Assembly (NCBI GenBank): GCA_017634555.1
Contig: JAGBNF010000035.1
Span: forward strand, 1 to 46,611
Direction of reading: 5' to 3'
Origin: Eubacterium sp.
GTDB lineage: Bacteria > Bacillota > Clostridia > Lachnospirales > Lachnospiraceae
Length of the DNA stretch: 46,611 nt
How positions within the stretch are numbered: position 1 is the stretch's first letter; each line of letters opens with the position of its first letter. The notes below the pieces were generated by a model, which was not told the DNA's origin, did no database searches, and saw nothing but the letters and a program-made list of their open reading frames with translations. The position numbers were made by a program, and so were the translations under genes. Below are positions 1 to 46,611 of the stretch, piece by piece.

Positions 1-1207
1 AGTCACGGATGTTATCAAGCCAGTTATAATAAATCTTATTCATTCTTTCAGGAACGAGTTTTATCTCGCCGGTTTCAACAACCTTGCGGGCACGAGCTGC
101 CATCTCATCCATCTTTACAAACCACTGAGGTTTGATGAGCGGCTCAACTGTTGTTCCGCATCTGTCGTGTGTTCCTACCTGATGAGTATGAGGTACTACC
201 TTTACCAAAAGACCCTGAGCCTCAAGATCCTCCAGTACTGCCTTACGTGCCTCATATCTGTCCATACCATGATATCTTGTTTCCGGACAGTTTATAGTAG
301 CATCATCATTCATGATATTTATCTCTTCAAGATTATGACGCTTTCCTACTTCAAAATCGTTAGGGTCATGAGCAGGTGTAATCTTAACACATCCTGTTCC
401 GAACTCCTTATCAACATATGAATCAGCAATAACCGGAATCTCCTTGTTTACAAGAGGAAGAAGTAAAGTCTTGCCAACAATATCTGAATATCTTTCATCA
501 TCCGGATTAACTGCAACAGCTGTATCACCGAGAAGAGTCTCAGGACGGGTTGTTGCTATCTCAACAAATCTTCCCTCTTCACCAACTACCGGATAATTGA
601 TATGCCAGAAATGTCCTTCCTGCTCCTCATGCTCAACCTCTGCATCAGAAATTGTTGTCTGACAAACAGGACACCAGTTAACGATACGGGAGCCCTTATA
701 AATCCAGCCTTTATCATAGAGCTTCTTGAATACTGTATTTACGGCTTTATTATTGCCTTCATCCATAGTGAAGCGCTCTCTGTCCCAGTCAGCGGATGAA
801 CCCATTCTCTTCAGCTGGTTAACGATACGTCCGCCATATTCTTCACGCCAGTCCCAAACGCGCTTAAGAAATCCCTCACGGCCCAGGTCGTCCTTGCTGA
901 TTCCCTGTTCCTTAAGATTTTCAATAACCCTAACCTCAGTTGCTATAGCTGCATGGTCTGTACCCGGCTGCCACAGAGCATTGTAGCCCTGCATTCTCTT
1001 CATTCTGATAAGAATGTCCTGCATTGTATTATCCAGTGCATGACCCATGTGAAGCTGTCCTGTAATATTTGGAGGCGGCATAACAATAGTAAAAGGTTTC
1101 TTGCTTCTGTCTACCTCAGCATGAAAATATCCCTTTTCGACCCACTTATCATACAGTCTTTTTTCAATTCCCGCCGGGTCATATGTCTTAGCCAAATCCT
1201 TACTCAT
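1..1207 (-). CDS. valS: Valyl-tRNA synthetase, N-terminal part (runs off window)
   Basis: Charges tRNA-Val with valine in the cytoplasm. About 402 residues are visible, starting [20 protein letters not shown]; the C-terminal half lies beyond the left edge. The class I HIGH-type motif is seen as [13 protein letters not shown] at about residues 45-56, followed by the ValRS-typical [10 protein letters not shown] stretch and the editing-domain motif [15 protein letters not shown]. The ATG at 1205-1207 is preceded by a GGAGAAA ribosome site. Only 31 bp without a hairpin separate it from the upstream helical-repeat gene, so it is probably co-transcribed with the DUF5716/5717-like genes. No T-box leader is visible in front of it. 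Confidence 0.96.
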
Positions 1208-1238
1208 CTTAATTTCTCCTCTATTTGTATTTATTTTT

Positions 1239-2072
1239 TTAGATGGACTGTTCACGGAACTCATCCTTCAACTGTGCAAGAATAATATCCATTCTCTTGT
1301 CATAGTCCGTCATATCTTTATTCAAGCGATTATAAACAGCTCTCTGAAGCATTGCAAATATTGTCATCTCCTGAACGTCTGCCTTTGAATCGCCGATCTC
1401 TGCCATAATTTCCTCGAAGTATTTATCATCGAGGCCCCGGACTCGAATTTCCTCTCTGAGGGTCGATGTGTCCTCGCGCGTAGCAACGATATAGAAATAT
1501 CCCTTGAGCGACTCCATATTGTTGTTATACTCGTACGCTTTCAGGAAAAACTTCTTCGCATCATCAAGATCCATGTTGTTGGCAGCAGCAACCGCTCTGT
1601 TGTGGTATACATTTCCGAGGAATGTAACATCCTCATCATCGCCGATATCATCAAGTATCTCATCATAAAGAGTCGCTGCCTTGATGTATCTTCTGTATGC
1701 CAGATATCCGTCTGCCTTAAGTTTTGCCCTCTGAAGCGGGCTGAGCTTACGATACTTCTGCCATGCAGCCGCATAGGTCTTGATTTCTTCCGGAGTATAG
1801 TAGTCTCCGGCATTCAGAATCTCAATGAGAAGATCCTGCGCATAGGCAGTCTTGTTCATAAGACCCATCAGCTTATCAGCCAGCTCTTCCATTCCCAGTT
1901 CATCACGGATAAAGTTAAAGAGCTTGTCGGAAAGCACCGACTTGCTGATCAGTACTGTATTATTGAAAATGTAGAAGCAGAGCTCCTCATATGTATATAT
2001 CTCAACCTTTGTATTCAGAAAGGTGAACGGAGTGTCTGCTGTTTTGGAAGTACATAAAATAACCTTTGACAT
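1239..2072 (-). CDS. Helical-repeat (TPR-like) protein of unknown function
   Basis: 277 residues with no signal peptide or membrane segment, so probably cytoplasmic. I do not recognise a named family for the N-terminal third, which has mixed alpha/beta character ([15 protein letters not shown]). Residues of about 105-215 look like TPR or SEL1 helices: [18 protein letters not shown], then a NAVYHNRA-like helix pair ([29 protein letters not shown]). The start ATG overlaps the stop of the upstream gene by one base (TGATG at 2070-2074), a sign of translational coupling. The tight link to the Hsp70-like and DUF5717-like genes suggests the three products act as one complex. This is inference. Confidence 0.8.
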
Positions 2073-3325
2073 CAGATACTGAACTCCTTTCTGTATATTT
2101 TATTTGTAGTCGGGAAGAGCTTTCCGAAACCGAGATCCTTGATAATGACCGCTCCCGAATGCGGATCGTCGAACTCGACCTCAAGGCTGAGCTTGGTCGT
2201 CTTGTTCGGACGCTTCGGCAGTCCATGGATTCTTACCGTCTCACGCTTTTCCTCTTCCGTATGATGATCACGGTAAACAATAGTGATCTTATCCGTATCA
2301 TCAAGTATTACGCATATTTTTCCGTATGTGTTATACCACTGTTTTCCGCCGTTAACGATCGGCACGAAGCCTGTATCGTTCTCGTCCAGTGCAATACCCA
2401 CGTCGAAGAGCACATTTTCCTTGGTCTCAACAAAGAAATCGTTATAGAACTCTGCATATTCGCCGCCGACGGCTCTGTAGCAGGCACCCTTCGTATAAAT
2501 GTTCTGTCCGACGAAAACTCTTCGTCCCTGGCAGAGCACGTTGGTGGACTTCTTCATCCACTTGTTTGAAAAGCCCACACCTGTAAGGAATACGGATGAA
2601 ATGTATGCCTTCTTGAGCTCATACTCCGCAACCTTACTGAAATCTATATCCATCTGATAGGTATCATTTCCGTATCTTGAAAGAGTTATCTGTGATGAAT
2701 AATCCTCATGATAAACAGTGACCGTCTCCGGCTTTCTGTTTCTAGACATATCTATCCTGTAGTAATGAAGTCCGTCGGAGCTGTAATCATACAGTGCCAC
2801 CGAGTTGTTCCACAGGTCTCTCGGCTGATTGAAGATATAGAAAAGTCCGCTGTCCAGATGACTGGTGATCTCTATACATTCCTTCTTCACACCCATTTCC
2901 TTATATAATCCGGACAGAAGTCTGAAGATCAGATGATCATATTCCGGAATGGATATTACAAGCTTCTTAATCTCAGCCGATTCATATCTGTAAAGGAATG
3001 AATCAATGTGGAGTCTGACCATCAGAACGAAAAGCTCCGAATAAGAATACTCGATCTCGCCGACCTTCACCTTGTCTTCGCTCTTCAGATTTTCGAAGAT
3101 ATTATCCACCATTATGCCTTCTTCTGAGAATCTGGCCTCGGAAGCCTCTCCTCCGACATACCAGCGCTGTGATTCAGTGCTGTAGAAAAGGATGTTCGGC
3201 ATAAGATATGTATCCTTGTTATTCAACTGGCTTACGGATTCAGGCTCACGCTTGATATCGTTATAGTACGAAAGCTGTGTGAAATCTGAGCACAGATCCA
3301 TTCCAATGTAGTATAACTCCGCCAT
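2072..3325 (-). CDS. Degenerate Hsp70/actin-fold ATPase-like protein (DUF5716-like)
   Basis: 417 residues whose order of motifs matches the Hsp70/actin nucleotide-binding fold although the signatures are eroded. Phosphate-1 appears as YIGMDLCSDFTQ (residues 6-17, compare IGIDLGTT). MPNILFY with WYVGGEA (42-61) matches the Hsp70 PSVV/VG-A segment. KKLVISIPEYDHLIFR (120-135) matches the AVITVPAYF segment. Phosphate-2 is ALYDYSSDGLHYYRI (177-191), with the Asp kept but the glycines lost. The adenosine motif is VFLTGVGFSNKW (245-256), then KGACYRA (279-285). The C-terminal 100 residues resemble a beta-sandwich, as in Hsp70 substrate domains. I believe the family is called DUF5716; that label is from memory. 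ATP hydrolysis may be lost or altered. ATG is 6 nt after a GGAG. Confidence 0.72.
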   Translation of the reverse strand: MAELYYIGMDLCSDFTQLSYYNDIKREPESVSQLNNKDTYLMPNILFYSTESQRWYVGGEASEARFSEEGIMVDNIFENLKSEDKVKVGEIEYSYSELFVLMVRLHIDSFLYRYESAEIKKLVISIPEYDHLIFRLLSGLYKEMGVKKECIEITSHLDSGLFYIFNQPRDLWNNSVALYDYSSDGLHYYRIDMSRNRKPETVTVYHEDYSSQITLSRYGNDTYQMDIDFSKVAEYELKKAYISSVFLTGVGFSNKWMKKSTNVLCQGRRVFVGQNIYTKGACYRAVGGEYAEFYNDFFVETKENVLFDVGIALDENDTGFVPIVNGGKQWYNTYGKICVILDDTDKITIVYRDHHTEEEKRETVRIHGLPKRPNKTTKLSLEVEFDDPHSGAVIIKDLGFGKLFPTTNKIYRKEFSI

Positions 3326-3346
3326 TTTGTACTCCTTAATTACTGA

Positions 3347-6300
3347 TTACAATACGTTTAAATTCTCTTCAAATAAATGTACCGTATTGATATAAACATC
3401 AAGATCCTCAAGCAATGCCTTGTCATCACGCATTTCCTGCTTGACCAGCATGCTGTTGATCATTTCAAATCTGTTGATATTCTTCTGGTTGAAGGACTTC
3501 TTCTTGAGGACTTCACTCTCAACTATCTTGGCATTTCCGTTCGGATCGTCCTCGATAGAGTAAACCAGTCTCTCACCATGGAATATAACGAATTCCATTA
3601 CATATACTCCGTCCACGACTTCCTCGAGTCTCTTTCTCTCTGTCTTCTGCTTTGAACGTGTTCCTGTATCAAAGCTGTACTTTACGAAAACATGACGGAC
3701 ATTTTCAGTCTTGTAGATAAGATAGGTCTTAAGATATACATCCTGCGGAAGCTTGATAAATCCGCTGAACTTCTTGAAGAACGGCATTATCTTACCTGCA
3801 TCGACGAACCGCTCCACATTTTCCGCGATCCATCTTCTCTGATTATCGTTGAATCTCTCCAGACGGCTGAAATATAACAGCAGCGCCATGGATGAAACCT
3901 CGTCATCTATGTTGCTCTTCCACATTTCCTGATACAGAGCATCCATTATGTGGTTCGGCACCTGAGTGTCGTTGACCAGATAATCGTGTGCAGAAAGTCT
4001 GAGGAATGCCTTGACCACAAGACCTCTGCTTCTTCCCATATAATATGTTGAGAAGATATCATAGATATACTCAAGATATGAACCCGAGAACATCATCTGT
4101 GCCAGCGTATTCTCCGCAAGCGGAGTGATGTCCGTTACCTTGTCCTTCGCAAGCTTGAAGAGTGATGATAACTCATCGAGACTTCCCTTGAAGTTTGAGG
4201 TTATATATCCGAGAATGTTGCCGTTAACGGTACCGGTCTTGTAAAGGTTGAGACAGATCGACATCAGGTCCTCGTTAAGGAATCCGTCGGAATCTGTAAC
4301 ACCGTAATCGGCAAGTCTGTAAAGCTCGTTTACATCCAGCTCGTTAAAGCCGTAAAGCTTAACTGCCTGGAATGCCTTATCGAACATGTTCATGTCGATA
4401 AGATAAGTAATAATGGTTCTTGCATTTGCATGAGTCAGATACTCGATATCAAGTCTGTTGAGATACTTTGCAAGAACGTCTGTATCCAGATTCTCATGGT
4501 AATACTCAATGATGTTAAGGCAGGCCTGCTGCTTGTAATCATGAGATATCTCCTCACACTGGATAATGTCTCTGGCTGCATTTACTTCCTTAGCATTTCT
4601 GTAGGTGAAAGGTCCGAGACTCTCATAGTTGAAGAGCAGGACTCTGTAATCACGCGGACTGTACTCTCTGCAGATAGGCATATAAGCCTTCTCATCCACG
4701 ATCCTCTCAAAATGGTAAGGTATGGATCCCGCATAACGGTTTCCGTTGTTATCCTCGAATACGATGGATGCGTTGTCGGAAAGGATCTCGACATATGCTT
4801 CACCGTTTACCAGAGGAACTCTCTGCACATCATGCAGCTCTTCATGAGATATAACTACTGCTCTGACCTTCTTGTTAGAGCAGACGATCTTTCTCCTGAA
4901 AATGATATTGATAAGCTTTCCGGCATACATGGAGCTTACGCTGTCAGGCTCAAGGAATTCATCATAGATGACAGTCAGATCATCGTTGACTCTTCCCTTC
5001 ACGATCATCTTCTCCATAAAGTCTTCCATAGTCGGTGCATACTCATGATATATCTTCATATGCTCGGACTTGTTGAAGATTACATTTGCATAAAGATATG
5101 CAAGCTCATCCTCGGAAAGCGTATTCTTGTAGTTCAGGTACATAAGAACCGATGAAGGTATGATGTCATACCTTGTCTTATTCATACTTCTTATGTAGCA
5201 CTCATTAAGGCCGATAAACTTGAGTGATCTCTCGATGGCAGCCTTATAAAATCTGTGATACTTGTTATCCAGCATATTTGCGGAAATGAGCATCGAGCAG
5301 ATAGAACTGAGTACCGACAGGTTCTCATTCTCCTTACGCGACAGCTTCTCAGCCTCATCCTGACGGACAGCCTCTCCGAATCTCTCTTCGGAAGAAACGG
5401 CCTCATTTCGCTCAAATACCAGATTATCCTCAACCGCATCAACAAGTGCGGTATCATCAGCGTCATCATCATCCTTTTTCCAGTATGAAGATGATGCAAG
5501 TATCTTATCTATTCCTGAAGACTCAGATTCATACAGATACTCAGAACCAAGGAATCCGTCATCATCCTCGTCCTCATAATCTTCGTCTTCCTCCTCTTCC
5601 TCTTCTTCAACCTTTTTCTCTTCCTCATCCACAGGTCTTGAGAAACCTGCACTGTATCTTATACTGAGTGCATCTCTCTCATCCTGCTTCGACTCTGAAG
5701 CACCGGTTTCAACAAGCGGAATATCAAGAAGCTCTTCACGGTTCTTTGTAACCGGCGATGATGCCGACCATACCTGAGCCTTAATTCTCTCGGCTCTGAG
5801 CTCCTCCTCATTCTTATCATATATCTGACGGAGAGCATCAAAGATCTGCTTATTGAAATCTCTGTTCTTTCCGGCAAGCTTCACGAACTCGAGAAGTACA
5901 TCATCTGAAATGTACTTGTGCCTGAGACCCCATTTGATAACTGTCATCTCAAGCTCACCGAGCTTCTTCAGAAGCATTGGATTCTCATTAAATATGTTGC
6001 AGAGCTCAAAGTATATAATCGGGCTGTTCTCACCCTCATAGAACATATCGGAAAGCTCTTTATAAAGCAGTGCCTTATCCTCGTTATATGCCGGATCTAC
6101 AAAGAGAAGCAGCCAGAAGTAGAACATTTTTTGATGCTTCTGTGTCTTGTAGTTCTTCTTTATAAGATTTGCAACATCCTCGGTAAACTGATTGTCTCTC
6201 TGGATCAGGGCTCTCAGATATTCGTAGTAACACATCTGCTGGCTGCTCATCTGAGTCTTGTCAACATCCGCCTCTATTCTGAGGAACTCCTGCTCAACCT

Positions 6301-7396
6301 TGCTGTAATCTCCGTTCAGGATATTCATATGCATGATTCCGAGTCTGTAGAGATTCTCCTCAGACTCAAGCTCATTGAGAACGCTCAGAGCTTCCATAGT
6401 CCTCTGGGTATACTCGGAAAGGTTTATGGCATCCATTCTGAAATCAAGATAAGCTCTGGTCACTGCAACCTTTGCCTTCTTATATTTCTGCTCTTTGATG
6501 TGACTTTCCTGATTATCACGAGGCTTCTGCGGCTTTGAAAGATGGATATCTATCTCAATCTTCTGATAGATATTCTCGATTATAAGGCGGCCGCTGTTCT
6601 CGCCTTCCGGAACATGCTCAGGAGAAATGTACACTCTGAGAGCACATTTGTTAGCTGTAAAGTCCTGTGATGATATGGACTTCTTTGCAGGAATGATAAA
6701 CTCGGAATCGCTTCGGATGTCCGAATATGTATATCCCCATGTATTCTTTGATATATCAACTGTGATGCTTTCCGTTTCGGTAGGCATCTCTATATCTATC
6801 TTTGCCTTTGATGCCGAGAGGGTAACTGTTCTTTTCTTGGATACCATTACGAGGAACTCTTCCATAGCCTGATCTACTGAACGGCTGTCAAGAAGACTGG
6901 CATACACTCTGCGCATCTGGTGATCCTTATCTATGAAGGTTCTTCTGAATTCATCACTTACAAAAAGACGGGTAGCATCTCTCCAGCTTCTCTCTGCGAG
7001 GGCTGCGAACTTGAAGAGGTCATCTATCCTCTCATCATGATGCTTAACACAAGGCTGAACAATATTAATATCATAAGGAAGCTTGAACTCGCCTCCATCG
7101 GTTATTACGTTGATATGTCCGCGAAGATTCTGACCGGCCTCAAGACAGGTAGCGTCATAGGAATATCTTACGTTGAACTTCCTGGACACAAAGGAATGGT
7201 CTTCGAAACGGAGCAGATATCTGCTGTCGTATACGAGACCCTTAATAGGGTACTGATTCTTTGACTCAACAGTGAATTCACCTGAGTATACAGTACCGGC
7301 TTCGATATTAATTTTGAAATATCTCTCGGATATCACAACCTCGGGCCTGTCTATGATAAACTGACCCTTTGCATACTGTTCGACAATTGCCTTCAT
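3347..7396 (-). CDS. Giant cytoplasmic Ig-like plus helical-repeat protein (DUF5717-like)
   Basis: 1349 residues, no signal peptide and no clear membrane segment. The N-terminal 270 residues read as two beta-sandwich domains: one around IEAGTVYSGEFTVESKNQ (about 31-48) and one around SITVDISKNTWGYTYSD, closing at IIENIYQKIEIDIHLSKP. After this come long stretches of amphipathic helices (helical-repeat or TPR-like), broken by a very acidic linker at about 585-660 that is almost all Glu/Asp. Large proteins of this shape next to an Hsp70-like gene are known to me as DUF5717 in Lachnospiraceae; function unknown. It is the first gene of the operon (start after AGGGGT, 4 nt to ATG) and is divergent from the aminotransferase gene. 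A scaffold or client-binding partner of the Hsp70-like protein is a reasonable guess. Confidence 0.72.
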   Translation of the reverse strand: MKAIVEQYAKGQFIIDRPEVVISERYFKINIEAGTVYSGEFTVESKNQYPIKGLVYDSRYLLRFEDHSFVSRKFNVRYSYDATCLEAGQNLRGHINVITDGGEFKLPYDINIVQPCVKHHDERIDDLFKFAALAERSWRDATRLFVSDEFRRTFIDKDHQMRRVYASLLDSRSVDQAMEEFLVMVSKKRTVTLSASKAKIDIEMPTETESITVDISKNTWGYTYSDIRSDSEFIIPAKKSISSQDFTANKCALRVYISPEHVPEGENSGRLIIENIYQKIEIDIHLSKPQKPRDNQESHIKEQKYKKAKVAVTRAYLDFRMDAINLSEYTQRTMEALSVLNELESEENLYRLGIMHMNILNGDYSKVEQEFLRIEADVDKTQMSSQQMCYYEYLRALIQRDNQFTEDVANLIKKNYKTQKHQKMFYFWLLLFVDPAYNEDKALLYKELSDMFYEGENSPIIYFELCNIFNENPMLLKKLGELEMTVIKWGLRHKYISDDVLLEFVKLAGKNRDFNKQIFDALRQIYDKNEEELRAERIKAQVWSASSPVTKNREELLDIPLVETGASESKQDERDALSIRYSAGFSRPVDEEEKKVEEEEEEEDEDYEDEDDDGFLGSEYLYESESSGIDKILASSSYWKKDDDDADDTALVDAVEDNLVFERNEAVSSEERFGEAVRQDEAEKLSRKENENLSVLSSICSMLISANMLDNKYHRFYKAAIERSLKFIGLNECYIRSMNKTRYDIIPSSVLMYLNYKNTLSEDELAYLYANVIFNKSEHMKIYHEYAPTMEDFMEKMIVKGRVNDDLTVIYDEFLEPDSVSSMYAGKLINIIFRRKIVCSNKKVRAVVISHEELHDVQRVPLVNGEAYVEILSDNASIVFEDNNGNRYAGSIPYHFERIVDEKAYMPICREYSPRDYRVLLFNYESLGPFTYRNAKEVNAARDIIQCEEISHDYKQQACLNIIEYYHENLDTDVLAKYLNRLDIEYLTHANARTIITYLIDMNMFDKAFQAVKLYGFNELDVNELYRLADYGVTDSDGFLNEDLMSICLNLYKTGTVNGNILGYITSNFKGSLDELSSLFKLAKDKVTDITPLAENTLAQMMFSGSYLEYIYDIFSTYYMGRSRGLVVKAFLRLSAHDYLVNDTQVPNHIMDALYQEMWKSNIDDEVSSMALLLYFSRLERFNDNQRRWIAENVERFVDAGKIMPFFKKFSGFIKLPQDVYLKTYLIYKTENVRHVFVKYSFDTGTRSKQKTERKRLEEVVDGVYVMEFVIFHGERLVYSIEDDPNGNAKIVESEVLKKKSFNQKNINRFEMINSMLVKQEMRDDKALLEDLDVYINTVHLFEENLNVL

Positions 7397-7444
7397 GTTA
7401 CCCCTCTAACATCAAAAAAACTCTGTAACAATAACGTGTTTATT

Positions 7445-7473
7445 TTGACACTTATAACTTTATCGTGTAGAAT
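7445..7473 (+). promoter_or_regulatory. Sigma-A promoter of the aminotransferase gene
   Basis: TTGACA at 7445-7450, a 17-nt spacer, and TAGAAT at 7468-7473. Transcription would start near 7480, giving a leader of about 88 nt. The leader begins with a small inverted repeat (GATGG, TTAGC loop, CCATC). The divergent DUF5717-like operon must also start in this 171-bp gap, but I see no clear promoter for it. Confidence 0.6.
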
Positions 7474-7567
7474 ATACCCGATGGTTAGCCCATCTTAAAA
7501 GATAATTAATCAACTTATTATATCAGATATAACTTTTATTTTAAAGTCGATTTTGGAGGTGTTGCAA

Positions 7568-8620
7568 TTGGCTTCTAAAAATTTAAGAATAGAAAAGTAT
7601 CCGACAGTTTTATACAATGCTAATCTCAATCCACTCGGAATTCCTGATTCTGTCAAGACCGCCATTTCGGAAAACATCGGTTCTATAACCAAATATCCGG
7701 ACATTTACTACAACAACTTAAAAAATGCCGTAGCTGATTATACAGGCATGACTCTGGACAGGATTGTTATGGGAAACGGATCTGCCGACCTCTATAAGCT
7801 TTTTGCTTCACTGTTAAAGCCAAAGAAGGCCGTGCTTCTTTCTCCGGGGCCTATGGAATACGAGGGCGTTCTCACCTCCTATAAATGTAAGGTTGATTAC
7901 TACAGCCTTTCTGAGGAAGATGAATTCGTTCTGGATATGGATACTTTTATATCCAAGCTGAAGAAGGGCGTAGATCTTATAATGATCAGCAACCCTAACA
8001 ATCCGACTTCGAAGCTGATCCCGCTTGCCGATATCAAAAAACTGCTTGAGGCTTGTGTGGAAAGGAACATTTTCCTTATTCTTGATGAAATGTATATCGA
8101 ATTCGTCGATGATTATAGTGACTATACAGCTATTTCTCTTACAGACGAATTCAATAATCTTGCGATAATCAGAAGTGTATCCAAGTTCTTCTCAGTTCCG
8201 GGACTTCGTTTTGCTTATGCTCTTATGAATAACCCTTCACTGATGACACTTGTGGATATCACAACAACAAAGAACAACATAGCTTCACTGACAGCGCTTG
8301 CCTGCTCAGCTATGTTTAAGGATGAGAAGTATATCGAGGAAGGCCGCTCGATGATTCACACCGAGAGAAGCCTTGTATATCTTGCAATGTCCACTTCAAA
8401 GAACCTGAAGCTCTTCAAGCCTGAAGCAAACTACATGCTTGCAAAGCTGCTTAAAGAGGATGTGACCTCCGGAGTCGTTGCCGAGCACTGCAACCAGAGA
8501 GGTATCATCATCAGAAGATGTGACAACATCCGTGGTCTTTCAAATCAGTTCATCCGCTTCTGCTTTATGAATCCTAAGCAGAACGACCTGATGGTAAATA
8601 CCATCCTCGAAATACTGTAA
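7568..8620 (+). CDS. PLP-dependent class I/II aminotransferase, HisC/CobD-like
   Basis: Fold-type I aminotransferase of 350 residues, about the usual HisC length. Seen: the N-terminal NANLNPLGIPDSV (family NENPxG), TKYPD, the GNGSADLY cofactor loop, NPNNPTSKLI, LILDEMYIEF (Asp and Tyr contacting PLP), the Schiff-base lysine in SVSKFFSVPGLR (about residue 206), and a C-terminal FIRFCFMNP matching the substrate-binding Arg. Likely substrates are histidinol phosphate or a related phosphorylated amino acid; no his or cobalamin genes are nearby, so the exact reaction is open. Start: the frame is open to a TTG at 7553, but that lies in the GGAGGT ribosome site (7555-7560). The TTG at 7568, 7 nt after it, is the better start. 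Single-gene unit. Confidence 0.87.
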   Translation: MASKNLRIEKYPTVLYNANLNPLGIPDSVKTAISENIGSITKYPDIYYNNLKNAVADYTGMTLDRIVMGNGSADLYKLFASLLKPKKAVLLSPGPMEYEGVLTSYKCKVDYYSLSEEDEFVLDMDTFISKLKKGVDLIMISNPNNPTSKLIPLADIKKLLEACVERNIFLILDEMYIEFVDDYSDYTAISLTDEFNNLAIIRSVSKFFSVPGLRFAYALMNNPSLMTLVDITTTKNNIASLTALACSAMFKDEKYIEEGRSMIHTERSLVYLAMSTSKNLKLFKPEANYMLAKLLKEDVTSGVVAEHCNQRGIIIRRCDNIRGLSNQFIRFCFMNPKQNDLMVNTILEIL

Positions 8621-8640
8621 GAACTGAATCGAGTAAAAAA

Positions 8641-8687
8641 TAAACCATATAGCCGCACATTTCAAATGTATGGCTATATGGTTTTTT
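8641..8687. terminator. Bidirectional terminator
   Basis: A perfect 13-bp stem (8642-8654 with 8672-8684) with an inner ACATTT/AAATGT extension, flanked by an A-rich stretch on the left and a T run on the right. It ends the aminotransferase transcript and, on the minus strand, the hemZ-hisS-prepilin peptidase transcript. Confidence 0.88.
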
Positions 8688-8693
8688 GTTTGC

Positions 8694-9560
8694 TTAATCA
8701 CCCATCGATGCCTGAAGTACACCGATATACCAGTTTATTATCGCACTTCCGAACAATGTGGAAATGATTATTCCGAGGCAGAGCATCGGTCCGAACGGAA
8801 TGTGTGATTTCCAATCCTTCTTCTTAGTTATTACGAAAAATACTGCAAGCAGCGCCTGGATTATGGCTCCGATGAAGAAGCCCGCTACTATGATCTTCCA
8901 TCCCAGCAGTATGCCGGACATGAAGAGCAGCTTTATATCTCCCCATCCAAAAGCATTCGGTACCGCAAGATCCAACAGTGCCAGCGGTCCTGCGATACAC
9001 AGTGCACCGATAACCCTGTCAAGGATCGTTACATGAGGCCATATGAATATGGATATGATACCGATTATTCCGATCAGCACATTAAACTCGAACGGAAGCT
9101 CGCAAGTATCAAAGTCTATCAGTGCCTGCAGTGTATATATCGCATAAAGGATCAAAAGTATTACTATTCCGATCATTGCTGCGGTTGAAGGATTTTCAAC
9201 CAGCGCAAGTGCTTTTGTCAACTTGTTGTTCAGCGCATCTGTGACGGAAATATCTTCAGAAAACTTTTGAAAATACCATGCCGCAAATCCACTGAGTATC
9301 ACTCCCCATATGATAACGGCCAGAAATCTGTTCGGACGCTCCTTATATACATCTCCCATCGGCATCTTGATAAGCTTAGCTTCCTGTTCCTTGCGGGCTT
9401 GGAAAGCTTCCTTCTCAGCCTTGGTCTGCTTACCGTCCACATCCTCATCATAATCCTCGCGGGCACGTATAAATGCATCCACCCTACGATTGATCACGTT
9501 TATGAAAGTATAGACAACCGCCGCACATACACAGGCTATTATTATATAAACAATCTGCAT
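8694..9560 (-). CDS. Type IV prepilin peptidase-like aspartic protease (A24 family)
   Basis: Integral membrane protease that would cleave the leader of class III signal peptides on type IV or Flp pilins. 288 residues, about seven membrane segments. The two catalytic aspartates sit in ALIDFDTCELPF and in the GxGD motif GWGDIKLLF. The first segment (residues 3-22) is followed by a charged cytoplasmic loop (residues of about 30-70), not by the Cys-rich zinc and methylase region of PilD, so it resembles the short TadV/archaeal-type forms. It follows hisS in the housekeeping run with 69 bp between; no pilin genes are in the window, so its substrates are encoded elsewhere. Start ATG after GAGAGGA. 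Confidence 0.85.
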   Translation of the reverse strand: MQIVYIIIACVCAAVVYTFINVINRRVDAFIRAREDYDEDVDGKQTKAEKEAFQARKEQEAKLIKMPMGDVYKERPNRFLAVIIWGVILSGFAAWYFQKFSEDISVTDALNNKLTKALALVENPSTAAMIGIVILLILYAIYTLQALIDFDTCELPFEFNVLIGIIGIISIFIWPHVTILDRVIGALCIAGPLALLDLAVPNAFGWGDIKLLFMSGILLGWKIIVAGFFIGAIIQALLAVFFVITKKKDWKSHIPFGPMLCLGIIISTLFGSAIINWYIGVLQASMGD

Positions 9561-9629
9561 TATATCAGGTCCTCTCTGACATTCATTCTATCATTTATGT
9601 CACCGAATCCCGAAAGACTACCGATCGGA

Positions 9630-10910
9630 TTAGAAATCTCTGTCTGTAAAGAATTCAACGAATTCTGTGTAGCCTTCCTGCTGCATCTTTTCCTTCTGGA
9701 ACTTCTTGTTCTTCTTCATGATCGAAAGGTTGACTATTCTGCCTTCCTTTCTTTCAGCTGATGCCTGAGCAAGGATCTTCTGCATCTTCTCTGCAGGCAT
9801 TCCCTTCTCAATAAGATAAGCCTTCTTCTCGCCTGCACCCGGAACTTCAAATCCGTTCTCGAGAAGCAGCATTACGATTCTCTCAAAACCGATAGAGAAT
9901 CCAACCGCAGGAGTAGACTGACCTGTAAACTTGCCGATCATCTCATCATAACGTCCGCCGCCTCCGACAGATCCGCCGTACTCATCCATAGAAATCTCGA
10001 ATATAGGTCCTGTATAGTAAGACATTCCACGAACCAGTGTAGGATCGAACTTCATACGGAAGTCGGCTGCCTTAGAGCCGTCAACACTTGAAATGATGGT
10101 CTCAAGATTATCGGAAATCTCCTTATCCAGGAAGTCTCCGAGCTTATCGCTGATAACCTTAAGCAGTGATACTGCATCGCTGTCATCAGAAATAAGTGAG
10201 AAGAGCTCAATATACTTATCAACGCTCTCTGCAGGATAGCCTGCACCCAGAAGCTCTTCCTTAACTCCGTCAAGACCGATCTTATCCATCTTGTCGAGAG
10301 TTATAAATATGCTGTCATAGTTCTCCTCTGCAAATCCGCTGTAAGCAGCCATTGCCTTAAGGATACGTCTGTCGTTTATTCTGATAGTAAAATTCTTGAA
10401 ATTAAGCTTTCCGAGAAGTGTTGTTGTTGCAAGGATAAGCTCAATCTCTGCAACTATATCCTGCTCACCAAGGATATCTATATCGCACTGCATGAACTGA
10501 CGATAACGTCCGCGCTGTGGTCTGTCGGCGCGCCATACAGGTCCCATCTGAAGTGCCTTGAAAGGACTCGGAAGGTCATTTGCATTATTTGAATAATATC
10601 TTGAAAGCGGAAGAGTAAGGTCATATCTGAGTCCGCTGTCGGTAAGCACATTCAGATTATCCGCACTCACCTGCTCTACTGCGCTGTCCAGCTTCTCGCC
10701 GCGCTTCAGTATCTTGAAGATAAGCTTCTCATTCTCTCCGCCCTGATTACTGCAGAGATTCTCTATATGCTCAACCGCAGGAGTTTCAACAGATGTAAAA
10801 CCGAAGGTCTTATAAGTCTCCTTTATAAGCCCTATGGCGTAATCTCTGATTTCCATCTCCTTTGGGAGTATGTCCTTCATACCGGTAACCGGTTTCTTCT
10901 TCATTGCCAA
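9630..10910 (-). CDS. hisS: Histidyl-tRNA synthetase
   Basis: Class II synthetase charging tRNA-His. Seen in order: GMKDILP near the N-terminus, DLTLPLSRYYS (His-A region), motif 2 as GPVWRADRPQRGRYRQFMQCD, RGMSYYTGPIFEI, and motif 3 with GGGGRYDEMIG plus GFSIGFERI. The C-terminal anticodon-binding domain is present. About 426 residues, a normal length. Start: the open frame begins at a TTG in the GGAGG ribosome site itself. The next TTG (10908-10910) is 8 nt after that site, while the ATG at 10904 is 14 nt away, so I choose TTG 10910. It follows hemZ by 27 bp and is probably co-transcribed with it. Confidence 0.96.
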   Translation of the reverse strand: MAMKKKPVTGMKDILPKEMEIRDYAIGLIKETYKTFGFTSVETPAVEHIENLCSNQGGENEKLIFKILKRGEKLDSAVEQVSADNLNVLTDSGLRYDLTLPLSRYYSNNANDLPSPFKALQMGPVWRADRPQRGRYRQFMQCDIDILGEQDIVAEIELILATTTLLGKLNFKNFTIRINDRRILKAMAAYSGFAEENYDSIFITLDKMDKIGLDGVKEELLGAGYPAESVDKYIELFSLISDDSDAVSLLKVISDKLGDFLDKEISDNLETIISSVDGSKAADFRMKFDPTLVRGMSYYTGPIFEISMDEYGGSVGGGGRYDEMIGKFTGQSTPAVGFSIGFERIVMLLLENGFEVPGAGEKKAYLIEKGMPAEKMQKILAQASAERKEGRIVNLSIMKKNKKFQKEKMQQEGYTEFVEFFTDRDF

Positions 10911-10937
10911 TTTATTTTCCTCCAAAATCTATTATTA

Positions 10938-12428
10938 CTATATGGATCTCGCAGCAATTCCTTCGGATTTGCGCGCTATCATTTCATCAATTCTTGAAAT
11001 GTACTCGTCAACGTTACGTACATTTTCGATTCGATCAACTCGTTCTGTCTCACCTTCCGAATCCAGCGAAAGGAGTCTTGTTATAGCTCCCGCTCCGGCC
11101 GCGAAGGTATCAAGCCTCTCCTCCATGATGAGTACATTGTATCTGCATTCCAGGCTCGGGATCGCAAAACCCGTATTCTCCAAATTGCCCGCGATATTCT
11201 TCTGACGATACAGATAGTATGGCATAAGCCCCGCAGCCTTTGCACGCTGCGTAGCAAGCTCTATCATCCTGTCCACATCATTATTTATGCTGTCTTTATA
11301 ATCCTCATACTTCTCATTCAGTCCCGCCTTCTTCTTGATGGCAAGGCTGTGTACCGTAAGCGACTCCGGTTCCAACGCGAGGATCTCATCCAGCGTATGC
11401 GCCATATCTCCCAGACGTTCACCCGGAAGTCCGGCGATTATATCCATATTTATATTGTCAAACCCTGCAGCTCTCGCTTCCTTAAATGCACGGACAATCA
11501 TTTCAGGCGAATGCGCCCTTCCTATCTTCCGAAGGGTTTCCGGATTCATCGACTGCGGATTAATGCTGATTCTTGTAACTCCGTGGGCCTTCATCACTTT
11601 GAGCTTCTCAGGTGTGATACTGTCCGGACGTCCCGCCTCAACGGTAAACTCCTCCAGATCTGTCAGGTCGAATGAGTATTCAATCTCGGTAAGCAGCCTG
11701 TCCAGCTGTTCCTTGCTTATGGAAGTCGGCGTTCCGCCTCCGATATATACCGCCGCAAGCCTTCTTCCATGATTCATCAGGGAAATGTTTGCCAGCTCGG
11801 TCTTTACCGCGTCTATATACGAATCAATCTTTCCGGCAAACTCCATGATCGGATAAGCCGCAAAGGAACAATATACGCATCTTGTCGGACAGAAAGGAAT
11901 TCCTACGTAAAGGCAATAATCTCTCCTCGGATCGACACTGTTAAGTATCCTTCTCTCACGACGCGCCACTTCTACAGAAAGCGCTGCCTTCTCTTCGGAG
12001 GTATCATAGGTGCGGATATAATAATCCACAAGATCATCCTCATCAAGCCCTGATTCGAGTCCCTTTGTCGCAATCTTAGTCGGTCTCATTCCCGTAAGGC
12101 TTCCCCACGGAAGACTTCTGCCCGTATATTCCTTGAGCAGCTTATATGCGGCAAGCTTCAGCTTGTTGCGGAATCTCCTCTTGTCCGTATAATCCCCAAA
12201 GGTATATGCGGAGAAGATGACATGTCCGCGCTCCTCTATCTTGAGCTTGGTTTCCTCCTTATCAAAAAGTGCCGTGAATACAAAATCCCAATCGGCGAAA
12301 GCATCCCTGCTGTAATTCCCGATATCACCGGGATGAATCACGGTAAGCTTCTCACCCAAAAAAAATGCAGTAATCATGGCACGAAGATCTGCTTCATATT
12401 CAGTTATATTCTGAACAAGCAAAACCAT
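10938..12428 (-). CDS. hemZ: Radical SAM coproporphyrinogen III oxidase-like protein HemZ
   Basis: Oxygen-independent coproporphyrinogen dehydrogenase-like radical SAM enzyme. 496 residues. The [4Fe-4S] cluster motif is GIPFCPTRCVYCSF, with C180, C184 and C187 (CX3CX2C). The SAM-binding GGGTPT motif follows (IGGGTPTSIS), then the family-typical TVEAGRPDSIT, RISINPQSM and NMDIIAGLPGE. The N-terminal 170 residues are the HemZ-specific extension, with SLPWGSLTGMRPTKI. This distinguishes it from HemN/HemW. HemZ proteins in anaerobes are of debated function; heme synthesis genes are not seen here. It sits between the MBL hydrolase and hisS as in other clostridia. Confidence 0.93.
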   Translation of the reverse strand: MVLLVQNITEYEADLRAMITAFFLGEKLTVIHPGDIGNYSRDAFADWDFVFTALFDKEETKLKIEERGHVIFSAYTFGDYTDKRRFRNKLKLAAYKLLKEYTGRSLPWGSLTGMRPTKIATKGLESGLDEDDLVDYYIRTYDTSEEKAALSVEVARRERRILNSVDPRRDYCLYVGIPFCPTRCVYCSFAAYPIMEFAGKIDSYIDAVKTELANISLMNHGRRLAAVYIGGGTPTSISKEQLDRLLTEIEYSFDLTDLEEFTVEAGRPDSITPEKLKVMKAHGVTRISINPQSMNPETLRKIGRAHSPEMIVRAFKEARAAGFDNINMDIIAGLPGERLGDMAHTLDEILALEPESLTVHSLAIKKKAGLNEKYEDYKDSINNDVDRMIELATQRAKAAGLMPYYLYRQKNIAGNLENTGFAIPSLECRYNVLIMEERLDTFAAGAGAITRLLSLDSEGETERVDRIENVRNVDEYISRIDEMIARKSEGIAARSI

Positions 12429-12466
12429 ATAAAAAACCTCTATATTCTACTTATCAATATCCCGAT

Positions 12467-13105
12467 TTATCTGAAATACGGATTGCTCTCTACCTCATCC
12501 TTTATGGTGGTTCCGAAACCATGTCCCGGGAAAACCTTTGTTTCTTTCGGAAGAGTAAACAGCTTTTCCTTTATGGAGCTGAGCAGTGTATCCTCATCGC
12601 CTGTCGGAAGATCCGATCTTCCGATTCCGCTCTGGAACAGGGTGTCACCACAAAACAGATATCCGCTTTCCTGAAAATAGTAGCATATTCCGCCGGCCGT
12701 ATGACCCGGAACAGCAATGATCTTTACCTTCTCTCCGAGAACGGTAATCTCTTCCGAGTCCTTAAGAGCATTGACCTTTTCCTTGCTGACCATATCAGGC
12801 GTACCGAAAAGCCATGCAGAGCAGTTTGCCTCCGGCGACTCCATCAGCTTGATCTCATCTTCGCCTATGTAAATAGGAAGAGACGGAAGCTGAGCGGCTA
12901 TATCATTTACAGCCCCTATATGATCCCAGTGTCCGTGCGTAAGCATCAGGCACTTCAGCTCTGTTCCGTCTTTCGTTGCCGCCTTGAGAAGCCTGTCTGC
13001 CGAAGCAGCGGCATCTACGATGGCGGATTCATTAGTTTCTTCATTTTTGATTATATAACAGTTCGTACCCACCGGTCCGAGAACTGCGACATATACATTT
13101 AACAT
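12467..13105 (-). CDS. MBL-fold metallo-hydrolase (glyoxalase II-like)
   Basis: Metallo-beta-lactamase fold hydrolase, 212 residues. The zinc motif HxHxDH is LTHGHWDHIG (His57, His59, Asp61, His62). Further ligands lie in VPGHTAGGICY, LFCGDTLF and VFPGHGFGT. It opens with MLNVYVAVLGPVGTNCYII, the standard start of the YcbL/glyoxalase II-like group. That group usually cleaves S-lactoylglutathione-like or other thioesters, but no substrate can be read from the sequence. The ATG at 13103-13105 lies 5 nt after GGAGGA; the open frame extends 7 codons further without a ribosome site. It is downstream of rel across the repeat element. Confidence 0.9.
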   Translation of the reverse strand: MLNVYVAVLGPVGTNCYIIKNEETNESAIVDAAASADRLLKAATKDGTELKCLMLTHGHWDHIGAVNDIAAQLPSLPIYIGEDEIKLMESPEANCSAWLFGTPDMVSKEKVNALKDSEEITVLGEKVKIIAVPGHTAGGICYYFQESGYLFCGDTLFQSGIGRSDLPTGDEDTLLSSIKEKLFTLPKETKVFPGHGFGTTIKDEVESNPYFR

Positions 13106-13147
13106 CCGATTCCTCCGGTTTATCAAGTAAACCTATGGTATATCCTC

Positions 13148-13188
13148 GCACTAAAGTGATGTCAATCTGTGCAATCCCCTGGTCTACC
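13148..13188. repeat. Short (internally deleted) copy of an intergenic repeat
   Basis: 41 bp made only of the two end sequences of the neighbouring longer element. A 25-nt left end (13148-13172) is identical to 13191-13215, and an 18-nt right end (13171-13188) is identical to 13333-13350; the two overlap by the dinucleotide GC. It looks like a copy that lost its middle by recombination at GC. Confidence 0.75.
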
Positions 13189-13190
13189 TT

Positions 13191-13350
13191 GCACTAAAGT
13201 GATGTCAATCTGTGCTTCTTCGAAGCACATCTTGCAAGCCTTGCTACGCAAGTCTTGGCGCTGCTACGCAGCCGCACACCGTTTCGCTTCTCCGAAGCTC
13301 ACGGCCACGGGTCCCTCCCTCGCTTTGCTCGGGCAATCCCCTGGTCTACC
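13191..13350. repeat. Hairpin-rich intergenic repeat element, long copy
   Basis: 160 bp with the same two ends as the short copy (13191-13215 and 13333-13350) and a 117-nt middle. The middle holds four perfect small hairpins with 3-nt loops: GTGCTTC/GAAGCAC at 13212-13228, CTTGC/GCAAG at 13240-13252, GCTGC/GCAGC at 13260-13272 and GCTTC/GAAGC at 13286-13298. The right end carries the stop codon of rel. It resembles REP or palindromic-unit elements; no open reading frame in it looks real. As minus-strand RNA it would form the 3' untranslated part of the rel message. Confidence 0.7.
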
Positions 13351-15625
13351 CCTGTGTCCTTTCAATATCAATGATACCCTGTATACTCTGGATTTTTGAG
13401 GTGAGGCGGTTCAGGTCTTCCTTGGATTTTACTCCGAAGGATATATCGATGGTCGACTTACCCTGCTTGCTGGTTCTTGCATTCATGGCCTTAATACCGA
13501 TGTTTTCCTCACTGAATACCTTTGATATTTCAAAGATCAGTCCGTTACGCTCAATCGCATAAACAAGTATCTCGGTAGTGAACTGCATATCAGGCTTTCC
13601 TTCAGCCTCAACCCACTCTGCATCTATAAGTCTGACACGGTCCATCTCGTTCATACCGATCACGTTTATACAATCTGTTCTGTGAATTGATATTCCACGG
13701 CCTCTGGTAACGAAGCCCACGATATCATCTCCCGGAACCGGTGAACAGCACTTCGAAAATCTTACGGCAACATCATGTATACCCTGAACCTTTATGGAGC
13801 CCTTCGGACTCTCAAATTTCTCATCGCTCTTCTTACCGCGGATTTCTTCAAGAACATCTATATCTGTTCTCTTCTTCTCCTCGGTCATCCTCTTCTCTTC
13901 GAGAAGGCGGTTAACTATCTGTCCCTCACGGAGTCCGCCGTGTCCGACAGCAGCCATAAGAGAATCCCACTCATGATAGTTATATCTCTTCAGAGTCTTC
14001 TTCATATACTCCGGAACCATAAGCTCCGAAAGATTGATTCCCTTAGTCTTACAATAATCCTCCATGGCAGACTTGCCCTTCAGGATATTGTCGGCCTTAT
14101 ATTCGTTCTTAAACCACTGATTGATCTTGTTTCTGGCCTGAGTACTCTTGACCATTGCAAGCCAGTCATGACTTGGCCCCTTGGAATTCTGAGATGTGAT
14201 GATATCGACTCTGTCACCGTTTCTGATAACAGTCTCGATAGGAACAACACGTCCGTTGATTCTTGCACCGATCATCTTATTTCCGACTGCAGTATGAACC
14301 GCATATGCAAAGTCGATAGTGTTCGATCCTCTCGGAAGCGTCTTAACATCACCTGCCGGAGTAAAGCAGTATACATGATCCTGGAAAAGATCAAGACTCG
14401 ACTTAACGGCATTCATGAATTCATGATTATCATCACTGTCATTCTGCCACTCGAGAATCTCTCTCAGCCAGTTTAGCTTCTCCTCTTCGGTAGAAACCTC
14501 GGTGCTGCCCGACTCCTTATACTTCCAATGCGCTGCGATACCGAACTCTGCGGTGCGGTGCATTTCATATGTTCTGATCTGTATTTCGAACGGTCTTCCG
14601 CCATGTCCTATCAGTGTTGTATGAAGCGACTGATAGAGGTTTGCCTTAGGCATGGCGATGTAATCCTTGAATCTTCCCGGTATCGGCTTATATTTCTCAT
14701 GAATGATACCCAGTGCCGCATAGCAGTCACGGACAGTTTCAACCTTTATTCTGAGGGCATAGATATCGTATATCTGATCCAGTGTCTTGCCCTGTGTCTT
14801 CATTTTTTTATAAATACTGAAGATATGCTTTACTCTTCCGTCGATCTCGGCTTCAATGCCCGCCTCGGAAATGTACTGCTTAACCTCAGCTACGATCTCG
14901 TTGATAAAGTTTCCTCTTTCGGAAATCATTTCATCGAGTCTCATACGGATGTCATTATAAACGTCCGGATAAAGATACTGCATGCAAAGGTCATCCATCT
15001 CTACCTGGATCTTGGATATACCGAGCCTGTTAGCAAGAGGCGCATAGATATCCATGGTCTCTCTGGCTTTCTCAACCTGCTTTGCTGCTGTCTGGTACTG
15101 AAGCGTTCTCAGATTATGCAGTCTATCGGCGAGCTTGATAATGATAACTCTGATATCCTTTGCCATTGCCAGGAACATCTTACGAAGGTTTTCAGCCTGA
15201 ACCTCGATCTTGTCCTGAGAGAGTGACAGCTGAGTCAGCTTTGTTACTCCGTCAACAAGTACCGCAACCTCAGGTGAGAATTCCTTCTCGATATCCTCTC
15301 TGGTATACTCGGTATCCTCAATAACATCATGAAGAAGGCCTGCAATTATAGTCTCCTTGTCCATTTCTAGCTCTGCAAGAATTATAGCTACGCAGAGCGG
15401 GTGTATGATATACGGCTCTCCTGATTTTCTCTTCTGACCCTGATGCGCATCATCCGCAAGATGATAAGCCTTCTCAATTAGTGAAAAATCGTCAGAAGGG
15501 TGGTAAACCTTGATCTTCTCAAGAAGAATATCATAGATTTCATCCGGGCTTGTAAAATCATCAGGCGTCGCAAGCTCGTCACTTCTGGTAGTATTAATGA
15601 TAATTTCTTTGATCGGATCTGCCAT
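13346..15625 (-). CDS. rel: Bifunctional (p)ppGpp synthetase/hydrolase Rel
   Basis: Makes and degrades the stringent-response alarmone (p)ppGpp. 759 residues, full length for long RelA/SpoT homologues. HD hydrolase domain: AYHLADDAHQGQKRKSGEPY and GLLHDVIEDTEYT. Synthetase domain: RFKDYIAMPKANLYQSLHTT, where the RFKD motif (rather than EFDD) marks a bifunctional enzyme. TGS domain: VYCFTPAGDVKTLPRGSNTI. C-terminal zinc-finger region: VRFSKCCSPVPGDDIVGF. ACT domain from about residue 685 to the end. The start ATG follows AGGAGGAG. It lies downstream of apt, the usual clostridial order. Its last two codons and stop are inside the right end of the hairpin-rich repeat. Confidence 0.97.
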   Translation of the reverse strand: MADPIKEIIINTTRSDELATPDDFTSPDEIYDILLEKIKVYHPSDDFSLIEKAYHLADDAHQGQKRKSGEPYIIHPLCVAIILAELEMDKETIIAGLLHDVIEDTEYTREDIEKEFSPEVAVLVDGVTKLTQLSLSQDKIEVQAENLRKMFLAMAKDIRVIIIKLADRLHNLRTLQYQTAAKQVEKARETMDIYAPLANRLGISKIQVEMDDLCMQYLYPDVYNDIRMRLDEMISERGNFINEIVAEVKQYISEAGIEAEIDGRVKHIFSIYKKMKTQGKTLDQIYDIYALRIKVETVRDCYAALGIIHEKYKPIPGRFKDYIAMPKANLYQSLHTTLIGHGGRPFEIQIRTYEMHRTAEFGIAAHWKYKESGSTEVSTEEEKLNWLREILEWQNDSDDNHEFMNAVKSSLDLFQDHVYCFTPAGDVKTLPRGSNTIDFAYAVHTAVGNKMIGARINGRVVPIETVIRNGDRVDIITSQNSKGPSHDWLAMVKSTQARNKINQWFKNEYKADNILKGKSAMEDYCKTKGINLSELMVPEYMKKTLKRYNYHEWDSLMAAVGHGGLREGQIVNRLLEEKRMTEEKKRTDIDVLEEIRGKKSDEKFESPKGSIKVQGIHDVAVRFSKCCSPVPGDDIVGFVTRGRGISIHRTDCINVIGMNEMDRVRLIDAEWVEAEGKPDMQFTTEILVYAIERNGLIFEISKVFSEENIGIKAMNARTSKQGKSTIDISFGVKSKEDLNRLTSKIQSIQGIIDIERTQG

Positions 15626-15681
15626 TTTCCACTCCTCCTTTCAACTAAAAATACTGTCTATAAATAACTGATTATCCGGTA

Positions 15682-16206
15682 TTACTTTCCCGGATACTTA
15701 ACTACTGATTCAACATCGTACTTGGCAAGCTTCTTTCTTCCTTCAAGACCTTCAAGTTCCATAAGGAAGATTATTTTAACAACCTCGCCGCCACATTTCT
15801 CAATAAGCTTTGCAGCTGCTTCGATGGTTCCGCCTGTAGCGATAAGGTCGTCAACAAGAACAACCTTCTGACCAGGCTTGATGGAATCCTTATGAATCTC
15901 GATAGTTGCTGTACCGTACTCAAGATCATAGGTCTCTTCATATGTCTCTCTAGGAAGCTTGCCCTTCTTTCTTACAGGAACAAAAGGCTTGCATAACTTA
16001 TATGCGAGAGGCATTCCGAAGATAAAGCCTCTTGCTTCCGCTCCGGCGATAACATCGCAGTCAACATCTGCAATAAGCTTATAGAGCTCATCTATGGAGA
16101 GCTGAAGTCCCTCTCCACTGTCAAGAACTCCTGTAATATCTCTGAACATAATTCCCGGTTCAGGAAAATCCGGTATTGTAATAATGTAATCCTCAATCTT
16201 TGCCAC
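15682..16206 (-). CDS. apt: Adenine phosphoribosyltransferase
   Basis: Salvages adenine with PRPP to AMP. 174 residues, the normal length. The PRPP loop is VVLVDDLIATGGTIEAA. The N-terminus DYIITIPDFPEPGIMFRDIT and the AGAEARGFIFG stretch are typical of Apt. The start is GTG (16204-16206), 8 nt after an AGGAGG; an ATG closer to that site is out of frame. It sits between recJ and rel, as in many Clostridia. Confidence 0.97.
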   Translation of the reverse strand: MAKIEDYIITIPDFPEPGIMFRDITGVLDSGEGLQLSIDELYKLIADVDCDVIAGAEARGFIFGMPLAYKLCKPFVPVRKKGKLPRETYEETYDLEYGTATIEIHKDSIKPGQKVVLVDDLIATGGTIEAAAKLIEKCGGEVVKIIFLMELEGLEGRKKLAKYDVESVVKYPGK

Positions 16207-16286
16207 GACACATTCCTCCTAATCAGAATATTCTTGTCTTTATCGCCCCCAAAAGGGCTCCCCTAAGTAAAATGTATCCGCACCGG

Positions 16287-18035
16287 TCAATCATTATGCG
16301 GTCTCATGTTCTTAAACAGAAATTGGATATTTCTCTCACCGCGATACTCGTTGATCTGCGGCTGATAAGCAATGTCCAGCATAACACCGGTGTCTGTACC
16401 TTTCAACATTTTATCACAAACTTCTTCTGTAAACCACTTCTTTATATCTTCTATAACCGCCTCCGGATTAAAGGTTATCACCATAAAGCGCCCCCCTCTG
16501 GAGTCAGTCACACTGATATTCATTACATTTCCCTTTTTGCCGTAAATATAAAGGCCATTCACCTTAAGTCCGGCCTCCGCAAAAAGCGGTCTCGGATTTG
16601 CTGTTCCGAAAGGCTCCAAACTATCGAGCTGACCTATCAGCCCCGCATTTACATATCTCAGCGGCATAGGTACATCTATCATCAGCTTCGGTATCAGCTG
16701 TATTTCATCAAGGTTCGCTCTGTCGTTGAGCTCCTTCCTCAATGTCTCGAGATCGGTCTTCTTGATAGTGAGTCCCGCAGCAAGCTTGTGGCCGCCGAAC
16801 TTATAAAGGATATCCTTTACCTCTGTCAGCTTCTCGAAGAGGTTGTAATCATCTATCGATCTGCCTGAGCCCTTAAGCAGCTCCTCATTTTCGCAATCCG
16901 TGAAGACTATGGTAGGTCTGTAAAAATGCTCCTTTATCTTTCCGGCGATTATTCCCGCAAGACTCTCATGTACTCCTGCAAGATAAAGAACTATAACCTG
17001 TTCCTTATCATAGCCCTCCGATAAAACAGTTTCTACAGCAAGCGCCGTACCTTCTTCGGTGATCTTCTTACGCTCATCGTTGTTGATCTTAAGTGTCAGC
17101 GCTTTAGCTGCACACGCAGCCTCATCCTCTTCAAGGAAAAGCTCCAGCGCATCCTTTGCCGAACCGATCCTGCCTGCCGTATTAATACACGGCCCCAGCA
17201 CAAAACCGAGATGATAACCTGTGATCTTCGCACCTTCCAGTGAACACTGTCTCACAAGTGCAGCCAGACCGTGGTTATCTGTCTCCTCTATTCTCTTCAT
17301 GCCCTCTCGGACATAAATCCTGTTTTCGTCAAGCAGCGGCATTACATCACAGTAGGTTGCCAGTGCTACAAAATCTATATACTTTCTGTCATCAAGTACA
17401 GCGCCTCTATGTTCATACAGGCATCTCACAAATTTATAAGCGACCTCTGCTCCGCATATAGCCTTGTAAGGATATTCGTCTCCATCCTGATGTGGATCTA
17501 TCACCGCATCCGCACTCGGCAGCTTCTCCTGAATCTCATGATGATCCGTAATAACGATCGTCATGCCCAGTTCCTTGGCACGGTCCACCGCATCGAAGGC
17601 TGCTATACCGTTGTCGCATGTGATTATCGTATCAACCTCATCGGCTCCTGCCTGCTCGATGATACGCACATTTATACCGTATCCGTCGGTAATCCTGTGA
17701 GGTATATCATAGCTCACCTTACCACCCAGCTGCCTTAAGGCATCATATAAAATGTATGTCGACGTAACTCCGTCAACGTCATAATCCCCGACAATCCTGA
17801 TCTTTTCTCCCTCATCAATCTTCTGAGAGATAATGGCTACACCCTTCTCCATATCCTTCATGACGCTTCCGTCATGGCAGCTGTCAAGTGTGCCGTACAG
17901 GAACTGCTCTATCGCCGTTTCGCCCTCTACATCTCTGTTTCTTATAACCCTGGCAACAACGGGATCGATATTGAAGCGATTAGCTATCGCATTAAAATCC
18001 GCTCTTTTCGAATATATTCTCCAGTCAGCGTCCAT
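16287..18035 (-). CDS. recJ: Single-stranded-DNA-specific exonuclease RecJ
   Basis: 5'-3' exonuclease acting in recombination and repair. About 582 residues. DHH-family motifs: VGDYDVDGVTSTYIL (motif I), TCDNGIAAFD, TDHHEIQEKLPSADAVIDPHQ (DHH motif) and, in the DHHA1 domain, FGGHKLAAGLTI. The C-terminal OB-type domain is present. Start: the ATG at 18033-18035 lies 5 nt after GAGGGGG; an upstream TTG at 18056 would put that site in the coding region. It is placed just after the strong secDF terminator, so expression depends on read-through or on an unrecognised promoter. Confidence 0.96.
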   Translation of the reverse strand: MDADWRIYSKRADFNAIANRFNIDPVVARVIRNRDVEGETAIEQFLYGTLDSCHDGSVMKDMEKGVAIISQKIDEGEKIRIVGDYDVDGVTSTYILYDALRQLGGKVSYDIPHRITDGYGINVRIIEQAGADEVDTIITCDNGIAAFDAVDRAKELGMTIVITDHHEIQEKLPSADAVIDPHQDGDEYPYKAICGAEVAYKFVRCLYEHRGAVLDDRKYIDFVALATYCDVMPLLDENRIYVREGMKRIEETDNHGLAALVRQCSLEGAKITGYHLGFVLGPCINTAGRIGSAKDALELFLEEDEAACAAKALTLKINNDERKKITEEGTALAVETVLSEGYDKEQVIVLYLAGVHESLAGIIAGKIKEHFYRPTIVFTDCENEELLKGSGRSIDDYNLFEKLTEVKDILYKFGGHKLAAGLTIKKTDLETLRKELNDRANLDEIQLIPKLMIDVPMPLRYVNAGLIGQLDSLEPFGTANPRPLFAEAGLKVNGLYIYGKKGNVMNISVTDSRGGRFMVITFNPEAVIEDIKKWFTEEVCDKMLKGTDTGVMLDIAYQPQINEYRGERNIQFLFKNMRPHND

Positions 18036-18060
18036 CAATACCCCCTCAACTAACAAGTAA

Positions 18061-18090
18061 AAAAAGTGCAGGCCTTTACCTGCACTTTTT
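18061..18090 (-). terminator. Intrinsic terminator of secDF
   Basis: A perfect 12-bp stem (18061-18072 with 18079-18090; core GTGCAGG/CCTGCAC) with a 6-nt loop. The minus strand ends the stem in a T run. It is located 17 bp after the secDF stop codon. Confidence 0.88.
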
Positions 18091-18107
18091 ATTACATTTT
18101 TCAGAGC

Positions 18108-20330
18108 TTACTCACTTGCCTGTTCTTCATCAGCGCTGCCTATATGCTTACGAAGCATAAGCCACAGAGGTCCTGTGATTCCGATTGATGAATATGTACC
18201 TGCAACGATACCTACCATAAGAGCAAGTGTAAATTCCTTGAGTGATGAAACTCCAAGAATGTAGAGCATAAGTACCATAACAAAGGTTGTAAGGTTTGTA
18301 TATATGTTTCTCCAGATTGTCTGAGAAATACTTGTATCAACGATCTTGTCATATCCGTCACGACGAATATTCATAACGTGCAGATTCTCTCTGATACGGT
18401 CGAAGATGATGATAGTAGAGTTAATTGAGTAACCTACGATAGTAAGCATACATGCGATAAATGTACCACCTACCGAAAGGTATGCTACTGAGTAAGCAAA
18501 GAATACTATCATAACGTCGTGGATGAGAGCGATAACGGCACTTACACCGAAACGAACATCCGAGAATCTGAATGCTATATAAATAAGCATGAGAATTGAT
18601 GCAATGATAACTGCAAGTACTGCATCTCTCTGTGTTTCCTTACTGATTGTGCTGCTTATTGTATCTGTCTCGATAGCACCGTCAGCGAGATTGAAGCTTG
18701 ACGTAAGTGAATCAGCCATAGCCTCTCTCTGATCTCCGTTGAGAGTAGCTGTCTTAAATACAACCTGATTTGAATTATCAATAACCTGAATCTGTGCAGA
18801 TCCCGGAGCAATACCTGTAGCCTCTTCGATTACAGGAATAACTTCACTCTCGGCTCTTGCAAGATCATAAGGCTCATTGAATGTTACTGTTGTAGATGTA
18901 CCGCCACTGAACTCAAGTGAGAAATTAAGTGTATTTCCTCTTCCTGCAATACCCTTGTTTACAAAGAGGAATGCAAGGCCTGTAATTACAAGGATACATG
19001 AAATAGCGGCTGTAACCTTGAATGCCTTTGAAATGTTCTTAACCTTAACCGGCTTAGCAGCACCGTAAAGCTTCTTGTTTGTAACTCCGAGATTAACAAA
19101 AATGTTAAGAAGAAGCTTTGTAATAAAGAGTGCTGAGATCATTGAAAGAACGATACCAAGAATGAGTGTTCTTGCGAAGCCCTTAACTGTACCTGTACCC
19201 ATAAGCAGAAGTACGATACCTGCAATGATTGTTGTTACGTTTCCATCGATAATAGCTGAAAGAGCCTTATCAAAACCATCCTTAACAGCAGACTTAACTG
19301 TCTTTCCGCCTGCAATCTCTTCACGAATACGGGTAAAGATAATAACGTTCGCATCGACCGCCATACCGATTGACAGGATGATACCTGCGATACCCGGAAG
19401 AGTAAGTGTTATATGAAGTGTATTCAGGAAGAAAAGCTCCATTATTGTATAGCATGCAAGAGCAAGTGATGCTATAAATCCAGGGAATCTGAATACAAAT
19501 ATCATTATAAGGAAGATGAATCCGAGACCGATTGCACCGGCAATAAGTGATGTACGAAGTGCATCGCTACCGAGCTTAGCTCCTACTACCTGAGATGATA
19601 ACTCAGAAAGTGTAAGAGGAAGTGCACCGATCTTGATTGTGCTTGCAAGCTCTGAAGCCTCTTCATAAGTGAAGCTTCCTTCGATCTGAGCTGAACCGCC
19701 TGAGATCTGTGTATTAACTACAGGGCTGCTTACAATAACATCATCATAAACAATATATATAATGCTTCCAACGTTTGCGCCAGTTACGTCTGAGAACTTC
19801 TGAGCGCCTTCATCGTTGAACTGGAGCTGTACGATAAACTGATCAACACCTGTTGTGTTGTTTGTGTATCTTGCTGCTCCCGCATTTTCAACATCTGAAC
19901 CGGTAAGAGCTGCTGTATATTCTGCACCATTCATCTTCTGCTGCATGTTTACAGAATCTACAAACTCAAGTTTTCCCGGACGACCGAGAGAATCAAGAAT
20001 CTCGTTCGGATCGTACTTGCTTGTATCAAGAGGGATTTCAACAGTGATTCTGTTTGAACCCGACTTATATACTTCTCCATCAGGACTGTAGGTATCTACT
20101 CTCTTCTGCAGCTTATCGATAGTTGTATCGATTTCTGCATCTGTAGCATCTTTCTCCTCAATCTGATATGTGACACTGACACCACCCTGAAGATCAAGTC
20201 CCAGTGGAATGTCAACTGCACGTCCGGTCCTCTCTTTACCTATTCCGTACACGATTGCATATACTGCTCCTGCTGCAACGGCAAGAAAGATAAGTAAGTA
20301 GAGAATAGCATTTCTCTTGGCCTTTTTCAT
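18108..20330 (-). CDS. secDF: Fused SecD-SecF protein translocase subunit
   Basis: Proton-driven accessory subunit of the Sec translocon, of the RND superfamily. 740 residues holding SecD (about 1-430) and SecF (about 430-740) in one chain. SecD: IPLGLDLQGGVSVTYQI after the first membrane segment, then SIGMAVDANVIIFTRIREEI in the fourth. SecF: LEFSGGTSTTVTF, and VGYSINSTIIIFDRIRENL. About twelve membrane segments with two outer P1 domains. Many Clostridia have two genes, while a single fused gene is also common in Firmicutes. Start ATG after AGAGGA (8 nt). It ends at a strong terminator. Confidence 0.96.
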   Translation of the reverse strand: MKKAKRNAILYLLIFLAVAAGAVYAIVYGIGKERTGRAVDIPLGLDLQGGVSVTYQIEEKDATDAEIDTTIDKLQKRVDTYSPDGEVYKSGSNRITVEIPLDTSKYDPNEILDSLGRPGKLEFVDSVNMQQKMNGAEYTAALTGSDVENAGAARYTNNTTGVDQFIVQLQFNDEGAQKFSDVTGANVGSIIYIVYDDVIVSSPVVNTQISGGSAQIEGSFTYEEASELASTIKIGALPLTLSELSSQVVGAKLGSDALRTSLIAGAIGLGFIFLIMIFVFRFPGFIASLALACYTIMELFFLNTLHITLTLPGIAGIILSIGMAVDANVIIFTRIREEIAGGKTVKSAVKDGFDKALSAIIDGNVTTIIAGIVLLLMGTGTVKGFARTLILGIVLSMISALFITKLLLNIFVNLGVTNKKLYGAAKPVKVKNISKAFKVTAAISCILVITGLAFLFVNKGIAGRGNTLNFSLEFSGGTSTTVTFNEPYDLARAESEVIPVIEEATGIAPGSAQIQVIDNSNQVVFKTATLNGDQREAMADSLTSSFNLADGAIETDTISSTISKETQRDAVLAVIIASILMLIYIAFRFSDVRFGVSAVIALIHDVMIVFFAYSVAYLSVGGTFIACMLTIVGYSINSTIIIFDRIRENLHVMNIRRDGYDKIVDTSISQTIWRNIYTNLTTFVMVLMLYILGVSSLKEFTLALMVGIVAGTYSSIGITGPLWLMLRKHIGSADEEQASE

Positions 20331-20447
20331 GATATTAATCCTCTTCCATCAATACTTCTTTTTTGTTACTGCAAATTAATAGGGGCACTCCCAGCAATAA
20401 CTTGAACATTATAGCATAGCAGCGCCCCTTTTTAAAGCATTTTTTGT

Positions 20448-20588
20448 TTAATTGTTATCTGTTAAGCAGTTCTTGAGTATTCCCTTATTCATAAACCAGA
20501 GTATCTCCTTCTCCAGCTTATCCTTCGGCATATGGATTAATATCCATGTCTTAAAATTCGGTCAGCGTCCCAATATCGCGCAAACCAT
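20448..20588 (-). pseudogene. Decayed small reading frame, possible gene remnant
   Basis: The frame reads MVCAILGR, a TGA stop, then PNFKTWILIH, MPKDKLEKEILWFMNKGILK and NCLTDNN before TAA. The composition is protein-like and in one frame apart from the single TGA, which is one base from a TGG tryptophan codon. I do not recognise the family. It lies exactly where, as I recall, many Clostridia have the SCIFF precursor and maturase genes upstream of secDF, but it does not resemble either. The part from the internal ATG (20531) could also be a short real gene of 27 codons; no good ribosome site supports that. Confidence 0.3.
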
Positions 20589-20590
20589 AA

Positions 20591-20625
20591 AAAGTGCCGC
20601 CGAAGTATTCTCCGACGGCACCTCA
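20591..20625 (-). terminator. Intrinsic terminator of the giant Ig-repeat gene
   Basis: 12-bp stem (20594-20605 with 20610-20621) around a 4-nt loop. As minus-strand RNA it pairs fully with two G-U wobbles and runs into TTTTTATGG. As plus-strand RNA the same positions would be A-C mismatches, so selection acted on the minus-strand hairpin. Confidence 0.85.
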
Positions 20626-20644
20626 AAATCATTAATATGCTGCT

Positions 20645-23600
20645 TTACTTCTTTTTCTGTTTCTTTCTTGATAAGCCGAGGACGAGTCCGATCAATCCGA
20701 CACCGCCTGCACCGGCTAAGAAGATCCACCATGGGAACTTCTCTCCGAAGTTAAAGTGCATTTCAAGCTTGGATACATTTCCTGCCTCATCAACAGCTTC
20801 GGCATTAAGAGTATATGCCATTCTTGTATCTACTCTTACTGAAGCAACACCGTTATTTACAGGAACTTCCTGTCCGTTAAGTGTAACCTTTGTAAGTGTA
20901 TCATCATCAAGCTCTACTGTTACGCTGACTTCTGTAGGAACCTTGATATACTGACCTTCCTCAACTCCGGATACAAGGATGTTAGGCACTGTTGTATCAA
21001 GCTTGAAGGATACTTCCTTCTCTGTTGTATGACCAAGCTCATCAGTTGCAATAACTCTCAGAAGATGTGTTCCATCCTTGAGACTTGTCTTTCCGTCATA
21101 CTCAACGCCATCCATGTAAACAGATGTGTTACATACGGTAAGATCTCTTACCATATTGTCAGCATCTACGTTCCAGTCAAAGTTCTTAACAGCCTTTCCT
21201 GCATAATCATCGATACCGTTGATCTCAGGATCAGTTCTGTCGATTGTGAAATGCAGCTGCTTTGAAGACTTATTTCCGGCCTTATCCGTTGACTCAATTG
21301 AAATGTCGTAGATACCATCCTCCTTGAACAGCTGTTCAAAGGTTGTTACCTTTCCGGCATTTGGATTGAAGTCATTGAAATCAACCTTATGCTTCTCACC
21401 GTCGATGTCGATTCTTGTTCCTGTAAGGACAACCTTATTAGAAGCGAAGAATGTCTCATCAACCGTAATTCCAAGTATTACATCTTCTACTGTCTTATCA
21501 TAATTGCCTACACCTGTAAGAGTAATGATTGGTGCCTTGCCATCAAGAATAAATGTGTATGAAGCCTGTGCCTTATTTCCACACTTATCTTCAGCTGCCA
21601 TTTCAAATCTATACTCGCCGTCTTCCTGGAACAGCTCACTAAGTGAATACTGTGGTCCTGTAGGCTTGATCTCAACAGTCTTAAGAAGGCCTTCGCCCTG
21701 TCCGTCGATCTTTCTGTAAACCCTCAGTGTACATCCGTTCATATCGCTGTAGTACGCTTCGTTTACAATGTAATTCATAGTTACACTGCTTGTTGAAGTT
21801 CCCTTATCAGCTGCACCTGAGAACTTAAGTTCAGGAGGTGTCTTATCTACACGGAAGGATACCGATCTTTCGGCACTCTTGTTGCCTGCTTTGTCTATTG
21901 CCACGAACTTAACCGTATATTCACCATCCTGGGCGAATACCTGGCTGCCCGGCTGAACCTTACTCTCACTTGTACTTCCGCCCGAATTAGGAGGAGTTGT
22001 AGTAACAGTCATAGTAAGATCGTCATCATCAATGTTAGCGTCACTTACTGATACCGAAACATCACCGTTAGAATTCAGATATCTGAGCGCTTCACTGTCT
22101 GTAAATCCTGAGCCGTTAAGTGATGCTGATACATCAGGAGGAGTCTTATCAATGAAGAATCCCAATACCTGCTGCTCAGACTTAAGATTTGTCTTATCAA
22201 CAGTATTGATTGCGATCTGATGCTCACCTTCAGATGAAACACCTATGTTAAATGTACCGGCTTCAGTTCCTGTGTAGATTACTACACCATTATCGGTAAC
22301 TGTAAATTCGCTTACGTTATCCTCTACTACAACAGCGTTGAAGTAAACATCGGTTCCGTAATACTGTCCGTATTCATAAGCTGTATTTGTAGTAGCATTC
22401 GAATAAGAATTCTTAAATTTATCGAACTTAGCAGGCTTCTCGGTTGTAATTACGAGATCATTCAGAGGTACTGTATTATCAACTGTAAATGTAGTTGATA
22501 CATTTCCTCCTGTAGGAGTTCTTCCTGAAATATCCTTAGCAGATACTGTAATGGTATATTTACCATCCTTAGGAACTCCTGCCTCACAATTCTCTGATCC
22601 GATAAGTGCTGCAAGTGTTGTTGAATTACTAATGTCATTTGTTGCAGTTCCGGATGCCGGTGTTACTGTAGCTCCCGAAGGAAGTGTAACAGCAACGCTG
22701 TATTCCTGAACCTGAATATTATCAGATATCTGATAAGCAACTGTCGGATTAACCGGATCTCCACCAAGATAAGCTCCATTTACATCAGCTGCTGTTCTGT
22801 CATTTACAGTCAGTGATACATCCGGATTAGTCTCATCTACATGAACTACAAAGCTCTTTGTATAGTTTCTTCCGAATTGATCCTCAATATCAATTGTTAT
22901 AGGTGTTCCAGCAAGACTCTCAGACTCTTTTGCATTAACACCTATGGTGCCTTTGACTACTCTGCCGTTTTCATCTACTTGTCCGTTATCGAATTCTGAT
23001 CTGAAGAATTCGTCAAGCGCCTGCTTAACACCTGTAATCTTGATAGTGGCAACACCTGATATATATTCTCTCAGGTTATTATCACCATAATTGAATACAA
23101 TCTGCAGACTCTGATACCATCCGGTCTCATATCCGTCAGGAATCTCAATAAACGGATTTCTCATATCGATATTGATCAGACTGATCTTATCTTCATCTGA
23201 TACAACACCGTTATTGTTTTTAACGCTCATTGTTATATCAGTAAGCTGATCTGAATCCGGTCTTTCAACAGTATATGTATAAACATAGTCATATACTGAG
23301 TTTTCAGCGTCATATGTATCCGCCAGCTGAAGCTTGCCTTTTCCTGCTGTATCCTTATTCAGATCACCATCGACTGATTTCATAGCAAGCGTAATGTTGT
23401 CTGTATTAAGAACCTCAGCCTTATCATTCTTTGTGATAGGTGCTGCTGACTTGATCTGATAAATAATATCAAATGTATTGTTCTTAGTACCGTTATCTGT
23501 TGTAAGTCCGCTAAGCTGACTTGTTACAGCTATTTCATCAGTTGTAAATGAAAGATAAAATGTTTTTGATGTACTGTTTCCTGCACCATCAACAACCGTA

Positions 23601-26600
23601 ACGGTATACTTAACAGTCTTGCCAATATATCTTTCATCAGACTGAATCTTAAACTCATGCTTATACTTTGTAATCTCAGTATCATCAAGATAATAATTTG
23701 TTTCTGATCCGTCACTATACTCTTCTTTTATCTCGACTGTCTTGATCTTTGAAGAATAACCGTTTGTAACCGGATCCTTTGTATTGAATTTAAGAGTGAA
23801 CTCACCCTTACTCTCACTTGTTGATGCTGTAGTAAGCTGACGATATCCTGTCTCTGTCTTCTGTATTGCATCGTTTCCGACCTGCGTAACCGTTATGTCG
23901 GAAAGCTTTGGATTTGTATAATCCAGCCAGATATTTGTTGAGTACGGACTCCATCTTTCAGTTCCCGAAACATCAAACTTTGCTTCATTACCTGCAAGAT
24001 CTTCAGACTTAAATACAATGTTATACTTTCCGTCTGTCAGTTCAACAAGGTCTGAAAGATTTACAGTCTCGGCAATATCCTTAACATTCTTACTCTTCTT
24101 ATATGAACCTGTTATTCCATTCGGTCCGTTAACAATGATGTACGGATCATTAACACGTAAACGGATATTATCTACCATTGAGTAGGTAATCACCACATCT
24201 GTTGCCTCTTTACCGAATATTCTCTTTGTTGCAGGCGTTTCAAGAATATTATTTCCGTTAACCTCAACCTGATATGAAACAGGATTCGGTCTTGTCTTAT
24301 CAACCTTATAACTATCTATGAGTTCCTTTCTACGACCAACCTTATCCCATACGTATATAAGAACAGAAGTTGGCTCAATTACATTTTCTGATACCGTTGA
24401 CTCATTTACATCAACAAGGAAATGGCCCTTATCCGGATGAGCTTCAATATATTTCTTAAGATCAAAATCAGAATCTCCCTGCTGATTTGCCTTTACTGAA
24501 CCACCTGATATAATCCTGATATCTTTAATTCCCGAATACCATGCCACTCCGTCAGTATCATCATAGTAAACAACCAGAACAAGATTCTTGTACCAGTCAC
24601 CGTTACCAGGTTTAGTTTGTGTACTCTCCACCAATTTACCTTCAGGATGCGAAATATCAAAACCTAAAGCTGTAACATCAGTTCCGTTCGATACACCGTA
24701 ATTATTTACTGCTGATAATTCAAAAGTCTTTTTCTCATTTATACCATTAATAGTTATTGAATAGGTATATTCACAATTACCGTCTTCTTCGGTAACAACA
24801 CTGAATCTTGCATCATCGATTGCTTCATCTGTTCCATTAATCTTTAAGGTTAAATCTGAAGATGTTACCTTTGAATCAGATTTAATTGTAAATACAATTT
24901 CGGCTTCCTGCTTCTTGTCGGCAATAACATCATCTCCATCAGCATCTTCAATTATGTTTAGTCCATCATCACCAGTTGCAAATCCATTTACAATACCATA
25001 ATCTACTTTAAGTCTATCTTCAAGAAGCTTAACCTTAACTTTCCGCTCAGTTACATTTCCGGCAGCATCGCTAGCTGTGATAGTAAATGTCTTTGTTCCG
25101 GCACCCATAGTTTTCATGTCTTCTGTACCGACTGTAAACTGAAGTGTCTTCGCAGAACTGTCGTATGCGCTTGTTATATCTCCGTTAGGACCTGTAACAG
25201 CAATACTTCCCTTTCCTGCAGCCGGATCAAGATTAACATCTGATAATCCTGATACAGTGAAATTCAGATCAAATCTTCTTGATACTGAACTTGTAAAGCT
25301 TCCATCCTTATCCTTAATGCTGATAGTCTGATCAGCTGAATTTGTCTGCTCAAGCTTTATATCTTCAACAGCCGGCGGATTACAGTCAAGAGTAAAGCTT
25401 ACTTCAGAAGCATTCTTCTTATTACCTGCAATATCCTTTGCTGTTGCGTTGATCTTATACTCACCGTCATCCAGTGTCTTTCCGTCAGCTGTAAGAACAT
25501 CCTCAAGATTAACAGTTGTACCTGTAGAAATCTTTGAGAGATCAGGTATTGAATATGCAGCTACATCTGTACCGTTCTGAGTAACCTTGATTGAATAATC
25601 CTTAACTCCGACTGTATCATTTGCTGAAGCAGTGATCACTGGATCACCCTTTACACAATCAGTAGGATCTGAAATAGTATTTCCATCAGACTCAACCGAA
25701 AGACCTGCTTCTCCATCAAATACACTATCAACATAGTATGTTAATTCTCCTGTTTCAAACGTATGTCCAAGCTTATCTTCAGCCTTAATCTTAACTTTTG
25801 TTCCGGCTATAGATACTGAATCCTCAATCTTTACGATTGAATACCCCTTACTTTCGTCCACTTCAATATCTGCTGTAGTATTTTCTTTACCGGTATCCTG
25901 AGTAACGGTAACGCTTTCAATTCCTGATTTAACACCATTCTCTGTAGGATCTTCGTATGTGATCTTTAGATAGAGTGTATTATACCATCCGTCTTCTCCG
26001 TCTATAGATTTTGTCGGATCAACATAAACTGCTGCTTCAGCAGCTGCCTCAGGATCCGTCATATCTATTTTAAGAATTGAGATAGTCTTTACATCTGAAT
26101 AAAAGTTATTATTGTTTGCTATCTTGAAATTGATATTATCGAACTTAACTGAATTTTCCTCTGCAAGCTCGATAGTTACTTTATACTCGTTAGCATTTCC
26201 TGTTGGCTCAAGGCTGACACTCTTTGCCTTCGCCTTGATATCTGTATCAGGTGTGCCGTTATAATTTGCTGTAAGCGATATCGAATCCTTATTCAGTGCA
26301 ACATCTGATTCAATTGTATAAACCAGATTTACATTTCCGTTATAAATATCTTCAGAGCCTACAGTTGCCTTCTTTCCGTTAGTACCTAACTCGATTGCTG
26401 CATTTGTTACTTCAACCTTATCAGGTATATATGTGAATTCTACGTTAAGAGGAGTTGCTGTCCAGCCGACCTTATCATCAGCTGTTATAGTTGCTGTATG
26501 TGTTGTACCCCTTAATGTTAATGTTGTGTCTTTCGGAATTTCGATAGTGCAATGTCCTGTGCTTATATCTGCAACATAATCTACTCCATCCAAAGTTAAC

Positions 26601-28357
26601 TTCGCAGAGTTAACTCCGCTATATGCATCCGAAACATCAAACTCGACGAAGATCGACTCTGAAGATGTAAACTTATAATCCGCTGCTGCAAGCGTAACAT
26701 CACTTGTAGCCGCAGTGTTATAAACTATAGATCCCTGATAAACCTTCGTTAATGTAATCTCAGGTGCTGTATTATCAAAGTTAAGTGGAAATGTAACAGG
26801 GTTCTCCGCTGCTACACCGAGGCTGTTCTCAAGCTGAACACTGAAATCAACCTTACCTTCAGGTGCATCTGAAATTGTAATCTTGCTGTCTGTCACACTT
26901 GTCTGATCAACAAAAGCATCTACATCTACTGTACATGCCGAACTAGGAGTAACTGTAACACCTGTTGATGAAATCTTTGCTACACCTGCTGTTCCTGCAG
27001 CACTGTAATTCATCTTAACTACCGCACTGTTACCCTTGATATAGCTTGTTCCATCAACATCAATTGTTGTTGTATCAATACTGCTGAGTGTAACAGTCGG
27101 AACTACGTCAACATAAGTTATGGTCTTTGTAATAACCTTATCCTTCTTGCCCTCTTTAGAGAAGACCGCCTTGAATTCCCAGGTCATACCGGAACGATCA
27201 TGAACTGTTTCAAGACTATCGCCAAGTGAATCAGTTAACTCGGCCGAAGCAGCCATTGAGGCACCGGATTTTTCTAATACCGTGCCGGATGTGGCCGTAT
27301 CGGTTACTGTCAGCTTGCAGGATACGGTCTCAGATGATCCATTTACAACATGATACTTTATTGCCTTAGTCGGATCCAGAGAATCCAATACGGTAATAGC
27401 CGCGTCATCACTATCTGTAAAAGCTATATCACATGAATCAGCACCATCAATCTCATCATCACGCACGAAAAGTCCCTGCCATCCGTAGATGAGATCACCT
27501 GCTGAAGTTGTGATCTTCTTTGTAATTATATATGTTCCGTCATTTCCGTCCGCACTGAGTGTACTTGATACGGTAGACGCTGTAGATGTTGCTTCTATTG
27601 TGCCGTCAAATGCTGTAAGCTCTGTAGTTGTATCTGCAACACTCTCAGCTGAATAACCGTAACTTCCGTAATATATTGTATTTTCAGGTGCTTCAACGTC
27701 TGAAACAGTATACGTAAAATCTGTCTTGTCTATAGTCGGTGATGTAGGAGCTTCGTATACAAAGTTGAATTTTACACTTGATACGGAAGAAGCATCTAAA
27801 ACCCACTCAGAAGCTTCATTCTTAACAATATTAAACTTATGAAAATATACTGACTTATCTTCTCCACAGTCAATTGATGATAAATCATCAGTAAGTTTAA
27901 TATCTGTGATATCTCCGTTACTTGCATCAACCTCAGGAGCCCATCCTTCAGGAAGTGTTCCTGCTGTCCATACTGAACACTTATAGATTTCTTCATCAAG
28001 ATTATGCTTACTGCCAACAGTAAATGACAATGTCTTTACCGGAACGAGTATCGTCGTTTCGGTACTGATACTTTCCAAGGTGTTTGCAAAGGAGTCGTCT
28101 GTCAATGATGCATCGGTCGTTTGTGTAACTGCTTTACCTTCACCGAAGGAGATTGTTCCACCTGCAGCTTTCGCTGCCTTTTTCTTTCCGCCCACATAAA
28201 CGAGACCCAGAACCATTGCCAGTGCCAGGACAAATGCGATAATCCTCTTCCAACTCTTGTAGACGTGTCTGTATTTAGACACACCACTTGCCATACCGGC
28301 ATGAGTGGAAGTGGCTATCCTTTTTTTGTAATTCTTCCTATCATTACTTGTCTTCAT
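20645..28357 (-). CDS. Giant Ig-like repeat surface protein, C-terminally membrane-anchored
   Basis: 2570 residues. The N-terminus has an unusually long charged region (about 38 residues), then a hydrophobic segment (IIAFVLALAMVLGLVYV, about 39-55): a signal peptide or anchor. Roughly residues 525-2480 hold at least fourteen beta-sandwich modules, each ending in a D-x-T-x-P-type linker such as DNTAPEI, DKTRPNP, DETNPDV, DKTPPDV, DKTPPEL, DRTDPEI or DTTVPNI, preceded by a DGEY..... A.D.AGN strand pair. These are typical of bacterial Ig-like adhesin domains. The chain ends with a membrane segment and a basic tail (WWIFLAGAGGVGLIGLVLGL then SRKKQKKK). No LPxTG is seen before it, so sortase anchoring is unlikely. 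Start ATG 28357 is 7 nt after GGGAGGA. It is the last gene of the kinase/FHA operon. Confidence 0.88.
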   Translation of the reverse strand: MKTSNDRKNYKKRIATSTHAGMASGVSKYRHVYKSWKRIIAFVLALAMVLGLVYVGGKKKAAKAAGGTISFGEGKAVTQTTDASLTDDSFANTLESISTETTILVPVKTLSFTVGSKHNLDEEIYKCSVWTAGTLPEGWAPEVDASNGDITDIKLTDDLSSIDCGEDKSVYFHKFNIVKNEASEWVLDASSVSSVKFNFVYEAPTSPTIDKTDFTYTVSDVEAPENTIYYGSYGYSAESVADTTTELTAFDGTIEATSTASTVSSTLSADGNDGTYIITKKITTSAGDLIYGWQGLFVRDDEIDGADSCDIAFTDSDDAAITVLDSLDPTKAIKYHVVNGSSETVSCKLTVTDTATSGTVLEKSGASMAASAELTDSLGDSLETVHDRSGMTWEFKAVFSKEGKKDKVITKTITYVDVVPTVTLSSIDTTTIDVDGTSYIKGNSAVVKMNYSAAGTAGVAKISSTGVTVTPSSACTVDVDAFVDQTSVTDSKITISDAPEGKVDFSVQLENSLGVAAENPVTFPLNFDNTAPEITLTKVYQGSIVYNTAATSDVTLAAADYKFTSSESIFVEFDVSDAYSGVNSAKLTLDGVDYVADISTGHCTIEIPKDTTLTLRGTTHTATITADDKVGWTATPLNVEFTYIPDKVEVTNAAIELGTNGKKATVGSEDIYNGNVNLVYTIESDVALNKDSISLTANYNGTPDTDIKAKAKSVSLEPTGNANEYKVTIELAEENSVKFDNINFKIANNNNFYSDVKTISILKIDMTDPEAAAEAAVYVDPTKSIDGEDGWYNTLYLKITYEDPTENGVKSGIESVTVTQDTGKENTTADIEVDESKGYSIVKIEDSVSIAGTKVKIKAEDKLGHTFETGELTYYVDSVFDGEAGLSVESDGNTISDPTDCVKGDPVITASANDTVGVKDYSIKVTQNGTDVAAYSIPDLSKISTGTTVNLEDVLTADGKTLDDGEYKINATAKDIAGNKKNASEVSFTLDCNPPAVEDIKLEQTNSADQTISIKDKDGSFTSSVSRRFDLNFTVSGLSDVNLDPAAGKGSIAVTGPNGDITSAYDSSAKTLQFTVGTEDMKTMGAGTKTFTITASDAAGNVTERKVKVKLLEDRLKVDYGIVNGFATGDDGLNIIEDADGDDVIADKKQEAEIVFTIKSDSKVTSSDLTLKINGTDEAIDDARFSVVTEEDGNCEYTYSITINGINEKKTFELSAVNNYGVSNGTDVTALGFDISHPEGKLVESTQTKPGNGDWYKNLVLVVYYDDTDGVAWYSGIKDIRIISGGSVKANQQGDSDFDLKKYIEAHPDKGHFLVDVNESTVSENVIEPTSVLIYVWDKVGRRKELIDSYKVDKTRPNPVSYQVEVNGNNILETPATKRIFGKEATDVVITYSMVDNIRLRVNDPYIIVNGPNGITGSYKKSKNVKDIAETVNLSDLVELTDGKYNIVFKSEDLAGNEAKFDVSGTERWSPYSTNIWLDYTNPKLSDITVTQVGNDAIQKTETGYRQLTTASTSESKGEFTLKFNTKDPVTNGYSSKIKTVEIKEEYSDGSETNYYLDDTEITKYKHEFKIQSDERYIGKTVKYTVTVVDGAGNSTSKTFYLSFTTDEIAVTSQLSGLTTDNGTKNNTFDIIYQIKSAAPITKNDKAEVLNTDNITLAMKSVDGDLNKDTAGKGKLQLADTYDAENSVYDYVYTYTVERPDSDQLTDITMSVKNNNGVVSDEDKISLINIDMRNPFIEIPDGYETGWYQSLQIVFNYGDNNLREYISGVATIKITGVKQALDEFFRSEFDNGQVDENGRVVKGTIGVNAKESESLAGTPITIDIEDQFGRNYTKSFVVHVDETNPDVSLTVNDRTAADVNGAYLGGDPVNPTVAYQISDNIQVQEYSVAVTLPSGATVTPASGTATNDISNSTTLAALIGSENCEAGVPKDGKYTITVSAKDISGRTPTGGNVSTTFTVDNTVPLNDLVITTEKPAKFDKFKNSYSNATTNTAYEYGQYYGTDVYFNAVVVEDNVSEFTVTDNGVVIYTGTEAGTFNIGVSSEGEHQIAINTVDKTNLKSEQQVLGFFIDKTPPDVSASLNGSGFTDSEALRYLNSNGDVSVSVSDANIDDDDLTMTVTTTPPNSGGSTSESKVQPGSQVFAQDGEYTVKFVAIDKAGNKSAERSVSFRVDKTPPELKFSGAADKGTSTSSVTMNYIVNEAYYSDMNGCTLRVYRKIDGQGEGLLKTVEIKPTGPQYSLSELFQEDGEYRFEMAAEDKCGNKAQASYTFILDGKAPIITLTGVGNYDKTVEDVILGITVDETFFASNKVVLTGTRIDIDGEKHKVDFNDFNPNAGKVTTFEQLFKEDGIYDISIESTDKAGNKSSKQLHFTIDRTDPEINGIDDYAGKAVKNFDWNVDADNMVRDLTVCNTSVYMDGVEYDGKTSLKDGTHLLRVIATDELGHTTEKEVSFKLDTTVPNILVSGVEEGQYIKVPTEVSVTVELDDDTLTKVTLNGQEVPVNNGVASVRVDTRMAYTLNAEAVDEAGNVSKLEMHFNFGEKFPWWIFLAGAGGVGLIGLVLGLSRKKQKKK

Positions 28358-28383
28358 TAACAAGTCCTCCCTCGTTTACCACT

Positions 28384-29631
28384 TTAGAGTGTCTCCTCTG
28401 TGTGAACTATGGTCTTTGTATATAATACATCGATTCGAGAATCTTCTGTAGGAGCTTCCTCTTCTGCACCCGGCATCATACCGGCTCTAAGTACGGATGT
28501 AAGATTCTCATCAAGAATTCCGTTAACATCTTCCTGTGTAAGTGCTTCCTGAGCAGCAGCCTCTGCCTTAAGCGCACTTGTCATCTCTTCTGACTCAGAA
28601 TATGTATATTCTTCATCCTCATCATCGTCATCATCAACGTCAAGATCAGGAATATCCTTTCCTTCTTCCATGGCCTTTCTGAGCATATCAGTAATACTCT
28701 TTGGCGGCTTCTTCTTTTCGCCCGGTTCAGTCGGCTTAGGAATTGAAGTGCCGTCTGCCATAAGAACATCTGTATCAGCTTCACTGATTTCTTCGTCATT
28801 ATCGTTATATACAGGCTCCTCACCATCGATAACAACCGACTGTGATGTAAGAAGATCTGTTTCTTCTCTGTCAAGATCCATTGCCATACCTGCTGCAAGG
28901 ATCGCTGTAGATGCTTCCTCATCAGTTAAGAGATCATCATCATAAAGATCGTCATCATTAACGCCTTCTCTTAAGATATCTGTCTCTTCATTCTCACCCG
29001 GCATCTTAGCTCCGAGGAATGTTGTAGGTGATTCTGCATCATGAAGATCACCGTAAGTAAGAATCTCTGTATCCTCGGCATCAAGCTCATATCTCTTTCC
29101 TGTCTTAGGATTGATACGAACTGTCTTATCATTTTTATCTGTCTTAGTTTCTTTAGCTTCAACAGCTTCTGCAGCTGCCTGTGCCTTAGCAGCCTCCTCC
29201 TTGGCAGCCATCTCGGCAGCAGCCTTAGCTGCAGCTTCCTTAGCCTCCTGAGCGATCATATCAGTATCCTTCTTGATATTTCCGGTATCTTTCTTGATAC
29301 TTCCCGTACCTTTTTTGATCCTTCCGGTATCCTTTGTAACCTTGCCCGAACCGGATCTCTGAATATCCGTATTACCCGAAACAAGCGTACCTGTTGAAGT
29401 TGATGTCTTGACATCTCTGGCAACGATCCTTCCCTGAGACTTTCTCTTTCTTCTGGTCATGTCTCCGGTCTTACCGGCTCTGATCTGCTCGAGTGCCTTC
29501 TTCTCAGTCTGTCCAGTTACCGAGCCAAATGCCTGAGGTATTCTGAGCGCAAAGAAAAGTATAAGTGTAAGTATGAAGAAAAGTATGGCGAGAACGAGAC
29601 CGCCTACAAACATTATATTATAAACGCCCAT
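28384..29631 (-). CDS. Single-pass membrane protein with repeated T-x-x-I/L motifs, putative FHA docking scaffold
   Basis: 415 residues, no family recognised. One N-terminal membrane segment (about 7-30), then a long soluble, low-complexity tail. Residues 101-126 form four tandem heptads with Thr 102, 109, 116 and 123, each followed by Ile at +3, in a Lys-rich setting. An Ala/Glu/Lys-rich helix (about 128-160) follows. Residues 188-381 are acidic and carry nine T-x-hydrophobic-L sites: T188, T203, T217, T242, T258, T287, T314, T351 and T378 (for example DTEIL, ETDIL, ETDLL, DTDVL). FHA domains bind phosphothreonine and many select Ile/Leu at +3, so these suit docking of the FHA proteins encoded upstream. 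The tail probably lies in the cytoplasm. The gene starts 6 bp after the kinase gene. Role inferred. Confidence 0.75.
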   Translation of the reverse strand: MGVYNIMFVGGLVLAILFFILTLILFFALRIPQAFGSVTGQTEKKALEQIRAGKTGDMTRRKRKSQGRIVARDVKTSTSTGTLVSGNTDIQRSGSGKVTKDTGRIKKGTGSIKKDTGNIKKDTDMIAQEAKEAAAKAAAEMAAKEEAAKAQAAAEAVEAKETKTDKNDKTVRINPKTGKRYELDAEDTEILTYGDLHDAESPTTFLGAKMPGENEETDILREGVNDDDLYDDDLLTDEEASTAILAAGMAMDLDREETDLLTSQSVVIDGEEPVYNDNDEEISEADTDVLMADGTSIPKPTEPGEKKKPPKSITDMLRKAMEEGKDIPDLDVDDDDDEDEEYTYSESEEMTSALKAEAAAQEALTQEDVNGILDENLTSVLRAGMMPGAEEEAPTEDSRIDVLYTKTIVHTEETL

Positions 29632-29637
29632 CCGCTA

Positions 29638-31728
29638 TCACTCTCCTTCCTTATTTGATACAGGTTTCTTTATAAGATCCACCGTAGGTGTTCTCTTTAT
29701 CCATGTAGGATTATTTGTTATGTTCGGAATCTTGCTTCCGGCATCAAATACCTTTATGATGCTGTCCTTCTCAGCCTTTGACCACTTAAGTGGATCCTGC
29801 TGATTCTTTTCATAGGTTGTATAAAGCATGTTCAGATGCTCTACATAAACCTTTGCAGCATTTTCATTATCGGCTCCAAGCTTAGCTTCGGTATCCTCAT
29901 ATGTCTTTATGGCATTCTCAGTATCACCGAGTATTCCGTAAATCTCTGCAACTCTGCAGCTCTTATTTACATATGACTTGATATAAGCCATTCCCTTCTC
30001 GTTGCTTGTCGGCTTGGATACATCAATCTCACCTGTTATAAGGTTGATTACTTCCTTGCAATAGTTGATTGAAAGATTGTAATTATCTGTGGATTCCGTA
30101 TCCTTTGCAAGTCGATAATAAATTTCAGACAGGTAATCACTGTAGTTATAGTCAAATGCAGTTGAATCATCTCCGGTGTATTCACCGAGATCGATTACTG
30201 CCTGGCTCATGAACTTCTCTGCCTGTTCCGCAACACCCGGCTCACGAAGCAGGTATGTTACATATATCTGTCCTACAGTGTCATAGTTTTCAAATTTCTG
30301 TCGATTCGTGTTACTGAGTCTGTTCATATTATATTGAGCAAATCCGTTAACACTTTCGAGCAGTTCCGAAGCATTTACGTTTGTATTTGAGAGAATTCTG
30401 GAAATGCTTCCATAATAATTTGCAAGCTCTCCGTAATCCTCATCTTTTTCATCGATCATATTAAAGTACTTTGCTGCAAGATCGTATTCCTTCTCTTCAG
30501 TAAAGTATGCAAGTCCGAGTCTGTAAAGAACTTCACTGTTCTTATCTACACCCGCATAACCGTTCTTTACTCTGTTTGCCACTACATCAAGTCCGTCCTT
30601 GAGCTGGAGCTTTCCTTCTCCCTCTTCATTGACATCATTGGCAGCATCAATGTAAAGATCGATATATTTTACATATGCATCGGCATCTCGTCCATCAAGC
30701 TCAAATGCTTCACGATAGCTTGCTGCAGCCTTCTGGAAATTGCCATCTGCCTTGTAATCATTTCCTACCTCAATATAGGATGAGTAGTTCTCCATCTGAA
30801 CTTTTTTCATTCCCATTCTTCCGCCGATAGCAACTCCGGCAAAAAGAAGTGTAAGAATAGCTGATGTACAGAAAACAGAAACCTTCTTCTTGTTGCTCTT
30901 AATATATGATTCATCAAGCTCTGTATAATGCTCGAGTGCATATATAAGCTCAGCACAGGACTGGTATCTGTCAGCCGGATTCGGCTGGGTACATTTCATA
31001 ATAATCTGCTCAAGTCCTGTTGAAAGGCCTGCGTTAACTTCTCTGATAGGCAGGATCTTATATGGCGGCTCCTGAGGATTCTTACCTGTTACCATGTGAT
31101 ACATGGTTGCACCGAGATTATAAATATCTGTACGTGCATCGGTTTTATAGATTCCTTTACCCTGTGCATCACCAAACTGCTCCGGCGCAGCATATCCTCT
31201 GGTACCGAGAGCTGTTGTATCTGCATTATTCTCTATCTCGTAAGTCTTAGCCGTACCAAAGTCGATAAGCTTAACTCCGCCTTCAGGACGAAGCATGACA
31301 TTTGATGGCTTCATATCACGATAAATGATAGGCGGATTCATCGAGTGCAGGTATTCCAGAGCTGATGCCAGCTCGAGTGACCAGTCGATAACATCCTCCT
31401 GCGGAAGTGCGCCTTCAGCCTTCAGCTTATCCGCAAGGTTAACACCTTCGATGAAGTCCATGATAACGCAGACGGTTCCGCCGTACTTAACAATATCAAT
31501 TATTCGCGGAATAACCGGATGATCTACATCCTTAAGTATATTCGCTTCTCTTTCCAATCCCTTTAAAAGAATATCGGTTGATTTTGAGCCGTCGTTCTTA
31601 ATCTCCTTAACTGCCAGCTGCATATTAAGTCGGTTATTACGACCGAGGTAAACAGTGGACATACCGCCTTCGCCGATCTTCTTAAGGACTTCATACTTTC
31701 CGTCAAGAACGGTTCCTTCTCTAAGCAT
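29638..31728 (-). CDS. Transmembrane Ser/Thr protein kinase with outer TPR domain
   Basis: Hanks-type kinase, 696 residues. Kinase domain of about 1-270: glycine loop GEGGMSTVYLG (19-29), Lys41 in LAVKEIK, catalytic YRDMKPSNVML with Asp138, IDFGTAK with Asp156, activation loop with TTALGTRGYAAPEQF (Thr 171, 172 and 176 are candidate autophosphorylation sites). One membrane segment at about 283-302. The outside part (about 310-690) is a TPR-like helical array (YIEVGNDYKADGNFQKAAASYREAF), not the PASTA repeats of PrkC/PknB, so it probably senses a protein rather than peptidoglycan fragments. The gene sits between the PP2C gene (28 bp) and the scaffold gene (6 bp). Confidence 0.93.
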   Translation of the reverse strand: MLREGTVLDGKYEVLKKIGEGGMSTVYLGRNNRLNMQLAVKEIKNDGSKSTDILLKGLEREANILKDVDHPVIPRIIDIVKYGGTVCVIMDFIEGVNLADKLKAEGALPQEDVIDWSLELASALEYLHSMNPPIIYRDMKPSNVMLRPEGGVKLIDFGTAKTYEIENNADTTALGTRGYAAPEQFGDAQGKGIYKTDARTDIYNLGATMYHMVTGKNPQEPPYKILPIREVNAGLSTGLEQIIMKCTQPNPADRYQSCAELIYALEHYTELDESYIKSNKKKVSVFCTSAILTLLFAGVAIGGRMGMKKVQMENYSSYIEVGNDYKADGNFQKAAASYREAFELDGRDADAYVKYIDLYIDAANDVNEEGEGKLQLKDGLDVVANRVKNGYAGVDKNSEVLYRLGLAYFTEEKEYDLAAKYFNMIDEKDEDYGELANYYGSISRILSNTNVNASELLESVNGFAQYNMNRLSNTNRQKFENYDTVGQIYVTYLLREPGVAEQAEKFMSQAVIDLGEYTGDDSTAFDYNYSDYLSEIYYRLAKDTESTDNYNLSINYCKEVINLITGEIDVSKPTSNEKGMAYIKSYVNKSCRVAEIYGILGDTENAIKTYEDTEAKLGADNENAAKVYVEHLNMLYTTYEKNQQDPLKWSKAEKDSIIKVFDAGSKIPNITNNPTWIKRTPTVDLIKKPVSNKEGE

Positions 31729-31756
31729 TTTCTATCCCTCTATAATCCCTAAACAT

Positions 31757-32527
31757 TTACATAGTTCTTATAACTGCAACGGTGATGTTATCAGCTTCCT
31801 TACGATTCTTGACCATCTCAGTCAGATATACACACCCATATTTCATATCTTCATCAGACTTAATTGCCTGTGGTCCAAGCTTATCCATAATCTCCTGCTC
31901 AGATATCTGATGTCTGAATCCGTCAGAACAGATAAGATATATAGCATCCTTCTGAAGCTTCCCTTTAAGGAAATCAGGTCTTACTTCCGCAGATGCACCT
32001 ACGCACTGAAGAAGAACGCTTCGTCTCGGATCTGTCTTTGCTTCTTCCGGCGTCATACGGCCGGCTGCAATTTCTCTTGCTACAAATGTCTGATCCTTAG
32101 TAAGTATTCTAAGAGAATCCTTCAGCTCATATACTCTACTGTCTCCGACATGTGCAATGAAGAAACTGTCTTCATACATAAGTATTGCTGAAATAGTGGT
32201 TCCGAGCATTATATTGTTATCCGAACCATACATTCCGAGCAGTCTGTTTTCATTCTGGATTATTGAATTCCATTCCTTTCTCAGACTGTCCGGAGAGAAG
32301 GTGTCGTCCAGTATTTCTGAAATAAATGTCTCATCGAACCATTTAGTAAATGCATTAATAACTTCTTTGCTGGCAAGTTCGCCCTTGGCAAGACCACCCA
32401 TTCCATCACAAACAATACCGAAAGCTACCTGACCTTTCGGAGAATTTATAATTCTGATGGCAAGTGAATCCTGATTAGTAAATTTCTTAATACCTATATC
32501 TGTATTGTAGGTTGCGGAAAATTCCAT
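31757..32527 (-). CDS. PP2C-type Ser/Thr protein phosphatase
   Basis: Metal-dependent phosphatase, 256 residues, cytoplasmic. Motifs: NTDIGIKKFTNQDS near the N-terminus, the metal site VCDGMGGLAKGE, GTTISAILM, AHVGDSRVYEL, LICSDGFRHQ and the C-terminal ADNITVAVI. It would reverse phosphorylation made by the kinase encoded just downstream. Start: the ATG at 32525-32527 follows AAGGAGA; the open frame extends 15 codons further into the FHA gene but without a ribosome site. Confidence 0.94.
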   Translation of the reverse strand: MEFSATYNTDIGIKKFTNQDSLAIRIINSPKGQVAFGIVCDGMGGLAKGELASKEVINAFTKWFDETFISEILDDTFSPDSLRKEWNSIIQNENRLLGMYGSDNNIMLGTTISAILMYEDSFFIAHVGDSRVYELKDSLRILTKDQTFVAREIAAGRMTPEEAKTDPRRSVLLQCVGASAEVRPDFLKGKLQKDAIYLICSDGFRHQISEQEIMDKLGPQAIKSDEDMKYGCVYLTEMVKNRKEADNITVAVIRTM

Positions 32528-32540
32528 TTCTGTCTCCTTA

Positions 32541-35372
32541 TTAATTGAGGAAGAATGTAAATTCTTCATCACCCATCTTTACTATAGAACCTGCTTTGAG
32601 GAACTGCTTGTTGCCCGGAACCAGTCTCTGTCCGTCTACATAGGTTCCGTTAGTTGAATTGTTATCCTCTATAAATGTTACTCCGTTTTCCTTTCTGAGA
32701 ATGCAATGTACTCGGCTGATTGCCGGATTCTCAGCAAGTGTATAATCTGCATGGAGCTGTGATTTACCTATCTTAAGCTCTTCCTTGTCCATGAAAATCT
32801 TCTCTCCCGTCTTTCTTCTAACGAGATGAGGTCCTGACTTCATAGGTACAGGTGCCGGAAGCGGCGCTTCTGTATTAAGAATAGTGTCGAAATCTACCGC
32901 CTGAACCTGACTATTGAGCTCTGCCTGTGTAAGCATACCTGTTGCAGGCTCCTGGAACACTGTGGTCGGATCCGGCTTAGCTGCCGGCTGCGGTGCCGGT
33001 GTTGGCTGTGGTACAGGTGCTGGCTGTGGTACAGGTGCTGGCTGTGGTGCCGGTGTTGGCTGTGGTACAGGTGTTGGCTGTGGTGCTGGTACCGGCTGTG
33101 GTACAGGTGTTGGCTGTGGTGCCGGTGCTGGCTGTGGCACAGGTGTTGGCTGCGATGCCGGTGTTGGCTGTGGCTCAGCCTCTGCCTTCTCTTCAGCTTT
33201 TTGCTCTTCCTTTTCTTCTGCCTTTGGCTCCTCTTCAAATCCTGTAGGAATAGTCTGCAGAACAGGCTTCTCCTCAGCCTTTGGCGCTTCTTCTATCTTT
33301 TCCGGAATTGGTTCCGGTGCTGTTATTACATTTTCTATTGGTTCTTCGGTCGCCTTTGGCTCCTCTGTAGGTATAGCTTGTGGTCCTGGTGTCGGTACTC
33401 CCATCGGAGGCTGTCCCTGTGGGCCACCTACTGGCGGCTGGCCCATTGGTGCTCCCATTGGTGCCTGTCCCTGTAGGCCGCTCATTTGAGGCTGCCCCAT
33501 TGGCCCACTCATTGGAGTCTGGCCAAATGGCTTTGGTACCGGCTGTCCCTGCGGACCACCTACTGGTGGCTGGCCCATTGGTGCTCCCATCGGTGGCTGG
33601 CCCTGTGGGCCGTTCATTGGCGGCTGACCCATTGGCCCACTCATTGGAGTCTGGCCAAATGGCTTTGGTACCGGCTGTCCCTGTGGACCGCCTACTGGTG
33701 GCTGTCCCATCGGCGCTCCCATTGGAACCTGGCCCTGTGGGCCGTTCATTGGTGCCTGGCCCATTGGCCCGCTCATCGGAGTCTGGCCAAATGGTCTTGG
33801 TACCGGCTGTCCCTGCGGACCATTCATTGGTGCCTGGCCCTGTGGGCCATTCATTGGAGACTGTCCAAATGGTGGTACCTGTGGTCCAGGTGCTGCCTTT
33901 GGAGCTTCTTCTTTATTTTCTGTTTCGTTAGCTATATTAGGCTTTCCTGAAGTTAATTCTTCTGCCTTTGCCTTTACTTCCTCCGGAGACGGTACATCAA
34001 ATTCAAATGTATCATCTTCTTCCTTAGCTTCAGGCTTCTCTTCTTTCACCTCAGGAGCTTCTGGAGTTTTCTCCTTCTCTTCCTTTACTTCCGGAGTTTC
34101 AGAAACTTCTTCTTTCTCTTCCTTGATCTCCGGTGCTTCAGGGGTTTCCTTCTTCTCTTCAGCCACCTCAGGCTTATCTTCTTCCTTCTTTTCTTCCATA
34201 GGAGGAATTGGCTGAGGTGCAGGTCCACCTATAGGTGGCTGTCCCTGTGGACCATTCATTGGTGCTCCCATTGGTGGCTGTCCCTGTGGGCCATTCATCG
34301 GTACTCCCATTGGCGGCTGTCCCTGTGGACCATTCATTGGTGCTCCCATTAGTGGCTGTCCCTGTGGACCATTCATTGGTGCTCCCATTGGAGCCTGTCC
34401 CTGTGGACCATTCATTGGTGCTCCCATTGGTGGCTGTCCCTGTGGACCATTCATTGGTGCTCCCATTGGTGGCTGTCCCTGTGGACCATTCATTGGTGCT
34501 CCCATCGGCGGCTGTCCCTGTGGACCGTTCATTGGTGCTCCCATTGGTGGCTGTCCCTGTGGACCATTCATTGGAGGCTGCCCGAATGGTCTTGGTCCCG
34601 ACTGTCCCTGTGGACCACCCATTGGCGCTCCCATTGGTGGCTGTCCACCGAACTGTCCCTGCGGGCCACCCATTGGCGCTCCCATTGGTGGCTGTCCACC
34701 AAACTGTCCCTGTGGTGCTCCCATCGGTGCACCCTGAGGACCTGCTGCCCTGTTCCTCATTAATGCCATTCTGTCAACCTTAGCATTGGCATTCATGCCA
34801 CTTGCAATAGGGGTAACTGTTGTAAGCATTTCGGAAACCATAACATTCAGATCCGATGTACTGAATCTGTCTGAATTTATACATGACAAAATGCGTGCTA
34901 CATAATTGTCTTTATCATCTTCGCTATATCTGATACCTGCAACAATATCTCTGAAGAAATCTGCTATGTCAGTAACTGTGCCTGCATCATCCTTTATCGG
35001 GGCAAGGAACATGTAAACATCAAATAACTGCTCATCTACAAAAATGTAATCCCATTCCTTAACAAGATAATTAACAGGAATTCCATTCTTGCCGATATCG
35101 AAAGAATTAAGGAAACTCTTGAGAAGTGTAAGTACCTCAGCTTTCTTAAGCACCTTCTTAAGAAACTGATTAAGTGGAGTTCCTGACGGAATACGGGAGA
35201 TAATAGTCTTCTTTCCATCCATTTCTGCAAACTGAACCGGTGCTATTCCTTCCATCGGTACATTTCTTGCTCTGTCCAGGGCTCTGTCGTCAATAACATC
35301 CGTTGGCGCCAGCTCATATCTGAACGTATAGCCCATAGCTTCCTTGTTTAAAAAAATGTTCTCTTTATTCAT
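32541..35372 (-). CDS. FHA-domain protein with DUF6382-like N-terminus and Pro/Gly/Gln/Met-rich linker
   Basis: 943 residues. N-terminal domain of about 190 residues (YTFRYELAPTDVI to MNANAKVDRM), similar in layout to the N-terminus of the next FHA protein; I believe this is DUF6382. Then two disordered repeat blocks (about 210-380 and 495-660) built from a 13-residue unit containing NGPQGQPPMGAPM, separated by Glu/Lys-rich stretches (EEKEEKPEAKEED type), then a PQ-rich tract. The C-terminal FHA domain (about 850-943) has the phosphothreonine-binding signature: LKIGKS, ISRVHCIL and NSTNGTYVDGQRL. It would bind phosphorylated Thr made by the neighbouring kinase. The linker length makes it a long tether. 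Confidence 0.9.
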   Translation of the reverse strand: MNKENIFLNKEAMGYTFRYELAPTDVIDDRALDRARNVPMEGIAPVQFAEMDGKKTIISRIPSGTPLNQFLKKVLKKAEVLTLLKSFLNSFDIGKNGIPVNYLVKEWDYIFVDEQLFDVYMFLAPIKDDAGTVTDIADFFRDIVAGIRYSEDDKDNYVARILSCINSDRFSTSDLNVMVSEMLTTVTPIASGMNANAKVDRMALMRNRAAGPQGAPMGAPQGQFGGQPPMGAPMGGPQGQFGGQPPMGAPMGGPQGQSGPRPFGQPPMNGPQGQPPMGAPMNGPQGQPPMGAPMNGPQGQPPMGAPMNGPQGQPPMGAPMNGPQGQAPMGAPMNGPQGQPLMGAPMNGPQGQPPMGVPMNGPQGQPPMGAPMNGPQGQPPIGGPAPQPIPPMEEKKEEDKPEVAEEKKETPEAPEIKEEKEEVSETPEVKEEKEKTPEAPEVKEEKPEAKEEDDTFEFDVPSPEEVKAKAEELTSGKPNIANETENKEEAPKAAPGPQVPPFGQSPMNGPQGQAPMNGPQGQPVPRPFGQTPMSGPMGQAPMNGPQGQVPMGAPMGQPPVGGPQGQPVPKPFGQTPMSGPMGQPPMNGPQGQPPMGAPMGQPPVGGPQGQPVPKPFGQTPMSGPMGQPQMSGLQGQAPMGAPMGQPPVGGPQGQPPMGVPTPGPQAIPTEEPKATEEPIENVITAPEPIPEKIEEAPKAEEKPVLQTIPTGFEEEPKAEEKEEQKAEEKAEAEPQPTPASQPTPVPQPAPAPQPTPVPQPVPAPQPTPVPQPTPAPQPAPVPQPAPVPQPTPAPQPAAKPDPTTVFQEPATGMLTQAELNSQVQAVDFDTILNTEAPLPAPVPMKSGPHLVRRKTGEKIFMDKEELKIGKSQLHADYTLAENPAISRVHCILRKENGVTFIEDNNSTNGTYVDGQRLVPGNKQFLKAGSIVKMGDEEFTFFLN
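33382..33892 (-). repeat. Second repeat block in the FHA gene
   Basis: In-frame, less regular repeats encoding PMGQ, GPQGQP and KPFGQTPMSGP units. Two near-identical about 130-bp stretches are seen (around 33500-33610 and 33620-33740), a sign of recent duplication in frame. Copy number probably varies between strains. Confidence 0.75.
34222..34740 (-). repeat. 39-bp tandem repeat block in the FHA gene
   Basis: About nine tandem copies of a 39-bp unit encoding the 13-residue NGPQGQPPMGAPM, with single-residue variants (APM, PLM, GVPM, PPI) and degenerate copies at the right end. All units keep the reading frame. This is a coding minisatellite, not a CRISPR array: copies are contiguous without spacers. 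Confidence 0.9.
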
Positions 35373-35409
35373 ATCCTACCCCCTACAAAAATGTATCTAT
35401 CTGAATAAA

Positions 35410-36834
35410 TTAAAACTTGAAAAGAAAGTCTTCGTCACCAAGTGTGATCGTACAGTTGTTGGTAAGTAATACTTCCTGATCCGGCTCAAGCTGTACATTG
35501 TTAACGTATGTATGATTTGTTGACTTGTTGTCCTTGATGTAATACTGGTTATTCTCTTTTAATGTTATGATCGCATGGATTCTGCTGATTGCATTATTAC
35601 CATCAACCCTGTAATCAACACCTCTTGTAGCCTTACCAAGTTTGAATACAGGCTTATTGATCATAGCTCTCTCGTTAGTTGTTTCTCTAACGATGTAAGG
35701 ATTGATCTTTATGTCGGCTGACTCTGATACTGCTGCAGCCTGAGTAGCTGCTGCATCAGCTTCCGGTGCTTTAGGTGCCTCTTCGTTAACTTCCGGCTTA
35801 GACTCTTCATTAGCCTTTTCTTTATCCTTCTTCTTGTCCTTAGCTTTTCCTGAATCCTTCTTCTTGTTTGAAGTATTATCTTCCTTCTGCTCTGCTGCAG
35901 GCTTTTCTTCTTCGGAAGCTTCGCCATGTGCGTTATTCTGAATAAGGGCTGCTCTGTTAACCTTTACGCTCTTCTGTGCAGCTCTGATATCAGCTATAGT
36001 AACTGTCTCAGGACCATCATCGTCGTCCTCATCCTCTTCAACTTCTTCCTCTTCAGCCTCTTCTTCTGCTTCCGGCTCTTCCTCTGCAGCAGCTTCAGCC
36101 TCAACTTCTACTTCCTCTTCCTCATCATCGCCGATCTCAGGAAGAACTTCGTCTGTATCCTCAAGATTGTTCATGTAACCGCTGACACCCTGATCTCCAC
36201 CGGACAGGATTTCAGTATTAACTACAACGTCTCCATCAGCAGTTGCTATATCGCCTTCTGCTTCGTAATCCATTCCGGAATCCTTCATAAGTGCCTCAAC
36301 AAGTCCTACCAGACCTCTAAGGTTAAATGAATCTCCGTTAATGTATGTGAGAAGCTGTCCTACGTATCCAACATCCTCGTTTACGTTATACATGAGATTC
36401 GCGATAAACTGTCTCATGAATGCCTTGAACTCAGCAGCAACGCTTCCCTCACTTTCAACAGGAAGACAGATATACTCTATCTCCAAAGTGTCCGGATTAA
36501 CGTACATAAAGTTCCTGTTAAGAAGAATATATGAAAGAGGAATACCAACCTCTTTAAACTCGATAATTCCTTTTGCGACATTTCTTACAAGAGTAAATAC
36601 TGTTTTCTTGTCTACAGTTCCCTTTGTATAATTCTCAAGTGCAGTCTTTCCGGTTATATCATACGTAAGATAATCAAAATCATCATCTTCTTCGTAAATA
36701 ATTCCTACAAGTCCACTAACGCCATCCTCACATATATCGAGTGCGTCTTCGTCCAGTTCACAGCCCTCTCCCATGATGTATGTGAGATATCTTTCATCTC
36801 CAATGTTTTTTGCTGTAAATCTAAAACCTCTCAT
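35410..36834 (-). CDS. FHA-domain protein with DUF6382-like N-terminus and acidic linker
   Basis: 474 residues, paralogous in layout to the larger FHA protein downstream. N-terminal domain of about 1-185 (RGFRFTAKNIGDERYLTYI, YILLNRNFMYVNPDTLEIEYI), like DUF6382. An acidic linker of about 220-270 is nearly all Glu/Asp/Ala, followed by a Lys-rich stretch (SNKKKDSGKAKDKKKDKEKA) and a short Ala/Glu tract. The C-terminal FHA domain has FKLGKATRGVDYRV, ISRIHAIITL and KSTNHTYVNNVQL. Here the usual Asn-Gly is Asn-His, a small departure. Start ATG follows GAGGAGG. It is the first of the FHA-PP2C-kinase gene set, 59 bp after mltG. Confidence 0.9.
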   Translation of the reverse strand: MRGFRFTAKNIGDERYLTYIMGEGCELDEDALDICEDGVSGLVGIIYEEDDDFDYLTYDITGKTALENYTKGTVDKKTVFTLVRNVAKGIIEFKEVGIPLSYILLNRNFMYVNPDTLEIEYICLPVESEGSVAAEFKAFMRQFIANLMYNVNEDVGYVGQLLTYINGDSFNLRGLVGLVEALMKDSGMDYEAEGDIATADGDVVVNTEILSGGDQGVSGYMNNLEDTDEVLPEIGDDEEEEVEVEAEAAAEEEPEAEEEAEEEEVEEDEDDDDGPETVTIADIRAAQKSVKVNRAALIQNNAHGEASEEEKPAAEQKEDNTSNKKKDSGKAKDKKKDKEKANEESKPEVNEEAPKAPEADAAATQAAAVSESADIKINPYIVRETTNERAMINKPVFKLGKATRGVDYRVDGNNAISRIHAIITLKENNQYYIKDNKSTNHTYVNNVQLEPDQEVLLTNNCTITLGDEDFLFKF

Positions 36835-36893
36835 CAGTATTACCTCCTCGCAATTTTTAGCGAAATTTATTTAAACAGCCTCAGCTATTGTTT

Positions 36894-38021
36894 TTAATAC
36901 TCGTCGTCCTCACCGTCGCCCGAGTCCCCGTCTTCACCGTCTTCGCCACCTTCACCTTCAGGTGCCATAGAATCCTCATGCTCATCGTATGTTTCAGAGA
37001 AGACATGTTTTCCTGATTCTTTATCGTCTACGTGATAATAAAGATATGAATGCTCTTCCGGCTGAAGTACGGCATTTATACATGCCAGTCCCGGATTACA
37101 GATAGGACCGCACGGAAGTCCCTTGTACATATAAGTGTTATACGGAGAATCAATCTCGATATCCTCATATGTGACAACTTCCTTGTCATACATACCGTTT
37201 GTAACAGGGTACAGAGCGGTAGGGTCTACCTGAAGAAGCATATCTTCGTTAAGACGATTATTTATAACGCCTGCAATGATCGGGCGTTCACTTTCAATCT
37301 TGGCCTCTCTCTCGACCATAGATGCTCTTGTCAGAACATCGAAAGAATTATATCCGAGCTCTTCTGCTCTGATTCGCATATCCTCAGAATAGTAATTTCT
37401 GAATGCCTGAAGCATCATACCTACTATCTGATCAGGAGTAGTATCCTTGTAAATATCATATGTAGCCGGGAAGAGATAACCTTCCAGCTTGTATCTTACA
37501 GGTGCACCCTCTGGGATATCGTTAAGATACTCGAAGTCTGCCTTAGTTACGGAATTAACCGCACTCAGGAACTCCTGCTTTGTACATATTCCTTCTTCCT
37601 CGCACCTTGCTGCGATCATATCAACCGTGAAGCCCTCGGGAATAACCAGCTTCACAACTACGTCTGAATCATCAATGATCGGACACATTGCCTCTATCAT
37701 CGAAAGTGTATTCATTCCCGTATTCAGTGTATAGGTTCCTGCTTTAAGCTTTCCGGAATACTCCGATTCCTGATATCTGTTTATAAAGGCTTTCTTATAC
37801 TTTATAAGCCCCTTGTTATACAGAATCTTTGCCGCATCCTTAATTCCGGCTCCTTCCGGAATGTTAACTACAACGTCCTGACCATCGCGGGTATACGTAC
37901 CGGCATACTCCTCTTCATATGCCGCTTTGTAGGAGTTGTAATAATCCTTAACTATCATTGCCAAAATCAGTGCCGCGACCACTACGATCAAGGCTTTTAC
38001 AAACTTAATTAGCTTATCCAA
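36894..38021 (-). CDS. mltG: Endolytic murein transglycosylase MltG (YceG-like)
   Basis: Cleaves nascent peptidoglycan strands at the membrane, setting glycan length. 375 residues with one N-terminal membrane segment (about 5-25). Family marks: VVNIPEGAGIKDAAKIL, LKAGTYTLNTGMN, the VVKLVIPEGFTVDMIA strand, LEGYLFPATYDI, the catalytic Glu region ASMVEREAKIESERP, and LQVDPTALYPV with YNTYMYKGLPCGPICNPG. Odd: after the normal end it has an acidic tail of about 25 residues, almost only Glu, Asp and Gly, on the outer side. Start is TTG (38019-38021), 5 nt after AGAGGTAG; no ATG fits. It lies in front of the FHA/kinase genes, and cell-wall targets of such kinases are known in other Firmicutes. Confidence 0.93.
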   Translation of the reverse strand: MDKLIKFVKALIVVVAALILAMIVKDYYNSYKAAYEEEYAGTYTRDGQDVVVNIPEGAGIKDAAKILYNKGLIKYKKAFINRYQESEYSGKLKAGTYTLNTGMNTLSMIEAMCPIIDDSDVVVKLVIPEGFTVDMIAARCEEEGICTKQEFLSAVNSVTKADFEYLNDIPEGAPVRYKLEGYLFPATYDIYKDTTPDQIVGMMLQAFRNYYSEDMRIRAEELGYNSFDVLTRASMVEREAKIESERPIIAGVINNRLNEDMLLQVDPTALYPVTNGMYDKEVVTYEDIEIDSPYNTYMYKGLPCGPICNPGLACINAVLQPEEHSYLYYHVDDKESGKHVFSETYDEHEDSMAPEGEGGEDGEDGDSGDGEDDEY

Positions 38022-38133
38022 GATGTCTACCTCTATTACTATTTTTCTTCATCAGGGCATAATACGCCTAATGATAATTTAACTACTATATACTACCATT
38101 TCCATGGTTAATTTTCAAGGAATAAACACATAA

Positions 38134-38170
38134 TAAAAAGGGGAACATAAATATTTCATATTCTGTCCCC
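38134..38170 (-). terminator. Intrinsic terminator after the glycerophosphotransferase pair
   Basis: GGGGA/TCCCC ends (38140-38146 with 38164-38170) with an A/T-rich, imperfect inner stem; the minus strand continues into TTTTTATTATG. The hairpin includes the last codons of the upstream gene. Confidence 0.6.
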
Positions 38171-39367
38171 TAATACCATATTCAAAACCTTCTCAGTGGC
38201 ATGTCCGTCACACGAAGCCATGAATTTTTCTTTGAAATTTTTAACCTTCTCAATGTCGAAGAATTCCTCCAGTTCCCTGATTCCTGTAAGGAGTTCTTCC
38301 TCGTTTCTGCATATCCTTCCCGGCACAAATTCGTCATACGGATAGTAGAAACCTCTCCAGTCTATATAGCTGTCCAGATCATATGCATAAAACAGCATCG
38401 GTCTCTCCAACAGAGAGTACTCGAAAACGAGTGATGAATAGTCGGAAATACATACGTCCGACACCAGCAGAAGCTCCTCGATCTCGAAGTCATCTGTCAC
38501 ATCCCTCGCAAAATCCCTGCATTCCTCGGGAATCGCCGTCCTTGTCTTCACAAAAGGATGCAGCTTGAACAGCATGACATACTTATCCCCAAGCTCTGCT
38601 TTAAACCTCGCAACATCTATCTCTTCCGGTGTCTCAGCCGTGCTCACGTGTCCTCTGAAGGTCGGAGCATACAGCAGGACCTTCTTTCCCTTTGCCTCGG
38701 GAAATGTACCATACAGGTGTGAATACGCCTCTTCCGAAGCCTTTTCGTCATAGAAATAGTCCGTCCTCGGGATTCCAACCGGCTTAACTATTCCCTTTCC
38801 CTCAAGGCCCATCGCCTCTTCATAAGCCCACACCACCTCAGGCGAGCTTACGGTCATATGTGTATAATTGCCGTGGAACGGGTATTTCTCAAGAGTCTTT
38901 GCATCCTCTCCAAACTTTTTATCGGATATGCTTTTTCCAAATTTCTTAAACGCTCCGCAGGCATGCCAGAGCTGCGTAACTACCGTCTTTCTCCTAATCG
39001 GGAGTGCCGCAAAAACATCTGATGCCTCATCCAAAAAAACATACTTCGCATCAGCAATATCCTTTATCATTTCCTTGCAGTATTTCTCATACTCACGCCG
39101 TCCCACAAAGCTCATATGCAGGAAATGTACCGATACCTTATAGCCTTTACCCTTCAGAATATCGTATATATACCGGAAATTGCTGCTTAACTCCTTTTCT
39201 CTGACCTCGACAAATACAGCCTTCTTCTTATCTATCGGCTTCATGGCATTATCGTGATAGAGCTTCGGATAAACATGTCTCAGCATATGAAATTTATACG
39301 CTTTGCTGCCGAGCTTTCTCACTTTGCGGTACATTTTATTAAGTTTTGAATCCCCGGTATTTCCCAT
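38156..39367 (-). CDS. CDP-glycerol glycerophosphotransferase family protein
   Basis: TagB/TagF-type GT-B enzyme transferring glycerol phosphate or another polyol phosphate, in teichoic-acid or surface polymer assembly at the inner membrane face. 403 residues. Family marks: TVVTQLWHACGAFKKFG, VSSPEVVWAYEEAMG, KPVGIPRTDYFYDEKA, KKVLLYAPTFRG, LFKLHPFV, and VCISDYSSLVFEYSLLERPM with LFYAYDLDSY and RGFYYPYDEFVPG. Its start ATG abuts the stop of the paralogue upstream (39368), so the two are coupled. The N-terminal 30 residues are basic and may bind the membrane. The acceptor polymer cannot be named from this window. Confidence 0.9.
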   Translation of the reverse strand: MGNTGDSKLNKMYRKVRKLGSKAYKFHMLRHVYPKLYHDNAMKPIDKKKAVFVEVREKELSSNFRYIYDILKGKGYKVSVHFLHMSFVGRREYEKYCKEMIKDIADAKYVFLDEASDVFAALPIRRKTVVTQLWHACGAFKKFGKSISDKKFGEDAKTLEKYPFHGNYTHMTVSSPEVVWAYEEAMGLEGKGIVKPVGIPRTDYFYDEKASEEAYSHLYGTFPEAKGKKVLLYAPTFRGHVSTAETPEEIDVARFKAELGDKYVMLFKLHPFVKTRTAIPEECRDFARDVTDDFEIEELLLVSDVCISDYSSLVFEYSLLERPMLFYAYDLDSYIDWRGFYYPYDEFVPGRICRNEEELLTGIRELEEFFDIEKVKNFKEKFMASCDGHATEKVLNMVLGDRI

Positions 39368-40495
39368 TTATGCCTCTTTGGTTATATAATCCGCTATTCT
39401 TTCCGTTGCTTTTCCGTCACAGCCCGACATATACCGCTCCAGGAACTCCTTCGTACTGTCATTATCATATATTGATCTGCCCTCCGAAAGCGCTCTTTTC
39501 ACGGCACTTTTCAGGGTTTCATTCTCCCTCGGATGAATTCCCGGAAGACTGCTGTAATCAAAGTAGAAGCCTCTTCTCTTCTCATAATCCTCCAGATCCG
39601 GAGCAAAATATACCACAGGAACGCCAAAACGTACAGCCTGAAAACTAAGGGAAGAATAATCTGTAATTACTACATCGCTGCACATCATCAGCTCTTCGGT
39701 CGTCATCGCTGGCGCACTGCCCGTCTGATGCGGATGAAGGCTCTTTATCACGCAGATCTCCCGCATCGCAGACAGCTTATCGATCTCGGTTTCCCCCGGT
39801 AAATCCGGTGCATCTGCCGACACCGCATCACCTGCCGCTCCTCTGAAGGTCGGTGCCCAGAGAACTGTATATCTTCCCGACGCCTCAGGATATTCCTTCT
39901 CAAATCTTTTTCTCAGCTGTCCGATAAACTCCTCATCAAAGAATCTGTCCGATTCGGAGACTCCCATAGGCCTTACTGTCCCTTCTTCTTTAATCTTCAT
40001 CGCACTCCTGAATGGTGTAACAGCATCGGGACCGCTGACAGTAACAAGATCATAATTCCTGTATACATTTCCTTTATACCAGTCAGGAACATCATCCTGC
40101 GCATCATATCCGAATTTCTTCAGTGCTCCGCAGGCATGCCAGAGCTGGATAACCTTTGTTTCCCGTCTTTTCCTGCATGATGCCGCCGGAATAAAGTTGT
40201 TGCAGAGAACAACATACTCGCTTACCGCATAAAGCTTCATGAATGCCGTCATCCTGCGATAACCTTCTGCCTTCGAAAGCTTAGACAGGTCAAAGCAGTA
40301 CTTGACCACATGCATTCCTCTTGCCTTAAGTGCATCATAAAGAAGCCTCATATGCTCGGGAAGCTCCTCATGATGTGCATCCGCAAATACAACCAGCCCT
40401 TTCCTGACGGGCTTTTTCCTGTTTATATTGTAGATCAGAGGAAAAATGCTCCGCTGCGAGAACATTTTAATTCCTTCTCTGAATATCCTTTTCAT
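39368..40495 (-). CDS. CDP-glycerol glycerophosphotransferase family protein (paralogue)
   Basis: 375 residues, same family and same order of motifs as the next gene: TKVIQLWHACGALKKFGYDA, VTVSGPDAVTPF, RPMGVSESDRFFDEE, YTVLWAPTFRG, IKSLHPHQ, and VVITDYSSLSFQAVRFGVPVVY with LEDYEKRRGFYFDYSSLPG. Two such enzymes in a row commonly work in sequence (primer, then extension), for example TagB-like then TagF-like. This division is inference. The start ATG at 40495 follows GGAGAG; a second in-frame Met at residue 11 is possible. Confidence 0.9.
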   Translation of the reverse strand: MKRIFREGIKMFSQRSIFPLIYNINRKKPVRKGLVVFADAHHEELPEHMRLLYDALKARGMHVVKYCFDLSKLSKAEGYRRMTAFMKLYAVSEYVVLCNNFIPAASCRKRRETKVIQLWHACGALKKFGYDAQDDVPDWYKGNVYRNYDLVTVSGPDAVTPFRSAMKIKEEGTVRPMGVSESDRFFDEEFIGQLRKRFEKEYPEASGRYTVLWAPTFRGAAGDAVSADAPDLPGETEIDKLSAMREICVIKSLHPHQTGSAPAMTTEELMMCSDVVITDYSSLSFQAVRFGVPVVYFAPDLEDYEKRRGFYFDYSSLPGIHPRENETLKSAVKRALSEGRSIYDNDSTKEFLERYMSGCDGKATERIADYITKEA

Positions 40496-40602
40496 CAGAC
40501 TCTCCGCTAAAAAATCATACTCTTCCTTTTGGCCTACATACGGCCGACCTGTACCGCCGCAATCTCTGCGGCCGTGAACAGCCTAATTGTACCACAATTC
40601 AC
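40496..40602 (-). promoter_or_regulatory. Leader of the glycerophosphotransferase pair with a hairpin
   Basis: On the minus strand a 6-bp GC-rich hairpin (GCCGCA, 5-nt loop, TGCGGC; about 40566-40582 reversed) and a further GGCC-rich stretch precede the gene by about 60 nt. No T run follows, so it is not a plain terminator. It could stabilise the message or take part in attenuation. A weak TACAAT is seen near 40587-40592. Confidence 0.3.
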
Positions 40603-40654
40603 TTGACACACGAAGATAAAAAATATATTATCTACTAAATTAGAGACATCTAAC
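40603..40654 (+). promoter_or_regulatory. Promoter and operator of the FeoB-associated protein gene
   Basis: TTGACA at 40603-40608, 17-nt spacer, TATTAT at 40626-40631. Seven nt after the -10 box comes the palindrome ATTAGA-GACA-TCTAAC (40639-40654), which would cover the transcription start. The same layout is found in front of feoA and of the putative small RNA. The site suits repression by a metal-responsive regulator. Which one is unknown. Confidence 0.75.
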
Positions 40655-40711
40655 TACTATGTTAAATGTACTCCCGAACATTTAGTTTGTACAGACCGAA
40701 AGGAATAAAAT

Positions 40712-40921
40712 ATGAATCTCTCAACGATAATAGCCGCCGCTGTCGTCATCGTCCTGGTCACGATTGCTGTCAGATATCTGCAAAAGAACGGAACCTGCGG
40801 AAGCTGTCCGGATAAGGGCGCCTGCCACGGACACTGCAGTACCGGTAATGTAAAAAAGGATCCTCTGTATAAAGAGAAATCCGATAAGATTGATGAATTA
40901 ATGAAAAAACACGGTTTCTGA
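40712..40921 (+). CDS. FeoB-associated Cys-rich membrane protein
   Basis: 69 residues: one membrane segment (about 5-22), then a Cys-rich cluster GTCGSCPDKGACHGHC (four Cys with His) and a Lys-rich tail. This is the small partner found beside feoB in Firmicutes, thought to help ferrous iron transfer to FeoB at the membrane. Here it is convergent with feoB rather than downstream of it, but its promoter carries the same operator as feoA, so both would respond to the same signal. Ribosome site AAAGGA 7 nt before ATG. Confidence 0.88.
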   Translation: MNLSTIIAAAVVIVLVTIAVRYLQKNGTCGSCPDKGACHGHCSTGNVKKDPLYKEKSDKIDELMKKHGF

Positions 40922-40947
40922 AAAATTTCAGAGACCGTGTTTTTTAG
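40903..40947. terminator. Bidirectional terminator between the Cys-rich protein gene and feoB
   Basis: Long stem of AAAAAACACGGT with ACCGTGTTTTTT and inner TTCTGA/TTTCAG pairing; A run on one side and T run on the other. The left arm contains the end of the 69-residue gene, and on the minus strand it terminates feoAB. Confidence 0.88.
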
Positions 40948-40960
40948 TACTTTGGTATAT

Positions 40961-42973
40961 TTATTTTGCTGCTGCAGGAAGTTCATCCAGCTTATATTCA
41001 ATTGCAACCGCTTTGTTATTATGCTTGATAATAGCAATAAGGACAGCAACGAAAAGTATCTCAAATATCAATCCGCCTACAAATCCTGCACCAAGTGTAC
41101 CTGTTGTGATAAGTGTACCTACCTGATATACCAGGAAGCCTACTGTGAAGCCTGTTGCAAGCTGAAGACCGATTGCACCCCATAACCATTTTGCACTTCG
41201 CATTTCGGAATTCATTGCACCGAGCGCAGCAAAGCATGGCGGTGTGTAAAGGTTAAACATAAGGTATGCAAGTGCTGCAACCTTTGTGATTCCCATAGCT
41301 ACTGCAACCGCATTTCCCTCACCTACAAGCTCAAGCTCTTCAGGATCAACAAGGTTTGTGATCGCATAAACTGTAGCGATTGTTCCGACTACATTTTCCT
41401 TCGCAATGAAGCCTGTTATAGCTGCTGCTGCAAGCTGCCAAGCTGCAATACCTACGATAGGTACAAGGAGATATGAGAATGGTCCTGCGACAGATGCAAG
41501 GATTGATGTATCCTCCATTCCCTCTTCTACAACTTCGAAGCTCCAGTTGAAGGACTGCATTATCTGAACTACTGTATTACATACAAGAATAACTGTTCCG
41601 GCCTTGATGATGTAAGCCTTACCACGCTCAAGCATTGAAAGAAGCGCAAACTTAAGGCTTGGTACTTTATACTCCGGAAGCTCAATGATAAAGAATGACT
41701 TTCTAAATTTAGCTGCTGTGATAGCCTTGATAAGAAGCGCTCCGAGAAGCACAAGTGCTATACCAACCATATATGCTACCCAGCTTACCCATTTTGATTC
41801 AGGGAAGAATGCGCCGGCGAAAAGTGCGATAACCGGAAGCTTAGCTCCGCAAGGCATAAATGTTGCAAGCATCGCTGTTGCACGTCTTTCTCTCTCATTT
41901 TTGATAGTACGACATGCCATGATAGCCGGGATTCCGCATCCTGTACCGATTACCATAGGGATTACTGACTTTCCTGAAAGACCTACTCTCTTGAAGATAG
42001 GATCAAGAACTACTGTAGCTCTTGACATATAACCGCAATCCTCAAGAAGTGCGATAAGGAAATACATAACCATAACAAGTGGGAGGAATCCGACAACGGC
42101 ACCAACACCACCGATAATACCATCAACCAGGAGAGCATACAGAAGCGGATTTGCATCCTCCATCTTTTCTCCTACCCATCCCTGGAAGGATTCGATCCAT
42201 CCTGCCAGTATATCGGCAATCCATGTACCTACGGTTGTCTGTGATACATAGAATACAAGGAACATGATACCCGCAAAGATAAAGATACCGAGTATCGGGT
42301 GTGCGATTATCTTATCGATCTTATCGCCTATAGTCTTATCCTTTGTAAGAGTCTTACGCTTCTCAACATCCTTAACGATTCCCTTAACAAAGTCAAATCT
42401 CTTTCTGTCTGCCTTATCAACCTCTTCCTTGTTTGTAAGGTCTATATTTCCCTGAACATAAGGTGCCTTCTGTCCCTTACCGATAAGAGCTGCGGCAGCC
42501 TTAACAACGTCCTTCAGACCTTCATCAGAAGTTGAAACTGTTCTGATTACAGGACATCCGAGCTTCTCTGACAGCTTGTCGACATCAATCTTATTGCCCT
42601 TCTTATCATTCATATCACTCTTATTGAGTGCTACAACTACAGGAATTCCAAGTTCAAGCAGCTGTGTTGTAAAGAAAAGGCTTCTGCTCAGATTTGTTGC
42701 ATCAACTATATTAATTATCGCATCCGGGTTTTCATGCTTCACATAACTGCTCGTGATGCTTTCCTCCGATGTGAAAGGAGACATGGAATATGCTCCCGGA
42801 AGATCGACTGCTATGATCTCCTTGCTCCCTTCATTGTACTGTTTCTTAATCGGGCTCTCTTTCTTATCAACTGTAACGCCGGCCCAGTTACCGATTCTCT
42901 CCTTTCGACCGGTGAGAGCGTTATACATTGTGGTCTTTCCGCTGTTCGGATTACCCGTTAACGCGATTCTCAT
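40961..42973 (-). CDS. feoB: Ferrous iron transporter FeoB
   Basis: GTP-dependent Fe(II) importer of the inner membrane, 670 residues. N-terminal G domain: G1 GNPNSGKTT (7-15), NWAGVTV (G2 region), G3 DLPGAYSM, G4 NKSD, G5 VSTSDEG. Then the helical spacer and a membrane part with two gate repeats (FLPLVMVMYFLIALLEDCGYMSR, GTGCGIPAI, FMPCGAKLPV) and a second set ending in YTPPCFAALGAM. All key Cys are kept. Slightly shorter than the roughly 770 residues of E. coli FeoB, usual for Firmicutes. ATG 6 nt after AGGAGG. It lies 123 bp after feoA, with a hairpin in between. Confidence 0.97.
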   Translation of the reverse strand: MRIALTGNPNSGKTTMYNALTGRKERIGNWAGVTVDKKESPIKKQYNEGSKEIIAVDLPGAYSMSPFTSEESITSSYVKHENPDAIINIVDATNLSRSLFFTTQLLELGIPVVVALNKSDMNDKKGNKIDVDKLSEKLGCPVIRTVSTSDEGLKDVVKAAAALIGKGQKAPYVQGNIDLTNKEEVDKADRKRFDFVKGIVKDVEKRKTLTKDKTIGDKIDKIIAHPILGIFIFAGIMFLVFYVSQTTVGTWIADILAGWIESFQGWVGEKMEDANPLLYALLVDGIIGGVGAVVGFLPLVMVMYFLIALLEDCGYMSRATVVLDPIFKRVGLSGKSVIPMVIGTGCGIPAIMACRTIKNERERRATAMLATFMPCGAKLPVIALFAGAFFPESKWVSWVAYMVGIALVLLGALLIKAITAAKFRKSFFIIELPEYKVPSLKFALLSMLERGKAYIIKAGTVILVCNTVVQIMQSFNWSFEVVEEGMEDTSILASVAGPFSYLLVPIVGIAAWQLAAAAITGFIAKENVVGTIATVYAITNLVDPEELELVGEGNAVAVAMGITKVAALAYLMFNLYTPPCFAALGAMNSEMRSAKWLWGAIGLQLATGFTVGFLVYQVGTLITTGTLGAGFVGGLIFEILFVAVLIAIIKHNNKAVAIEYKLDELPAAAK

Positions 42974-43009
42974 TTTTTATCCTCCTTTGGTTATTAAACA
43001 TTAAGATTA

Positions 43010-43025
43010 ATTAGATGTAATTAAC
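43010..43025. promoter_or_regulatory. Possible degenerate operator between feoA and feoB
   Basis: ATTAGA-TGTA-ATTAAC keeps the left half of the operator seen at the three iron-locus promoters; the right half has two mismatches. No good -10 box stands at the matching distance, so it may be a chance match in A/T-rich DNA. Confidence 0.25.
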
Positions 43026-43037
43026 CGTATATGAAAA

Positions 43038-43058
43038 ATAGAAGGGCATGCGCCCTGC
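43038..43058 (-). terminator. Weak terminator-like hairpin between feoA and feoB
   Basis: AGGGC/GCCCT stem (43043-43047 with 43052-43056) with a 4-nt loop; on the minus strand it is followed by TCTATTTTTC. It could lower feoB transcription relative to feoA or be a processing site. Confidence 0.4.
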
Positions 43059-43096
43059 TACTTATCATCAAAAAATATCCTGTCGATATTACTGTG

Positions 43097-43318
43097 TCAG
43101 CCTTCGATCTCTATAGCTTCCGCCAGTTCCTTATCGATGTTATATCTGGCATCCTTGATCGATACCACAAGATTATTCTTCTTCCTGTCAACTACTGTAA
43201 TGCTCTCTCCGCTATAACATCCCAAAGAAAAAAGAAAGCTCTCCATTTCATCGTCTCCGCCCGTATTAATGGCGGAAATAATATATTCCTTACCAAGATC
43301 TGCTACATTTAAATTCAT
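43097..43318 (-). CDS. feoA: Ferrous iron transport protein A
   Basis: 73-residue SH3-like FeoA protein, cytoplasmic partner of FeoB. Seen: LNVADLGKEYIIS start, the DDEMESFLFSLGCYSGESITVV centre (FeoA L-x-LG-hydrophobic region), and NLVVSIKDARYNIDKELAEAIEI at the end. Ribosome site AAAAGGAG 7 nt before ATG. It is the first gene of feoAB, under the 43340-43391 promoter. Confidence 0.93.
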   Translation of the reverse strand: MNLNVADLGKEYIISAINTGGDDEMESFLFSLGCYSGESITVVDRKKNNLVVSIKDARYNIDKELAEAIEIEG

Positions 43319-43339
43319 GTTTAAACTCCTTTTAATTGC

Positions 43340-43391
43340 GTTATATATATCTAACCTAACTTAATTTAATATAATACGCTCAAAATGTCAA
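43340..43391 (-). promoter_or_regulatory. feoAB promoter and operator
   Basis: On the minus strand TTGACA (43386-43391), 17-nt spacer, weak -10 TAAATT (43363-43368), 7 nt, then GTTATA-TATA-TCTAAC (written on the plus strand, 43340-43355), one mismatch from a perfect palindrome. The spacing equals that of the two sister promoters. The weak -10 box suggests lower output than the small RNA promoter. Confidence 0.72.
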
Positions 43392-43394
43392 CTG

Positions 43395-43461
43395 TTTTAT
43401 TAAGAAAAACTCCCGATTTTATTAAGAAAAACTCCCGATTTTTATTAAGAAAAACTCCCGA
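43395..43461. repeat. Three tandem copies of a 22-nt terminator arm
   Basis: Copies at 43395-43416, 43417-43438 and 43439-43461 (the last with one extra T). On the minus strand each reads TCGGGAG, T run, CTTAATAAAA: the 3' arm and T tract of the small RNA terminator. Only the third copy lies next to the 5' arm. No spacers, so it is not a CRISPR. Confidence 0.85.
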
Positions 43462-43483
43462 GCCGTATATACAGTTCGGGAGT
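43441..43483 (-). terminator. Terminator of the putative small RNA
   Basis: 8-bp stem ACTCCCGA/TCGGGAGT (minus strand; plus positions 43476-43483 and 43454-43461) with a loop holding GTATATAC, then TTTTTCTTAAT. Two further copies of the 3' arm follow and could act as back-ups. Confidence 0.8.
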
Positions 43484-43556
43484 CATCAAAGGAGTTTATC
43501 TATAACTAATCCGCGAGGATTTAGTTATCTGGAATTCGTGTTAGATACCTCTAACG
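43445..43556 (-). ncRNA. Candidate metal-regulated small RNA (about 110 nt)
   Basis: A strong minus-strand promoter (TTGACA-17-TATTAT) leads into a stretch without any open frame that ends at a clear terminator before the feoA promoter. From the predicted 5' end it holds the operator palindrome (43540-43555, able to fold), a near-perfect 11-bp hairpin (43502-43512 with 43517-43528, one bulge), then a probably unpaired GATAAACTCCTTTGATG (43484-43500), then the terminator. CTCCTTT is complementary to Shine-Dalgarno sites. The form is that of base-pairing small RNAs such as Fur-controlled FsrA, but no homology to a known RNA is recognised. Alternative: an attenuated upstream leader of feoAB. Confidence 0.6.
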
Positions 43557-43591
43557 CAATATATAATACATTTTATCTAAGGATTTGTCAA
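43540..43591 (-). promoter_or_regulatory. Promoter and perfect operator of the small RNA
   Basis: Minus strand: TTGACA (43586-43591), 17 nt, TATTAT (43563-43568), 7 nt, then the perfect 16-bp palindrome GTTAGA-TACC-TCTAAC (plus-strand reading, 43540-43555). It is the best of the three sites in the iron locus. The -35 box overlaps that of the divergent GIY-YIG gene. Confidence 0.78.
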
Positions 43592-43614
43592 CAGTAAATC
43601 ATATACTGTATAAT
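43585..43614 (+). promoter_or_regulatory. Promoter of the GIY-YIG gene (leaderless)
   Basis: TTGTCA at 43585-43590, 18-nt spacer, consensus TATAAT at 43609-43614. Only 6 nt separate the -10 box from the ATG at 43621, so transcription should begin at or next to the start codon. No ribosome site is present. Confidence 0.6.
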
Positions 43615-43620
43615 CTCCTT

Positions 43621-44085
43621 ATGAATTACGACATTATATTCCTTCAGACAACATCAATAATTCTGGTGCTGGCAATCCTCATTGTCATTCACAGCTCTCT
43701 TCACCCTTCCCTCGGAAGCATCATAAAGCATTCCAACTGGATCTCCGCGGAAAGATTTCTTGCTATGCGAAATGTGCGGAATAAGAACAACCGTCTCGCC
43801 AGTGAGAAATATAATGTAAAGGGCGTCTATATACTGCACAATCGCAGCAAGCATAAATACTATGTCGGTCAGGCACATAAACTCCTATCAAGAGTAAACG
43901 GCCACCTGACAGGCAAGGGCAACGGAAATGTTTACGCTGACTTCGCCTACGGTGACCGCTTCTACGTTAAGTTCCATCGTTTCAGAGGCAAAGCCTTCAA
44001 AACCTTAAATGAAATGGAACGCTATTATATTACAAAGTATCACGCCCAGGAGGACGGATATAACAAAACTATCGGGAATCGCTGA
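43621..44085 (+). CDS. Membrane-anchored GIY-YIG domain protein
   Basis: 154 residues: a membrane segment (about 11-25), a basic linker, then a GIY-YIG nuclease-type domain from about residue 66. Motifs: GVYILHN (GIY part, 68-74), YYVGQ (YIG part, 80-84), Arg91 in SRVNGH, Glu131/133 in NEMERYYI and Asn148 in GYNKTIGN. Such stand-alone domains are of unknown role; a membrane anchor is unusual for a nuclease. The ATG at 43621 lacks a ribosome site and lies 6 nt after a TATAAT, so a leaderless start is likely. Its 3' end overlaps the convergent MATE gene by 17 bp. Confidence 0.82.
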   Translation: MNYDIIFLQTTSIILVLAILIVIHSSLHPSLGSIIKHSNWISAERFLAMRNVRNKNNRLASEKYNVKGVYILHNRSKHKYYVGQAHKLLSRVNGHLTGKGNGNVYADFAYGDRFYVKFHRFRGKAFKTLNEMERYYITKYHAQEDGYNKTIGNR

Positions 44086-45484
44086 CAATATTGTTCATCC
44101 ACGAGCCCTTCTTAACCAGAACAAATCCAATGATACATTTGATCCAGTCTACCATGTGGACTATGGCTATTATCCAGAATGCAGAAATAAGAGTATATCT
44201 GCTTAGAACATACGCTACAGGTACTGTGATAAGCCACATAAATGCACTGTCAAAGATAAATGTGATCATTGTCTTTCCTCCCGATCTGAGGGTGAAATAA
44301 GTCGTATGCATAAACGCAAACTGCGGCGTAAAGAGCGCATCGATAAGGATAAAGCCTGTCGCTATATGTCTTGCTTCTGCTGATGTATTATATATCAGCG
44401 GGAAGAACGGCGCTGCGATTGCAGCCATAAGTCCCGTCAGCGTACCGCAGAATATAGCAAATGCTATGATCTTATTATCGGTATCTCTCGCTTCCTTCAT
44501 CTTACCGGCTCCGAGAAGCTGTCCTACGATTATCGCTATCGCATCTCCCAGCGCAATAAATACAACGTTAAATACATTGTTTATGGTGTTCGCAATATTT
44601 TGGCCTGCGACTACATTTAAGCCTCGCAGCGAATAACTCTGTGACAGCATTGCCATACCCATAGACCAGAGTGTCTCATTGAGCAGAAGCGGAACTCCCG
44701 TAATAAAATATTTCACTGCCAGAGTACGAGGAACTATCAAAGTTTTGTAAACACCCGTAAGATATGCACATTTCTCTCTATGAATCTTTGTCCATACGAT
44801 TACGATGGCTATTTCAACAAATCTTGAAATAACGGTTGCTATAGCTGCTCCGAGAACTCCCAGCTTAGGGAATCCGAGATGTCCGTAAATAAGCAGATAA
44901 TTGAATACAAGATTTACAAACACCGCTATAAGTCCGGCCTTCATCGGTATTACTGTCTCGCCGCATTCACGAAGCACACCTGCATAAACCTGCAGGAGCA
45001 TAAAAGGAAGCAGTCCCAAAAGCATGATAAGCATATAGCTGCGTCCCGACGAAAGTGCGAGTGCCATATCTCCGCCGTCATTTGAGCCTTCAAGATATTT
45101 GAGTATAAGCGCCTCTCCATAATAATAGAATATCGCTATTGAGCCAAGGGTTAGTATGAGTCCCATCCAGAATTTGAATCTGAAGGTTGTTCTGACACCC
45201 TCGTAATCATTTGTTCCGAAATACTGTGCAGTAAAGATTCCTGCTCCGGCAAATCCTCCAAATATACAGAGATAATAGATGAAGAAAAGTTGATTTACTA
45301 TAGCAACTCCCGACATCTGCTCTGTTCCGGTCTGACCTACCATGATATTGTCCAATAATCCGACGAAATTCGTGATTCCGTTCTGGATCATTATAGGTAC
45401 CGCAACTCCGAGCACTGATTTATAAAATGCTCTGTCTCCTATAAACTTTCTTTTTAAATTTATGTTTTTCATATACTGTTCCAT
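44069..45484 (-). CDS. MATE family efflux transporter
   Basis: Multidrug/toxin exporter driven by Na+ or H+, about twelve membrane segments, 471 residues. Family marks: the N-terminal SVLGVAVPIMIQNGITNFVGLLDNIMVGQ, SGVAIVNQLFFI, the repeat-half start AVKYFITGVPLLLNETLWSMG, and IALGDAIAIIVGQLLGAGK. Substrate unknown. It may start at the second Met (residue 5). The gene follows the crp-type regulator, separated by that gene's terminator. Confidence 0.92.
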   Translation of the reverse strand: MEQYMKNINLKRKFIGDRAFYKSVLGVAVPIMIQNGITNFVGLLDNIMVGQTGTEQMSGVAIVNQLFFIYYLCIFGGFAGAGIFTAQYFGTNDYEGVRTTFRFKFWMGLILTLGSIAIFYYYGEALILKYLEGSNDGGDMALALSSGRSYMLIMLLGLLPFMLLQVYAGVLRECGETVIPMKAGLIAVFVNLVFNYLLIYGHLGFPKLGVLGAAIATVISRFVEIAIVIVWTKIHREKCAYLTGVYKTLIVPRTLAVKYFITGVPLLLNETLWSMGMAMLSQSYSLRGLNVVAGQNIANTINNVFNVVFIALGDAIAIIVGQLLGAGKMKEARDTDNKIIAFAIFCGTLTGLMAAIAAPFFPLIYNTSAEARHIATGFILIDALFTPQFAFMHTTYFTLRSGGKTMITFIFDSAFMWLITVPVAYVLSRYTLISAFWIIAIVHMVDWIKCIIGFVLVKKGSWMNNIVSDSR

Positions 45485-45524
45485 TTTTTATCTCTCTAAG
45501 TCTGATCAATCGAGCCAAAAAGCG

Positions 45525-45564
45525 CAAAATAAAACGGGTCTCTCGAATTCCTCGAAAAACCCGT
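45525..45564 (-). terminator. Terminator of the crp-type gene
   Basis: Stem ACGGGT/ACCCGT (45534-45539 with 45559-45564) plus inner CGAG/TTCGA pairing; the minus strand ends in TTTTATTTT. Confidence 0.75.
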
Positions 45565-45570
45565 GATAAA

Positions 45571-46224
45571 CTAGATAACATCAAATTCAAATGTGGCATT
45601 AAGCTTCTTATAGCTTATTATCTTAAGCTTACCTTTTCCAATTCGTTTAATGATTCCGTCTTTTTCCATCTGCTTAAGCTTACGGCTGACTGTTTCCATT
45701 CTGAGATTGATTTTTTCCGCAATCTCATCCAGTGTAAGCTCAATATATTCTCCGGATTTTCTAACATCATAGTAACAGAGAAGCCCTGCAATTCTTGATT
45801 CAGGCTCTCTTCTGATAATTATTTCATTTATTCTGTTTACGTCATGTAATTTCTCACTCATAAGAGCGATAAGATATCTGTACATCTTTTTTGAGCTGAT
45901 GACCTTATCAAAATCAGCTACAGGCATAGTAAATACTTCAATATCTGTTAAGCATACCGTACTGTACTCAAATTCCTTATCACCTAATAATGCTCCTTCC
46001 CATATACATTCACCATCCGAAAGAAAACCGACAATCTTCTTGTCATCAGCTCCATCTTCCTTTACTAAAAGTATATGTCCATGATGTATAAGATAAACAT
46101 TTTCTATAGCATCGCCCTGATTAAAAAGGTATTCGCCTTTTTTTAGGCTGATACGACTTGACTTCTTTAAAAACATCGCTTTATCTTTTTCAGGTAATGT
46201 GCTTAATACATAGTCTTTAGACAT
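45571..46224 (-). CDS. Crp/Fnr family transcriptional regulator
   Basis: 217 residues. N-terminal cyclic-nucleotide-type beta-roll (KKGEYLFNQGDAIENVYLIHHGHILLV, FLSDGECIWEGALLG), dimer helix (YRYLIALMSEKLHDVNRI), C-terminal winged helix with LTLDEIAEKINLRMETVSRKLKQME. No Cys cluster for an iron-sulfur centre, so it is not a classic Fnr. The effector is unknown. Start: the ATG at 46222-46224 is 6 nt after AAAGGAG; 17 upstream codons in frame lie over the promoter. The ribosome site matches the anti-SD stretch of the putative small RNA for 12 nt. Confidence 0.9.
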   Translation of the reverse strand: MSKDYVLSTLPEKDKAMFLKKSSRISLKKGEYLFNQGDAIENVYLIHHGHILLVKEDGADDKKIVGFLSDGECIWEGALLGDKEFEYSTVCLTDIEVFTMPVADFDKVISSKKMYRYLIALMSEKLHDVNRINEIIIRREPESRIAGLLCYYDVRKSGEYIELTLDEIAEKINLRMETVSRKLKQMEKDGIIKRIGKGKLKIISYKKLNATFEFDVI

Positions 46225-46260
46225 ATTAAACTCCTTTGTTCCGAGTATTATCTGTTCTAT

Positions 46261-46306
46261 TGCGATATATCGCATATATTATCTATTTTTATAAATGTAT
46301 TGTCAA
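46261..46306 (-). promoter_or_regulatory. Promoter of the crp-type gene with a palindrome at the start site
   Basis: Minus strand: TTGACA (46301-46306), 17 nt, GATAAT (46278-46283). Three nt later comes the perfect palindrome TGCGATATATCGCA (46261-46274), covering the expected transcription start. It may be an autoregulatory site. Confidence 0.6.
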
Positions 46307-46353
46307 TCAACTACAAATATAAAAATATCAAATTTCTGTCTTTTCTGATGGTA

Positions 46354-46386
46354 TAAAAAAACCGAGACTCTAAAATTTCTCGGTTT
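46354..46386 (-). terminator. Terminator of the tRNA operon
   Basis: Perfect 9-bp stem AAACCGAGA/TCTCGGTTT (46359-46367 with 46378-46386) with a T run on the minus strand. It lies 4 bp after the last tRNA. Confidence 0.88.
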
Positions 46387-46390
46387 CAAG

Positions 46391-46464
46391 TGGAGGATCA
46401 GGGACTCGAACCCGGGACCGTCCGGTTATGAGCCGGATGCTCTAACCAACTGAGCTAATCCTCC
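46391..46464 (-). tRNA. tRNA with CAT anticodon (Met elongator, or Ile2)
   Basis: 74-nt cloverleaf: acceptor GGAGGAT/ATCCTCC, D-arm AGCTCAGTTGGTTAGAGC, anticodon stem CCGG/CCGG with loop CTCATAA (anticodon CAT), T-arm GGGTTCGAGTCCC. CCA is not encoded. Elongator Met and lysidine-type Ile2 tRNAs share this anticodon; a covariance model is needed to separate them. Confidence 0.9.
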
Positions 46465-46481
46465 GATTATTTTCTTTATAG

Positions 46482-46553
46482 TGACCCCGACGGGAATTGA
46501 ACCCGTGTTACCGCCGTGAAAGGGCGATGTCTTAACCTCTTGACCACGGGGCC
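46482..46553 (-). tRNA. tRNA-Glu (TTC)
   Basis: 72-nt cloverleaf: acceptor GGCCCCG/CGGGGTC (one G-U pair), anticodon loop CTTTCAC with TTC, T-arm ACGGGTTCAATTCCCGT. CCA not encoded. Confidence 0.94.
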
Positions 46554-46569
46554 TTATATATATCAATAG

Positions 46570-46611
46570 CTCCCCGAGTTGGGCTCGAACCAACAACCCT
46601 TCGGTTAACAG
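46570..46611 (-). tRNA. tRNA-Asn (GTT), partial at window edge
   Basis: 3' part only: anticodon loop CTGTTAA (GTT), variable loop, T-arm TTGGTTCGAGCCCAA, and acceptor strand TCGGGGA with a G discriminator. The 5' half lies beyond the right edge. Confidence 0.85.

Follow-up and report, generated by a model that had tools for sequence, protein, structure and literature searches.

A putative small RNA on the minus strand of the window (the whole stretch of 46,611 nucleotides analysed here), upstream of feoA, is probably a base-pairing RNA that is induced by metal starvation and acts on Shine-Dalgarno sequences. Comparison among relatives lends good support to a conserved small RNA that is linked to feo and carries an anti-Shine-Dalgarno segment, and that would be present in 24 genomes in three arrangements. 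The conserved module, its structure, the dyad at its start point, and the association between the element and complementary target sites were all computed here. The parts of the window that matter are as follows.

43563 to 43591, minus strand: promoter P1, with -35 TTGACA at 43591-43586, -10 TATTAT at 43568-43563 and a spacer of 17
43540 to 43555, minus strand: dyad GTTAG-N6-CTAAC, GTTAGAGGTATCTAAC, at the start point; putative DtxR-family operator
43450 to 43557, minus strand: putative small RNA of ~108 nt; ends predicted, homologues in relatives
43502 to 43528, minus strand: 5' hairpin of the RNA (predicted fold)
43485 to 43499, minus strand: 15-nt CU-rich seed AUAAACUCCUUUGAU, invariant in 24 genomes
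43450 to 43483, minus strand: intrinsic terminator, stem 43483-43454 plus five T at 43454-43450 (predicted fold)
43363 to 43391, minus strand: promoter P2 of feoA, with -35 TTGACA at 43391-43386 and -10 TAAATT at 43368-43363; 10/12 consensus
43322 to 43332, minus strand: feoA Shine-Dalgarno region AAAGGAGTTTA, 11 nt complementary to the seed
43097 to 43318, minus strand: feoA (Pfam FeoA)
40961 to 42973, minus strand: feoB (NCBIfam feoB)

An earlier note on this DNA had proposed an iron-linked small RNA at this position, citing a consensus promoter, an internal hairpin, a Rho-independent terminator, and a separate promoter for feoA, and these parts are borne out. P1 (TTGACA-17-TATTAT, 43591-43563) agrees with the consensus at 11 of 12 positions, and its hexamers and 17-nt spacing recur in the homologue of a relative, G053; in the window as a whole, promoter-like matches are not above chance (12 found vs 11.3 expected from shuffles). 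The hairpin lies exactly at 43528-43502, the terminator stem is followed by its run of five T, and P2 (43391-43363) provides the separate match. A simple terminator scan of the window did not list the terminator at 43483-43450, presumably because of an internal loop in the fold. The note had also seen no reading frame behind P1. A 13-codon open reading frame does start inside the RNA, although several relatives have no ATG after the GAT, and a peptide product was rejected because this short frame is not kept in relatives. The dyad GTTAGAGGTATCTAAC (43555-43540), which overlaps the start point, was absent from the note.

The interval from the RNA to the feoA promoter holds three tandem copies of a 22-nt unit (window 43395-43461) that consists of the terminator 3' arm plus the T run; these tandem copies are absent from G053. 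A divergent open reading frame (43585-44085, plus strand) encodes a GIY-YIG domain after a hydrophobic N-terminus and has a relative at the equivalent place in G053.

A 117-nt version of the RNA folds at -36.3 kcal/mol, compared with -20.3 +/- 3.6 in 200 shuffles (z -4.5). The CU-rich stretch that the note described as unpaired is indeed present at 43499-43485, but in the minimum-energy fold of the window copy it is partly paired with the 5' end of the RNA. It is predicted to be unpaired in most of the seven versions folded: the mean unpaired probability of the seed is 0.33 in the window copy and 0.61-0.95 in six relatives. In its own predicted fold, the window copy therefore has a largely masked seed.

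Pattern searches found the exact sequence ATAAACTCCTTTGAT, as part of the element, in 24 of 61 genomes of the genus. The element lies after feoB in 18 genomes, upstream of feoA and behind a promoter of its own in two (the window and G053), and on its own in four. The distance from the feoB stop is 2-71 nt in the 11 copies measured, and the remaining after-feoB copies were placed by the feoB end visible in the sequence. The anti-Shine-Dalgarno stretch stressed by the note is conserved in relatives: the seed is identical in all 24 copies, and a hairpin comes after it in every one of them. The T run after this hairpin is poor in some copies (for example G004, G027, G028, and G056), G040 and G041 have no clear separate first hairpin, and in the stand-alone copies the first hairpin is made by the dyad. 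Among genus genomes with a clear feoA match, 22 of 26 carry the element (the FeoA match of G032 was weak and was excluded). It was not found in the feoA-bearing genomes G003, G017, G023, and G026, of which G023 has a contig that ends beside feoA, and it is present without a feoA match in G009 and G022. It is missing from all nine of the feoB 3' regions that were taken from other genera.

BLAST of the region against the 61 genomes returned, besides itself, one homologue, in G053 (84% identity over 143 nt, likewise upstream of feoA); matches in G014 and G023 were rejected as promoter-like letters only. A covariance model (R1) made from G053 and G000, the window's own genome (an assembly of 2.33 Mb, 72% complete), matched 8 of the 61 at E up to 1. 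Its weak matches in G008, G031, and G042 (E 0.008-0.02) were kept because they sit just after feoB, while matches L115, L116, L117, and L119 and an opposite-strand match in G000 were set aside. A pattern consisting of the dyad, a gap of 20 to 50, and CTCCTTT matched 10 genomes, with the element in G000 and G053 only; two of the other eight were inspected (L062 and L068), and the match in L062 was found to be a dyad, a hairpin, and a dyad before a flavodoxin locus. A stricter pattern applied across contigs matched the G053 contig and one Chitinophagaceae contig. Family-wide, the exact 15-mer occurs in 7 of 397 genomes, including the window's own, and the short flanking stretches in the six others, judged from letters alone, hold no obvious element. 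An exact seed complement in G057 was not counted as an element; it sits at the start of a gene that we take to be YbeY-like. Loci L210 (G053) and L211 (G000) have a conserved stretch containing GTCAAAGGAGTTTATTGACACCTGTAAAC, with no evident start codon there.

The note's own alternative was a prematurely terminated leader of feoAB. A leader or attenuator of this kind in the window would suit the place of the element, downstream of a promoter with a dyad and ahead of feoA on one strand, but feoA has its own promoter match in P2, and no alternative fold is common to G000 and G053. The reading fits poorly because relatives carry the module as a feoB 3' end or as a stand-alone gene (22 of the 24 genomes), and we regard it as hardly credible.

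The 15-mer is an invariant block when 15 of the 18 feoB 3' copies are aligned (G009, G040, and G041 were omitted). In the stems around it, 37 cells are changed on both sides, compared with 13.9 in shuffles, and 88.9% of cells are paired, compared with 82.2% when shuffled and 31-52% when slid; the two stems scored came from one of the aligned sequences. Compensatory changes, which the note had suggested looking for in the hairpin stem, are thus present in the corresponding hairpin of the feoB 3' copies. Between G000 and G053, there are three changes at paired positions, each of which keeps a standard pair, and the block around the CU-rich stretch is identical. These data bear on the idea that the module is no more than a usual terminator region, in which something else, such as the binding of a protein, keeps the 15-mer constant and any pairing with start sites is incidental. 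Such a region could account for the 18 of 24 copies that are feoB 3' ends, and anti-Shine-Dalgarno-like letters weakly match many start sites. However, the stems vary in sequence and the 15-mer does not, six copies have their own promoters, and the coupling at feoA2B2 and feoA extends beyond the anti-Shine-Dalgarno core, making this explanation very unlikely.

This coupling was seen by comparing genomes with and without the element. The complement of the seed, AUCAAAGGAGUUUAU, is an extended Shine-Dalgarno sequence. The candidate lead partner, feoA2B2, encodes a fused second ferrous transporter elsewhere in the genome and has a strong match (E below 1e-27) in 54 of the 61 genus genomes. The median energy for the 15-mer at the feoA2B2 start is -15.6 kcal/mol in 23 element genomes vs -6.7 kcal/mol in 29 others (p 7e-7). 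A flank test kept the anti-Shine-Dalgarno core fixed and compared 105 orderings of the seven flanking letters; the true flanks rank 1/105 for feoA2B2 in element genomes, beating 104 of 104 permuted versions, and 30/105 in the others. The feoA start gives -13.45 (22 genomes) vs -7.1 kcal/mol (31), with the true flanks again ranking 1/105, in a comparison whose negatives are mostly from other genera; within the genus alone, with L025 dropped, the contrast of 22 vs 4 is not significant (p 0.10). The intended control, feoB1, is also stronger in element genomes (-12.2 in 21 vs -9.25 in 28, rank 5/105), and is either a lesser target or a case of shared composition. Unrelated start sites have means of -7.9 (n=201) in element genomes and -8.1 (n=97) in the rest, and their true flanks rank 3/105 in both groups with a margin of ~0.35 kcal/mol, against a background that is itself enriched for pattern matches because the loci were fetched around such matches.

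Individual genomes depart from this correlation in both directions. G020, G022, G041, and G042 have the element and weak feoA2B2 sites, and G019 and G060 have strong feoA2B2 sites and no known element; some element absences may be assembly gaps. For the feoA2B2 pairing, no start was found in G023, G037 is missing from the coupling test (-16.2 in an earlier calculation), and the start positions in seven genomes differ between the per-genome listing and the coupling test. On a FeoB2 tree of 29 genomes (29 of 30 rows, drawn from the 54 FeoA2B2 genomes; G021 was too short), the element is scattered, with 8 changes vs a shuffled mean of 7.8, four of them forced by well-supported branches. Common descent from a single ancestor therefore does not account for the coupling.

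The complementarity at feoA itself raises the question of feedback in cis only, with a 3' UTR or upstream RNA pairing with the feoA Shine-Dalgarno sequence of its own feoAB operon. Most element genomes do have complementary feoA start regions, some with two sites (L061 was dropped from this survey of feoA leaders), and 18 of the 24 copies form the 3' end of feoB. Yet the coupling is stronger at feoA2B2, which is encoded elsewhere, four copies stand alone beside a repressor gene, and the feoA sites of G020 and G027 are weak. We consider cis feedback alone unlikely.

For the base-pairing RNA that we favour, further candidate partners come from matches to the seed complement with at most one mismatch. 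When such matches outside the element are compared between the 24 element genomes and genomes without a known element, 15 of 38 and 4 of 30, respectively, sit at a start codon (Fisher p 0.016). The 15 comprise feoA2B2 (4), mntP (3), an [FeFe] hydrogenase gene (1), a nifH-like gene (1), an ArsR-family gene (1), and five others, namely a PTPS-domain gene, a gene for one enzyme (presumably formate-tetrahydrofolate ligase) that is matched in two genomes, a gene that we take to be MraY-like, and an ABC transporter. The mntP sites are in G029, G040, and G047, and G043, which has no known element, also has one. A thioredoxin-like [2Fe-2S] ferredoxin gene ~3 kb from the matched [FeFe] hydrogenase gene has a further site. 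In G000 and G053, a shorter complement does not match more often than its reversed control. The six duplexes examined in G000 have energies of -21.1 (nifS), -20.7 (feoA2B2), -19.6 (a hydrolase-like gene), -14.8 (nifH-like), -13.8 (feoA), and -12.8 kcal/mol (feoB).

The note had cast the RNA as an analogue of iron-controlled small RNAs that block the translation of iron-using proteins. What stands is the conserved feo-linked element in 24 genomes. The iron-using targets hold only in part, since the best-supported partners, feoA2B2 and feoA, are transporters, and sites at Fe-S genes (nifH-like, [FeFe] hydrogenase, [2Fe-2S] ferredoxin, and nifS) are predicted in one to three genomes each; Fe-S enzymes may nevertheless be among the targets.

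The dyad suggests how the RNA could be controlled. The 2.33-Mb G000 assembly and G053 have four perfect GTTAG-N6-CTAAC sites each; the reversed-pattern control has no match in G000 and two in G053. The shorter TTAG-N6-CTAA is found at most 200 nt upstream of feoA at 32 of 52 usable Lachnospiraceae loci, compared with 0.29 expected from mononucleotide shuffles (22 of 28 loci in other genera and 10 of 24 within the genus; L025, L038, and L050 were left out). This distribution makes control by a metal-dependent repressor, including control of P1, likely, and the dyad would then be a DtxR-family operator. All six element copies with their own promoter have a perfect dyad at the 5' end, and each of the four stand-alone copies lies divergently to a DtxR-family gene.

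Other dyads precede a variety of genes. In G053, further perfect copies are found ahead of a DUF3793 gene and ahead of a small cysteine-rich gene, whose window counterpart has no Pfam or NCBIfam match; in G000, one is found ahead of a Trep_Strep-family membrane gene. Other sites, not clearly at promoters, lie near what we take to be a methionine-aminopeptidase-like gene (G000 and G053) and upstream of a presumed rubrerythrin-like gene. The methionine-aminopeptidase-like gene has a SEC-C motif and a perfect dyad upstream in both G000 (L074) and G053 (L079); in G031 (L201), such a gene has two near-matches to the seed complement upstream. At L062 (G005), L073 (G053), L056 (G056), and L059 (G023), a dyad, a strong hairpin, and a second dyad precede flavodoxin/DUF3793 genes or feoA. 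No second promoter is evident at L062 or L073, where an attenuator between two operators is possible. In the feoA leaders L058, L060, L039, L048, and L047, a longer hairpin with a T run behind it encloses the dyad at the expected start point, and operator and early terminator appear to coincide.

The same base-pairing RNA could respond to manganese, through MntR-type control, rather than to iron. The DtxR-family genes of two stand-alone cases were tested, and both repressors score best against MntR models in NCBIfam, albeit below cut-off; the mntP start-site matches point the same way. Conversely, the dyad is found upstream of feoA across the family, a G053 dyad precedes a DUF3793 gene, the neighbour of flavodoxin in L062-type loci, and both repressors contain both Pfam Fe_dep_repress domains, though these also cover MntR. 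A manganese signal therefore seems rather improbable to us, and iron would be the controlling metal.

In the mechanism that we propose, an RNA of ~108 nt would be transcribed, from its own promoter with a DtxR-family operator at the start point, when ferrous metal is scarce. Its 15-nt seed, if accessible in the cell, would pair with the Shine-Dalgarno region of an mRNA, cover it, and block ribosome entry; the position of the target sites suggests repression as the direction of the effect. The lead partner would be feoA2B2 and the next feoA, followed by the candidates mntP, nifH-like, [FeFe] hydrogenase, and nifS. In most element-bearing relatives the module would form the 3' end of the feoAB transcript, and in four it would be a stand-alone gene beside the repressor gene. 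A possible logic is a switch between the two ferrous transporters together with feedback on feoA and the sparing of some Fe-S proteins. Against this, it is not obviously sensible for a low-iron RNA to repress an iron transporter. More tentatively, and with some doubt, there may be one DtxR-controlled family with three positions and one seed, whose main task is to switch between FeoAB and FeoA2B2 and not to spare iron. A recurrent 15-nt stretch beside iron genes that matches the ribosome-binding site of a second transporter points to an undescribed control of metal use. If the proposal is right, the Lachnospiraceae would have a metal-responsive small RNA whose seed is defined and whose lead target can be tested, and the module would clearly illustrate how a single small RNA can serve both as an mRNA 3' end and as a free gene.

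A search of Rfam 15 with the whole window returned only two tRNAs at the gathering score; for window 43380-43640 at E up to 5, the best match is below the gathering score and chance-like, and eight related loci gave no family at the gathering score, RyhB included. RyhB and PrrF follow an iron-starvation logic, which the present element would share, and differ from it in that neither the window nor the eight related loci has an Rfam match. In the open PMC literature, no paper was found on feoB with a small RNA and iron in Lachnospiraceae or on feoB with a 3' UTR and a small RNA, and the matches for Butyrivibrio small RNAs and iron were unrelated by title.

Closer parallels are found among Gram-positive bacteria. 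As described in passages of one article, FsrA of Bacillus subtilis binds Shine-Dalgarno sequences via a C-rich motif, and IsrR of Staphylococcus acts on the mRNAs of iron enzymes (PMC9410917). Both are metal-starvation RNAs with C-rich single-stranded stretches that pair with Shine-Dalgarno sequences (PMC9410917), and our candidate would resemble them in this. They are Fur-controlled, whereas the dyad of the window element would be of the DtxR type; the window element also differs in sequence and locus (from FsrA, as judged by description), in its single 15-nt seed, and in having ferrous transporters as lead partners. For MrsI of Mycobacterium tuberculosis, the same passages give a predicted control by IdeR, an iron repressor of the DtxR family (PMC9410917); our candidate would share this type of control, while MrsI comes from a distant phylum. 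The table of a 2022 review lists the cognate small RNA of DtxR as 'none reported' (PMC9294342). RsaC of Staphylococcus aureus, as the relevant passages describe it, is a small RNA produced from the 3' UTR of the mRNA for a metal transporter, with control by MntR, a repressor of the DtxR family (PMC9438474, PMC9294342). The 18 of 24 element copies in the feoB 3' position, before a hairpin, are similar in kind, while the window copy lies instead upstream of feoA. RsaC is described as 584-1116 nt long, targeting sodA, and belonging to mntABC; in contrast, the present module is ~60-110 nt, belongs to feoAB, and also occurs as a gene with its own promoter.
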